A stretch of DNA of 64,000 nucleotides, taken from NCBI RefSeq assembly GCF_002234675.1, contig NC_019872.2:9936950-10000949 (forward strand), read 5' to 3'. The position numbers and the translations under genes were made by a program. Below, in pieces: positions 1 to 64,000 of the stretch (position 1 is the first letter of the stretch; every line of letters begins with the position of its first letter). The notes beneath the pieces were generated by a model, which saw only the letters and a program-made list of their open reading frames with translations, did not search any database and had not been told where the DNA came from. This DNA comes from Oryzias latipes. Taxonomy: Eukaryota > Chordata > Actinopteri > Beloniformes > Adrianichthyidae.

Positions 1-763
1 GGAGCTGGGAATTTATAACTGCACAATGAGACAAACTGGGGTTTTAATAAAGATAGAGTGCTCTATGACTTCCTGGCTTTTGATCAACCCTAAGCAAGGA
101 TTATTCGTCACTGAGTTCTCCTTTTTATTCTCAAACTAGCCCAGCTTGTTTGGACGTTTGTATGAGAATCAGAATCCGCTTAAAGTGAATAAAAAAGGCA
201 GGCGGTACGAACAACGGACACCGTTTTGAAGCAGAAATGACATCACCAAAACCTCTATCACTGTCCTGGTAGTCACTATGACTGTCAAGTCCTAACCCCC
301 ATGTAAAACTAGGTTCAACACCGAAAGCAAAACTTCTGAAATAAAACTATAAATTGATGACGGCGAGCAAAGAAAAGACAAAAAATGAAAATGCAAAACG
401 GGAGCTCTTAAAAACAGTATTTTTCATTTAGTGACAGTTTTAGATTTATAGATTTATTAAAAGTACAGTTTTTAACATTTTTATGATTTCTTCCAAGTTT
501 AGAATATATATATATTTTTCAATTTGCACATTTAAAAAAATGTATCAAAAAGCACACTTGTTTTTTTGTTTTTAATTTACAGTTTGGTTTTTCATTCACT
601 ATGTGCTGCATTGACCTTTAGCAGGCGTTTAAGAGTACAATGTTTTTCTTTAACTTTTACATTTTAGGGACATTTTTAAGCTATCTCTGTCTGCTGTTGA
701 CGGCAGAGTCTCAACACTGTAGAAACAAATTCTTTCATTAGCGTTTCTAACTTTGTCCACCAG
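1..763 (+). other. pds5b: intron of pds5b (no exon seen)
   Basis: AT-rich sequence upstream of the first recognisable pds5b exon. The exon that should precede it (encoding the human stretch before LLVERIF) is not here, so the window starts inside an intron. I see no RNA gene or recognisable mobile element. Confidence 0.7.
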
Positions 764-3700
764 GCTGCTGGTGGAGCGGGTCTTTGCTCAGTATATGGTT
801 CCTCACAACCTGGAAACTGCTGAGAGAATGAAGTGTCTGTACTACCTGTACGCTACTCTCGATACAAATGCTGTCAAGTAAGTGAGTTTTTGCCCAAACT
901 AGTGAGCAGCTTTCTTTTTTCTTTCATTTTTTTTTTACTCTGCCTGTTTTCCTTTGTGGTAAATCTAGAGCTCTAAATGAGATGTGGAAGTGCCAGAACC
1001 TGTTAAGACACCATGTTAAAGACTTACTGGATCTGATCAAAAAACCTAAGGTATTCCTAAGTGACCATTTCTACAGCACAATGTCAGATGGGTCTCTAAT
1101 TAAAAGAACTTTGTGTTTTATTAGAGTGAAGCGTCCTCCAAGGCCGTGTATGCCAAAATCATGGTGATTACAAGTATGTCATCTCTTTTAAGTTACTTTA
1201 AAGCACTGCATCGTTTTTTCTGCTTTGTTTGTTGATTTCTTTTCCTGTTTTTTCATATACTAGAAGCATTTTTTTTGTCTGTGTGTGTAAAAAGGGAACC
1301 TGCCAGATCCAGGCAAAGCCCAGGACTTTGTGAAGAAGCTGGCTCAGGTCCTGGACGATGATGAGCGGATCAGAGATCAGCTGGAAACGTTGGTCAGCCC
1401 CACCTGCTCCTGCAAGCAGGCAGAAGTCTGTGTGGTGAGTGTAGCCATGGTGCCCACAATGTTGGCTCAGGTTCCACCATTTGGAACAAATGTTGTTATT
1501 GTTTTATTTCAGGCTGAATAGAGTTATGATGCAAACAAATTCATCAGATTTTTGTGACGACGTTATCATTTCAATTAGTTTTTCGATTTAGACCAATCTG
1601 TTCCAGTTTTCTTGACCTTATAACCTGTAATGACTGAGAACAACCACAAGAGACAAAATGTCATGTTAATGAAATGTCCAGCAGATGAGCTCCAATGTAC
1701 ATTCAGTCACTCAGAGGAACTCAATCACACTAAGATCAGAAGAAGCTTGAATTGATTCCTCTTTTTGATCTCATAGCCTGGGATAATTACTTCATAGTGG
1801 ACAACTTTCATCCATTTAAATGTAAACAAACTCAATCATCTACCTTCATTTGAGCCTAATGGTGGCTTTAGCTTGGTGGAAGCAGACGTGTGGAATGACT
1901 CCACTTTATTAGCTCTGAGTAAGAACAGTGCAGATTGCAATATCTGTGTTGCAGAGTCATTTATATATGAAGGGTATTTCCCAAAGGATGTTTGTGAAAC
2001 CAGCGTGACTTAACCGCATCCAGACCCCTTCAAGAAAAAATCTGGAAATTCCCAAGGAAAAACTGTTTATTTCAAACTTTAGACTTTTTCAGAACAGCAG
2101 GATTTGTACTTTTTGTTTTAAATTTATGTTTTTTGGTATTTAAATTTGATGGGAATTCACAGGTTTTTTTTTCCTTTTCTTTTTAATTTTGCATTTGTTT
2201 TTCTAAAGATGCGCACACTGTTGGCAAGTTTAGCAGTTTTAGTCAAATGTTTTTTTAAGGGAAGGAGTTCAGCTGCACAGATTTGAAGGCAGCGAGGCAA
2301 CAGCTGCACACAATTGTAGCTTTTTCTTTGAGGCAAAATTGATTATTGAAAGCTATAATGCTACATAACAATCGGAGTGTAAAGGGATAAAAGGCATGTC
2401 CGCTTAAGATTAGTTTGCTTTGGATGTCTCTGGACTTCAAAATCCAACCGTGAATGATGTATTTACCTATGTTCTTTATTCCAGAGAGACATCACTAAAA
2501 AGCTGGGCAGCCCCAAACAACCCAGCAATCCATTCCTGGAAATGGTGAAGTTTCTGTTGGAGAGAATCGCTCCCGTTCACATCGACACCGAGTCCATCAG
2601 GTGAGGATTCTTTTTTCCTACAAGCTGCTAAAAGTAAGTGACGTTGGATTTGTACTGGGTTATAATTTCTATCCTTTTGCTTTTCTTTCATCCTTGTCAT
2701 TCTCGCCACCAGTGCTTTAATAAAGCAGGTGAATAAATCCATAGACGGGACAGCCGATGATGAAGAGGAGGGAGTTCCTACAGATGAGGCGATCAGAGCA
2801 GGACTGGAACTGCTTAAGGTGAAAACTAGTAAACACAGCAGACAGTTATACATTTAGTTTTCTTCTTTCACAAACTTAGAGCAGAGGATTTTGTTACGCC
2901 CCCACTAGGCTCTGTTGTGCAGGTGACCAAATGAGTTAAAAAAAAAAACTGGAGATAAAAAATAACTTCTATTTACTATACAACAGAAGACAAACAAAAC
3001 ATACTTTCTTTAAATCCTTCAAAATAAAGGTCACACACTGACTGCCGGGCCACCAACCAGAAGCTCCTACAAGCTCCAACCAAAATCAAAACTGATAAAC
3101 TGTGAGCCCAGCTCACTGCCACCACAGGAAGGGGCGTTAAGATGCTCCTCTTTTATTCTCGTCTAAAGCCATCAAAACCACCAGTATCTGGATAGGGGCG
3201 TGTCAAACCGAAGAACACAAACTTAGAAATTTGTTTTATGGGATTTTATTCTATATTGTGGCCTTTTCCCCTCCCCATCAGGTGCTGTCCTTCACTCACC
3301 CAGTGTCCTTTCACTCCGCTGAGACTTTTGAGTCTTTGCTGGGCTGTCTGAAAATGGATGACGAGAAAGTTGCAGAAGCGGCGCTGCAGATCTTCAAGAA
3401 CACTGGCAGCAAGATGGAGGAGAGTTTCCCTCACATTAAGTCGTACGTCTCATTACTACACGACATTTCTTCTCTATTGTGTTTGGCGGCTTCATATTCT
3501 GGTGAGGAATGTGTAGACTTTCCCTTCACGCCTTTCTCCTTCTTGCTCCCTCAAGTGTTCTATTGCCAGTACTGCAAGCCAAAGCAAAGAGAGGACCTCC
3601 TCGACAGGCTAAATATGCCATCCACTGCATCAACGCAATGTTCAGCAACAGAGACACACACTTTGCCCAAATATTTGAGGTCAGCCAAATGAAATCTGTA

Positions 3701-6700
3701 AAGCATGAAATGAAAATAACTTGCTGTAGAACTTTAGACTTGTTTTTAAGTGAAGGTCTGCAAATTTCCTAAAACAGTTCCTAATCTCCCGGATGTAAAG
3801 CACACTCTGAGTTTGTTTCTTGTTGAACGGATGTGTGAAATGTTTTTGTCTGTCCAGCCTCTACACAAAAGCCTGGATCCAGCTAACCTGGAGCAGCTCA
3901 TCACTCCTTTAACAACCCTCGGCCATCTGGCCCAGCTGGCCCCAGAACAGTTTGCTGCGCCGCTCAAATCTCTAGTTGCCAACTTCATAGTGAAGGATCT
4001 GCTCATGAACGACAGGGTAGGAATGTGCACATCGTGTTCACGGTGGTCATGTTTGGAGCCAGGGCTCCTGTTCCTGAGCAGCAGCCACTCAGTTGTGTTG
4101 TTTCCTCCAAGAGGCGTGTGTCACTGCCAAAATATTGAATCACAATTTGCATCATTACATAACACAATTACAAGAAATAAAAAAAATTATTCTAAATTTG
4201 TTCTACAAAAGTAATTTTTTTGTTGACAAAAAACATTTCAAATGCGATTTCAAATGAAATAAAACATTATAATGAAAGTATACAATTTTTCTAAATATGA
4301 ACAAAAATCAGCTTTTTGTCTTTAAAAAAACAGAATAAATTGTTTTAATAAATAATCTAAAAGATTTCATGAATCAATATTGCATTAAGTAAAGACTCAC
4401 TTGATTTAATTCATTAATAATTTTTTAAACACAGCCCCAGTTTCTTTTTTACTGTAAACCAGAACTGCCTTTACGCCTAAAAAACCTTTTTATTACATCT
4501 TGTCTGACTCAAACCGACATCATTTTTGTGCTTCCTGTAGATTCCTGGCAAGAAAACAACCAAACTGTGGGTTCCAGATGATGAAGTGTCTCCAGAAACG
4601 CAGGCTAAGGTCAGTCCTTCATCTCCTCATACTATTCTTAAAAACACATTCAGGTCAGACTATTGTACCGATTACAATAGGAGCTCAGGTTTGTGTAACG
4701 TCCTTTATTTTCATTGCTATCAAGCTTTGTAAATAAAATTGTGTGTCCTTTTTTGTCATCTTCCACCCAGATCCAGGGCATCAAACTGATGGTGAGGTGG
4801 CTGCTGGGAGTCAAGAACAACCAGAGCAAATCGGGGAACTCCACCCTGAGGATGCTGACTGCTATTTTACACAGCGATGGAGACCTGACTGAGCAGGGCA
4901 GGATGGGGTGAGAGAGGGACTGTTTTTCCACAGAAACAAACGGAATAACCTTTTGGGAGAACTCTCTGAATTGAAGCTTTGGTTTTTGTTAGGTATTATT
5001 AGTAAACGAACTGACGAACTTTCTCCTACAGTAAGCCGGACATGTCGAGGCTGCGGCTGGCAGCAGCGTGCGCCCTGCTGAAGCTGGCACAGGAGCCCTG
5101 CTATCATGAAATCATCACACTGGAGCAATATCAGCTTTGTGCTCTTGTCATCAATGTAAGAACTTTGATTTGTGGTTATTTATGTTTTGTTTTAGGTAAT
5201 GCACAAAGTGTCTCTTGTAATCTTTCTGTTGGTAGGCAATCTTCCTACAGATTTCCTCTTTTCACACTTTCTTTGTTTTTAATTGATCTTCCCAGGATGA
5301 GTGCTACCAGGTCCGACAGTGTTTTGCCCAGAAGCTTCACCGTGGTCTGTGTCGCCTCCGCCTGCCGCTGGAGTACATGGCCGTGTTCGCTTTGTGTGCC
5401 AAGGACCCCGTTAAGGAGAGAAGGGCTCACGCCCGCCAGTGCCTGGTGAAAAACGTCAACATACGGCGAGAGTACCTCAAGCAGCACGCCGCCATCAGCG
5501 GTGAGGAACTGCAGGAAACCCGGCGAAGCTTTCCCCGGAACAACACTGGACCTTTAAGAGTGAAATTTGTTTTCCTTTCTTTGTGTTTACCAACAGACAA
5601 GCTGCTGTCTCTGCTGCCGGAGTACGTGGTGCCGTACACCGTACACCTACTGGCACACGATCCAGACTACGTGAAAGTTCAGGACATCGAGCAGCTGAAG
5701 GAAATCAAAGAGTATGTTTCTATGGGTGGATTTTAGAAACAGAAATAAGTTTGATCATGTCACACGGCAATCAGTGCTGGATTCATCATATTATTGCCAT
5801 TAATTACCATGCAATTAACTGCCAGAACTCCACTGATTCATAAATATGTTACTGAGACTGTTATAGACTGAATCACGTGTCAAACTAAAGGCCCGCGGGC
5901 CAAATGTGGCGAGAGACATAAACGTTTTTAATTTCTTAGAAGAAAAAAATAAAAATTGGTGTGTATTTATTCATATCTTCGGGGAATCAGACTTGAAATA
6001 TCGGATTGGTCTACTATACGTTAGGACTTAAGGACTTATGATAGAGTAACAAGCAAACATGTGTTTTCTATGCAACTGCAATTGTCACTTTAAAAAGTTA
6101 TAGTAAATAAATAATGAGTTATTTAACATTCAGGAGTAGTTACATTTATTTTCAATAACATTTAGTTACATGAATAATTTATTGCTGGCCCTTTGAGGAC
6201 AGCCACTATGCTGATGTGGCCCTCAGTGAAAATGGGTTTGACACCCCTGGACTAAATGTAATCTATAAAAAGAGCTGAATGTTTCTTAAGAATTTGTGGA
6301 AGTCCTAGGCAAATATTACAACTTTAAAATAAATGTCATCGTATTAATTTTTATAATTTTCCTGTTTGGACATTCTATGTGAAATACTGAAATTGGCGGC
6401 AGACACGAGTTGACCCTTTAAACGCCAGAACTGTTGCCGGTGACACCTAAATATCACACGCTCTTTGACGAGCTGTAACTCTTCAAGCGTTTAGGCGATC
6501 AACGTAAATCAGCTTATTCTGATGAAGAGAAGAGCAGCTTTTCATATCGACTTTGCATCGATATGCAGAGCTACTTCTCTCCACAACAGTCAGCTGATGT
6601 GTTCATTGTTTAAGCGCTTCGCTTCTGTAATACGTTGAATATCAGCGCATTCAACACTTCATACCATTTCTCTGCTTGGGTGAAGACTAGAAAATCCGGT

Positions 6701-9700
6701 TTATTAAGCTGCTGTTTTTTTTTATTAGTTTCTATTATCATTTTTGGAATGTTTTTTTTTTTACAGGGATTGAATTTTTATGAATATTTGTTTTCCTTTT
6801 TGGTTTGTGTTTAGGAGGTTGAGCCAGAGCAAAGTATTTTTAGATTTCTCTGTCTCCGCTTTTTGCGCTGACTCGACTCTGGTGTGTCTCCTCAGAGCTT
6901 TATGGTTTGTGCTGGAGATCATCATGGCCAAGAACGAGAACAACAGCCACGCTTTCATCAGAAAAATGGTGGAAAATATGAAACAGACAAAAGACGCCCA
7001 GGCTGCCACTGATCCCAAAAGCAATGAGGTACGTGATATTTATGTGAATCCAACTTCACTGAATATGTATTGATCCCGTATATAATTCTTTGCTGATCAG
7101 ATGTTTTCTTATTTCCAGAAACTGTACACGGTGTGTGACGTAGCCATGAACATCATCATGTCAAAAAGCACCACCTACAGCCTGGAGTCGCCTAAAGACC
7201 CGGTGCTGCCTTCACGCTTCTTCACCAAACCAGACAAGGTTAGGATCTACGACCCAAGAGTTTTGCAGCAAACTCTGCTCAGAAATGTAGTTTTATGGGT
7301 AGAGTAAGTTCAGAGGTTTTGAACTCATCTCTATTGTAGTTGATACGAGTGAACTGCTTTTTATGGATTCAGTTCATTTGTAAAAAAAAATAAGACAATA
7401 TAACAACTTTTTTGGAAAGCTCCAACAACAAATTCTGTTTTCCCCCCAGAATTTCAGCAACACTAAAAACTACCTTCCCCCAGAGATGAAGGCGTTCTTC
7501 ACACCAGGAAAAGTAAATGTCATAAACCCCTAAAAATGTCGGCGGTTTATCACCCGTGAAGCTAAAAACCTTTTCAAATTGCTGTCTGTTTGTCGCTTTA
7601 GCCCAAGTCTGCTAACGTTTTGGGGGCGGTAAACAAACCGCTGTCATCGGCGGGTAAACAGCTGCAGAGTAAAGGCTCCCGTATGGAGACCACCAGCAAC
7701 AACGACTCCTCGTCCAATCCGGGCTCCCCACAGCGCACCAAGAGCAGGTATGATGGGAGAAACCCTCCGACTGTAAATGACAACTGGACTGACCGAGTGA
7801 GTGAGTCTGACACGACCCATAGAAAATGGTTTTTCGACGTTGTCACTAAAAAGTGATTGGTCAGAGTTTGAATCAACGTTTCTATGGCAACCACTCTTGC
7901 CAATCAGGAGTGAGCTGGTTTTAAGGGGGCGGTCAATCAATTGTTTTGAGCGTTTGACATGAGACCACATACTTTTATTGAGGCACCTGATTGGTCAGTT
8001 TATCTTAGGGATACTGAAAATGACAGACGACACGGAAGCATGGACCGCGTCATCCGTTCATTTCTGATAATGGAAACCTCAAGGAGCATTATCCCGCTTA
8101 AACCATGGTCATCTACGAAAAAAGTGTGTATTCAATCAGAATTTAATACTTTAAGATGGTTATTTTTTTAGGTTTAAATAGTTTTTTCACAAAAAGCTAA
8201 CTATCTGATAGGTGGTTCGACTGCAGCGGCAAAGGAAAACGATGATCCTCATGATGCGTTAAAAGCATCAGGTCAGAGAGAAAGGTCACCGCTTACGGCT
8301 TGTTTTTGTCCAGAAGATGAATTAAAAGTTAATCCCTTCTTTTAGAATCTTATCTCTCTTTTCTACTGCTGCATCGCAGTTTTGCAGCCAAACAGAATGG
8401 AGTATTCACCTGGACCGTGGTATAGAATGACTGAGTAATAGCTGTTTATTTCTCATTAGAAATCTTTGGGATTTTGGTTTCTTGGAGGAGCCAGCTGGTA
8501 CTTCCCCTTTTTTTGGGGGGGGGGGGCTTTCAGTCCAGTTCTCATATACAGCCTCATCTGACGGAGCCCAGAGCTTGTAGCAGCCAACACTAATCCAGAC
8601 TTTGTTTGAATTTGTAGTAAACAACAGTTTGATAAAAAGTTTGTGACAAATCCTCTATTAGCCTTAAAAGAGTTGCTGCTTTTCTCCATTGCTGGATGTA
8701 GAATAACAGCTGATAAATGCTTTTGTTTCAGGCACGACAGCACAGAAATGGACCACAGTGAAAATGAAGACATCTGCCTGAAGAGAGCAGACAGTGATAA
8801 GGTATTTCACTTCACATGTATTTACCTCAGGAATCGCCAACAAATTATCCCTTTTTTCATTTGAAAGTAGAGTTTGTGGCTTTTAATGATGTAGAGATGA
8901 GTTGTGGTGGATGTGCTTTCATATTTATGCTCCATAAACAAGAGCCTTATCTGGAATTACTCAGTAGCTGAGGGAAAGGGGCCGGACTGCTGTTGGCGGC
9001 TTGAGTGCTGCCGGTCATCAATCCTCGTGGCCGTGTTTGAATGTGCTGTGCAAACACCAGCTGGAGTTGGGCAAATACAAACTGACATGAAAAACCTTTA
9101 AACTGTTTGTCTTTGCTTGTAGTTCTACTTCTGAAAATGTAAACAAGTTATTGTGTCAACAGAAAATAACGTTTAATTTAGTTTTCTTTTAGTGTTTTTT
9201 TTTCACATTTAGTGATTTGAAATGTTGGTTTTTTACTTTTTTTTTTCTTTTTTTTTTTAAGGATTTAGATTTATTTTTACATTTTATTTTGAAAATACTA
9301 CCATTGTGTAACTAAATTCCCCACTGGAAGCTTGTTGTAAATCCATCTGCCAACACACTAATACTCCTCTTTTTTTTCTTTTTACTAGGACATTGAAAAG
9401 CCTCGCGGCCGCAAAAGGGGCGTGGCTTCCAACGACGACCAGGAGATCAAGCCGAAACGAGGGCGTAAAAAAGCCGCCGCGACTGTAGTGGCCGAGTCCG
9501 AGGACCAATGGGACGAGGACAGCCGACCCGAGGACGAGCAGAACAGTCCCCCCAAAAAGGCTCGCAGGGGCCGGCCGCCGAAGTCCGCCGCCGCCGCCAA
9601 CCAGGACACTCCTGCCAAGGGAAGGAGGGGCCGCAAGAAGGCAGTTCCTTCTCACGAGGAGGAGGAAGAAGAGGAAGATGAAGAGGAGGAGGAGAGGGGG

Positions 9701-11968
9701 GATGAGGATGAGGAGGAAGAAGACGACGATGACAGGAGTAGTGAAAACATAGAAGTGAAGACGAAGGGAGGAAGACAAGCCAGAGCGCCGCGGCGATCTC
9801 AAGGGTGCGACTCGTCTACTCATTAGTCCCCTGTGTTCTTCTAGAGGTTTGGACCTGAACTCCTTTTGTTTGCTCAACAGCTCAGAGTCAGCAGAGTCCA
9901 CCCCACAGAAGAGGAGAGGGCGCCCCCCCAAATCCGCTCAGCCTGCAGCAAAGAAACCAGCGTAAGAAGCTCCTAAAGACCAACTCCCATGTGTTTTTAC
10001 CTGATGATGGTGAAAGAACGTTTAGCTTGAAATTGCATTTTGGAGGATTTCTGTATTCTGTTTGTTGTGAATCAGAGCAGATGAAAACATTTGTGACATA
10101 GAAACAATGTGGGTGGGCTTTGAGCTCCCGGCTCCGCCCCATTCTGATGCATCCACTTGTAGACTACTAGATCCGTGTACGTCTAGTCCAGGGGTCAGCA
10201 ACCTTTTTTACTCAAAGAGCCATTTGGGACCGCCCCTAATGAAAAAAAAAGCACCCGGAGCCACAACCCGTTTTGACATCATTATATATATTATGCATGT
10301 ATATATTATATCAAGGGTGCTCATTACGTCGATCTTCAAGGACATGAGTGTAGATCGCGGGCCAGAAAAGATAAAAAAAAGTACTTCTTAAAAATCCACC
10401 AGCCAATCAAAATCCTCACTGAAAAGTACGGGACTTGATTGACATGTAAATTGACCAATCGGACATCCTCTGAAACATACATCACTGCAAATGCACATTG
10501 TGTTCTTAAAAAGGTGATACCGCGGTCGCGTGTGGGCGGAGCCACCAGCTGAAGTTCTGGTCTGATCGCTGCATGGAGCGATGTGTTTGTCAATGCATGG
10601 TAGACACTGAGAATGTGGAGAGATCAGGTTTATTGTTTTGAATAGTTCTACTTGGTAATCATGTTTCAAAATCATTTATAAAATCATCCCAGGGAAAGTC
10701 TCTGCTTCAACTCCTGCAGGGAAAGCTGCGTCTCAATCTGACGCCGTGTTTGCATCTCTCTGACAGAGTTTGAAGCCAAAGCCCCTCCCCCGCCTCTCTA
10801 CCTGCTTTTCCTCTCTACCTGTTCACCTGTTCACATCCTCTGCAGCTGAGATTTGTTTCCCCCGCGCTCCTCAGTTTGTCCTACACAGAGAGTGCAAAAT
10901 ACGACAGTCAGGGCGCTCCAGCGCAGCACACGGATGAAAGAGCCGGGCGCAGGTTATAGCGGGGATAGAGCGGGTTAAGCAAATGAATGGAAGAAGGCGG
11001 CCCGCTGAAGAAATATTCAATATTGTACACATTTTATTATTAGTCTGAACTATCTTTTATTTAGAAAAATCTTTTATTTTTCTAAATCAGTCCAGTGCAA
11101 AAAAAAAAACATCAACAAAAGTTATGTTGGGCGGTTTTTGGCTGGGTCTGGCGGTTTTCAGATGACTTTTGGGCTGGAAAACTGTGACTCTATCTGGCAA
11201 CACTGGCGCAAACTCTCTGTCATCAGCGAGTTGCACGTCAAGTTCCCGGCAGAAGATCACTCCGGACCGCGTGTGTCCTCCTGCTGTCAGCTCTGCAGTT
11301 CTCGCCCGATAAATACGAGCTCATTTAGGAAGCTGGTTTTGACGTGGTACGCGCTTCGTACGGAGCCAGCAGATGAAAAAACTAAAATAAAATTTAATTA
11401 TTATAAAATATTCATTATTTTCCAAAGTCACAGGGAGCCACAACAGAAGGATGAAAGAGCCACATGTGGCTCCGGAGCCATGGGTTGCCGACCCCTGGTC
11501 TAGTCTGAGCAGGTATCTCGCTCGAGCCCCCACTTAAACCGAATGTCCTCACAAAATGTCTTTTACAAGGTTTTTGTTTAAAATTAAAATAAATAAAAAA
11601 CAAATAACTGGACTGATGGAGACGAAATGCAGAAATATTTCTAAACGGGACACGTTTGAACCGTTTGAGCTTTTATTTTGTCGAGCGTCTGTGGTATGAA
11701 GTTATGATTCAGCGTTACGTTCTGGTGATTTTCCAGGCGTGGAGGAAGAACGAAAGCCGCCGCCGCCACAAGGGAGGACTCTGAGGATGAAGATGAAGAA
11801 GAGGATGAGGAGCAGGAAGATGAGCCAACACCCAGGGTACAGATTGGAAACTTTTTTAAAGCCCCAATTAAAATAATAATAATAACAATAATTTTGAAAA
11901 AGTTCACCTTCATTTGATCTTTTTTTTTTTTTTAGGGTCGCAAGAAGGCAGCTGGGCGACGAAGATGA
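764..11968 (+). CDS. pds5b: Pds5b, cohesin-associated factor B (3' part, 23 coding exons)
   Basis: Pds5 proteins bind the cohesin ring in the nucleus and control its loading, release and acetylation. Exons: 764-877, 969-1050, 1125-1173, 1295-1434, 2485-2600, 2713-2818, 3282-3442, 3556-3679, 3858-4016, 4541-4609, 4771-4907, 5032-5155, 5296-5500, 5597-5711, 6896-7028, 7119-7238, 7450-7512, 7602-7747, 8732-8801, 9389-9804, 9881-9961, 11737-11836, 11936-11968 (TGA). All junctions are GT-AG and the phases close, giving about 953 residues that match human PDS5B from about residue 466 to the end (for example [20 protein letters not shown] and [20 protein letters not shown]). The HEAT-repeat body is highly conserved. 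The last four exons encode AT-hook-like blocks ([48 protein letters not shown]) separated by acidic runs. The paralogue call (B, not A) rests on the klotho neighbour. The 5' half lies outside the window. Confidence 0.96.
5867..6257. mobile_element. hAT-type MITE in a pds5b intron
   Basis: A 375-bp element (5875-6249) between imperfect terminal repeats. The left end reads CACGTGTCAAACT and the right end reads GTTTGACACCCCTG. It is flanked by an 8-bp near-duplication (GACTGAAT at 5867-5874, GACTAAAT at 6250-6257; 7 of 8 match). It has no coding capacity. The 8-bp target site and CAGGGG-type ends fit a non-autonomous hAT element. Confidence 0.75.
7797..8560 (+). repeat. dispersed repeat R2, copy 1
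   Basis: Intronic pds5b sequence with patchy similarity, in the same order and orientation, to 22745-23207. Shared landmarks are GACCCATAGAAAATG-like, ACCACTCTTGCCAATCAGGA, CTTTTATTGAGGCACCTGAT, GGGATTTTGGTTTCTTGG and a G-run. Boundaries are approximate and no coding region or terminal repeats were recognised. Confidence 0.5.
9974..11560 (-). repeat. dispersed repeat R1, copy E, split by a hAT element
   Basis: Immediately after the pds5b exon ending at 9961 the sequence matches the reverse complement of R1 copies at 49.9 and 59.8 kb (landmarks TTTTTACCTGATGATGG, AAATTGCATTTTGGAGG, GATGCATCCACTTGTAGAC). The match stops at 10188 and resumes at 11498 (TGAGCAGGTATCTCGCTC, compare TGAGCTGGTATCTGGCTC). 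The gap is filled by a hAT element. Confidence 0.65.
10181..11505. mobile_element. non-autonomous hAT element, 1309 bp
   Basis: The element (10189-11497) begins CAGGGGTCAGCAACC and ends GGTTGCCGACCCCTG, a 15-bp terminal inverted repeat with one mismatch. It is flanked by a perfect 8-bp direct repeat GTCTAGTC (10181-10188 and 11498-11505). Both are hallmarks of the hAT superfamily. No transposase reading frame is present, so it depends on an enzyme encoded elsewhere. It lies in the intron before the last two pds5b exons. Confidence 0.92.
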
Positions 11969-13411
11969 GCTAGAATCTAGCGGAGGATGGCAGAAGAAAG
12001 GCCCGTTTTCCCTGCGAAGTGAAGAGGGAACGACGCCGCCAGAAAGAAATGGACACTGAACTTTTTTAACTTTTCATATGCCGTTGCTCCTACTGTTACA
12101 CAGACCCGTACACGTGCACACTACACCAGAACATCCGCATCCGTTGTGGGTTTATGCTTTGTGTTGCATTGTGATGACGTTCACCGCATTAGGTAAAGCT
12201 CATTTTAACAGGAAAAACAAAAAAAAGCCGAAAAAGATCCCTCTTGTAAATAGTCCCTTCTGTCTGTTTCATGTTCTGTTGTTGTGTTTTTATCTTGACT
12301 GGGTGATGCTGTAATGCCTTTTCCCACTGACGATGATGATTATTATTATTATTATTATTAAAGTGCTCCCATAAAGCAATACTGCTTTTCAAACTCCTCA
12401 TGATTTTAACAGAGTTTAACTTTTTTTTTCTTTTTTAACATCAAATATGTCACCTGACCTTTAATGCAAACATGTTTTTGTTTACAGCTCTGTATAATAT
12501 TATTCTTTTTTTTTTATATTGAGTACTTAAGTGTGAGAAAGCTGTCCACATGTAGGTTTTCCTCCGGTTGTTCTGGTGTTTGTTTCGTTCCTCGGTTTGT
12601 TTCCCGCTGATAGGAAGTCATGGTCGGCCGTGTTTTGTCGTGTTGGTCGCCGCTGATCTTTTTGGCCTGGCATCCACCCAGTCAGATCCTTTGTTGTATC
12701 AATATAATTCTCTATGAAACCAGACATGCATGATTTCTCTTTATTTCAATTCACTGAGGAGAAACGGTTAACTCCCCCCTTCAGCGGGGATCATTTAGTT
12801 TCAGCGGAAGCAGATGAGGTGGGGGGGGTGACTTCAGCTTTTAAAGCCCATCAAAAGGAAATTATATACATTTTTTAGTATTTCTATGGGACAGCTACTT
12901 TTTTACAAAATATGACATTTTTATCAAAAGGAAAATTAACAGATGGTTGCTTTTTTCTTCTAATTTTTTAAATGTAGTTCCTGGGTTCTCCAGGGACTGG
13001 TTGATCTTTTAACAGCCTTCCTGTGTCGTTCGAGGCTCGTTGTTCCTCACATTAGCTATGCGCACACACTTGAACTTCCCAGAACCCCCCACCTGATGGA
13101 AAATCACCTGCGCTTTGTCTTTCTCTTGGTCGTGATCCGGCATTCTCTTTACTTCTCTGTGACTTTTTCTATTAGAAGAAAGTGGCTCTTTGTTTTTGTT
13201 TTGTTTTTTTCTGTTCCAGCAACAGCTCTCCTTTGGTTTTGAGCTCTAAAACCAAAAAAAAAAAAAAGAGTAGCAACTTTTATTTTATCTTTCCTTTTAA
13301 GGCTTTAAAAAGCCTAAATATAGTTAATTACTGGTATTAAAGTAGTTTGTGGTGGTGATAATTCAGTAACATTGCCTCAGAGCATCATTTACAGCATTTA
13401 TTTGAAATAAA
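11969..13411 (+). other. pds5b: probable pds5b 3' UTR
   Basis: Follows the TGA at 11966-11968. It holds a (ATT)n microsatellite near 12335-12361 and no credible reading frame. The first AATAAA noticed in a plausible place is at 13406-13411, so the transcript may end shortly after it. The end is inferred from that signal alone. Confidence 0.5.
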
Positions 13412-14481
13412 ACTCGTGCTGCAAATATGACGGTGATCTGACATCTGAGCTCACGATCCTCCTCACTTTGAGGGCCAGGTTTAGCTCCATGAGGCCCTCT
13501 GGTCTATTAGATTTGCTACTGCTGGAAGAACACATTAGATTAGGGAGTGAGGAGCTCTGTCTTTATGTTGATGCTTCAAGCTGCACATCCTCAATCATCA
13601 ATGCTTATAATGCACAGGTTGCCTTAAAGTCAGCACTTGACTAACAAAAAGTTATTTTTTTCATTTTGGTGCTTAAAATGTAAGATTTGCTTGTCAAAAT
13701 GTGTTTTTCTGGATTCTAAAAATTTAAATCTTGAATATTTCATTTGGATCCAGCTAATGCAACACACAGTGGGTCTTATTGGTGAAGATTTTTGCCTCAA
13801 CAGTGACCTGCCTAACAACTTCCGGCCTTCTGTTGCAGCAGACGCACTCAGCTCCACAGAAATGTGTCCAGATGTTGGTGTGTGCGCCGGGAGGCCACGG
13901 TTTCCCAGCAGCCAGGTGAGAGCAGCAGGCAGATAAGACTGCGATGGTCTGCGGGCTCAGACTCTGTATGCATTCTGTCTCCTCACCCCTTTTCACCCCT
14001 CTGATCCGGACACCGATGCATCTTGGGTGACTTTTTTTTTTGTTGTTGCCTAGATTGGGATCTCTGGTGATCCAGCAGCAAGAGGATGTCAGCTGGTGAT
14101 GCTGTTAGTGGGCTCGTGTTGCGCGGTTCACACCTGTGCCACCGTGGCGCTGACGCGCGAGCGCACGGCCAAATCGAGTTAAAATGCTAATCTGGACGTG
14201 ATTAGACGAGTTTAACGTTAATCCCATAAATTAGGATTGACAATTATGATGTCATGCAGAAGACTGATCATTTGGGGGAGCGGAGATCCCTCTGTGTTAG
14301 GACGGAGCCTCGTGCGTCAGGTGCCTTGGCTAATAATTGATGGATTGTGAGTTTGTGGTGGGTTCACAGCTGGCTGGCTGAGCTTCACAGTCGACTGTTC
14401 GGTCACTGAAAGTCCCCAGTCATGGTTAAGTGAAGATCAGGTCCAGAAGGTGACCACCCGAGGCCAGCTGTGACAGGAATC
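13412..14481 (+). promoter_or_regulatory. pds5b-kl intergenic region and kl 5' flank
   Basis: About 1.07 kb between the presumed end of pds5b and the kl start codon. No TATA box stands out; the sequence becomes more GC-rich from about 14.1 kb. A four-codon upstream reading frame (ATG GTT AAG TGA, 14422-14433) precedes the kl ATG. A promoter must lie here by position, but I cannot place the transcription start. Confidence 0.4.
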
Positions 14482-17400
14482 ATGCTCGCATTTTTTATAT
14501 TCCTCGCCGTCACTCCCGCAACCGGCAAGCCCGGAGATGGTCTGAGAACGTGGGGGCGATTCAACAGACTCCCTTATCCAGGTGACAAGGCTTTCCTCTA
14601 CGACACCTTCCCCAAAGGCTTCATTTGGGCGGTGGGCACGGCGGCGTACCCGGTGGAGGGCGCGTTTGCCAAGGACGGCAAGGGGCTCTCCATCTGGGAC
14701 ACTTTTACGCGCGGAGGAACCCGCAAAACGTGCGGGGACGTGGGCAGCGACAGCTATCACAACGTCGACGCCGACATCCGAGCCATCCAGCAGCTGGGGG
14801 TCAGCCACTACCGGTTCTCCCTGTCCTGGCCCAGGATGTTCCCAAACGGGACGCGCGGGAGCTACAACGAACTCGGAACCAACTACTACCGGACGCTCAT
14901 CAAGAGGCTGAAGAAGATCAACGTGCAGCCGGTGGTCACGCTCTACCACTGGGACTTGCCCGAGCACCTCCAGCAGACGCTGGGCGGCTGGGCCAATCCG
15001 CAGCTGGTGGACATTTTTAAGGATTACGCAGATTTTTGCTTCCAGACGTTTGGGGACGACGTGAAGTTCTGGGTCACCATCGATAACCCGTTTGTTGTGG
15101 CGCAGCACGGGTACGGCACCGGGGTGGTCGCTCCCGGGATCAAAAACGACCCTGACCTCCGCTTTCGGGTCGGACACAACCTGCTGAAGGTTTGTGGTAA
15201 AGCCGAACCAGAACAAAAAGTTTCCGCCAATCCCACCTCAGAATACTCAATGTAAAATTACAGTCGAAATGATTAGTTTAGATATGTTTTATTTGGTGAA
15301 AAATCAAAGTTATAACAACCAGGAATGTGCTCAGTTAGAAAACAAAAGATCAGAATTAGAAAAAAAGGAAGTAGACTTTCAGATTAAAACTCTCATTTTT
15401 AAGGATTATCAGTATATCTTTGAATTGAAAGGAAAAATTAAGAATTTGTTTTGACGTTACACATGTATGACATTGTTCTCAGATTGGCTTAGAAATTAAT
15501 ATGAAACTTTTAATTTCAAAATTTTCCAACTTTGGTCATATTCCAAGCCTTTAGATTTTTCAACTGTTATCTAATTATTCTGATATGATCCTGGGAAATC
15601 TGATTTGGTTCTTAAATATAAATGTCAGAATTGTTAAGATAAAGTTTCAATTTGCATCTTTTTAAAAAAAAAATCTTTTATTGTTTTGTTTGTCCAAATT
15701 CTGACTTTTTCTCCCTATGAGAGGTGAAAATGATCAAGGTAATGAAATCAATGGAAATGTGGTGGAAATTCCTACATTTGAAAGAAGATTCAGCTTTTCG
15801 TTTAAACTTCTTTTTTATCTTTTAGTTCCATCTCCTTTATTTTTCAGGCTCATGCGGCTGCATGGCATATCTACGACCGCCACTATCGCCCCCGGCAACA
15901 GGGGAAGGTCTCCATGGCTCTTGCCTCCCACTGGATCAAACCCAGCCGGACGCGTTTGGAAAGTCTGCAAGAGTGCCAGTGTTCTTTAGACCACGTCCTG
16001 GGGTGGTTCGCCCGGCCGCTCTTCACGGATGGAGACTACCCCACCTGCATGAAGGCCCGCTTGGGCTCACGACTGCCCTCCTTCACCCAGGAGGAGAAGG
16101 AGTGGGTGAAAGGCACGGCTGACTTCTTTGCTCTGTCCCACGGAGCCACACTGAGCTTCCAGCTCATCAACGACAGCGTGAAGTTTGACCAGCATGAAGA
16201 CTTGGACCTAAGGATGCTGCTTTACTGGATCTACGCAGAATATGACAAACCCCCCATCTTTGTCGTCCAAAGTGGTTGGTAGGTTGATTTTTTTTTCTTA
16301 CTTTTTCAGATTTATGTATTTTCTGCTTTCCTTCTGATGTTTTTCCCCCTCTCTGGTTGACACAGGTACGTTCTGGGCAACACCAAGACAAAAGACCCCA
16401 AACAAATGTTTTACCTCAAGAGTTTCATCGCAGAAACCCTCAAATGTGAGTGTTTTTAACATCTATATTGTTGAAATAAACACAAACCAACTGCTAAAAT
16501 GTGATTTGCTTTTCTTTTTTTCCCCAATGCAGCAATCATCATAGATAGAGTGAACGTGATTGGTTACACTGCCTGGTCCCTCATTGATGGCTACGAGTGG
16601 TACAGGGAATATGGGATCCGGCGTGGACTGTACTATGTTAGCTTCAACACTCCTGATATGAAGAGGGAGCCAAAGACATCTGCAATATTTTACAAGTACA
16701 TGGACTGGCAGGGATTTTACAACAATATTTGAATTGAAAAGCCTTGAAAGTATATTAAGAATAGAGTTTCATACTGAAAAAACAGTAACAGTGCTTCTAA
16801 ATTTGCTCGTAGTGCAATGTATTCAATTATGGTATGTTTGGTTTTGTTATCCTAAATCTCCTGTTTGTTTTCCCTAACTTGTCACATCTTACAGGAATGT
16901 CATCCAAAAAAATGGTTTTCCAGAGCTTCCAGAAAACAGACCAGTGCAGGGAGTGTTCCCGTGTGATTTTGCGTGGGGGGTTTCTGCCAACTCTGTTCAG
17001 GTATGAGGACGCATTGGAAGTTGAGATGTCGGGAAATCAGGGGAAATGGCAAGAACTTCTCGCAGAAAGAAAATATGAACTTCAGTTCAGACATTCCTTT
17101 TGCTCAGGGGTTCATCACATTACACATCGCAGCACTGCATCATGCCAAAGCCATGTTACATGTTATGCCGTGGTGTTTAATGCGCTGTTTGAAGGTGCAT
17201 CCAGCATGTTGAAAGTCCAGCTGACAAACGAGGACAGTGACGGACCCTCTTTTAATCATAAACTGCATAAACTTTCTCCATCTGTCTGCTCAGCTTCACA
17301 CCGCAGGTTTTGCTGTTGTCATTGTTTTGCTCCAATTTGCCTTCTGCTTATAGATGTGTGTGTTGCAGATGTGGAGCAACAGCATGTGTACTCTGCTCTG

Positions 17401-20400
17401 TATTTTTTTTCCTCTCCTCATGTCACAGGTAGAGACCACTCCCACCCAGTTTGCAGACCCCCATGTTTACCTCTGGAACGTCTCCAACAACGGAGAGCTG
17501 ATTAAGCTGGACGGCCTAATCGCGCCGCCTTTGAACCGAGCCACACACTGCGCCGACTACGCCTCCATCAGACAGCAGGTCCGTGCTTCACTGCTCACTG
17601 TCCGCTCACTTCCAACCTCAGAAAAAGTTTAAGTTAGATTCATTTTTTTGGGAGGGGAGAACCAAATATGAAATGGAATTCTTAGGGCTGAATTTGAGAA
17701 TTTCAATTTTCATACATACTTTTAGATTTTTTTATTTTTATAATGCTTACATATTAATATTAACGTTTTTTTTAAATACTTTCTGAAGCTCAAAAGCCCC
17801 TTTATGTAATAGAATCAATGATGCACAAACAATGCACTTCAGTAGCAGAAAATTAAGCACTTTTTTATGCAGCTATTAAAAGATTTGCATATAATAATTT
17901 TCTCCAACAATTAACCTCAAAATATAGAGTGAAGTGACTAATGATAAAAGATTTGACAGCAAAAAATAATAAATCATCTCAAAAATAAATCAAACAATGC
18001 AGTAAAAAAGAGGAGAAAAATATACAGAACACTAGAATTAGCTCAAATCGCTTTTCAAGCGGAGACAATTAGCTAAAATTTAAAAGGCATAAAACATAAT
18101 TTTATTATAATTATTTTTTATTTCATTTCACGAAAAGTGGCAGGTCTAAAGAAATGGCTTTTTACTCTCAACCAACTTTATAGTAAGTTTATATTATGTC
18201 AGCTTACTTTCTCTAAATCTGCTCCAAAAAAAAGAAGAAAAAAAACAGCCAAAAAATCACAATGCAGATTATTTAGACCCTGGACGGGTCTAAGTAATTT
18301 ATTTATTTATCTATTGTTTTATTTTGCTTGCCTAATGCAATTACAGATTTTGTGGATCTTTTTTGATATTCAACAGTGTAGAGAAGCTCTTTGTATAATA
18401 AAATCACCAATCCAGTGTTTCTGAAATAAAGACATTTTAGTGCACAATAAAAAAAACAACTTTTTTTAAAAATAGTTGCAGAAAATATATATTTACAGAA
18501 AATACCTGCTCAAAATGAAACCGAAGCAATTGTCATTAAAATATGCAGATACTTAGTCACATCCTTATTCTATTTAAACCTAGTTAAAAGCTTGAAAACA
18601 CTTTAGAAAAAATGGCATTCAATTAGTTTTCATAACTGAAAGTAAAGTTCATGAAACATTTATTCGCTTTTAAGAATTCTGCATTTTTTTCTTTTCAAAT
18701 AAATCATTTTTACTTTAAATAGTGAGTTTTATGGCCTCAAATATCCTTTTATAATAAAAAAAACATTAAATATATGGATTATAGGATTTCAAACCTTACG
18801 TAATATTGAACACATACTATTTATATCGTTTGCTTTTTGTTCTGTTATTTTAGGTGGATGAAATCAAGCAGGTGGGGGTCAGCCACTTCCACTTCTCCCT
18901 CAACTGGTCTGCTGTGGTGCCCACGGGTGATGTGGCAAATCCCAACACCACCCTGCTGGGGTACTATCGCTGCTTCACCCGCCAGCTGCTGCAGGCTAAC
19001 GTCACCCCTGTGGTCACCCTGCTGCACTACACGCCCAAACACAGCAGCCTGCCCGCCCCGCTGGCCAACACCACCAACAAGTGGCTCAGCAGGTTCCTCC
19101 ATTTAATCCACATGAACAGTTTTACTGTTTTTAAATGTAGAAAGACACAATACTGTAAGTTTGTTCAGATTTTGAGTTAGGAGGTTAAGGGTTTGTGACT
19201 TAACCACTCAGATCCTCAGCTTTGCTGGTGGATGTCAAATACTAACTTTCTTTCCTGCAATAATGAATTGATTTGCTTTCCAGTGAGATCCCAGAAGCCT
19301 TTGCAAACTATGCCAGGCTCTGCTACAGAGAACTGGGAGATTATGTGAAGATGTGGATCACCCTGAATGAGCCCAACGACAAGGAGGTGTCGTACCAGGA
19401 GGGGCATCAGATGCTGCTGGCACACGCTCGGGCCTGGCACGTTTATGACCTTGAATTCAGACACTCACAGGGAGGGCAGGTCCGTTTTTTTGTGATGGGA
19501 GGATAAACTGAGTTTAATGAGAAGGATCAGAGGTCTGATGATCTTCTGCATCACTCAGGTGTCTCTGGTTCTGCACATGAACTGGGTCGAGCCGGCCTTT
19601 TCCTTCAGCCGAGAGGACGTGGAGCCAGCCAAAAGGGTTCTGCACTTCACCATCAGCTGGTTTGCAGAGCCTATTTTTGGCAGCGGAGACTACCCTTTGG
19701 AAATGAGGAGCTGGCTGCGTCAGCTGAATTCTCTCGAGTATGAATGCTTTATTCACTTTTAGGGAACAGATCGCATCGACTTGGAGGTTCTTTCCCAAAT
19801 GCAGAGTACCACAGGGGGAATAACCTGCTCTTTGCATCTTCTCTGTCTCAGCAGATTGCCAGTTTTCAATGAGAAGGACAAAAAGCTGGTGAAAGGAACT
19901 TATGACTTCTTTGCCATCAGCCACTTCAGCACAGATCTTGTGACGCATGCCAAAGAAGACTCGTACGATAAACTTTTTCCTTGTGATTCTGTTAGATCGT
20001 GCACAGGATGCAGCTACTTTTGCTTCAATTAACCAGAATACAACCAGCTTCAACAAATAGCCAGATTTCTTAAATGTCCCATTATCCAGAAATCTTGCAT
20101 GAAAGGAGCATTGATATTCTTTCAGCGTTAGCGAACTCATGGACACCTGGTTACTTTGATGCACATTAAATTGATTTCTTTGGTAACCAGAAATGGTAAT
20201 CTACAGACAACAAAGTGGGTTTAAATCCCTGGTTTCAGGAACCAAGTTTTTGGATCTACGCCTTTTTTTTGGGGGGGGGGGCACTACATTTACACAAGGC
20301 ATGTGTTGCATGTTCAAGAACGCGCTGAATGCAGGTTCTTGATTTTTTTTTTAGCATATGGTGTTTACAGTGGACTGTCGCTACCTGATACCACTAGTGC

Positions 20401-22262
20401 CTACTTACAGTTTTGGAAAAGGTTTTGTGTGAAATGTTGAAGTGGTTCAAATCTCATGAATCTTGCTCCGGGTTTTTTTTCTCATACAGCTCTATTCCAA
20501 TATATGAAAGACTTGGTGTTGTTTAACCCTTGTGCTATCCTATGGAGTCCAGATGACCCCACCCTTACATTGACATGTTCTCCCTACCATGACAAAGGTG
20601 GATAAAGGTGAAGAAATGTAATCCATGGACACCAGTGAAGATCACAAATCATTCAAGAAAAAAGCTTCAGCACACTGTCTAGTGGGTCTAGATGACCCAA
20701 CTCCCAATGTTAAAGTGCCTAGGATAGCACAATGGATAATTCCAGACCACAAACCAAAATTATTAATTTCTCCTTCATAATCAATTTAAAAACATTTGGT
20801 ACTTTTGTGAATTAAGAAAGATGCTGACCATACTACCAAATCCCAGTCTCTGATTGGTCAAAGTTCAACTGCTTTAACGCCTGTTCAGTAGCCATGTATT
20901 TTGTACTTAGACCCTAAAAACAGATAAAAGAAACTTGCATAGTGTTGCTTGAATGGCAGAGTTTTAAACGGGGAAGTCAGAAATGTGCACTTATGTGTGT
21001 TTAAGTAGACTTTTCATTGAAAGTGGTCGCTTGAACGCGCATTGCAGAGGATTGTGTAGCATAAGACTGTAATCTGAACTTGATTTTTGGGCAAAAGTAA
21101 CTTCGTTTCCACAGATATCTTCACACCGCGCAGTGTGTCTGCAAGCTTCGTCTTGCTCGTAGGCTATTGTACAAAGCTGATTTCTCTGCAGGTGTCTCTA
21201 GTCTTTCAACATCGTTAGAAAAACTAAACGTTTAGTTGATGCAGCTACCAGTCGATTTTTGATCTGTTTTTTTTTTTTTTTAAGCCCACATTAACACACT
21301 TTATGACCATCTCATGTCTGCAGCTACACTTACACGGCAAGGCTTGAGGTCCAGTACATGGTAGACACTACTTGGATCATGTCGCCAAGGCCTGTTGTGC
21401 CTTGGGGCCTGAGGAAAGCCCTGAACTGGGTAAGTGTGACATTTTAAGTTCAGACTCTGTTTAAGTCCCACTACGATCATCTGTTGATCTATTTTTTTAA
21501 AGCGTTCCCAGTGTTTTTTTTTATTTTGATTACGCCGTTTTTAGCCAAAATAAAAAAAAAATCTGTGTTGTTTTCTAGGCCATAGTTTCTGCAGAGCAAC
21601 AGGAGTTTATTAGAAATTCACCTCTGAATTGTGAGCAGGACGGGTCTTTCAGAGAAGGAATGGTTTCATCAATGAAGCTGAGCTGTGCTTAAGAAGGCGT
21701 TACCCGTCCTTTTGCAGGTGAAGGAGCACTATGGAGATGTGCCCGTTTACGTGATGGCAAACGGGGTCCAGGAGGACCCATCTCGCTTCAAGGACAGTCT
21801 CAGAGTTTATTACCTGTACAATTATATCAATGAGGCACTTAAAGGTAAAACCGTTTGAATAGTCTTACAGAAAACTCAAGATTCCAGAATCCACGCTCTA
21901 TGAAGGTTTTCTCACCTCCATCCTCAGCATACATCCTGGATGGCGTCAACCTGAAGGGTTACTTTGTCTACGCCCTAAACGACCAACGAGACCCAAAGTT
22001 CGGCTTGTACGGCCAAGTTCACGAGGAAGTCATCGTCAAAGCCTCCCTCCCCAACTACCGCAACCTGATCCGGCACAACGGCTTCCCCGTCCAGGGAGCT
22101 GCCCCTCAGCAGTGTCCCGCTGCACCTCAGGCCTGCTGGGGCTGCCACGTTCTGGTCAAGGGGCCCATGGTGGGCTTCCTGACTCTGGTGGGCTCAGGAG
22201 TGCTGATCACTCTGGGCCTCATTATTTACTACACATCCAAAAGACACAAGGAGTTATACTGA
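14482..22262 (+). CDS. kl: alpha-Klotho, type I membrane co-receptor for FGF23
   Basis: Klotho pairs with FGF receptors to bind the hormone FGF23 and control phosphate and calcium balance. Exons: 14482-15189, 15848-16278, 16366-16445, 16533-16695, 16895-17000, 17429-17578, 18854-19092, 19284-19479, 19559-19737, 19855-19962, 21324-21429, 21718-21844, 21928-22262. They total 2928 nt in frame, 975 aa. A signal peptide covers about residues 1-15. KL1 runs to about 480 and KL2 from about 497 to 920. A membrane segment lies near 945-966, with a 9-residue basic tail. Catalytic residues are degenerate: KL1 has N202 for the acid/base and Q377 (VVQSGW) for the nucleophile; KL2 keeps E655 but has A836 for the nucleophile. 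The receptor-binding-arm motif HVYLWN is kept. The start is the first ATG ahead of the signal peptide; an upstream in-frame GTG is ignored. Exon 10 has tandem acceptors CAGCAG, so it may begin at 19852 (+1 residue). Human KL has 5 exons; here there are 13. Synteny with pds5b and rfc3 supports alpha rather than beta Klotho. Confidence 0.96.
16696..16732 (+). other. kl: read-through tail after kl exon 4
   Basis: If the donor after 16695 (GTACAT) is not used, the frame continues for 12 codons ([12 protein letters not shown]) to a TGA at 16730-16732. The product would be a KL1 fragment lacking the end of that domain. The spliced path to 16895 restores human-like sequence (FYK joined to [14 protein letters not shown]), so splicing is clearly the main form. 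Confidence 0.3.
17579..18853 (+). other. kl: long AT-rich kl intron
   Basis: A 1.27-kb intron between exons 6 and 7, very AT-rich. The donor is GTCCGT, weaker than consensus, and the acceptor follows TGTTATTTTAG. I see no gene or mobile element in it. Confidence 0.8.
20523..20739. mobile_element. piggyBac-type MITE, copy 1
   Basis: About 209 bp (20527-20735) in a kl intron. The left end is TTAA followed by CCCTTGTGCTATCC; the right end is GGATAGCACAATGG followed by ATAA, a decayed TTAA. TTAA targets and CCC ends are typical of piggyBac elements. The interior is the reverse complement of copy 2 at 44.6 kb. No coding capacity. Confidence 0.8.
21540..21665 (+). repeat. dispersed repeat R1, fragment (copy D)
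   Basis: In the kl intron before exon 12. It matches the start of R1 copies at 49.9 and 59.8 kb: TTAGCCAAAAT, then GTTTTCTAGGCCATAGTTTC, CTCTGAATTGTGAGCAGGAC. Only the first 120 bp or so of the repeat is present. Confidence 0.6.
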
Positions 22263-22377
22263 CCGACTCAAAAATGACTGAGCGGTGCAGATGGCATCCT
22301 AATTTATAATTATGAGGAATCAGGACAAACATAGCAGTAAACACAAGCCTTTATTGTGTCCACAGCACTCATCCCTA

Positions 22378-22379
22378 CA

Positions 22380-22411
<32 letters not shown>

Positions 22412-22422
22412 CACACACACAC
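22378..22422. repeat. (CACG)n-(CA)n microsatellite
   Basis: Compound simple repeat about 115 bp after the kl stop codon, probably in the kl 3' UTR. Confidence 0.9.
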
Positions 22423-22605
22423 TGTAAGATCATAGCTACATTAGCATTTCTATCATCCGGTGTTGGTCTTTTAAATGAACAGAAGGACTCTGCCAGCTTT
22501 TCCATGATCATCTCCAGGAAACGTACCGGTAAAAAAAAAATGGACCAATGAAGTTAAATATATGAATGAAATATTTTCTGTTTGGTTTGGAAATGGGGAT
22601 GTATT

Positions 22606-23300
22606 AGCTTCCTCCCACCGTCTGAAAACATGCTTCAAGGGTTGATTGATGATTTGAACTAGTTCCTAGGTGTGAGTGTGGCTGCAATGGAGCGGTGAGC
22701 TGTCCAGGGACTACCCACTGACTGGAAATGAGAACTGGAGTGAATGAGTGACGTCCCCCACAGAAAATGAATCTGACCAAATTAAGTCGTTTCAGTTGCC
22801 ATTTTTAAACGATACGGATGCCGCTACATGATTGGTCCGGGGCCGTATGACTTTACATTTATGTGCTGACCACTCTCGCCAATCGTGAGTGCGCTTGTTA
22901 GAAATCCACACCTTTTCCACTTGAAAGCGGGCTCGGTAGGATCTGTCAAACATTTTGAACGTTCAAACTACTTTTATCGAGGCATCTGATTGGTCGGCTC
23001 ATGACTTCAATAACTCGCACTACAGAAAATACACCATAAAAAGAAAATGGGATCATCAAGTAAAATTATCCTAACAAATAGAATGACTGTTTGTTTTTCT
23101 AAGGAAGTCTATGGGATTTTGGCTTCTTGGGGCCATTGGGTACTGCCCATTTGAAGCATCAGGTGGTTGGGGGTGGGGGGGTTAGTTCCATTCTCTTATG
23201 TAGTTGATGGGTGTAACCCGTTTTTGTCCATCTGGGATAGGCTCCAGCAACATTGTGACCACAAAAGGGATTAAACAGGTTTAGAAGACGGATAAATGAA
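22606..23300. repeat. LINE-type 3' fragment interrupted by repeat R2 (copy 2)
   Basis: 22606-22740 (CTTCCTCCCACCGTCTGAAA, AGGTGTGAGTGTGGCTG) and 23210-23300 (TGGGATAGGCTCCAGC, GGGATTAAACAG) are two adjoining parts of the 3' end of a very common fish retroelement. Between them, 22745-23207 is a copy of R2, also found at 7.8-8.56 kb. The layout implies R2 moved into an older retroelement fragment. The region separates kl and rfc3. Confidence 0.6.
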
Positions 23301-23359
23301 TGGTTTGAAAACCTAAACAGTTCTTTGTGCTCATTTTTTTTTAATCACAAACCCTTTAA

Positions 23360-23631
23360 CCTCCCTTTAAAAATACATTTATTGTCAACCTTCGACAGTA
23401 CAAGTTACATTTTCCCAAACTTTACAACAAAACTTTCATTTCCCAGAATAAGAGCAACAATGAAACGTTTGCCAACTGCTGCTGATGCTGTCAACAATCT
23501 GTGGCATGAAGCTCAAGTTTCCGCCTCTGGGATCGTTTGTCTGTAAATCCTGCAGGGAAACGCGTGTCTTGTCTCATCTGAGCTTCGCAGCTATGGCTTC
23601 TGAACTCAGACAGATTTAAGTGGACTTAAAG
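23360..23631 (-). other. rfc3: rfc3 3' UTR with polyadenylation signal
   Basis: Downstream of the rfc3 stop on the minus strand. TTTATT at 23378-23383 reads AATAAA on the rfc3 strand, about 250 bases after the stop codon. Confidence 0.6.
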
Positions 23632-26255
23632 CTAAAACATCATAGCATCCAGACCGTCCTCCATAAACTTCTTGTAGATGGCCATGAACTTGGCGGTAAA
23701 AGCCTCCAGGTGGTAGATAGCTTTGCTGCCCAGCTGGAGTCTGTGTTCATAATAAGCTGCCATGTGGGCCACCTCCGCCTTCAGCTGACCGTCACAGTTA
23801 CTCAACAACTCCTTCACCAGGCCCTGTTAGATTATTAAAGGAACGCTTGATATAAGAACAGACCTTTGGTCATTTTAACACTTGTGATGGCAGAAACGCA
23901 GGGAGCGCTCACCTTCATGATGATTTCAGGAGGGATGCAGTGAGTCAGCAGCTCGTACAGCCGGGCGCGGACTTCCAACAGCCTAGAAGAGGAACAGGTG
24001 GTGATTGAGAACTTGAAACCTCACAGTCTGATTATCTCCTTAAAAAAACAAAACGTCAAACCTCTGAGGATTCTGCTGGCTGACGATGGCGTTCGCCGTC
24101 TCCCTCAGGTAGACCTCCCAGTCTGTCTCTGGGACTTCCTGATCAGCGGAGAACGGATACCTGAAGATTAAAAGAGTCCCATTTAGCGAACATGTTTAGT
24201 TTTTGTTTCAAATATAGACAGATGGGGTGACAACTTACTGCTGCACCCTGCAGGCCTCACACATCAAAAGCGCTTTGCGCAGGTTGCGGCCGGATTTTTC
24301 ACTGATTTGTTTGGCCAGCTCAGGTGGCAAATTCAGACCCTCTTTTTTACAAACTGAAGTTAAAACACTGCAAACCTGGAAAAAGGAGGACATATTGCAG
24401 ATGCAGACAAAACAGGGGGCAACTTTTTATTTTTATCTGAACCACTTCCTCCTCACCTCCTCTGTGCTCGGCAGAGGAACTCTCACAGCCAGACAGCGAC
24501 TTCTGATTGGCCCGATGACTTTGGAGGTGGATGTGGAGCAGAGGATGAGACGACAGGTGGACATGTACTTCTCCATGGTTCGACGCAAAGCATGCTGGGC
24601 ATCTTTTGTGAGTCTGTCCACCTCTGTTAGTATCACAACTAAGGAGAAAGATTTTTTTTTAGTTAAAACAAGAAATTAGGTTACAAAAGACAACAAAAAC
24701 TATATTTTGGGACATTGCATTAGTTTTTAACCCATTTTTAACCCAAAACTTTATTAACAAAACTCAGCATTGATATATAGCATCAAAACACAGAAAAAGT
24801 TGACCAGAGGGGCAAAAAGAAGAAACAACAGTTGAAAAACAAGATAACAGAACATATTTTGATAAATCACAAAAATAAAAACAAGTTAAAAAAAAGGTTG
24901 AGCAGGGCTATATTTACATATATGAATTAAATCTTTGGCTAAATTAGGAATTAAATAAGTGGATCCAGTAAACCCCCAAACAATGTTTAGAACAGAAAGA
25001 AACATCAGGAATAATATTCTTTTTGCAGCAAAATATTGTAGTTTGTGTACAAGTCCAAACCCCTGCTTCCATCTCCAGGTTCCACTGAGACAAGGCTACG
25101 TTAGTCTGATTCACCTTTGAACTCTCGCTGCGTGCTTGACTGGATTTGCTGGGACTGAGCCACAGTTTTAATTAGCTCCTGGATCACCACACGGTCCTGA
25201 TTTCCTGCATCACTGTACCACACAGAACAGATTAGTAGCAGAAACTCAAAGACAAGGCTGGAATAAAAAGTGTTAAAAAATCCAAACAAGATACTTTTGA
25301 AATTTTTTGGTCAAAAACAGTTACCTTGGGTTGACCTCCAAGTGATAGTTGCTGGCAATGGTGTTGATCTCAATTTTCTTCTTTGATGGGGCCTGTAGTC
25401 AAAAATCAGGAGATGCAACTATATTTAATAGTCAATACATCCAAATATAAATGTCTATATTGCTGGTAATTGGAGGTTTTTGTTCTCCTTGGTTCCTCCT
25501 CTCACCACTATGGTGTGGTGCTCTATGCGGAGCTTCTCCACCCCGGCTCCGTACAGCTCCCTCAGCAGACACATGATGCGGGTTTTCTTTCCAGCTCCTG
25601 AGGGGCCGTACACCAACAAGTGGGGAAAGTCTCCACATTGAACCTGCAGCCAAATTACACCAAATAGTTTGAGATTGTGTTTTTTTAGTACCAGTTTTTC
25701 TTAGACAACACTGGGTTATGATCCCTTGGGACATATAATGTCCAGCATTTGTTGGGCTTTTTTCTTTGATTTGTTTCATTTTGTTTTCTGGTTAAAGATT
25801 TGGTTAATTTTTTTCCCTATATATATATTTTTTTATTTTACTGTACAGTGTATGTTAAAAGGCGGTTGTATTTAAAGCATAGATAAAGATGGGGTAAATG
25901 TAACTGATAACGTGTCAGTCGTCGTTACTCTGATCTCAATTACAATTCAAGTCAATGACTTAATTCATGCGTTTACCCTTTGCAACGTAACTGAAAGGTT
26001 ATTGTCAAGAATAGTAACTTTTCCAAACATGCATTTACAAAGTAACGCGGAAATAAGGAATTAAATTAATATTTTAAAAAAACGGTGATATAAACAAAAC
26101 GAGGAGAGGAGGGAAAATAGCAGCTAACCAAACCATCAATCAACAACAGATTTCTTGAAGTTTCCTACCAGGTTTTTCAGCTGAGTAGCTTGTTCTTTAT
26201 GATAATCGAGCTTCCCCAGAGAGGTCGGTCGATATTTGTCCACCCACAAACTCAT
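23632..26255 (-). CDS. rfc3: replication factor C subunit 3
   Basis: A small subunit of the RFC clamp loader, an AAA+ ATPase that loads PCNA at primer ends in the nucleus. Exons in transcript order: 26255-26169, 25643-25506, 25392-25325, 25212-25115, 24638-24457, 24375-24239, 24160-24062, 23982-23913, 23823-23632. The sum is 1071 nt, giving 356 aa, the same as human RFC3. It starts [10 protein letters not shown] and ends [10 protein letters not shown]. The Walker A motif GPSGAGKKT is at residues 42-50, the Walker B-like LTEVD at 134-138, and the SRC box (IRSRCLAV) follows in exon 5. All nine exons are open, with GT-AG junctions. Transcription is convergent with kl; the 3' ends are under 1.4 kb apart. 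Confidence 0.98.
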
Positions 26256-26366
26256 TTTGTAAATAAAGTCTAGTAAATGTTGCTTTGACAACGAATAAGG
26301 CGTCAGCAGGTCAATCTCCCGCGAATTATTTCCCACTCGGAAGTTACCAACCGCGAGGTTTTGTTT

Positions 26367-26376
26367 TCTCGCGAGA
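26367..26376. promoter_or_regulatory. rfc3: TCTCGCGAGA promoter palindrome of rfc3
   Basis: A perfect 10-bp palindrome 112 bp upstream of the rfc3 ATG. This motif is a known core element of many CpG-rich housekeeping promoters in vertebrates and is bound by BANP. Further CpGs lie close by (CCCGCGAA, CCGCGAGG). No TATA box is seen. Function here is inferred from motif and position. Confidence 0.75.
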
Positions 26377-26817
26377 TACGGCAAACCATGAGGGTCTAAA
26401 TAGAGTCAGCTCGGAAAACTACAGTACTGTCCAAAAATGATTTTATTTAAATCTTATGTCAAAACTCACCAAGACAACTCATAATTAGGCTACAAAACAA
26501 TAACACAAGGACAAAATACTCTAATTTATCTATGTGCCAATTCATTTTTAAATTAGAAATAATATTTAAGGTAAAAAAATAAAAGAATGGAGTTTAAAGA
26601 CCGACAAAATCGTGTTATTAGTCTTCATTCAACTTTGTTCTATGGCATCCAGAAAGCTGACTGGGACATGCATTTCTTTTGCCTGACCTCTGTAATGCCC
26701 ACACAAACACGTTGTGTGTGCATACAACAACCTCAGAAGGATGAGACTTCTTGTTTTGAAATGACAATCAAGTATGTCTATGACAACAATTCAATGAAAC
26801 CCAACGAGGAATGTGAA

Positions 26818-27045
26818 GCAGTTAATCCATTTTCTACTGTTTTATCCCTTTTGGGGTCACGGGGTTGCCACAATCACACACCCATTCACTCTCACACTCA
26901 CACCTAGGGACAATTTAGAGTTGCCAATTGACCTATGAAGCATGTTTTGGACAGTGGGAGGAAGCCGGAGTCCCCGGAGAAAACCCACGCATGCACGGGG
27001 AGAACATGCAAACTCCACACAGAAAGGTCCCCCATTGATGTTCTG
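26818..27045. repeat. LINE-type 3' fragment
   Basis: Contains the familiar fish retroelement block: TTTTATCCCTTTTGGGGTCA, CACCTAGGGACAATTTAGAG, GGGAGGAAGCCGGAGTCC, AACCCACGCATGCACGGGGA. It is non-coding and 5'-truncated. It belongs to the same family as 22606-23300, in the opposite orientation. Confidence 0.7.
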
Positions 27046-30000
27046 TTTCAGTTAATCCATAGGAAATAAAATGTCACCTTGTTACTGAGCACCCTCAGTT
27101 TTAGAAGGTAGGAGCTGGTTGCAGGTCATATTGACCCAAGTAAACCAGCATTTCCCCGCTACTGTCTGTGTCTCATTAATTCATAAAAGAAACACAGATT
27201 AGAAAAAGTAAATTGTGTAATTAAGAAGGCATTTTTATTTTTTCTTCCCACAATTTGCAGAGAGTTGCAGAATGTTAATTCCATGTTTTTGTCCTGCAGG
27301 AAAAACGCAAAAAGGACATACTTTGTGGCTTATTGGATTTACTACACATGAAGGTTTGTTGAGAAAATTGAGATTTTCTCAGTTTCTACCATAAACACGT
27401 TTAAGATAACTCGGCTCACATGTTTTGGTATGAAATTCCTTTTGCTAAGAGTCTTCATAATATTTTTTACATAATGTCCTTACTGCAAGCAATTGCTTGG
27501 AGAATATACGGTCATAAATCCGTATTTTTTTTCTCCTTTCTGCTTGGACGTTTGAAAATATAGGTCTTCTTCAACAAAATAGAGGTAAATAGGGCTCCAA
27601 GCAACAGGAATGTACTTTGCAATGCATGCCTTAACGTGTTAGCGTAGCTTGCATTAAATTACATGTTTGAGTTTTATTAACAAAGATCAATCATTATAAT
27701 GATAAATTCAGGTCGAAGAACTGTAGAATGAGCCTCAAAACATCCAATGAGGTTTTTGAACATTACATTTCCATAATCAATGTAAGGCTTGATTCCAATT
27801 TTTTCTTTAATTGTTTAACTTTCTAATCATTCAAATCTATATTATGTGTGTGGCCCATTCACAACAAACTCCAACTCCAGTAATTCATGGAAAGTGAGGA
27901 TTCAAGCCTCTAGTTTGGCTTATTTTCAGTGATGTTTTCTTGTTTCTTGTAATGTTCCGTGTCTCCTTGTAAGTCACATTAGGATCAAGTTTCTAATGTT
28001 CTGAATGCTTTTATTTTTTGAAAATGCATGCCAGTTAGGTCATTTTGTCTGAAACTGGGGGATGAAGGACCCAAAATATAGGAGATCATATCTGTGGTGG
28101 AAACTCATTAATTAAATCTGAACATGACAGACCCATATTTTTAAGTGAACAATGAAAGGATGACAAAACAGATGACCTGACAAAATTTCAAACACTTAAA
28201 GACAATGAGGGTAATTACTTATTTAAAGACGGCTGTGAGAAACTAGAAAATGAAACCTTGTATAATTCCTTATATAGAATTTCCCCCCCAGCATATTTTA
28301 AGATGCAGAATTGACTTGAATACTTCTAAACCAACTCAAGCTGAGGGTGCAAAAGACACAGCCTCTCTCTGCTGTAATACTATGTTTGTTTTGACGAATG
28401 CCAGTTTTAAACCCCAGGAGACCCTGTAGAGCCTTCTGAGCCATTGAAGGACCTGTGCTTTTAGAGGAGAAGAGACGCAAACGCTCCCACATTTTCTGTG
28501 TGACCAGATCTTTCTCAAAACACGCCTCAACAGGTAGAATCATCTTTGAGATGAAGGTACAAATTGCTGGTTTTTGTCTCTGACCACATGCCTTCCTTCC
28601 TAAATACAATTTGGTATAATTCTTTCAATGTTGAGCAATTTCCACAGCATATCAACTTTGCAGAAGGCTCAATCTGTACATTTCTTTGTCAAAACTCACA
28701 GGAAGTTTTTCTTTTCTTTTCTGGAATGACTGACAGAAGTTAGAGCAGTTTAAAGCATTACCTCATGCATTCTCGAGGAATGTGCATGTAAGGTGAAATA
28801 TCTGTCGCCCCGAGCTACATCACCCAGCAGGGAGTGAAAAAGAAGGCAGGGGGTGACAAGGATTTGATTTTTTATTTTTTTAAGATCTCAGACAATTTTT
28901 CCTCTTCTTTAATCGGCTATTTAATCACCTTTTTCCACTCTAAGTTTAATACATTTGTATACAACACTTAGTTATCTAATGACTGCAACCAAAAACTATC
29001 ATAATCCACAGACACACCACCTGTAGCAGCTCAAACACCTGCCTGTGGAACTTCCTCCCTTCTCATTTAGGAGATAAAACGGGAGGGAAAAACATTCCTC
29101 AGCCCCTTTACCTCCCCTTCCCTCGCAGCATTTCACATCTTTACCTGGATAATTCTGCTTTGAAGTATGACAGCACAGAGCTGAACCAGCTGCAGACATC
29201 CATTACCTCCTGGTTCCTCTTTCTGCTGGGTTTGAAAAACTCCTGGATTTGACTGTTTCCATACCAATGAATGGTAAGTTCACAACTAAATGTTTTTTTT
29301 AAGCTTACCAAAGCTCTAAGGTTTTTTCTGTCTGCAAATGATCTTTTATAGATGGGATTAGAAAAATGCCTTTGAAAAAAAATGTATTCTTTGGGTTAAA
29401 TCATTGTTTGTTTGTAGAATTTTTCCAAACCCTTTGAAAAATAATCTAATTGTGTTTTCTTTTTTTCTATATGCAAAACTATTAAACAAGACATTTAACG
29501 TTTCAGAAAAGCAAAACAACAAAAGGAGAAAAAACTGCAACCAAGCTTTAACTATGTAGTAAATCTGGAAATGTCTTAACTGAAAACTTCCATTTGATAC
29601 AATTTTCCTGCTTGGAATTTGATGCAATAAATCAGAATTTATTTTCTTTTTAAGCAGAGGATGGGTATTTGTTTAAAATGAATCTATGAACTGACCACAT
29701 AACCTTCTGAGTCCTTTTTTTTTACCATTTCCCAAAGAAAGCAGTATTATTTATCTAAAGCTAAATGTTCAAAATATAAAACTGAGTTACTGTTCAACGT
29801 GGAACTGAAGGTGGCTTTGAAATCTACTTGCATTTCTACAAGAACTAAGAATGGTACAAGATACATTTAGCGTCTTTCATTCAGGTCATCAGCATGAAAG
29901 CTTAAAGTCACTTTCAAATGTTGGGTCTTAACTTGCCTTTCCACCAGCAGACTGTTCCCAGAAGTTCTTCAATATCTGCCGTTGTTGCCCACAAACAATA

Positions 30001-30543
30001 ATTGCTCTTGTTTGGACCCTTAGTGATAAACAAAGAGCTGTCCTTTAAATTTGATTCTCCAAATGTTTGGTTGGCTGTGTCTGAATTTAGGAGCAGGAAA
30101 TTAGTTTTTTTCCCATAGCCTTTTAAAACATTGGCAGCTGAATGTAATCCAGCTGACTAAACTGAGTCTAGATATTAAAAAAAAAATGGTATGATTAGTA
30201 GTAATTTTTCTAAGCCTTCATTTTAAATTAAAATATTTACTACAGCCTTGGTGTGTCTGCTAAAGTGCTTTATGACTTTATGAACTTTGTTCTATCAAAT
30301 GAAAACGTCTAGAAACAAGTTAAACAATACTGTCAGTCTTTTTCTTTAAAATATTTTCTTATAGCTGAAGTCTGCTGCACATTCCCTTACTTTTGAAAGA
30401 AACATATTTTTATATGGTTTTAAAAGGACTTTTTTTATTCTGTTCAAATCCAGGCTTGTCACTGTCTGCATGTATTACTTTAAGAACATGTGAGAACATG
30501 ACTGAGTTTTTTTTAAATTGACGTTTTATCCTCTTTTCTCCAG
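27046..30543. other. rfc3-stard13 intergenic region
   Basis: About 3.5 kb without a credible gene; short open frames have no recognisable content. Near 29170-29273 a stretch ends in the strong donor sequence ATG/GTAAGT, and a good acceptor (CTTTTCTCCAG) lies at 30543 before the candidate exon at 30651. A non-coding first exon of a long stard13 transcript could therefore lie near 29.2 kb. Confidence 0.4.
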
Positions 30544-31523
30544 CTCAGGTCTCAAAAAGATCCTAAACCTACAAATAATAGATTTTCAGACTTGGGTGAC
30601 CTAAAAATATCTCAACACCTCAAAACTGTCCAGCGAATGACTTGACAGTGATGATTGACAGTCAAGTGTTGCCTCAGGAGTGGTCCGACAGTTATATTTA
30701 CCACCAAGCTGAGGCTGCCTCTTTGACTGAAGAACAGGCACAAGTTTCCTTCCTGACTCAAACGTCTGACGACCAACAAAGAGTCATGTCTGGACCCACT
30801 CGTCCCCACGATGGTGCTGCTCCTCATGAAACCAACTGTGTTGAAACATGGAAGGACCTCAAATTGGGCAACGCTTGTAGCTGTGATGTGTCAGACTTCA
30901 AGCAAAATTTGCTCTGCGATTGCTGCAGCGGTTGCTACCTGTCTGTTGGGACAGGTCAAGGCACGGAGGGGATAGAAAGTGTCAAAGTGGCCGTTCCTGG
31001 TGGTTTTCCATCAGGGGGGCAGATTTTAAAAGATTCTGGAGCTGTAGAACCACAGCTGCAGGAGGAGAGCTCCTGCACTGCTGACATGGTTTCTTCTGTG
31101 ACACCAGTCCTCCATATGTATAGTGAAAACCATCTACCAGAGTCTCTGACAGAATCTGAGGGATGCTCATTGGATTTGCTCCGAATAGTTAAGCACAAGC
31201 CGAGTGCCATCGTTTTCTGTGATCACAACCACGATTCTGACAGCCAGGCGACTGCTGCCAACGAGAGCTCTGACGGCGAGGAGTCTTCCTCGTCCAGTTT
31301 GAAAGCAGAGGAGGGGGAAGATGACTTCCCGGAGACGTTACAATATAAGGAATTCCTGGTCAGTCGCCATCGCAGGAATTTGAGCAGGAACAGGAAGTGC
31401 TTGAGGAGGAGACAGGACTTCCTGTGTCATGGCACTGCATCTGAGAGGCCCGGCAACAAGGACAGACCTGGGTTCACAGGTGACCTGGAGGAAGGGGATG
31501 AGCAACAGAACAATGGGAAACAG
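30544..31523 (+). CDS. candidate long 5' coding exon, possibly of a long stard13 isoform
   Basis: An 873-nt open frame from ATG 30651 to a splice donor (CAG/GTATGA) at 31523, phase 0, 291 aa. A polypyrimidine tract and AG end at 30543. The product is acidic and serine-rich (ESSDGEESSSSSLKAEEGE), followed by a conserved-looking basic block YKEFLVSRHRRNLSRNRKCL. I do not recognise the protein. Because stard13 exons follow on the same strand, phases chain through 36500, 37160 and 40136, and related DLC1 has a long isoform with extra N-terminal exons, a long stard13 isoform is the best guess. A separate gene is possible. A two-codon upstream frame (ATG ACT TGA, 30637) lies just ahead of the start. 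Confidence 0.55.
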
Positions 31524-32514
31524 GTATGAAGAATGACTACAGGCTTTCCATAGAACATGGTTCTTTTTTATTGCATGAGCTGTATTTTTGACAGCAGAAA
31601 AGGGCAGTTTTACAAAACAAAACAAAGGCTTTCATCTTCTCAAATAATTAGCCATTTAAGTCTCCTGTATGTCATATTAAGCTATGTTTATGTGGCAGTT
31701 TTTGAGAAACTAAAACAAGTGTGTTTTAGCTGTTTTCAGTTATGTTATGGCATGGTTCTAAACAAATGTCAATATTTGTGGTCAATGCTGAGTTTATACC
31801 ACTAGAGGGCAGCATTGTGTGGTTTTGCAGTTTCCAGTGCTTGCTTTGTTTTGAGTTAAAGCCTTTTTCAAAAGATTGAAACAACTACAAATTTTCTGAC
31901 TTTTTATTTTTTTATTTTCTGACTTTAGATCAGTAATGACTATTGCAAATATGAGTAAAGGTAGAGAAAACGTATGTTTAACAATGTCTTAAGATCAAGT
32001 GTCATTTTATTTACTAATTTGATTCTATTCAAAATAAGAACAGTTTAAGCAAACTTTGGTTTGGTTTTGGCAGATGTCCTGACTGTTATTAGTGAATCCT
32101 TTTCCGATAAACCTGACATCTGTTATATCCCAGCATGCACCAGAACAACAGGGATCCCTCAATGTGAGGTGAACTCTCACTGTGATATCACACCTATCAC
32201 AAAATCTGTCTGTTTTTAGAATAACACTTACTCGTCACTCAGAAGTGCTTTCCCATCTCGGCTCAAAATTTAAGTAAATAATTATTGGCTCATATTAGCA
32301 TGTTTTGGTACAGGTTTGGTCCAAAACTGGTGCTACTTTTAACCTATTAAGCAGAAGTGTTGGAACAGATTTTTCATCTGCTTGAGGGAAAATATTGGAT
32401 TGCATTTTTCTTTAAAAAAAAAAGGACATTTTATGTCCATGTTCTCATAAGTAATCAATTCTCTTGATTGCTGTGGAGTAATTCTGTGTGCAATCACTGA
32501 ATGTTCACCTGTCA

Positions 32515-32670
32515 GCATATCCCATCAGGAGTTGCCACAGCAAATTCGACTTTCACTAATTTCTCACATTTTGGTTTAGCCGAGATTTTTCTGCGGGATG
32601 CCCTTCCTGACACAACCCTGTGTTTTATCCGGGCTGGGGACCGGCACAGAGACGCCCAAACAAGGGTCCC
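32515..32670. repeat. retroelement fragment
   Basis: Contains TTTGGTTTAGCCGAGATTTT, GGATGCCCTTCCTGACACAA and TTTATCCGGGCTGGGGACCG, a block seen in many fish LINE-related repeats. It lies in the putative intron between candidate exons at 31523 and 36500. Confidence 0.6.
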
Positions 32671-35600
32671 GTTGTAGCTACATAGTTACAATTTCACGAC
32701 TGTAACTATTGTTAAATAGAAACGTGGTAAAAATTGAGTGACTAAATTGGTCCTTCAATCAGTTAGCTGACCATTTCAAATACATTTGACAAATTTAAGA
32801 TAAGGTACTCACAAATTATTAAATGATTTGCAATTTTGGAACAGCACGGCAACTAGAATTTAAAGCAAGGATTAGTTTAAAAAAAATTTTTTTTAACCAT
32901 TTGTGGCAAAATTTGATACATTTTTACATTTGACGGGGAAAAAAATCAACCTATAGTATTTCCTTGATTTTTATTTTGCATGTGCAGAATCATAAAACCC
33001 TGTCATTTTAGGCCATCTTTCTTAATGGTGAGGCTTGTTGAATGTGAAGTTTTAAAGGAAAAACATGCGTCTCAGATGACACGTTGTCATCTTGGTGTTT
33101 TTATTGCCAAAAACACATATTGATCATCAAACTCTTTTATATTTCTTTGTCTTCCCCAAAATCTGATTGGATCATACGGAAGAATTTAGGTTGATAGATG
33201 TGCAGTCCTGTACATTAGAAGAGGACAGATTGGCATCTTTAACAATCAGCTTGTTTGTTTTTACAACACATAATAGTAACTGAAAGGGCTTAAGTCGCTT
33301 TGTCTTTTGTGACCACGTTAAAATGAATTTTTCATGACGGCACTCTGCTCTGAGTTTGTGCAGATGTGCTCTTGTTTTTGCGTGCACATATTTCCATCCC
33401 AGCGTCAATGCTCGGGTTTGCAGTCACTCATGCCTTTGAAAAAGCCTTCACTGGCTGCATTGGCCCTGACTCTGTCCCCTACAGTGAGGGTAAAAATAGC
33501 TCCCTGGTGCGCATAGACAGCTCTCTGTGTGTTTCTGCGTTGGAATCTGGGGATGTGGGGGGGCTGCGACACACAGGAAATGGCTTTACTGCCAGTCGTA
33601 GCTGCAGATATTTTTCAACATGATAGTTTTGGGGGATAGAAGGGCGTGTTTGTGTGAGTAGGTGGGTTGATGAGGCTTGTATGCATGGAAGTGGGGTTGG
33701 GGGGTTGGGGGGTTGTTTTTGGACTCCTCAAAAGGGGGCTTATGTGCTGCTATCAACCTCAGGGACTCAGAGTGGCAACACAACTCAAAAACAAAGCAGT
33801 TTGTTCATTTCCTGGAAGGCCAAAGAACAAGTGTTTCAGTCACACGCTTTGACCAATGGGTGTTAAGAACGAGCTAGGGAATGAAGAAGTGTATTACAGC
33901 ACACACACAGGCGGTCCTTCACATTTTAAAAGGGCAAAATTTAGCTTAAAGCCTTGATTTTTGTTCAGTTTTTTCTTCAAATAAAGTTTTATTTCTTTAC
34001 ATAATTGTTCTGCAATTATAGAAAACTATCTACTGTGTCCATCTGTAGAGGTTTTAATTAGCTGCAAGGAAATGAAGGGTGGAGAAGTCAAATGTGTTAG
34101 TTTGAAAAGTTCCTCGTTTTCGGGTTAGTGGAAGTTGAGTAAATATAATAAGAAGTCTGGTCTAATATCTATAAGTTGTTATTAGTCTCATTGTTAAATT
34201 AAAAAAAGACAAAATTGTTTTAGACTTTTTGTTTATTTTTAATGCAACTAATTAAAGGAAAACCAACATTAAGATAACTCTAGCTCGCTTACAGAATTTT
34301 AAGAGCTTCCAGTTTGCTGTCTTAACAGAATCCTGCATGGCTTGTTGTACTCATTTGTCTTGCTTGTAATTTCTTTAATTTCCTTTTATGTTCTAGTAGG
34401 TCAATGAAAAATGAACACAAAAGATAAAATCAGATTAGTGGTCAGAAGAAAAATGAGTTTCAACAGCAGTGTGCCTTAATTCTTCCAAAAATGGTGATGG
34501 ATTTCTAGGCTCGCCAGGTCCCCCCTGATTTAAGTGGAGAACAATCCTTTAGATGTTTGGATGTTCTCCAAGCCTGTTGTTTTTCCGTCATTATGCTCCA
34601 CTCCAGAACACGCCTAACGTATGGCATCCTTCTGGAAAAAGCATCACTCCCCAGGTAATGATGGCAGTAAACGTTCTTTTAAAGGCGCTCATACAGTCAG
34701 ATTCTCCTCTTTGTATGAGAGGAACACACAATGTGCACAGCTCCTACTTTTAACTGGCATGTAGTGCAATCCAGCCGCCTCATTATGCCTGCCACATGTA
34801 AATCTGCTAATTAAAAAAAACAAAAAAACAAAGGAATTCTAATAAAATGGCTGCTTTCAAACAAAGAAAATCTGTTTAAACTGCCTGGAAAGCCAATGGA
34901 GCAGCAGTGGAAAACATTTATTTTATCTTCCTTTAATCCTAAACATTAATTTGATTTTTGAGCTGAGTAAAAGCACTATTATTGATCTAAACCTGTGACA
35001 TTAATTCAAAGTTCTGTCTGTCCAGCTTGTTGAGTCCAGGTACCATCTATAGTCAAAACTTGGGGTTGACTTCTGCTCAAAACGTCCACTGTGATAAAGA
35101 AAAGGAGAAAACATTTGTTTAAATAACAGAATTCTGAATTAGGGATTGAAGATGTTGGGCTTCTCTTTGGGAGCCAGCAGGTTGGATCAGGAGTGAAACC
35201 AAATGTTGAGTTCTTATCAGTCCTGCATTATCATTGCAATATAACGTCTATAGAAAATAATAAATAATAGTCAAAAACAAAAAAGAAAAAGACAATAAAT
35301 AGGAATTACCTTGTTATTTATCTACAAACCAATAAAAGATACCTTAATTAAATGAAGCTGAATTGTTAGTTTATGTATTAAATAAGATTTTGTCTTTTTT
35401 TCTTAAGGTATAAAATATTAAAAAGAAAACGCACAGTGAAAAACATTTCACTTCCACAATCAATCATTTTATACTCATTTAACTGGGGATTGGTACACTT
35501 GCAGATCATATTGTTTTATTTCACAGCACTACCTTATAATAATAATAATAAAAAAAATAGCTTAATCAATTATTGAAGATGGTTAAATGATTGATTTCTA

Positions 35601-36499
35601 ATTACATTACTTCACTTGCTACAAAAATTTATTCATGATTTTTTTCCTAATGAAACATAATTTGCACATATTTCTAACTTTTGCTACTTGATCAATTTAT
35701 GCTATGAGGATTTTTGAAACAGTGTTATGTCTATTTTACTGATGTAGTATCTTTTTAATGTATACATGCTTTTTATGTCTATTTTTTACATAATAATTAA
35801 GTAATTCATCTTTTTCATGTGCTTTTTTGATACCTAGGGATTCTTAATTCTGTCTGATAAAAGTTAGGAACTGGATAATGATAAATGATAAAATGGTTAC
35901 AGTAGAACAGTGGTGGGATTATATAAATTTGCTTCCTTCCACTCTCTTTCAAGCAATATTTATTAATATGTCTAATTATCCTAAGTTTGATACGTCATTG
36001 TAAGAATATATAATGATTGGATTGTTTTTTGTGTATTATTCTTATTTGATTGTTTGAAATAAACCATTTCAAATCAATTCAAATCGAATATTAAGACCTG
36101 CACCTCCTTTTTCATACTCGCAAAGCGATTTCCTTGAGAAATGTCTGACTTGATCCGCAGTGTCATTTGTTATGGGGACAGAGTGTTCTTCATATTATAT
36201 AACTGTGACCACACAGTTAGGAAATTGGCAGCATGTCTCATCCATGGAAAAGCTCAGAGGTCACAAAGGGAATTTTCTGTCTTTGTGTTGTATTGAGGAG
36301 TAAATGTGTCTCTTAATGGATGCATTGATGGACTAGACTTAAAAAAAAGAAATTCCAGTCTTCCTTCACAGTCAGTTGCACACCATGTTATCAGCTGTGT
36401 GGGGATAGCGGGAAGAACAAAAGCAGGACTTCCCACTGGAGAGTCATGGAGTAAAGCTACTGACCTGCGATGGACTTTCCAGTGTTGTCATTGAGCCAG
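32671..36499 (+). other. putative intron, no gene seen
   Basis: AT-rich sequence between candidate exons. Short open frames around 33.3-33.9 kb overlap on both strands and have no recognisable domain. No further mobile element was identified. Confidence 0.5.
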
Positions 36500-36670
36500 T
36501 GCCCGTCAGGGGGAAGGAGGGGAGACAGGGATTTTTCAGAATATGAGAAGGGCAGACACATCATCAACAGTGCCTTATATCATGAATCACTCCCATCATC
36601 ACCAGCAACACTAAATACTGGACTGAAGGCAGAGAAAAGAAGAGCTGGTGACATGAAGACACTGAGCGGG
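36500..36670 (+). CDS. candidate exon, phase 0 to 0, possible stard13 long isoform
   Basis: 57 codons open from an acceptor-like CCAG at 36499 to the strong donor GGG/GTAAGA at 36670. It encodes a Ser/Lys/Arg-rich stretch (EYEKGRHIINSALYHESLPS). An in-frame stop at 36461 forces a start downstream of it. The acceptor is weak. It is listed because length and phase keep the 31523-to-37160 chain in frame; it may be a chance frame. Confidence 0.3.
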
Positions 36671-37159
36671 GTAAGAAGGACAGACCTGTAACTTAAACTG
36701 TGGCTTTGAGGCAGAAATTCTTCCTGAATTTGGTAACAATCATTAAGTATGAAACCAAATTAAGGGTTAAAAGTGTCCAAAGTGAGACACAAAAGATATC
36801 TATGTACCTACAGCTTCTTCCAAGAAGACAAAAGTTCATGTACTTTTTTTGCACTAACATGGGTAAGTGCAAAAAATCCACAAATCTGTTTGACCCATGG
36901 TGTTATATTGACGTTTGTGTATATTTTGTATGAATGTACATGTAGTTCAGTCAATTTACAGTTTAAATGAAGGTCAAAGGCAAAAACGGGGTAAGGAAGG
37001 GGTTAGTAGCATTTCATATTATCAAGAAGGCTGGATGTTGGGGCTTGAAAAGCTTTTTCAGGTGCCTTTGTGACAGAAAACAATACTACAGAAAAAGGGT
37101 TGTTGTTCTAAACTTCATTCTCTTGACATATTAATTAACCCCCCCCTCCATCCTTTCAG

Positions 37160-37333
37160 GCTGTTCCCGCTGTAAATAGGATAGTGAGCCGAGCAAGTCA
37201 CATTCAGGGACCCTCCAGATTTCCGGACAAACCCGAGCCTCTGTCCAGGCGCCGCTCACGTCCTTTGACCCGCAGCAGACCCCTGACCCGCTCGTCTCTG
37301 TCTTCCCCTCATCTCCAAGCTCGACGAGCCCGG
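37160..37333 (+). CDS. candidate exon, phase 0 to 0, possible stard13 long isoform
   Basis: A strong acceptor (CTCCATCCTTTCAG) and a strong donor (CGG/GTGAGA) bracket 58 open codons in phase 0 to 0. The product is Arg/Ser/Pro-rich (PLSRRRSRPLTRSRPLTRSS, with a repeated RPLTRS unit). It follows the 30651 exon in compatible phase on the same strand. The splice signals make it a likely exon; its gene is inferred from position. Confidence 0.5.
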
Positions 37334-39021
37334 GTGAGACCCAGAGTCCTTCCAAGTCTATGGTTACAACTTGCTGTGGGTCAGCTTTTCCTTTAGAAGA
37401 AAGAATCAGCTAAGTTTGTGTCTAACTTTAAATGCAGCAGGTTCATGACAAAAGCTCCAATCTGCAAACGATCTACTCTAAATTAGACTTGCGATCATTG
37501 TATCTGATAAAATATTTTTTGTCAAAACTTTCATCAAATGCATTTACAGGTTTGCAGCAAAGCCTATTGTAGTTCCTCTAAAAGTGGTTGTTTTTGCCGC
37601 CTTGTCATTTTTTAATGTTTCTGTAGCAGTCCTGATTCTCCCTCCTTTCTGTTGCGTCATTCTCCCCTGGTTCAGACCTCTCTGTCCGCTCAGCATTTCC
37701 TCTGCTGTTGTGTAAATAAGGTGAGGGTAAAAAGATGAGACAGCTCTGCTCCAGCCAGAGAATGAAGGTCACCTCTGGCTCCATCAGCAGTGCTGAAACA
37801 TTGAAAGGAGCAAAGATAAGACTTCACTGCTGCAGAGGAGCAGGTGAACAAAACTGTAAAAACTACTAAAGGGGGATGATATGGCATAATAGATCATTAA
37901 AGTAATTCATAATAATAAAGCTGTATTCCAAAAGCATAACAGCTGCTCAAATGAAAAAAAAGGTTGAAAGTACTCATCGGATGTTTTTATGCTTTTTTTA
38001 ATAAATCTGATTCAGATTTATTTTGAAATTTACAAGATTTCAGGAATCCTGTAATTTAGAAAATATGTCAAAAATCTCCTTTAATCCTAGTTATACAGTG
38101 AAAACCTTTATTTCTTGTAGGATTTCAGAAATAAATGTTAAACTTGTTCTTAGAGATACACCTCTAGCACTTTGATTCAGCTCCTTAGTAAAACTGCAGA
38201 ATATTTCTCAATATTTGACTGAAGTTTTTTTGTTTTTTACTTTAAACACTGGCAAAAAAAAAAAAAGATTGGAACTACTTAAAAGTACATTAAGTAGTGA
38301 CTTATCCTCAAGTGTGATAATTGTAAGCTGTGTGTGTTTGTGTCTGCCAGCCCATCCAGGTTTGTAGAGGTAGCAGAAGGGGCCATAGGATCAGACTGAT
38401 GCAAAGGAGTGGGTTTATTTTCCCTCTAAGCGTGACTGATAAGGCACAGCTGTCCAAACTGATTCTCTCTGCCATTTTTACACACACACATATGCACACA
38501 AACACAAACACGCTTGAAAGTCTTCAAATCTTATGTTACGCACTTCTCCAAATATTGTAGCCCTCAACATCGTCCAAATTTTCACACTGGTCTTCAACTT
38601 GTTGAAAGTACATTTCAAACAGGCTCTATTAGTGAATAAAGAGAAAAAATGGATTGAAAACATTTCAATCAAAGATTGAATTTTGCTCTGAATATTGTGT
38701 TTTTTTTTTTAGCAAAAAGCAGAATTGTTTATTTTAAAAAAAAGTGATTTTTTTGTGGTACCAAAATATTGACTATTGTAATGTACACTGCCTTGATGAA
38801 GCCAGTTTACAGCATTATGTTAAAGGTAAATTTGGTTCAATTTTATTATTTTTAACTATATGGTCTCATAACAGTATTTGACTTGGGCTGAAGTCTTTCT
38901 TTTGATTCCAATGGGGTCACAGTTTATGTCTTTCTTAATTTTCATTCATTTCCACTTTAAGATGCACTAATATGGGTCAGGTCCTTGTCCCTCCCTACAA
39001 CTTCAACCATTCTTTTGCTTT

Positions 39022-39165
39022 TAAATGAAAACTTCCTGTTTGGCCCTGATACGTGTTACAGGTCCTACGTCTGCCAAACTAGTCCAAATCATCACCCTAC
39101 CACCACTGTGCTTTACATTATGTAGAAGGTGTTCATTCCAACCTGAACTGTTAAACCAAACAATT
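39022..39165 (-). pseudogene. Tc1-like transposase fragment
   Basis: The minus strand encodes NVKHSGGRVMIWTSLADVGP, matching the KHGGG-MVWG block ahead of the last catalytic residue in Tc1/mariner transposases. Only this segment is recognisable; the rest of the element is lost. Confidence 0.6.
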
Positions 39166-40135
39166 TTTACACAGGAGTCCTTCCACAAAGGTATTGATAT
39201 GCATTTTAATATTGTCAACCACAGTAAGAACAAACGATCAAACTGATTGCAGGTCTGATTCTCGCCTTGCCCACCCATGCGTCAAAGTGTCCTTGGGCAA
39301 AACCCTGAATCCTTTAATTCTTCTGGTGGTCATAGGTTAGCATGTGTGACTGTTAAACTACAGATTTTGTTTCTAATTTTTCTAGACTGAACAGTCAGAA
39401 GTGCTGATAGCTGTTTCTTTTGAGTTTTATTGCCAGCAAAGTGTCCACTCCTTTGTTCCTGCAGAGCTGCAGGTGCATCATTTGGCATTTACAGCAGTTT
39501 GTTCGAGTAAAAATGGGAATTTTCTCTGACAGTGATGCATTGTTGGAAAAATTATTCATACTGATCAGGAAATTAATCTTCGTCAGTGTTGCGAGACTGG
39601 TCATTTCCTGTTCATACAAAGATAAATTATTCCAGTGAAACTGTGTGTTTTTTAATCTTTTTATATGTTGTTATACTGTTATTCATGTAATATGGAACAG
39701 TATGGGTTTAATAATTTATGGACTTCTTGAGAGAGCGTAGACACGGAAAAATACCTTGAAACCCATCTGCAATACCCTGTAAAGTCTCTGCCATTTTTTA
39801 AAATTGCAACGTATATTGAAGTGTCTTTTCCTTGCAAAGCTCAGTTTCATTCATTAGCTTAAGAATATTTGGCTTATCTGGACCTTTTAATATTTTTTTC
39901 TTGTAATTTTTGGTAAATAATAACGTGAAACACCAATGGCTTGGTACATTCTTTTGTAGAGTTTTTATTAAAAAATTTGTTTAATTTCTTTATATTACAA
40001 ACGAAAAGTTTTAATGCATTTAAATGTGCTATAAAGTGGAGATATTCTTTTGGTTTACATTTATTTCCACACTGATGTAAATGTCTGTTATAGTACTTAT
40101 GTATTTCTGTTTTCTTCTTTTCTTTTTGTTGTTAG

Positions 40136-40166
40136 GCTGCAACAAAGATGACGTGTGGCTCTGCAG
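40136..40166 (+). CDS. candidate micro-exon, phase 0 to 1
   Basis: A 31-nt segment between TTTTTGTTGTTAG and GTAAGG. It encodes AATKMTCGSA plus one base. It enters in phase 0, as the 37160 exon leaves, and exits in phase 1, as both recognised stard13 first exons do. This suggests it could link the upstream candidate exons to the shared stard13 exon. The evidence is splice signals and phase only. Confidence 0.35.
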
Positions 40167-43100
40167 GTAAGGTTACCATTTATAAAAGCATCCCCATGAG
40201 ATTAATTGTGTTTTAGTAAATGTATGCAATAGTGTTATGTATTGCGACATCCCACTCCTTCATGTTTCTCTCCTGAATTTTAAATGTAAACCTTCTGTAA
40301 TAACACTAAAATGTTCCACTTTTCATTTGTGGCTCTGACACCAAGTTACAATAATCTACACTGATGATGAATGAGCTCCACTGTAGTCATGTCCGTATCC
40401 CGTATCCTTGGTGCATATCTCTCTTGACTGATGTGCACAGGCGCCATGGTAACTGTAGTTAGGTGTAACCATCTTGGTGACAGGGTCACGATACATGCAT
40501 GGTTGGTTTGTGGGGTTTTTTGTGTGTGTGTATGAAATCATGTTGTTGTGTCCCAGACGGGGAAACACCAGTGTCAGTCCACAAGGGGGTGAGGTGCATA
40601 CTGGGTAATGAGGCTCTGGAGTTTTCAGGGAGGTCAGAGGTGAAACTAAATGTTTCATACGGGGTTTGGGTGGGGCGGTGTTTGTGTTAAAATAGAGACA
40701 AAGGAGTGTTGAGGGAGGATTGGCTTTGTAGGTTTTGACGTTTCAGGTTTGTTTTGTGCTCATTTTTCTCCTCAGGACTGAGGAAAAACTTTCATTTTGT
40801 GACATTTAAAAAAAAGGCCCTTTCTAATCAGTCAGTGCTTGCTGGCCTTTTTTGGTCCAGGTCTTTACTACAGACTGGCAATGACGTGATAGCGTTACAT
40901 CTCGGCTCACATAGCTGACTTTTCCTTCATATTTTGCCTGACAAAATGGTGGATTCATCTCTGAGATCTTCTTGTGATTTAAAAATTTTTAATTGCTGGT
41001 GTCTTTTTGTCTGACTGCAGATATTTTGTAACTTTTACCACCATGTACCTTTTAATTTTTTTATTTCATTTTTTAACAAATAAAATGTCAACAGGAGTAC
41101 AGACATTTAAAGCACATTGGTTGGTAGAAAGACTATTATTAGTTTTCAGGACGTAGGGAAGCTGCTGCTGTCTTGCCTAATGTTTTGTTGGTTTAAACAA
41201 CAGCAGGTGACAGTTCAGAACCACTAAAGATGACTGTTGGACCAGTGTGATTATTTTCATCATCCCAAAATTACACTTGCCTGCTGGTTTTGCACTCTGC
41301 ATTCTTTCTGCAGAGGACAACTGATGGTGAACTATTTGGCTTGAACAGAGGTGATGTTCTAGCTGAAAGGTAGCATTTCCATAAAACTAGGTATCAATTA
41401 GGGAACAAGAACATCCATGGAGCGCTCTGATTGGCCACGGAGAGAGACAGGACAAGGTAAAATACAAAATTGCACAGAAAGGGGGTCTTTTTCACACCTG
41501 GCAATTCAAAAAGGTACAGTAAAAACATTCACTCCTGCATCATTCCTCAGTGTTTAAAAAATGTCAAGCATTTCCAGTCTCGTCCACATGCGCTCCATCG
41601 TTTCCAGATGAATCTACTCTGAGGAGAAGTTTAGCTTAGAAAAGTGTGTTTGTTTTTATTTTGCAGCAGTTTTAAAATATTTCTGCTTTTTATGGTTTTA
41701 TTTTAATTTTTATATTGGTTTGATCTTGTCCCAGAATTGTCTTCGAAGCAGCTTTGGGATCATCTTCACCTGTTTAAATTAGTTTGTCTAGAAGAAGATG
41801 CCAAGCTCGGTGTGACGGAGGCAGAAAAAAGTCTTTGTGACAAAAATTGATCCATGTTTGTGCAGCGGTGACAGAGACGCAACAAGCTTTGTGAAAAAAA
41901 AATAGACAGCTTTCTGTGACAGAGATGGAGCCATTTTTGTTTTAAATCACAGCTATTTCGGGGAGACAGAGATTCAAACATTTTCAGTGATAAATTAAGA
42001 CCTGCAAACTATAACAGAGCAAACACTTCTTGGAGAAATTGTTATCCAAGTAACATTAGCTTCATCAATGGAAACCCTCGCTGCATGTTTGCTGGTCAAA
42101 GGTACATTTGAGATGGAAACGCCAGCACCAAAATGCTCCTACCAGCATGTCATTCACTCTCCCTAGACCTGCTGAGCTGCTGTGCATCAACTATCCTTTC
42201 CCTCTGCTTCTCTCATACCACACTGTGCACCTCACCATCCTCAGTTCTTTTCTAATTTCCTTCTTCTGTCTCCATACATTTTTTAACAGGTTTGTGTTCA
42301 ACTTTAACATGACCCCAGAGATTTTTAGGGAAGAAAACTGCCTCATGGATTTCCTGGCTTGGCCTTTAGAGTATGTGGACACAATTTCTCAGATAGCATC
42401 TGACCCACTTTGATGCCGGAGAAGTTTCTCTTACAATAGAACAACTTTTTTTGATTGAATACAAAATGTAATAAACTCAGACTATTATTTTAGGCTCGAT
42501 GAACAGATGTTACATAATTCTGACTATTGGTAACGTTGATTTTCACTCACTATGACGTTTGTGGAAAAGAGGCTCTAAAATAAGAGTGAATGGTTTACTC
42601 AAGCTTTTTAAACATTAAGTATTAAAGGCATATCAATATAAAACTATCAAATGAAAAAAGTTAAGCCCTGTCTGCAATTTTTTCTTTGCTTTTAGACCTA
42701 CTTTTGCTTGTCCTCCTCCTCTTGACCCATATCCACTTCTGGTGAGCTTAAGACCTATTGCTCTCATGCCGAGTACCTGTCAATCACCCTGCAACCCAGA
42801 CATGCTAAAGTCAAGGGTCAAACTAACCGCTTCAACTCTAATGTCAAAAACCAGTCGTCAATTTATGTGGAAGCTCTTTATAAGATAGATATCTGTTTTT
42901 AGGTCTGTATGAGAGAAAAAAATTATAAGGAATCAATACCTAATTTTTTAAAATGCTTGATTTAAGTATTTTCCTGCATCGTTTTTCTTTAATGAACAGT
43001 ATAACTTTTTTACTGCCACACCCCTAGTACAATAGTAGTACAACCTTCATGCTGCACACCTTATTTTGCATTCCATGGTTATAAGGGTTGTTAAATAATT

Positions 43101-43780
43101 GTACATCTTTAAAAAATCTGTTTTAATCTCAACTAATAAATACATATTTCTTTGAGTCATAATATGTATTCATTTTGAATTTTTGCAGTACATCAGAGTT
43201 ATTTTCTGGTGGGCATGTTTAAGGTGCAGACTGAAACATATTTATACAGTTTTCACAAACTATTTAAATGTGTTTTGAGTGACTTTTGCTGGGGGGATGC
43301 TGGTCGTTGCAGATGATGCTGGGTGTCTGCTCCAGTAACTGTGTTCGGTCGTCTGAGGCCAATAGAGGAAGCACAGCAATTCACACCAGTCCGGCTACAG
43401 GGCAGGCACAGACCCAAGTGTTTCAGAGAAGGAAAAACTGACTTATTAAATGATCTTTCTTTTGCTTGGTTTGTGTTAGATTTGTCTGCCCTTCTATTTC
43501 TTTCCACTGAAAGACCAAGTTTTGTGTTTAGTCTTGTCTGTTGTCTTTGTCAGAGGTTGTGAGTTTTGGAAACCCCCATGTTTGTCGAGTGGTTTGATAC
43601 AACACCATAAATGTTCCCCTGGTGTTTTTTAAGGGGTCAATAAGTTTCTACAAGTTGGTCTGTTTTTGTGGTTGAACTAAAGTTAATTCCGTTTATATTG
43701 ATTTGTTTTGACAGGCTTTTGTCCAGTCCAACCTATATCTTTAACCCAGCTGTTATCTTCATTTGTGAGGAACAGAGATG
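40167..43780. other. putative intron of stard13, no gene seen
   Basis: No coding exon recognised. An open minus-strand frame at 40356-40658 has no recognisable domain. Around 41815-41945 a degenerate 40-60-base unit (GTGACAGAGA...CCATTTTTGT-like) recurs about three times. Confidence 0.5.
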
Positions 43781-43807
43781 ATGTTCCTGGGTCAATTTGA
43801 CCCGGTG

Positions 43808-43876
43808 CATCTTTTGGATAATTAAACATGCACCAGGTCGATTTAACCCGGTGTATGTTTAATTCTCCAAAAGATG
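43808..43876. repeat. 69-bp imperfect inverted repeat
   Basis: CATCTTTTGGATAATTAAAC at the left is mirrored by GTTTAATTCTCCAAAAGATG at the right around a short centre (ACCAGGTCGATTTAACCCGG). It would form a long hairpin. It lies at the left end of the decayed piggyBac-type element. Confidence 0.75.
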
Positions 43877-44638
43877 TCTGAAACCCAAAAAACCCTAACA
43901 AGCAGTGTGGATATTTTATTACTAACTCTATTACTAATTGTTCTATCAATATTTAGTGCAATGGTGTTCCTGACCTCTATCAGGTAATGGTTCAATTAGT
44001 AGATAATTCACTCGTTCTTCCTAAAACATGTTCAAGCTTTTTTTAATTTTTCACTGCTGTATTACTTTTAAGAGACCAACATATAAAATACAATAGCTCT
44101 ATATAACATTGAAACATAATTTTGAGATTTTGTATTACATGCATATACTGTGAACCAGAAAAACAAAATCACAATACAACAGACAAGCATTCGCATTATA
44201 AACTTGTGTGTGTCTGTACATCTACACAGCTCGAGTGACATGTCATCACACTGTGCTTTGTGCAAATTAATTTTGCACATTTCGCTCAGGTCATGCTGGT
44301 CTTGACATGGTCACATGAGTCACTGCCATCCTAGTGGGCCCTGGCACTGTCTTTATTATGTTTTCTGCAGACAGGTTTGTCTGACGCATATTTGGGGATG
44401 TAGACCAATGTATTTCACCATTCTTTGACATGAATGTCTTGCTTGGAGGAACAGGAATAGCAATTCCCTCATCTGGTTCATAATCATAATCATTACAATC
44501 AGAATTTAGCTCAAGATAATCTTCTTCTGATCATGATCAGTGATGACTTGCAGAGCCTCCTGGACTGTCATCTTTCTGCTGCTCATTTTGTAAAGGTCTG
44601 CCTGTGTAATGTTGGAAGGACTCCCATGCAGAGAATCT

Positions 44639-44848
44639 TTAACCCTTGTGCTATCCTAGGCACTTTAACATTGGGAGTTGGGTCATCTAGACCCACTAGA
44701 CAGTGCTCTGAACCTTTTTTCTTCAATGATTTGTGATCCTCACTGGTGTTAATGGATTCCATGAAATCTTTCCACCTTTATCCACCTTTGTCATGGTAGG
44801 AAGAACATGTCAACGCAAGATAGGGTCATAGGATAGCACAAGGGTTAA
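44639..44848. mobile_element. piggyBac-type MITE, copy 2
   Basis: A 202-bp element (44643-44844) flanked on both sides by intact TTAA. Ends CCCTTGTGCTATCCTA and TAGGATAGCACAAGGG form a near-perfect inverted repeat. It is the reverse orientation of copy 1 at 20.5 kb. No coding capacity. Confidence 0.9.
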
Positions 44849-45774
44849 TATGTTTTGCCCCTCCCCTGTTGAGTGTCAACTGAATGTGGGTTGAGTTTTC
44901 CCGCAAGAACATAAATGGTTCCTGTCAAAAGGCATAACATCTATGCACCTGTGTGTGTGTGTTTGTGTATGTGTGTGATTGGGGTGAAATACATCTCACA
45001 CCTGCAAAGAAAGAAATACTACTAATAATAAGACATCCTTGTACCTCCATTTTGACTGCTGGGTCAAATTGACCCAGACAGTATCTATGTGATATAAACA
45101 TGCAGGGGGGGGGGGGGGTTTGCAAATATGTGAGATGAACCATTTTCATTTTATATATTAATTACACTAATTAAGGCAAGCAGAAGAAGTTTCATACTGA
45201 AAAAAATACTTTTAACTATTTTTTCCTAGATGTTCAAACTTTAAAACGGGTTAATTGAAAAACCTCAAGTGTCCTCTGTAGATACCAAAATAAGTTTATT
45301 CAGTATGCAGTAATTGAGAGATATTAAGGTTTAGAAATGTCCTTTAAAGAAGACAAATTTGCGTGGTGGTATTAAAAAACTGCATTTTTATTTTTGATCA
45401 ATTTTCTTTTGTCCACATTTGGCCGCTCAGTCCTTAACACTCAAATACCCTGTTTAAAGTATTTTGTTAAAGAATTTAACTTGAAAAGATTTAAGTTTTA
45501 CTAAATAAAACTAATTAATTAATTTAAAATCTAAAAAGGTTGTTCTTGGATGACGAATACTTTCTTTTCTCATGTAAAATATTTAAGGATTGATCAGTTT
45601 TTCCATCTCTTGACATTTTGCTGAAGTCTAAACGCTTATGTTGGTTGTATCTAGAGTTAAAAATGTCTTAAGTTCATGCTTTGAAGCTCATGTAGGAGAA
45701 CTTTACTTTGATTAAACAGTCTGATGATCTAGGAGTTGCGATTGTGATATTAACATTTAGTTTAAGATCAAATA

Positions 45775-45853
45775 TACAGCACAGACCACAAGTTTTGACA
45801 CACTTTCCCAATCATTTGAATGAGGTGTGTCCAAACTTTTGGTCTGTACTGTA
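45775..45853. mobile_element. Tc1-type MITE, 79 bp
   Basis: A short palindromic element with TA at both ends: TACAGCACAGACCACAAG at the left, CTTTTGGTCTGTACTGTA at the right. The ends match a common fish Tc1-family terminal repeat. Almost nothing lies between them. Confidence 0.7.
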
Positions 45854-46947
45854 CCGTTAGAAAAAAATGGATGGTTTTGTGTGAATGAATCCATAAAGAA
45901 TTAATTTAACATATGCAGCCTCTGTTCCAAGCTTCCATCTAATCTGTTAGGTTCATGTTTTACGCAGATTGGTTTTGGTGCAGGTGTCATGCTGCTAATG
46001 ACATTTGTTTGTGGGAGGATAAGACTTTTCCTTTCAATGCATCTGCAGATTGCAATGAGAAGCTGAGATGCTTGACTGGAACAATTCAGTCCTGCTGAAA
46101 ATAGAAAAGGAATGGGAAACTGGAGCATGTTTGCTTGGAAGACATGTAAATTTAAGGAAGCTGTCAGGGGGGAGGGGTGTGTGCGAGGTGCTAGAGGCAT
46201 GCAGTCTCTGATCATGTGATCTGTTAAATCATTGATTAGGCTGAACTCACTAACCCCAGCTTTATGCACAGATGCTGCTATCGACTTTTTACTGTGGTTC
46301 TGTTGAAGGAAAAATAAATCAAAGAGCAAAATCCTGAGTTTGAAGCATCTTTATACTAAAAATTGAGTATTAGAGTTAAAAAAATATTGTAGCATAATCA
46401 AAACACCAAAGGATGTGACTGTAATATCGAACATTGTTTTCTTTCTGTATTTTTTGCCCTAACTGATCACAGTGGTTTTTTAACTCGACGGTCTAACCTC
46501 AAATGACCTACAAGAAATGCAGGCCTCCATCTTTTGCTTCACCCCCCATCCTCTTGAAGCAGCAGCCTCCAAACCAGCCTTGTTAATTTTTGTAACCACC
46601 GTGGGATCTGATTGCTCCCCCGACGGAGACACCCCTGCTCTGTTGCGTGTTTGCTCAGAAAATGAGATCCCCCATCTGTCCAGAACATGTCTGTTTTGTG
46701 TTTTGATTTGTCGTTTGAGCGCTGAAATGTGTTCGCCTGATGTTTGGGTTGGCTGCTGCCGTGAGACTTTTCACGCCGTCCTCATTCTCGCTGCCCAAGT
46801 AAGAGGTCGACCTGAGGGGCCGGCTCGCTGTCCACATATCAGTGCTTAAGACGTGACGGAGGTGAAATCTAAAACTACTTCAGTTAAGGTAGAGGTCAGT
46901 AGTTTTCCCATTGAATTTTTTTTCTTAATTTGGCATTTATTTGCACA

Positions 46948-47786
46948 GCCGGGAGTAAGTCAGACCTGTTCCCGATGCATGTTGGACTGCGCCAGGGCTG
47001 CCTTTAATCACCGGTTTTCTTCATCGTTTTTATAGACAGGAGCAGCCAGGGGTCGGGGGGAGTGTAGTTTGGGGACCACAGGATTTGTTCTCTGCTGAGT
47101 GCAGGTGGTGTTGTCCTGTTGGCTTCATCAATCCAGGACCTCCAGAGTGCATTGGGGCGGTTTGCGGCCGTATGTGAAGCGGCTGGGATGAGCGTCAGCA
47201 TCGCCAAGTCTGAGGCCATGGTTCTCGACCGGAGAAAGGTGGTTTGCCCTCTCTTGGGGGATGGAGGGCTCCTGCTCAGGGTGGAGAGGTTTAAATATCT
47301 TGGGTTCACGAGTGCTTCCAATACTCACCTATGGTCATGAGCTCTAGGTCATGACCGAAAGAATGAGGGCTTGAATACAAGTGGCTGAAATAAGCTTCCT
47401 CCGTAGGGTAGGTAGGGGCTCCCTTAGAGATAGGGTGAGAAGCTCGGTCACCAGGAGGAAGCACAGAGGAAAGATGCTGCTCCTCCACATCGAGAGGAGC
47501 TAGTTGAGATGGCTTGGGCATCTGGTTAGGATGCCTCCTGGGAAGGTGTTCCAGGCACCTCCCACTGGGCGGATACCCTGGGGAAGACCCAGGACGCGCT
47601 GGAGAGACTATGTGTCTCGGCTGGCCTGGGAACGCCTCGGGGTCCCCCCAGAGGAACTGGAGGAAGTGGTTGTGGAGAGGGAAGTCTGGGCATCTTTGAT
47701 TAGACTGCTGCCCCCAATGACCCGGTCTCGGATGAGCGGAAGTTGATGGCTGGATGGCTGTCTGGATGGATGGCTGGATGGATTGC
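46948..47786 (+). pseudogene. 5'-truncated non-LTR retrotransposon (reverse transcriptase 3' part)
   Basis: Frames on the plus strand carry the 3' part of a fish LINE reverse transcriptase and its C-terminal region: SIQDLQSALGRFAAVCEAAG, EAMVLDRRKVVCPLL, then after frameshifts RWLGHLVRMPPGKVF and RPRTRWRDYVSRLAWERLG. The upstream motif around the catalytic site is broken. The 3' end is a (GGATGGCT)n tail. TTGCAC at both flanks may be the target duplication. A GATG-type tail fits the RTE/Rex3 group, but I hold the clade loosely. Confidence 0.8.
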
Positions 47787-48879
47787 ACTTATTTTAATAG
47801 ACAACAACCTACATGAACATTTATTTCTACAAATTTTTGATGTTTGAATTGAATTTGATGTTTTCTGGCTGGAGTTTTCTAAAAACGTGTTACCTTTTCA
47901 CATATGTGGGTCACTGGAGATATACATTACTAACTTACTTCTAATATTTCAGAACCAGCTGGAAAAGTTTTCAATATTATCAATTTGTCTTACAACAACC
48001 AATTAATGAGTAACATTCTCTCATCGCCTCGAGTTGATCACTGTATATTTCTTGGCAGAATTTGCTTATTCATCCCTGTGTTGCAAATATAACGTCATTT
48101 AACAAAGATCACTATTGACTCTACATGTTTTGCTGTAATTTTGGCAAATATACATTTTTAGTTTGACTTGGGTAAAAACATTGTCTTATTAAAAAATATT
48201 GATCACCAACAATGATTCAACATACTTTTTTATATTTATCAACCATTTGCTGATTCTCATTTGAAAAAAGGGAAATATTTGGTTATGTTTCAATTCTCTA
48301 TATCAAATCCACGACAGCATGAGAAAGACATTGTTTTGAGTTTGTATTTATGTAAACAAATATCAGAAATATTTCTAAATAGGAACAAAACGCTAGCTTT
48401 GAGGTGGCTTTTTTGTATTCATTCCTAAACTGCCTGCTCGTTTACTTCAACTCCCCCCTACCTCAAACTTTTATTTACTTGTTTGTATACTTTTTAAACT
48501 GCTGTGAGTTTTCCATCCTGTAATATGTAAAATACAACTCAGCCTCATTGATATTCAATGTTGCTGAAGCAGCTAGCAGTTAAATGATGCCTGTCCGTGT
48601 TCAACAAGGACAGATCTATGCAGGAAGGGAAGATTGGACAAACCTGTGAAGGATTAGGTATAACACAAGAGCAGTATTAGCAAAGGAACTTCTTTTTTTG
48701 TATTTACATTAGCAGCAGGTCTGTAAATCTACTATTGTTTTGTCTAATCTATATAATGTTATTGTTTTTCTGCTAATTAGGCAATGTCCTTCTCCCTCCT
48801 TCCTGAACTCCTGGTGAGAAACACTTTATCAATAATTTCACAAACCATAGAGAAAACTCAGTCGGAATAACATTCTGTC

Positions 48880-49844
48880 ATTTGGTTCCATTCTTTAATC
48901 ATGGCTGTGTTTTGGGGCAAAATTGTGAGTGAGCCCACTCCCTTGGATATGACATGAATGTCTCAGGATGCATTACTGTTGGCATGACACAAGACTGATG
49001 GTAGCGCTCACCTTTTCTTCTCCGGACAACCCTTTTTCCAGATGGCCCAAACGATCGCAAAGAGGCTTCATTGGAGAATATGACTTCTCCTCAGCAGTCC
49101 GTTCGCCATACTTTTCGCAGAAGATCTATCTGTCCCTGATGTTTTCTTTGGAGAGAAGTGACTTCTTTGCTGCCCTTCTTGACACCAAGCCATCTTCCAA
49201 AAGTCTTGGCCTCGCTGTGTGTGCAGAAGCACTCACACCTGCTGCCATGCCTGAGCAGCTCTGTACTGGTGGCACTCCGATCCTGCAGCTGAATCCTCTT
49301 TAGGAGATGATCCTGGCGCTTGCTGGACTTTCTTAGACTCCCTGAAGCCTTTGCTTGATGTTCTTGATGATCCTATAAACTGTTGATTGAGGTGCAATCT
49401 AAGTAGCCACAATATCCTTGCCTGTGAAGCCATTTTTATGCAATGCAATGATGGCTGCACACGTTTCTTTGTAGGTCACCATGGTTAAAAATGGAAGAAC
49501 AAGGATTTCAAGCATCCCCCTCCTTTAACATGTCAAGTCTGCCATTCTAGCCAAATCAGCCGGACATGGTGATCTCCAGCCTTGTGCCCGTCAACATTCT
49601 CACCTGAGTTAATAAGACGATTACTGAAACAATCTCAGCAGGTTCTTTGATGACAGCAATAAAATGCAGTGGAAAGTTTTTATTGGATTAAGTTAATTTT
49701 CATGGCAAAAAAGGACAATTCATCTGATCACTCTTCAAAACATTCTGGAGTATACGTAAATTGCTATTGTAGGAACTTATGCAGCAACTTTTCCAATTTC
49801 CAATATTTATGTACCACAATTCTCTAATCTTTTGGCCACAACTG
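48880..49844 (-). pseudogene. Tc1-like transposon with degenerate transposase
   Basis: The minus strand begins near 49844 with CAGTTGTGGCCAAAAGATTA, a Tc1-family end. A transposase starts near 49481 (MVTYKETCAAIIALHKNGFT), then shows stops and frameshifts. Recognisable downstream blocks are SRRAAKKSLLSKENIRDRQ and LGHLEKGLSGEEKV. The left terminal repeat was not found. Inactive. Confidence 0.8.
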
Positions 49845-49894
49845 TTTTGTAAAAGCATTCCAAGTGGTCTTTTAATCATCAATGCCATTTTTAA

Positions 49895-50395
49895 GCCAAA
49901 ATTAAATTTCTGTCTCGTTTTCTAGGACAGTTTCTGCAGTGCAGCAATGGATCATTAGAACTTCACCTCTGAGTTGTGGGCAGGACTGTTGGCGTGGAGC
50001 AACGCCACCCCACATTCCCATCACCCATAACAGTCAGCGCTCTGTTTACACACTCTCCTGCTAGCCGGAAAATGGCAAGCAGTATTAAAGCAATCCAGCT
50101 GTACAGTTTTGAGACAAGGGAAAAAAAAGGCGTCCATGGATCGAGTAAGCTACAAATAAATGCATCAGAATGGAGCGCAGCAGGAAGCTTATGGCCAGTG
50201 TATTTTCTACGTCACAGCTACAATCTTTTTCCAGCAGCATTTTAAAATCTGCGCCTAATTCACAACAATTTGAATAAAGAAATACTCTGAAATGCAATTC
50301 GTCATACATGTCTTCCATCATCAGAAAAAGGCCACAAGAACATGTTAAAAACACCAAAAAACACATTTTCTTAATCGGAGCAAGTATGTAAGAGG
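49895..50395 (+). repeat. dispersed repeat R1, copy A (uninterrupted)
   Basis: About 500 bp. Landmarks are CTCTGAGTTGTGGGCAGGAC, CCCATCACCCATAACAG, CCAGCTGTACAGTTTTGAGA, ATGCATCAGAATGGAGC, CAATTTGAATAAAGAAATAC, CATCATCAGAAAAAGGCCAC. It shows what the site of copy C looked like before the gypsy insertion. A short frame (AIQLYSFET) may be a coding relic. Class unknown. Confidence 0.65.
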
Positions 50396-52245
50396 CTCTC
50401 CAGAGGAGATGAGCAACAGCAGGTTCTTCCTAAGAGAAGTGGAGCCAGAAAACGCACTCTCATGGGGTGATTGAGGACTTGAAGCAGAGTTGGTTCTGTG
50501 TTTTTTTTTTATCCAAAGATACTTTTATTGGGGTATCAGGTTTTTTACCTAATTTCCTTTCTTGCTATCAATTTTGCTGATGATGAAGACATTACTAAGA
50601 TTAAATGTAACAGTCTAGATGCAGAAAATAACATTTGTCTCAGAAATATTAATTTTACTTGTGAGATTTTTTTAGGTTGTTTCACATACTGTTGGTATTC
50701 TTTGATTATCTTGCTTTACTGTGGTTTTCCAACTATTGCCTCCTGCATTGAAAGCTTTCCATTCCTCATCCTCACTCCTTTCAGCTGTTTGCTTTCATCA
50801 TTTCTTTCTCTTCAAACTATTTACCTCTCATCATCACTCAGTGCAAATGCCTGTCTTGCACTGTGATGTAGTGCAGAAGTATAAATCACCAGGTCAGTCT
50901 GCAACTTAGACTTGGTGCAAGGAAAGCAGGAACGTTTCTGTTGGTGTGTGCTGTGTTTGATGGGAAATCACAGCAATAACCTCGGCCATTTTTAGAGGCA
51001 AAATATATCACAAAGGGATTATTTCAATCCTCAGCACCTGACCAGCAAAGTGGTGTTTGGTGTCCACATAACCCCAGGATTCTGCTGACTGCCCAAGATG
51101 TTGAGCGTGTTTCGACAGGACGAAATGTTGAATCAGGTTTTTGCCCGGGGATCCATGCTGACTTGCAACTCAACACCACAAACAGGACATCCGAGGGTGT
51201 CAGTCAGATGGCAGCTGAGGAAGGTCCAAGCCAATGTGGTCGCTCTGCCTGGCATTCTTGGAATAACATGAGAAGAACGTGGAACTGAGGATGAGGAGTC
51301 CCAAAACGCTTAACCTGTCACAGGGTGAATGTGGGTCACATAGACAGACAACTTAAACACTTTCACTTTAGGCTGTCAGGCTGGCTGGAGTCAGCTGTTG
51401 AGCGTTCCTATTTAGGCTTTAGACGTTTAGTCGGACGTTTACTGGAAAATGTAGATTAATGGAAAACCAAAGGTTTTTTTTTTTAAAGTTGAATTTTGGG
51501 AGATTTTTTTCACTTTAAAAATGGAAATAATACGAAATTTTCTTTTTTCTGTTTTTCCAAGATGGGAAAAAAATACAAGAACTTAAAGACCCACCTCAAT
51601 TTATATATATTTTTGGTGTTTTAACATGTTCTTGTAGCATTTTTCTGATGATGGAAGAGCTATATAAAGACACTTAATCTTATAATTGCATTTCTGAGTA
51701 TTGTCATGGTGCCTCTGTCAGACTCCTTCCCCCTCTCCTCTCCGCTTGGTTCCTGATTATCCCCAGCTGCTTCCACTCACCTCATCGACACACCTGCCTT
51801 CTTAAGGAGCTCCAGGATCTTCATTCAACGCCAGTCCGTTGCCCCTGATGGTGCATATTTGGCCTCACGTCAAGTTCATGCTTTGTTGCCTTGCCTTAAG
51901 CCAAGTAGTTAACATATGCTGTCTTACCTGTCTCCAGGAAACCTCAGCCACGAGTGGTCACCCACAGCAGCCGTAATCCGGACTCCTCTACTGGTCTGGT
52001 CCCTTCATCCTCACCACGAGCCTCTGCCGAACCAGCTGCCTCACGAGACGGACTCACGCTGCCGACTCCAGACCCGAACGAGCAGTTCCACCAGTGACGC
52101 CACGAGCCGCAGTTACATTCTCGGACCTCCAGTAACAGATACCTACCTGTCTGGCCCTCATATTAAATCTACCTTCTCGCCAAGACATCTCTGTCCTGTG
52201 TCTCATTCCGGGTTTCAGCATCTGGGTCTCAGTCGTTCTATAGTC

Positions 52246-53271
52246 ATGACAGAACGGACTGGCCATAATCCCGACCCAGCTGACCCGGAGGGACTCAGAT
52301 TAGCCGTATCCCAGCAAGGCATATTGCTTGGTCGCCAGGCCGACGCCCTATCCCAGATGGCCGCGGCCCAACAGGACCTTTTTCACCGCCTGGACGGTTT
52401 GACACAGACATTGAACAATTTAACCGGACATTTTTCCCATGTTCCAACAGATACGGCTCAAGCTACGGCTAACTCGGCTACTTCCGTTTCCGGATCACCC
52501 TCCGCTCACGAAAACATCCGGCTGCAACCGGAACCATTTACTGGTGACGTTGAAGCCTGCGGAGGATTCCTCCTCCAATGCGAGCTGATTTACCAACAAG
52601 CCCCCCGTCATTATCAGTCGGATCACAGTAAAATATCACTGATCGTCAACTCTCTACGCAATAAAGCCCTCCAGTGGGCCCAGGCTTTCCTCTCCTCCAA
52701 TCCCATAAGCCACCTCACTTATGAACGTTTCCTCAGAGAGTTCCAGTTAATTTTCGACCAACCACGCAAACAGGACGAAGCAACCCGTCGGTTACTCGCG
52801 CTCAGGCAGCGTAACCGCTCGGTGAGTGAACACGTTATAGATTTCCGTATTCTGGCGGTCGAGGCAGGCTGGCCCGACGCAGCTTTGAAGGGGATCTTTT
52901 ACCAGTCTTTAAATGAACAAATTAAGGATCATCTGTGTTCTCAACCCGAAGCCCGGTCATTTGAGGAACTGGTTTCTGCGGCACTCCGCTCTGATGTTCG
53001 CCTGCGGGAGCGTCAAAGGGAACGAGGGCCCGTTTTCCAGCGTGCCGCAACCACTACATCCTCCAACTTCTCACACGCTGTTCACGCCACCCCTCTCGAC
53101 TCCCTCAGCCCCTCTAGACCTCCAGACGAGCCTATGCAGGTTGGACACTCTCGACTGTCTGAAGAGGAACGCCGCAGACGGCGCATGGAGGGGGCCTGTT
53201 TCTATTGCGGAGCAAAGGGCCACATTGTCATCTCCTGCCCGCTTCGTTTAAACACCCGAACCCCTCGCTAG
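52246..53271 (+). CDS. gag: retrotransposon gag protein
   Basis: The structural protein of the gypsy element, 341 aa, forms the particle that packages the element's RNA. The ATG at 52246-52248 lies in the last six bases of the 5' LTR, so the first codons are LTR sequence. An N-terminal helical region is followed by a retrotrans_gag-type core ([32 protein letters not shown]). A CCHC zinc knuckle is at C318, C321, H326 and C331 ([14 protein letters not shown]). The stop TAG is at 53269-53271. The reading frame also runs open through the LTR upstream, but the family pattern starts at this ATG. Confidence 0.85.
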
Positions 53272-56200
53272 GAGACAGGCTGCGAGGGGTAACAAACATC
53301 TACCTGGCCGGTAATAATTTTTTACTAATCCCTGTCAAGTTAAGTCACGATCTCCAAGTGCATGAGTTACGGGCCCTGGTCGACTCCGGGGCCGAGCAGA
53401 GTTTAATTGACCAGCAACTTGTTAATGAACTGTCGATTCCCACAGAACCCCTGGAGAACCCCATCGAGGCTTCCGGTTTAGGCGGTCAACTCTTATCCCG
53501 CATCACCCACCGCACCAAACCCATCCTGCTCATTACTTCTGGCAACCATCGTGAGTCTATCCGTTTCCTCATCACCAAGTCCATCCATACTCCCATAGTA
53601 CTCGGGTTTTCCTGGCTAAAACTGCATAATCCTCAATTTAATTGGGCTCAAGGGACTATAATCCAGTGGAGCCCATATTGCCTCGCTAATTGTCTTCTCT
53701 CTGCTCTCCCTTCCGTTACTTCTCCTAACGCTGAGTGTCATAGCCAAGTCGATTTGTCCAACATTCCTCGTTGTTATCATGATTTAAAAGCAGTATTTTG
53801 CAAAACCAAAGCTAGTGCTCTCCCACCTCATAGACCTTATGATTGCGCCATAAACCTGATGCCTGGCGCTCCATTGCCCAAGGGCCATTTGTTTAATCTA
53901 TCTGGACCAGAAAAGACAGCCATGGAGAACTATGTACAGGAAGCCCTCGCCCTGGGGCACATTCGACCCTCCTCCTCCCCCGTGGGAGCAGGCTTTTTCT
54001 TCGTGCAGAAAAAAGACAAGTCCCTCCGACCATGCATTGATTATCGCGAACTAAATCAAATCACCGTAAAAGACAAATACTCACTGCCATTAATCACCTC
54101 TGTTTTTGATTCCGTCCAGAAGGCTCGCATATTCACAAAGTTAGATCTCCGCAATGCCTACCACTTGGTCCGAATTAAGGAAGGGGACGAGTGGAAAACT
54201 GCCTTTAACACCCCGTTAGGGCATTACGAATATTTAGTAATGCCTTTCGGCCTCACCAACGCCCCGGCAGTTTTCCAAAGGCTAGTTAACGATGTCCTTC
54301 GGGACTTCATTAATCGATTCGTCTTTGTCTATTTAGATGATATTCTTGTCTACTCCCACGATCTGGCTCAACACGAGCATCACGTTCGGCTGGTGTTGGA
54401 GAGACTATTGGAAAATCAGCTTTTCGTTAAGCATGAAAAGTGCGAATTTCATTCCCCCACTGTACAGTTTCTCGGTTACATTATCGAGGCTGGCTGCATA
54501 CGCCCTGATCCATCCAAAATAGAAGCTGTTACCAACTGGGAACCTCCAACCAGCCGTAAGAAGCTACAGCAATTCCTGGGCTTTGCTAACTTTTACAGAC
54601 GCTTCATACGCAATTACAGCAGTATTGCTTCTCCCCTTACACGCCTCACTTCCATAAAGCATCCCTTTGTCTGGTCCAACGAAGCCCAACAGGCCTTCAA
54701 CAGGTTAAAGAAACTGTTTGTCTCTGCCCCGATCCTCATCCAACCTGACCCCTCACGGCAATTTATCGTTGAGGTCGATGCCTCTGACTCTGGGGTGGGC
54801 GCTGTCCTCTCACAGAAGGAGGAGAGTTCTGGAAAACTCAAACCTTGTGCGTTTTTCTCTCGCAAGCTGTCCCCTTCTGAGCAGAATTACGACGTTGGCA
54901 ACCGGGAACTCTTAGCCATCAAACTTGCCCTGGAGGAGTGGCGTCACTGGTTGGAGGGAGCCGAGCAGCCTTTCATCGTCTGGACGGACCATAAAAACCT
55001 GGCATACCTACGCTCCGCGAAAAGACTCAACTCCAGGCAAGCTCGTTGGTGTCTTTTCTTTGACCGGTTTCACTTCACCATAACCTACAGACCAGGCTCC
55101 CGCAACACCAAACCCGATGCCCTCTCCAGGAAATACAGTCCGTCTGAGAACACTCTATCATCAATCCTCCCTTCATCCTGCATCATAGGAAGTGTCACCT
55201 GGGATATCGAGGCCAAGGTTCTTCAAGCCCTGGAAGGGGACTCTGACCATCCACCCGCCTCCAGGGGCACACTGTTTGTACCCGCTCATCTCCGCTCCGA
55301 AGTCATCACTTGGGGTCACGCGTCTCGTCTGGCGTGCCATGGGGGGGTCCACCGTACCCTCCATTTACTTCGTAAGAGGTTTTATTGGCCGTCTATGGAG
55401 AAGGATATTAGGGAGTATATCTCGGCGTGCACCACCTGCGCCCGATCCAAGACGTCCTCCTCGGCTCCGGCGGGGTTGCTCCACCCACTTCCTACGCCCA
55501 GCAGGCCCTGGTCCCACTTGGCAATGGACTTTGTCACCGGGTTACCCCCATCAGCAGGTAACACCGTCATACTCACAGTCATAGATCGATTTTCCAAGAT
55601 GGCCCACTTCATTCCGCTCCCTCAACTACCCACTGCCACCGAAACTGCTGATATCATGACCAAGCAGGTTTTCCGTCACCATGGCATCCCCCTGGACATT
55701 GTCTCTGACCGTGGCCCGCAGTTCATTTCTCAGGTCTGGAAGGCCTTCTGTACGGCCTTGGGGGCCACGGTCAGCCTCACATCTGGCTACCATCCTCAGT
55801 CCAACGGCCAAGCGGAGAGAGCGAACCAGGAACTGGAGGCAGCTCTCCGCTGCTTGGCGGCACAGAACCAGCAGGACTGGTCCCAATATATCGTGTGGAT
55901 TGAGTATGCCCATAATGCTCATCCCTCCACTGCCACTGGGCTCTCTCCCTTTGAGGCCGCCCTCGGGTACTCACCACCTCTGTTTCCGTCACAGGAACTG
56001 GACTTGGCGGTGCCTTCCGTACAACATCACATCCAGCGGTGCCAACGCATCTGGGCACAGGCTAAGGCTGCTCTCCTCCGCACCAAGGAGAGCAACTGCC
56101 GCATCGCCAACCGTCACAGGGTGGTGGGACCCGAGTACCAACCTGGCCAGAGGGTCTGGCTCTCCACACGTAATATCCCCATCCAAGCCACCTCCAAGAA

Positions 56201-56567
56201 ACTGGCTCCACGATTCATCGGACCTTACGTCATAGAGAAACTCATCAACCCCACCTGCGTCCGACTCCGTCTTCCCAAGGCTCTGAAAGTTCACCCGTCA
56301 TTTCATGTTTCCCAGATCAAGCCAGTTCTGGACAGTCCTCTGTGCCCGCCGTCCGCTTCCCCGCCACCCGCCCGGCTCATCGACGGTGCTCCGGCTTACG
56401 ACGTCAATCGGATCCTGGATGTCCGCCGTCGGGGTCGCGGATTCCAGTTCCTGGTCGACTGGGTGGGTTACGGGCCGGAGGAGCGCTCCTGGATTTCCCG
56501 CTCTCTCATTTTGGACCCCTCGCTCATTGAGGATTTCTACCGGGCCCACCCAGATCGCCGCCCTTGA
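53205..56567 (+). CDS. pol: retrotransposon pol polyprotein
   Basis: An open frame of 1120 codons, -1 relative to gag and overlapping it by 67 nt; it is probably made as a gag-pol fusion by frameshifting. Domains in order: aspartic protease ([10 protein letters not shown]); reverse transcriptase with [11 protein letters not shown]; RNase H ([25 protein letters not shown]); integrase with an HHCC zinc finger (CTTCARSK at its end) and DDE core ([28 protein letters not shown]); a GPY/F module ([10 protein letters not shown]); and a C-terminal chromodomain ([29 protein letters not shown]). Chromodomains guide integration to certain chromatin in related elements. No internal stop or frameshift. 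No ATG start of its own is expected. Confidence 0.93.
53247..53290 (+). promoter_or_regulatory. -1 ribosomal frameshift signal
   Basis: The slippery heptamer TTTAAAC lies at 53247-53253 in the correct gag register (T TTA AAC). After a 6-nt spacer, a perfect 9-bp stem follows: ACCCCTCGC at 53260-53268 pairs with GCGAGGGGT at 53282-53290. The 13-nt loop holds the gag stop codon. CAGG in the loop (53276-53279) could pair with CCTG at 53303-53306 as a second pseudoknot stem. Slippage by -1 enters the pol frame exactly. Confidence 0.85.
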
Positions 56568-57600
56568 CCGCCTGGAGGCGGTCGTTGAGGGGGGGGTACT
56601 GTCATGGTGCCTCTGTCAGACTCCTTCCCCCTCTCCTCTCCGCTTGGTTCCTGATTATCCCCAGCTGCTTCCACTCACCTCATCGACACACCTGCCTTCT
56701 TAAGGAGCTCCAGGATCTTCATTCAACGCCAGTCCGTTGCCCCTGATGGTGCATATTTGGCCTCACGTCAAGTTCATGCTTTGTTGCCTTGCCTTAAGCC
56801 AAGTAGTTAACATATGCTGTCTTACCTGTCTCCAGGAAACCTCAGCCACGAGTGGTCACCCACAGCAGCCGTAATCCGGACTCCTCTACTGGTCTGGTCC
56901 CTTCATCCTCACCACGAGCCTCTGCCGAACCAGCTGCCTCACGAGACGGACTCACGCTGCCGACTCCAGACCCGAACGAGCAGTTCCACCAGTGACGCCA
57001 CGAGCCGCAGTTACATTCTCGGACCTCCAGTAACAGATACCTACCTGTCTGGCCCTCATATTAAATCTACCTTCTCGCCAAGACATCTCTGTCCTGTGTC
57101 TCATTCCGGGTTTCAGCATCTGGGTCTCAGTCGTTCTATAGTCATGACAAGTATTTCTTTATTCAAATTGTTGTGAAACAGGAGCAGAAAAAAAAGCAGT
57201 TTGAAAAGGATTGTATTTGTGACATAAAATACACCAGGCAGGCCACAAGCTCCAGTCTGATACATCCACTTGAAAATGACGTGATGTGTGTCTTGGTTTC
57301 CCTCATCCGAGCTGGCGTCTGGCTCAAAACTGTACAGCTGGATCACTCCAATATTGCTCACCATTTTTGTTGCACCGTTAATGTTAAATTGGGGGAGGAT
57401 GAGAGGCTGTAAGCCAGTGGGAGGGCATGTTAATGGAATGCTCTGTTATGGGTGATGGGAAGAGGGGCGGTGTTGCTCTGAGCCAACAGCTCTACCTAGA
57501 AACTTTGTCCTGGAAAGCCATACAGGGTTTTTAGGCTAAAAATGGTGTAAACTTAATTAAAAGCTCACTGGTGACGCTTTGAAAATAGATCAGGAGATGA

Positions 57601-58266
57601 TTGGAGGGGGACTTTAAATTACAAATTTTGCTGTTAATTGAATTTACTACGTTGAGAAATGCAAAATTATTTGACACCCCCCCCCCCCCCCAATTCAGAT
57701 GAATGACTCCCCCTCCTCTGCATCAGAAGTATGTTTTGTGCAGCACACAGTGGAGAATCTGTGCTTGCGTGCGGGAATGACTGTTATTAGGAAGCATCAA
57801 GGGGATTGAAAGAGATCCTTGTTTGGATGAGTGGGTGGGTTCGCGTCGTGGAGAAAGTGTAGGTTTGGTGAGTTGTGTGAGAGACTCTTTCACCATAAGG
57901 GAGGTGAGGAGGGGGGAGACCGCCTCTCACATCTGGCTTTTGCCTCACGTGCATAACTTAGTCTCTGCACCTTGGCCCTGCAGAGGACTGTGGGGGAAAT
58001 GTTGGATCACTTAGACTGGGCTCTCCGCTGTGGCTCCACATCCCGGCCGTAAGGGCTCCGCGCCCGCCTCCGCTGGTGCAGGAAGGTGACGCAGCGCCGT
58101 GGAGCTGCTGCTGGTGCTTTTTACCAGGTGTAGGAGTGGCGACTATTGCGGCAGCCCGCGCGCACGCCGTCTCAGCGTGCGCTTTAACGCAGCGGAGGAT
58201 CCCATAGTGAGCCGATCCATCCGGGGCTGCTTTCAGGGGGAATATAATGAGTCCGGCGGCGCCGCA
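57601..58266 (+). promoter_or_regulatory. stard13: CpG-rich region ahead of stard13 alternative exon
   Basis: From about 58.0 kb the base composition changes to CpG-rich (GCAGCCCGCGCGCACGCC, GGCGGCGCCGCA) directly upstream of and into the exon at 58267. This looks like a CpG-island promoter. No TATA box is seen. The part before 57.9 kb is ordinary and holds a C-run at 57677-57690. Confidence 0.55.
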
Positions 58267-58393
58267 ATGACCACCCAGAGGAAGTCTGCCAGTAAACTTC
58301 AGCTGCGGCGGTCGATCAGCGAGCAGCTGCGGGAGTCCACGTCCAAGGCTTGGGATCTGCTGTGGAGAAACGTCCGGGAGAGGCGGCTGGCAG
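58267..58393 (+). CDS. stard13: StARD13, alternative first coding exon (short N-terminus)
   Basis: STARD13 (DLC2) is a RhoGAP with SAM and START domains that restrains RhoA at adhesions and other membranes. This exon encodes 42 residues starting MTTQRKSASKLQLRRSISEQ and ending AWDLLWRNVRERRLA, then one base before the donor G/GTCAGA (phase 1). In vertebrate STARD13 and DLC1 this block is followed by EIEAKEACDWL, the start of the SAM region, which lies beyond this window. The ATG sits in a CpG-rich context, as expected for a first exon. Recognition rests on recalled family sequence. Confidence 0.85.
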
Positions 58394-59824
58394 GTCAGAG
58401 AACCAAAAAAGGAAGCAGCGCTCAAATGTGGAATGCAGTCTATCACCGCAGATAACGGCAGCGGCGGAACAGACGCAGCGAAGATCTTTTATTTACAAGT
58501 GTTTAACTTGTGCTTGTCTGGCTGTTTGCCATTATTTGCGTTTACGCTTGCAATGCCAGGACTGTTTACCAATAGAAGTTTGTCTCCGGTGGTCTGAGTG
58601 GGCTGTTATGTCCCCCACACGCCCGGATCGTCATGCGCAACGTGCGCCCCGAATATTTTGGGAAGGTCATTGTCAAATTTAGTTCTCAAAAGCGCAGGCA
58701 TGCGCTGTGGGAGGCAGAGCAGAGGGGATTCAGATACCCTTCAGTTCTGTTATTTAAGGGCGGAAGTTGATGAAATTTGATCAAATTTGGTTTCGTCGTG
58801 GGTTTTAGATATATTTGAATTCTAGGTCTGGATGCGCAGAATCCGGTTTGGCTGTGCGTCAGAGTGAAGGGGGGCGGGGGGGGGGGGGCTGCAGCTGTCT
58901 GTCCAGTTTAATGCAATTACTGAGATGTACGCCACTCAGATAAATTAAACCACAAGCATTCCTGCTTTTACAACCAGGAATCCACAGCTGACCACTGGAA
59001 TCAGAGCAAATGTTCACGTGCGCAGACGGATCACCCAAACAGCTACTGCTGATAAGAAGATTGTCATTCTAACAGCATAAAATTGGGAGTCAAGAGGGCA
59101 TGTGTCCCCAATCCTCTTTCCTCTCACTTTTCCTTGTTTTTCAGCCAAACCCCCCCCCCAAACCCTTTCCTTCCTTCCAGCCCTCCATCACCCCAAATGT
59201 TTAACCCATCAGCTCAGAGGCTCACACTTCACATCTGTCTGGGTCAGATTTGATGGTGGGGGAAATCCTTACAATGTGCACATCTGGCCTTATACAGTCA
59301 TGCTGCTGATCAATATTTCTACCAAAAATCCATCAGGCCAAAGAAGTTTCCAGGTCAGAAAAATGTTTTCACTTTGACTTCTGGGTTTACCACCTTTATT
59401 GGAATCCAACATGGATGTTGATAATACATGAACGTTGTAGTAGTGGTATTGGGTAAGTTTGAAAATAACTTGGCTCACATTGCCGTCTTGTTTTTGTGTG
59501 AAAAGTGTTAAATCCTGGATTTGATTGTAATTCCGCAGATTGCCAGACTAACAGTGGGGGTGAAGCTTTTCCAATCATCAGGATTTGTGGGTCTTAGATT
59601 TTCTGTTGGCGAGTGTTTGTGTGTGTGGGTTTGTTTGTTAGAAAGCATAGATGCAGTCAGAAAAAGGGATTTATGTAAAAAAAAAAAAACATGTCTTTAT
59701 CTCAACTATTTCTGCCCAAATGGTTCCTACTCTTACTTTATTTCACAGTTTTTAAATTAATTTTTTCCCCTCCTACTCTGAATTAGTCTCTAAGGTTTTA
59801 AATTCTGTGCTTAAAGTCTCGAGG

Positions 59825-60350
59825 TGTTTTTAGCCAAAAATCAAAAACCGGTGTCATTCTCTAGAATAGTTTTCTGCAGAACGGCTGTAGCATGAGAAAC
59901 TCGCCTCTGAGTTGTGAGCAGGACTGTTGCCATGGAGCAAGTCCGTCTCCATTTCCCATCGATATATTTACGTGCTCTCTGACTTGCTTACACTCCTTCA
60001 CCCAAAACCTAACACTACTGGTGCAACAAAAATTTTGATTAATATTGGAACTATCCAGCCGTGCAGTTTTAGAGCCAGATACCAGCTCATACGAGGGAAA
60101 AAAAGATGTACGTGGATCTATTTGTCTACAAGTGGATGCATCAGAATGGAGCAGAGCAGGGAGCTTGTGACCTTCTGAATGTAGCTTCCTCGTCACGTCT
60201 AAATTTTTTCAAACATCGTTTTTTTTTGTCTGCTTCTGATAAAGAAATGCTATTTTTTTGCTTTCTTATTATATATCCATCAGAAAAAGGTCACAAGAAA
60301 ACTGTTCAAAACACCAAAAATGTTGTTTTCATTGGAGTGGGTCTTTAACT
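59825..60350 (+). repeat. dispersed repeat R1, copy B
   Basis: Same family and orientation as copy A: CTCTGAGTTGTGAGCAGGAC, TTTCCCATCGATATA, GTGGATGCATCAGAATGG, ATCAGAAAAAGGTCACAAGA. It lies in the stard13 region between two alternative first exons. Coding relics are more broken than in copy C. Confidence 0.65.
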
Positions 60351-61667
60351 CATGGTGACATCAGTGTAACAGAAAAATATCAGAAATTGATTCTGTGGTC
60401 CAAAATGCTCATAATTTGATTTTAAAGAAATGGGTCCGGGTTCTTATTGGTTAAAAAGAAAAAGATGGGATATATTTGTCTTCTAATTCCCATTTTTGTG
60501 CGTTTTTTTCTGTCAGTTGGTTCAAATTTTAACCACTGGTTATTGACACGACAGAAATGATTTTACTAAATGGACAGAACTTCACTACAAAATCACACAA
60601 CTGATGCATAAATTGGTAAAATTATGCAGCTACAGAGAAGATCTTACCAACCAAAACCATTCTTTGAAACACATCCTTAAAGCTAAACAGTTCCAGACAT
60701 TTTTTTTTACTTGTGCATCACATTTGCTGCTGTTTGGTTTGGAGAAGCAAACGCAGTTTATCTCGACTTTCCCAAAAGTAATTTTTCAGTCTCGTCTTTA
60801 GCTTCCTGTCTTGTCTTGGCATGCTGTAACCAAGCGGAGATGATGGATATCACAGAACATTACTGCCTGCTCACTACAGCCCAGCCCTGGGCTCCACTTA
60901 CACACTAATGTTTAGCCCAGGATGACATTACTGTACTGCCTGTTGTGGGCTGGATCAGCAGGATGCAGAACTTGGCTTTTTGTGAACTTTTTTGGGGCGT
61001 CTGTTTCCCCCTTACTAGAAAAAATAGTTGCAGAATTCTTAAGATCTATGATGTTCTTCTGGAGTCGAGTTCCCTTGAGTTTCCTCCAGAGGGCAGCGTG
61101 ATCAAATCAAATAGTTTTTTTTTTTACTGACTTTGAATGAGCTTCTCAGCTTCTTCCGCAGCTTCTCAAACTCCAGTGAAATCAGATAATCTGCAGGATG
61201 CAGAGATCATCTGCTTTGCTGCGTAAACGTGATGTTGTGGACATTTCTCCGTTTTGCACTGCAGTCCTCCTCTGCAGGGGGAACAATGGCTTTGCTCTGA
61301 CATACATGCATTCCTTAGCTCAGTCTCACACACCCACATACTCTCTATTGTTCTGCTCCTTCCTTATTTCATGTAAGGATATGGCTGTTAGAGTCATTTG
61401 TTTTCCATTTTTATCGCACATTTGCATGTCCGCCTGCAGGTCTGCGCGTAGTTTCTATGGCAGGACTTCAGCAAGCAGGCCGCTGGTCACATGATCCAGG
61501 CGAAGAGTTTATCTTCCTCCCATCTCAGCTGAGCAGTGGGCCTGGCACAGAGGGGGGTGGGGGGTGGGGGGGGGGACCAGGATTGTCATCGGAGTCAGGT
61601 GGTGCAATGAAGCGCTTGTTCGACTCTTGAGGGAGGCGGAGGAGGGCGGGTGGTTTCCAGTGAAGAC

Positions 61668-62169
61668 ATGTTAGAGGAAAGAATTCCCGGGGAGTGCTCA
61701 CACAGCAAGTCATCGGAGTGGAGAGGACCTGAAGGTGATGGACAGCTGATGTGAATGGAGACAGGGCGTCTGCCTCAGCATGCTGTCAGAGGAGAGGTCA
61801 ATTCACCAAGGAAGGAGGAGGAGGGTATAGACGGCAACATGGAACCCGTGGACGCTGCAAGAGGAACTGGCAAAGGACTGGAGATCACAGAAGAGACTGC
61901 TGACACGGAATCTGCTGAAAACCCGACTGATTTCACACGCAGCGGGAGCATGGAGATCGATAGTTTGAGCAATGTGAACCCTGGTGCCAAGGGGGAGCAC
62001 GATTCTGAAAGCGATGGAGACTGTGCCAGTGAGGGAACCTGCCTGGAGGTCATGACACCTGATGGCCAGGACCATTACCTGAGGCTAGGAGACACGCCCC
62101 GACGGCGCTCTGCCCTGCGGCTCTCCCGCATCATAGCTCGCCAGCAGCTGCTGCGGAGGATGGCACAAG
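61668..62169 (+). CDS. stard13: StARD13, alternative first coding exon (long alpha-type N-terminus)
   Basis: The open frame runs from ATG 61755 to donor G/GTAGAT at 62169, 138 codons plus one base (phase 1). The last third matches the human STARD13 alpha N-terminus: human MTPEGQEMYLRFDQTTRRSP and MSRILARHQL correspond to MTPDGQDHYLRLGDTPRRRS and LSRIIARQQL. The first 95 residues are acidic, low in complexity and longer than in human, so the true start may be a later Met. A 28-codon upstream frame (ATG 61668) is in the same frame and ends TGA at 61752-61754, directly against the ATG. Confidence 0.83.
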
Positions 62170-64000
62170 GTAGATAAATGTAAAACATGAAAAGACTCAA
62201 TCAATTTTAACTTGATTATAACAATCTCTTTATCTCTAAATTATCGTCTGACAATAAAAGGAAGAAAAAGTGGTTGAACCTATTCCTCCTTTTTTAATGT
62301 AGTTATGGAGTAACGCCTTATTGCTTTTTGTCCATTCTGGGACAGCCCACAACGAAAGCTTTGATGTTCGTTTATAAAACATAGGAAGGAAGCGACTGAT
62401 TGCCGATATTTTTTTTCCATGTGAGACTCTGTTTGTTGTAGATTTAGTCATTATTTGATCTATTCCATAGCGGTTTGTGCCAAAGCATTTCTGTCTCTGC
62501 TTTGTTTTGCCCTTTTAGGAATCATTCTTTATCAGTAGTAGTACGGGACTCCTCAGAGTGACAGTTGTGTAGACATTGACTCAGACTTGCATCCACACCA
62601 GAATGCTTTTTTTTTTTTAAACATCCAGATTGAGTCATAACATACTGAAGAGATCTTGAGTGTTTTTGTTTTCGTCTGCATCCCACCTACCCATCTGGTC
62701 ACTTCCTTCCTGTCACATGACTCTTGTTTCTCCGGGGCTCCACACATGTGATGAAACAGAGATTCTGAGCTCTGGATTCTTGTTTTCTCCAGGATAAATT
62801 CTCTTTAAGTGTTTCAAATGTCAGCAGTTGTCAGACTCTTAAACACCGAAGATTGTTTGTGCTGATTTCATATCTGCAAAATCTTGTTCTTTTAAATGGA
62901 TTCAGAGAGTGGACAGAAACATGTCAAGTCTCGCTTTTGTGTCACCCCAGACTAACCATGAGCTTTCCTCCACAAGCCAAATATCAAATGTGTAAAAACA
63001 AAAAGTAGATATGTCAGGAATGCAGGTAGAGATGCAAGTTTGTGCCCGTCCTGGTGGTTGCATGACTGCTTTAACTTGAAATCCTTCTTCTTTTTAATTA
63101 AAACAGTTCTTCTCTTTTCGCTGTGACCTTGAACACACACCTCCATAAACAATTTTAATCTAATGTTGTGCTGTTTTTCTTTGTTTTTTTTGGTCAAAAA
63201 TTTTGATTTTAGATTACAGAAAAGAGTTAAAAAAATGACAGCATTATTTTTCAAAATAAAATCAAGGGTAGAACAAAAATTTGCTGATTTTCTTTTGTTT
63301 TTGTTTTGTTTTTATGCATCTCTACAATGGACTATTTATATAAACTCTATATTTTGAGGAACATATTTAAAATGTAACCCATACATTTAAAATTAGGAAG
63401 TTTCTTCATTTGTGGTAAATGTTGTTGGAACATACAAAAATACAATTCCTTCATCTTTGTTTGAAAGGGTTTGACTCTTTAACTGCTCAGGGTGTTTTCA
63501 GCAAAGAGCATCAGTTTAACAAAAAAAAATATCGGAACAAGTGAATCTATGTTTTGCAGATCAACAACAGTCGTTCTTGAAAGAGTCTTTAGCCTTAAGT
63601 ATGTTTTTCTTGAAAATAATCGTTCTTATTATTACGTAAAACAATTTTTTATTTTAAAAAGCGCCTTTCAGAGCCCTCAAGGAGGCTGCACAAAAGACAA
63701 GTTAAAACACACTTAAACGCATCAAACAATAACAATAATAATAATAATAATAAAAAGTGCCAAAGATGGGTTTTGAATCCTTTTACAAGTATTTTCAACT
63801 TGACAGTTGTTTTTTATATTTTAAAGATACAAACCCAAGGTTAATTTTACTTTTGAAATGATCATTTACAAAATCTACTTTTACAATAAAAAATGTCTTT
63901 TCTTTTTCAATATTTTGCAAGGAAAGGAGCTGCAACCTCTGTGTCAGACTGTATTGGTCTGTCAAAGCTGACAGCACAAATGTCCCTGTACTCACTTGTC
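62170..64000 (+). other. stard13: stard13 intron at right edge
   Basis: AT-rich intron sequence after the alpha-type first exon. The shared SAM-domain exon is not present. A trinucleotide (AAT/ATA)n microsatellite lies at about 63726-63753. No other feature recognised. Confidence 0.7.

Follow-up and report, generated by a model that had tools for sequence, protein, structure and literature searches.

The question raised by this locus is whether a fish alpha-Klotho can form the zinc site that lies between the KL1 and KL2 domains of its human counterpart, and in which direction the difference arose. In PMC6517886, the zinc ligands of human alpha-Klotho (KL) are given as D426, C739, D745, and D815. 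The same paper and two others (PMC6517886, PMC10628560, PMC6770519) treat the metal as an auxiliary or prosthetic group, which restricts the flexibility between KL1 and KL2 and favours the co-receptor activity of alpha-Klotho.

The DNA analysed here, called the window, is a stretch of 64,000 nucleotides from Oryzias latipes, and it contains an intact alpha-klotho (kl) gene of thirteen exons (14482..22262, plus strand) with a product of 975 amino acids (Table 1). All the exon junctions are GT-AG, and the exons join into a single complete reading frame of 975 codons and a stop (2928 bp). The product contains two tandem GH1 domains (PF00232, 668 bits in three stretches) and matches human KL over residues 32-1008. 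In a phmmer search against the PDB, five distinct human KL sequences (5w21, 7ysh, 7ysu, 8toh, and 8uf8) were the top five matches at 1148-1164 bits, above beta-Klotho (KLB) at about 907. The fish and human proteins share the two GH1 domains, the N-terminal strap, the Pro-rich linker, the receptor-binding arm region, and the membrane span, and 499 of 926 aligned residues are identical over human 34-981. By reading, the C terminus of the fish protein has a hydrophobic stretch, taken as the membrane span, followed by eleven residues; in the search this part aligned with the human C-terminal region. The matches that flank kl (Table 1) correspond to PDS5B and RFC3, the neighbours of KL in human and other mammals. 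As judged from its sequence, the gene in the window is an ordinary intact fish alpha-Klotho, which by orthology would be a co-receptor of FGF23; the co-receptor is already known, and the fish protein represents a variant of it and no new kind of system.

Table 1. Exons of the kl gene and its flanking matches in the window.
Feature	Position	Strand	Content
PDS5-matching frames	5015-5733	+	flank of kl
kl exon 1	14482..15189	+	start codon, N-terminal strap, first part of KL1
kl exon 2	15848..16278	+	KL1; Q377 (16268-16270) at human E414 nucleophile column
kl exon 3	16366..16445	+	K389 (human D426 column) at 16391-16393; D390 (human D427) at 16394-16396; K392 and Y396, the human FGF23-tail contacts K429 and Y433
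kl exon 4	16533..16695	+	end of KL1
kl exon 5	16895..17000	+	Pro-rich interdomain linker (PELPENRP), start of KL2
kl exon 6	17429..17578	+	greater part of the receptor-binding arm region (human residues 530-578)
kl exon 7	18854..19092	+	KL2
kl exon 8	19284..19479	+	KL2 with ITLNEP acid/base motif (E655)
kl exon 9	19559..19737	+	F705 (human C739 column) at 19598-19600; D711 (human D745) at 19616-19618
kl exon 10	19855..19962	+	T781 (human D815 column) at 19943-19945; H782 at 19946-19948
kl exon 11	21324..21429	+	KL2
kl exon 12	21718..21844	+	KL2; Ala in nucleophile column (VMANGV)
kl exon 13	21928..22262	+	last part of KL2, stalk, membrane span (hydrophobic, by reading), short tail, stop codon
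RFC subunit 3 C-terminal domain	23632-23826	-	flank of kl

The primary report of the human zinc site is Chen et al. 2018 (Nature, doi 10.1038/nature25451). When the fish protein was aligned globally with human KL under four matrices and four gap settings, D426, C739, D745, and D815 fell on K389, F705, D711, and T781 in all sixteen alignments, and the phmmer alignments to human KL (5w21 and others) had no gaps around any of the four columns. An earlier note on this DNA had placed the same residues at the same positions and had stated that a single ligand, D711, is left and that the last two ligand columns are 70 residues apart in both proteins; with the 13-exon frame and the sixteen alignments, all of this proved correct. 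No alignment with Asp or Cys restored at the changed columns was obtained. The observation is thus confirmed, and the alignments support the view that the human four-ligand interdomain site could not form from the same columns in the fish protein.

One explanation to be considered is that the residues are an artefact of a wrong exon path, an assembly error, or a wrong alignment, since the kl path was read from genomic sequence alone. This is extremely improbable in view of the GT-AG junctions and the one open frame, and PMC6267267 gives a similar structure for the alpha-klotho of the killifish Nothobranchius furzeri, whose cloning from cDNA is described there: thirteen predicted exons, a frame of 2934 bp, and 977 amino acids. 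Furthermore, tblastn of human KL and of a beta-Klotho stretch against the window gave matches on the kl exons, including cross-hits between KL1 and KL2, and those outside the gene had E values of 0.57 or worse; the search thus turned up neither a second copy of these exons nor an alternative exon. The agreement of the sixteen alignments argues against misalignment.

It is also of interest whether the four columns changed more than others. Between human columns 415 and 950, 21 of 41 Asp and Cys residues are kept in the fish, and with this proportion the probability that one or none of four is kept is 0.28. Therefore the ligand columns resemble ordinary positions; the change is real, with no sign of a targeted or selected loss.

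To judge the direction of change, human KLB, human GBA3, and bacterial GH1 proteins were used as outgroups. For the bacterial set, a contig scan confirmed 104 loci, of which the best 80 were taken; all 80 have bacterial titles, and identity in their best segment is at most 35%. One locus, whose longest frame is 286 amino acids, was dropped, and 79 were used. They were chosen with two KL2 peptide patterns and form an uneven sample with many Micromonospora, so that the 79 are not independent of one another. In viral contigs one stretch matched a pattern, and none encoded a relative. The columns of the bacterial proteins were read under four MAFFT settings.

All 79 bacterial GH1 proteins carry Asp at the D745 column under each of the four settings, and therefore the one ligand that the fish retains (D711) is probably a residue of the GH1 fold. 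The D427 column, which adjoins D426, is likewise Asp in all 79 bacterial proteins and in GBA3, and it is kept in the fish as D390. At the 739 column the bacterial residues are T (28), G (26), S (22), D (2), and N (1), and never Cys; at the 815 column Asp was found in none of the 79 under any of the four settings. At the 426 column three of the settings give Asp in 16 of the 79 proteins, but the fourth (--retree 2) leaves a gap in 77 of them, so that this column is less certain than the other three. KLB (PDB codes: 5van, 6nfj), likewise a tandem GH1 co-receptor, has E, N, H, and M at the four columns, so that even the GH1 Asp of the D745 column is replaced. GBA3, which, unlike Klotho, has no KL1-KL2 junction, carries Asp at three of the columns (426, 739, and 745) and Q (pairwise alignment) or K (by eye) at the 815 column, neither of which is Asp. 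Overall, Cys739 and Asp815 are absent from the fish, KLB, GBA3, and the 79 bacterial proteins, and in the sample examined they were seen in human KL only.

Because the retained ligand probably belongs to the fold, and because Cys739 and Asp815 occur in this sample in human KL only, a gain on the line to humans is the cheapest history, and the comparison, of one human KL with one fish KL, hints at it. GBA3 counts against a clean story of gain: with Asp at the 426, 739, and 745 columns there, and Asp in bacterial GH1 at 426 (16 of 79) and 739 (2 of 79), the acidic set at three of the columns may be old. The opposite history, in which a vertebrate ancestor had the full site and three ligands were lost in this fish lineage, could draw on the same Asp residues of GBA3, on the presence of the site in human KL (PMC6517886) with one of four ligands in the fish, and on the F705 codon (TTT), which a single base change would turn into Cys. 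We consider it unlikely, as Cys739 and Asp815 occur in none of the outgroups, T781 (ACG) and K389 (AAA) are three and two base changes from Asp, respectively, and one gain and three losses would be required. The earlier note had called the site mostly lost. The change at three of the columns stands, while loss as the direction of change is not supported, since Cys739 and Asp815 were seen in human KL only in the sample; the site should be called absent and not lost.

The explanation that we favour, and hold to be slightly on the side of probable, combines three elements: a fish alpha-Klotho without the four-ligand KL1-KL2 zinc site, a junction made by direct contacts that include a K389-D711 pair, and a site that arose toward humans. 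KL1 and KL2 would be held by the N-terminal strap, the Pro-rich linker, and the KL1 alpha-7 helix resting on KL2. In place of the Asp-Zn-Asp arrangement of human KL, K389 and D711 may form a Lys-Asp ion pair across the junction; the human carboxylates of D426 and D745 have to lie close together to bind one zinc, and K389 would therefore be well placed for pairing with D711. At the same two columns beta-Klotho has Glu and His. The site would have been completed on the lineage to humans, where Cys739 and Asp815, if not more, were added around the pre-existing fold Asp. That the fish co-receptor holds its domains together without this zinc, as the earlier note had stated, is likely.

The conservation of the contact segments speaks partly for and partly against this explanation. 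Segments of KL1-KL2 contact are named in PMC8465397; their limits here are our choice, and identity was counted between the fish and human KL, against a background of 254/431 in KL1 and 220/434 in KL2. The interdomain linker (6/8) and the KL1 alpha-7 region (13/20) are the only segments above background, in favour of the explanation; the N-terminal strap keeps 11/23, and the KL2-side segments 735-750 and 807-830 keep 8/16 and 12/24. Taken together, the interdomain segments are thus not specially conserved, which counts against the favoured explanation.

A different possibility is that an interdomain zinc is still bound at a shifted site, through D390 (human D427), D711 (D745), and H782 (S816), together with water. 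D390 and H782 each lie one residue from a changed ligand and D711 is kept, and KLB agrees with the fish in the His of the 816 column and the Asp of the 427 column. D390 and D711 correspond to positions at which every one of the 79 bacterial GH1 proteins has Asp, so these residues were probably kept for the fold. When a ligand moves by one residue, its side chain usually points elsewhere, and K389 beside the site would repel a cation. A shifted site is therefore rather improbable.

The difference between the fish and human proteins is not confined to zinc, because contacts to the FGF23 tail on the KL2 side have changed too; this also counts against the favoured explanation. Six such contacts of human KL are named in PMC6517886. 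On the KL1 side W417, K429, and Y433 are kept in the fish, whereas on the KL2 side D756, I822, and I836 are replaced by T, Y, and T, so that three of six remain; the receptor-binding arm region is identical at 23 of 49 positions. It is conceivable, given this division, that the KL1-KL2 junction as a whole was altered in fish, with joint changes in the zinc site and in the KL2 side of the FGF23-tail groove that match a different FGF23 tail. We give this little credence, since only 220 of 434 KL2 residues are identical overall and three changed contacts are unremarkable against that figure. A kl-fgf23 axis does work in a teleost, since PMC10669475 reports that zebrafish knockouts of kl and of fgf23 are indistinguishable.

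A fish kl whose product cannot build the zinc site from the columns used in human suggests that an alpha-Klotho does not in general require zinc, or that the metal is a later addition. Fish and human Klotho constitute a natural experiment on the zinc site, and care is needed in carrying zinc-related findings on human Klotho over to fish models. A broader scheme, possible but doubtful, would make the structural zinc an innovation of the human (lobe-finned/tetrapod) lineage, with Cys739 and Asp815 completing a site around a GH1 fold Asp. The ray-finned Lys-Asp pair (K389-D711) and the Glu-His pair of beta-Klotho would stand beside it, giving three chemistries at one junction in one co-receptor family.

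Among the matches listed in a search of titles and abstracts of the open-licence literature, none dealt with the zinc residues of a fish Klotho, and PMC10284700 mentions neither Zn2+ nor D426. PMC8302672 points to a supplementary alignment of vertebrate alpha-klothos.

The catalytic residues of the fish protein have also departed from those of the GH1 glycosidases. Both catalytic Glu are replaced in KL1 (DNP and QSG), and in KL2 the NEP motif is kept while the nucleophile column is Ala. The nucleophile column of KL1, which is E414 in human KL and Glu throughout the 79 bacterial GH1 proteins, is Gln (Q377) in the fish.

Alignment to human KL places Q377 of the fish protein (codon 16268-16270) at the nucleophile column of KL1, the first of the two tandem GH1 domains of Klotho. 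Human KL1 retains E414 there, and Glu occupies this column in 79 of 79 bacterial GH1 proteins examined (a sample from the best 80 of 104 loci), whereas the fish domain has Gln. Since the acid/base column is Asn, fish KL1 is without either catalytic Glu.

Among the six FGF23-tail contact residues of human KL named in PMC6517886, W417, K429 and Y433 on the KL1 side are unchanged in the fish. The three on the KL2 side are all substituted in the alignment, as listed below.

Features of the window, with strand and basis
Human D756 to fish T722	19649-19651	+	KL2; alignment
Human I822 to fish Y788	21325-21327	+	KL2; alignment
Human I836 to fish T802	21367-21369	+	KL2; alignment
Replication factor C subunit 3 C-terminal domain	23632-23826	-	domain match; ~1.4 kb past kl stop
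PDS5-matching frames (cohesin regulator PDS5)	5015-5733	+	upstream of kl, same strand

Human KL has five exons, whereas the path of kl read from genomic sequence has 13 (14482-22262); teleost kl therefore carries many additional introns. For killifish, PMC6267267 likewise gives 13 predicted exons for kl, and six for beta-klotho.

Long frames at 51913-56564 look by eye like gag and pol of an LTR retrotransposon of Ty3/gypsy type; the start of the first recurs downstream at 56811.
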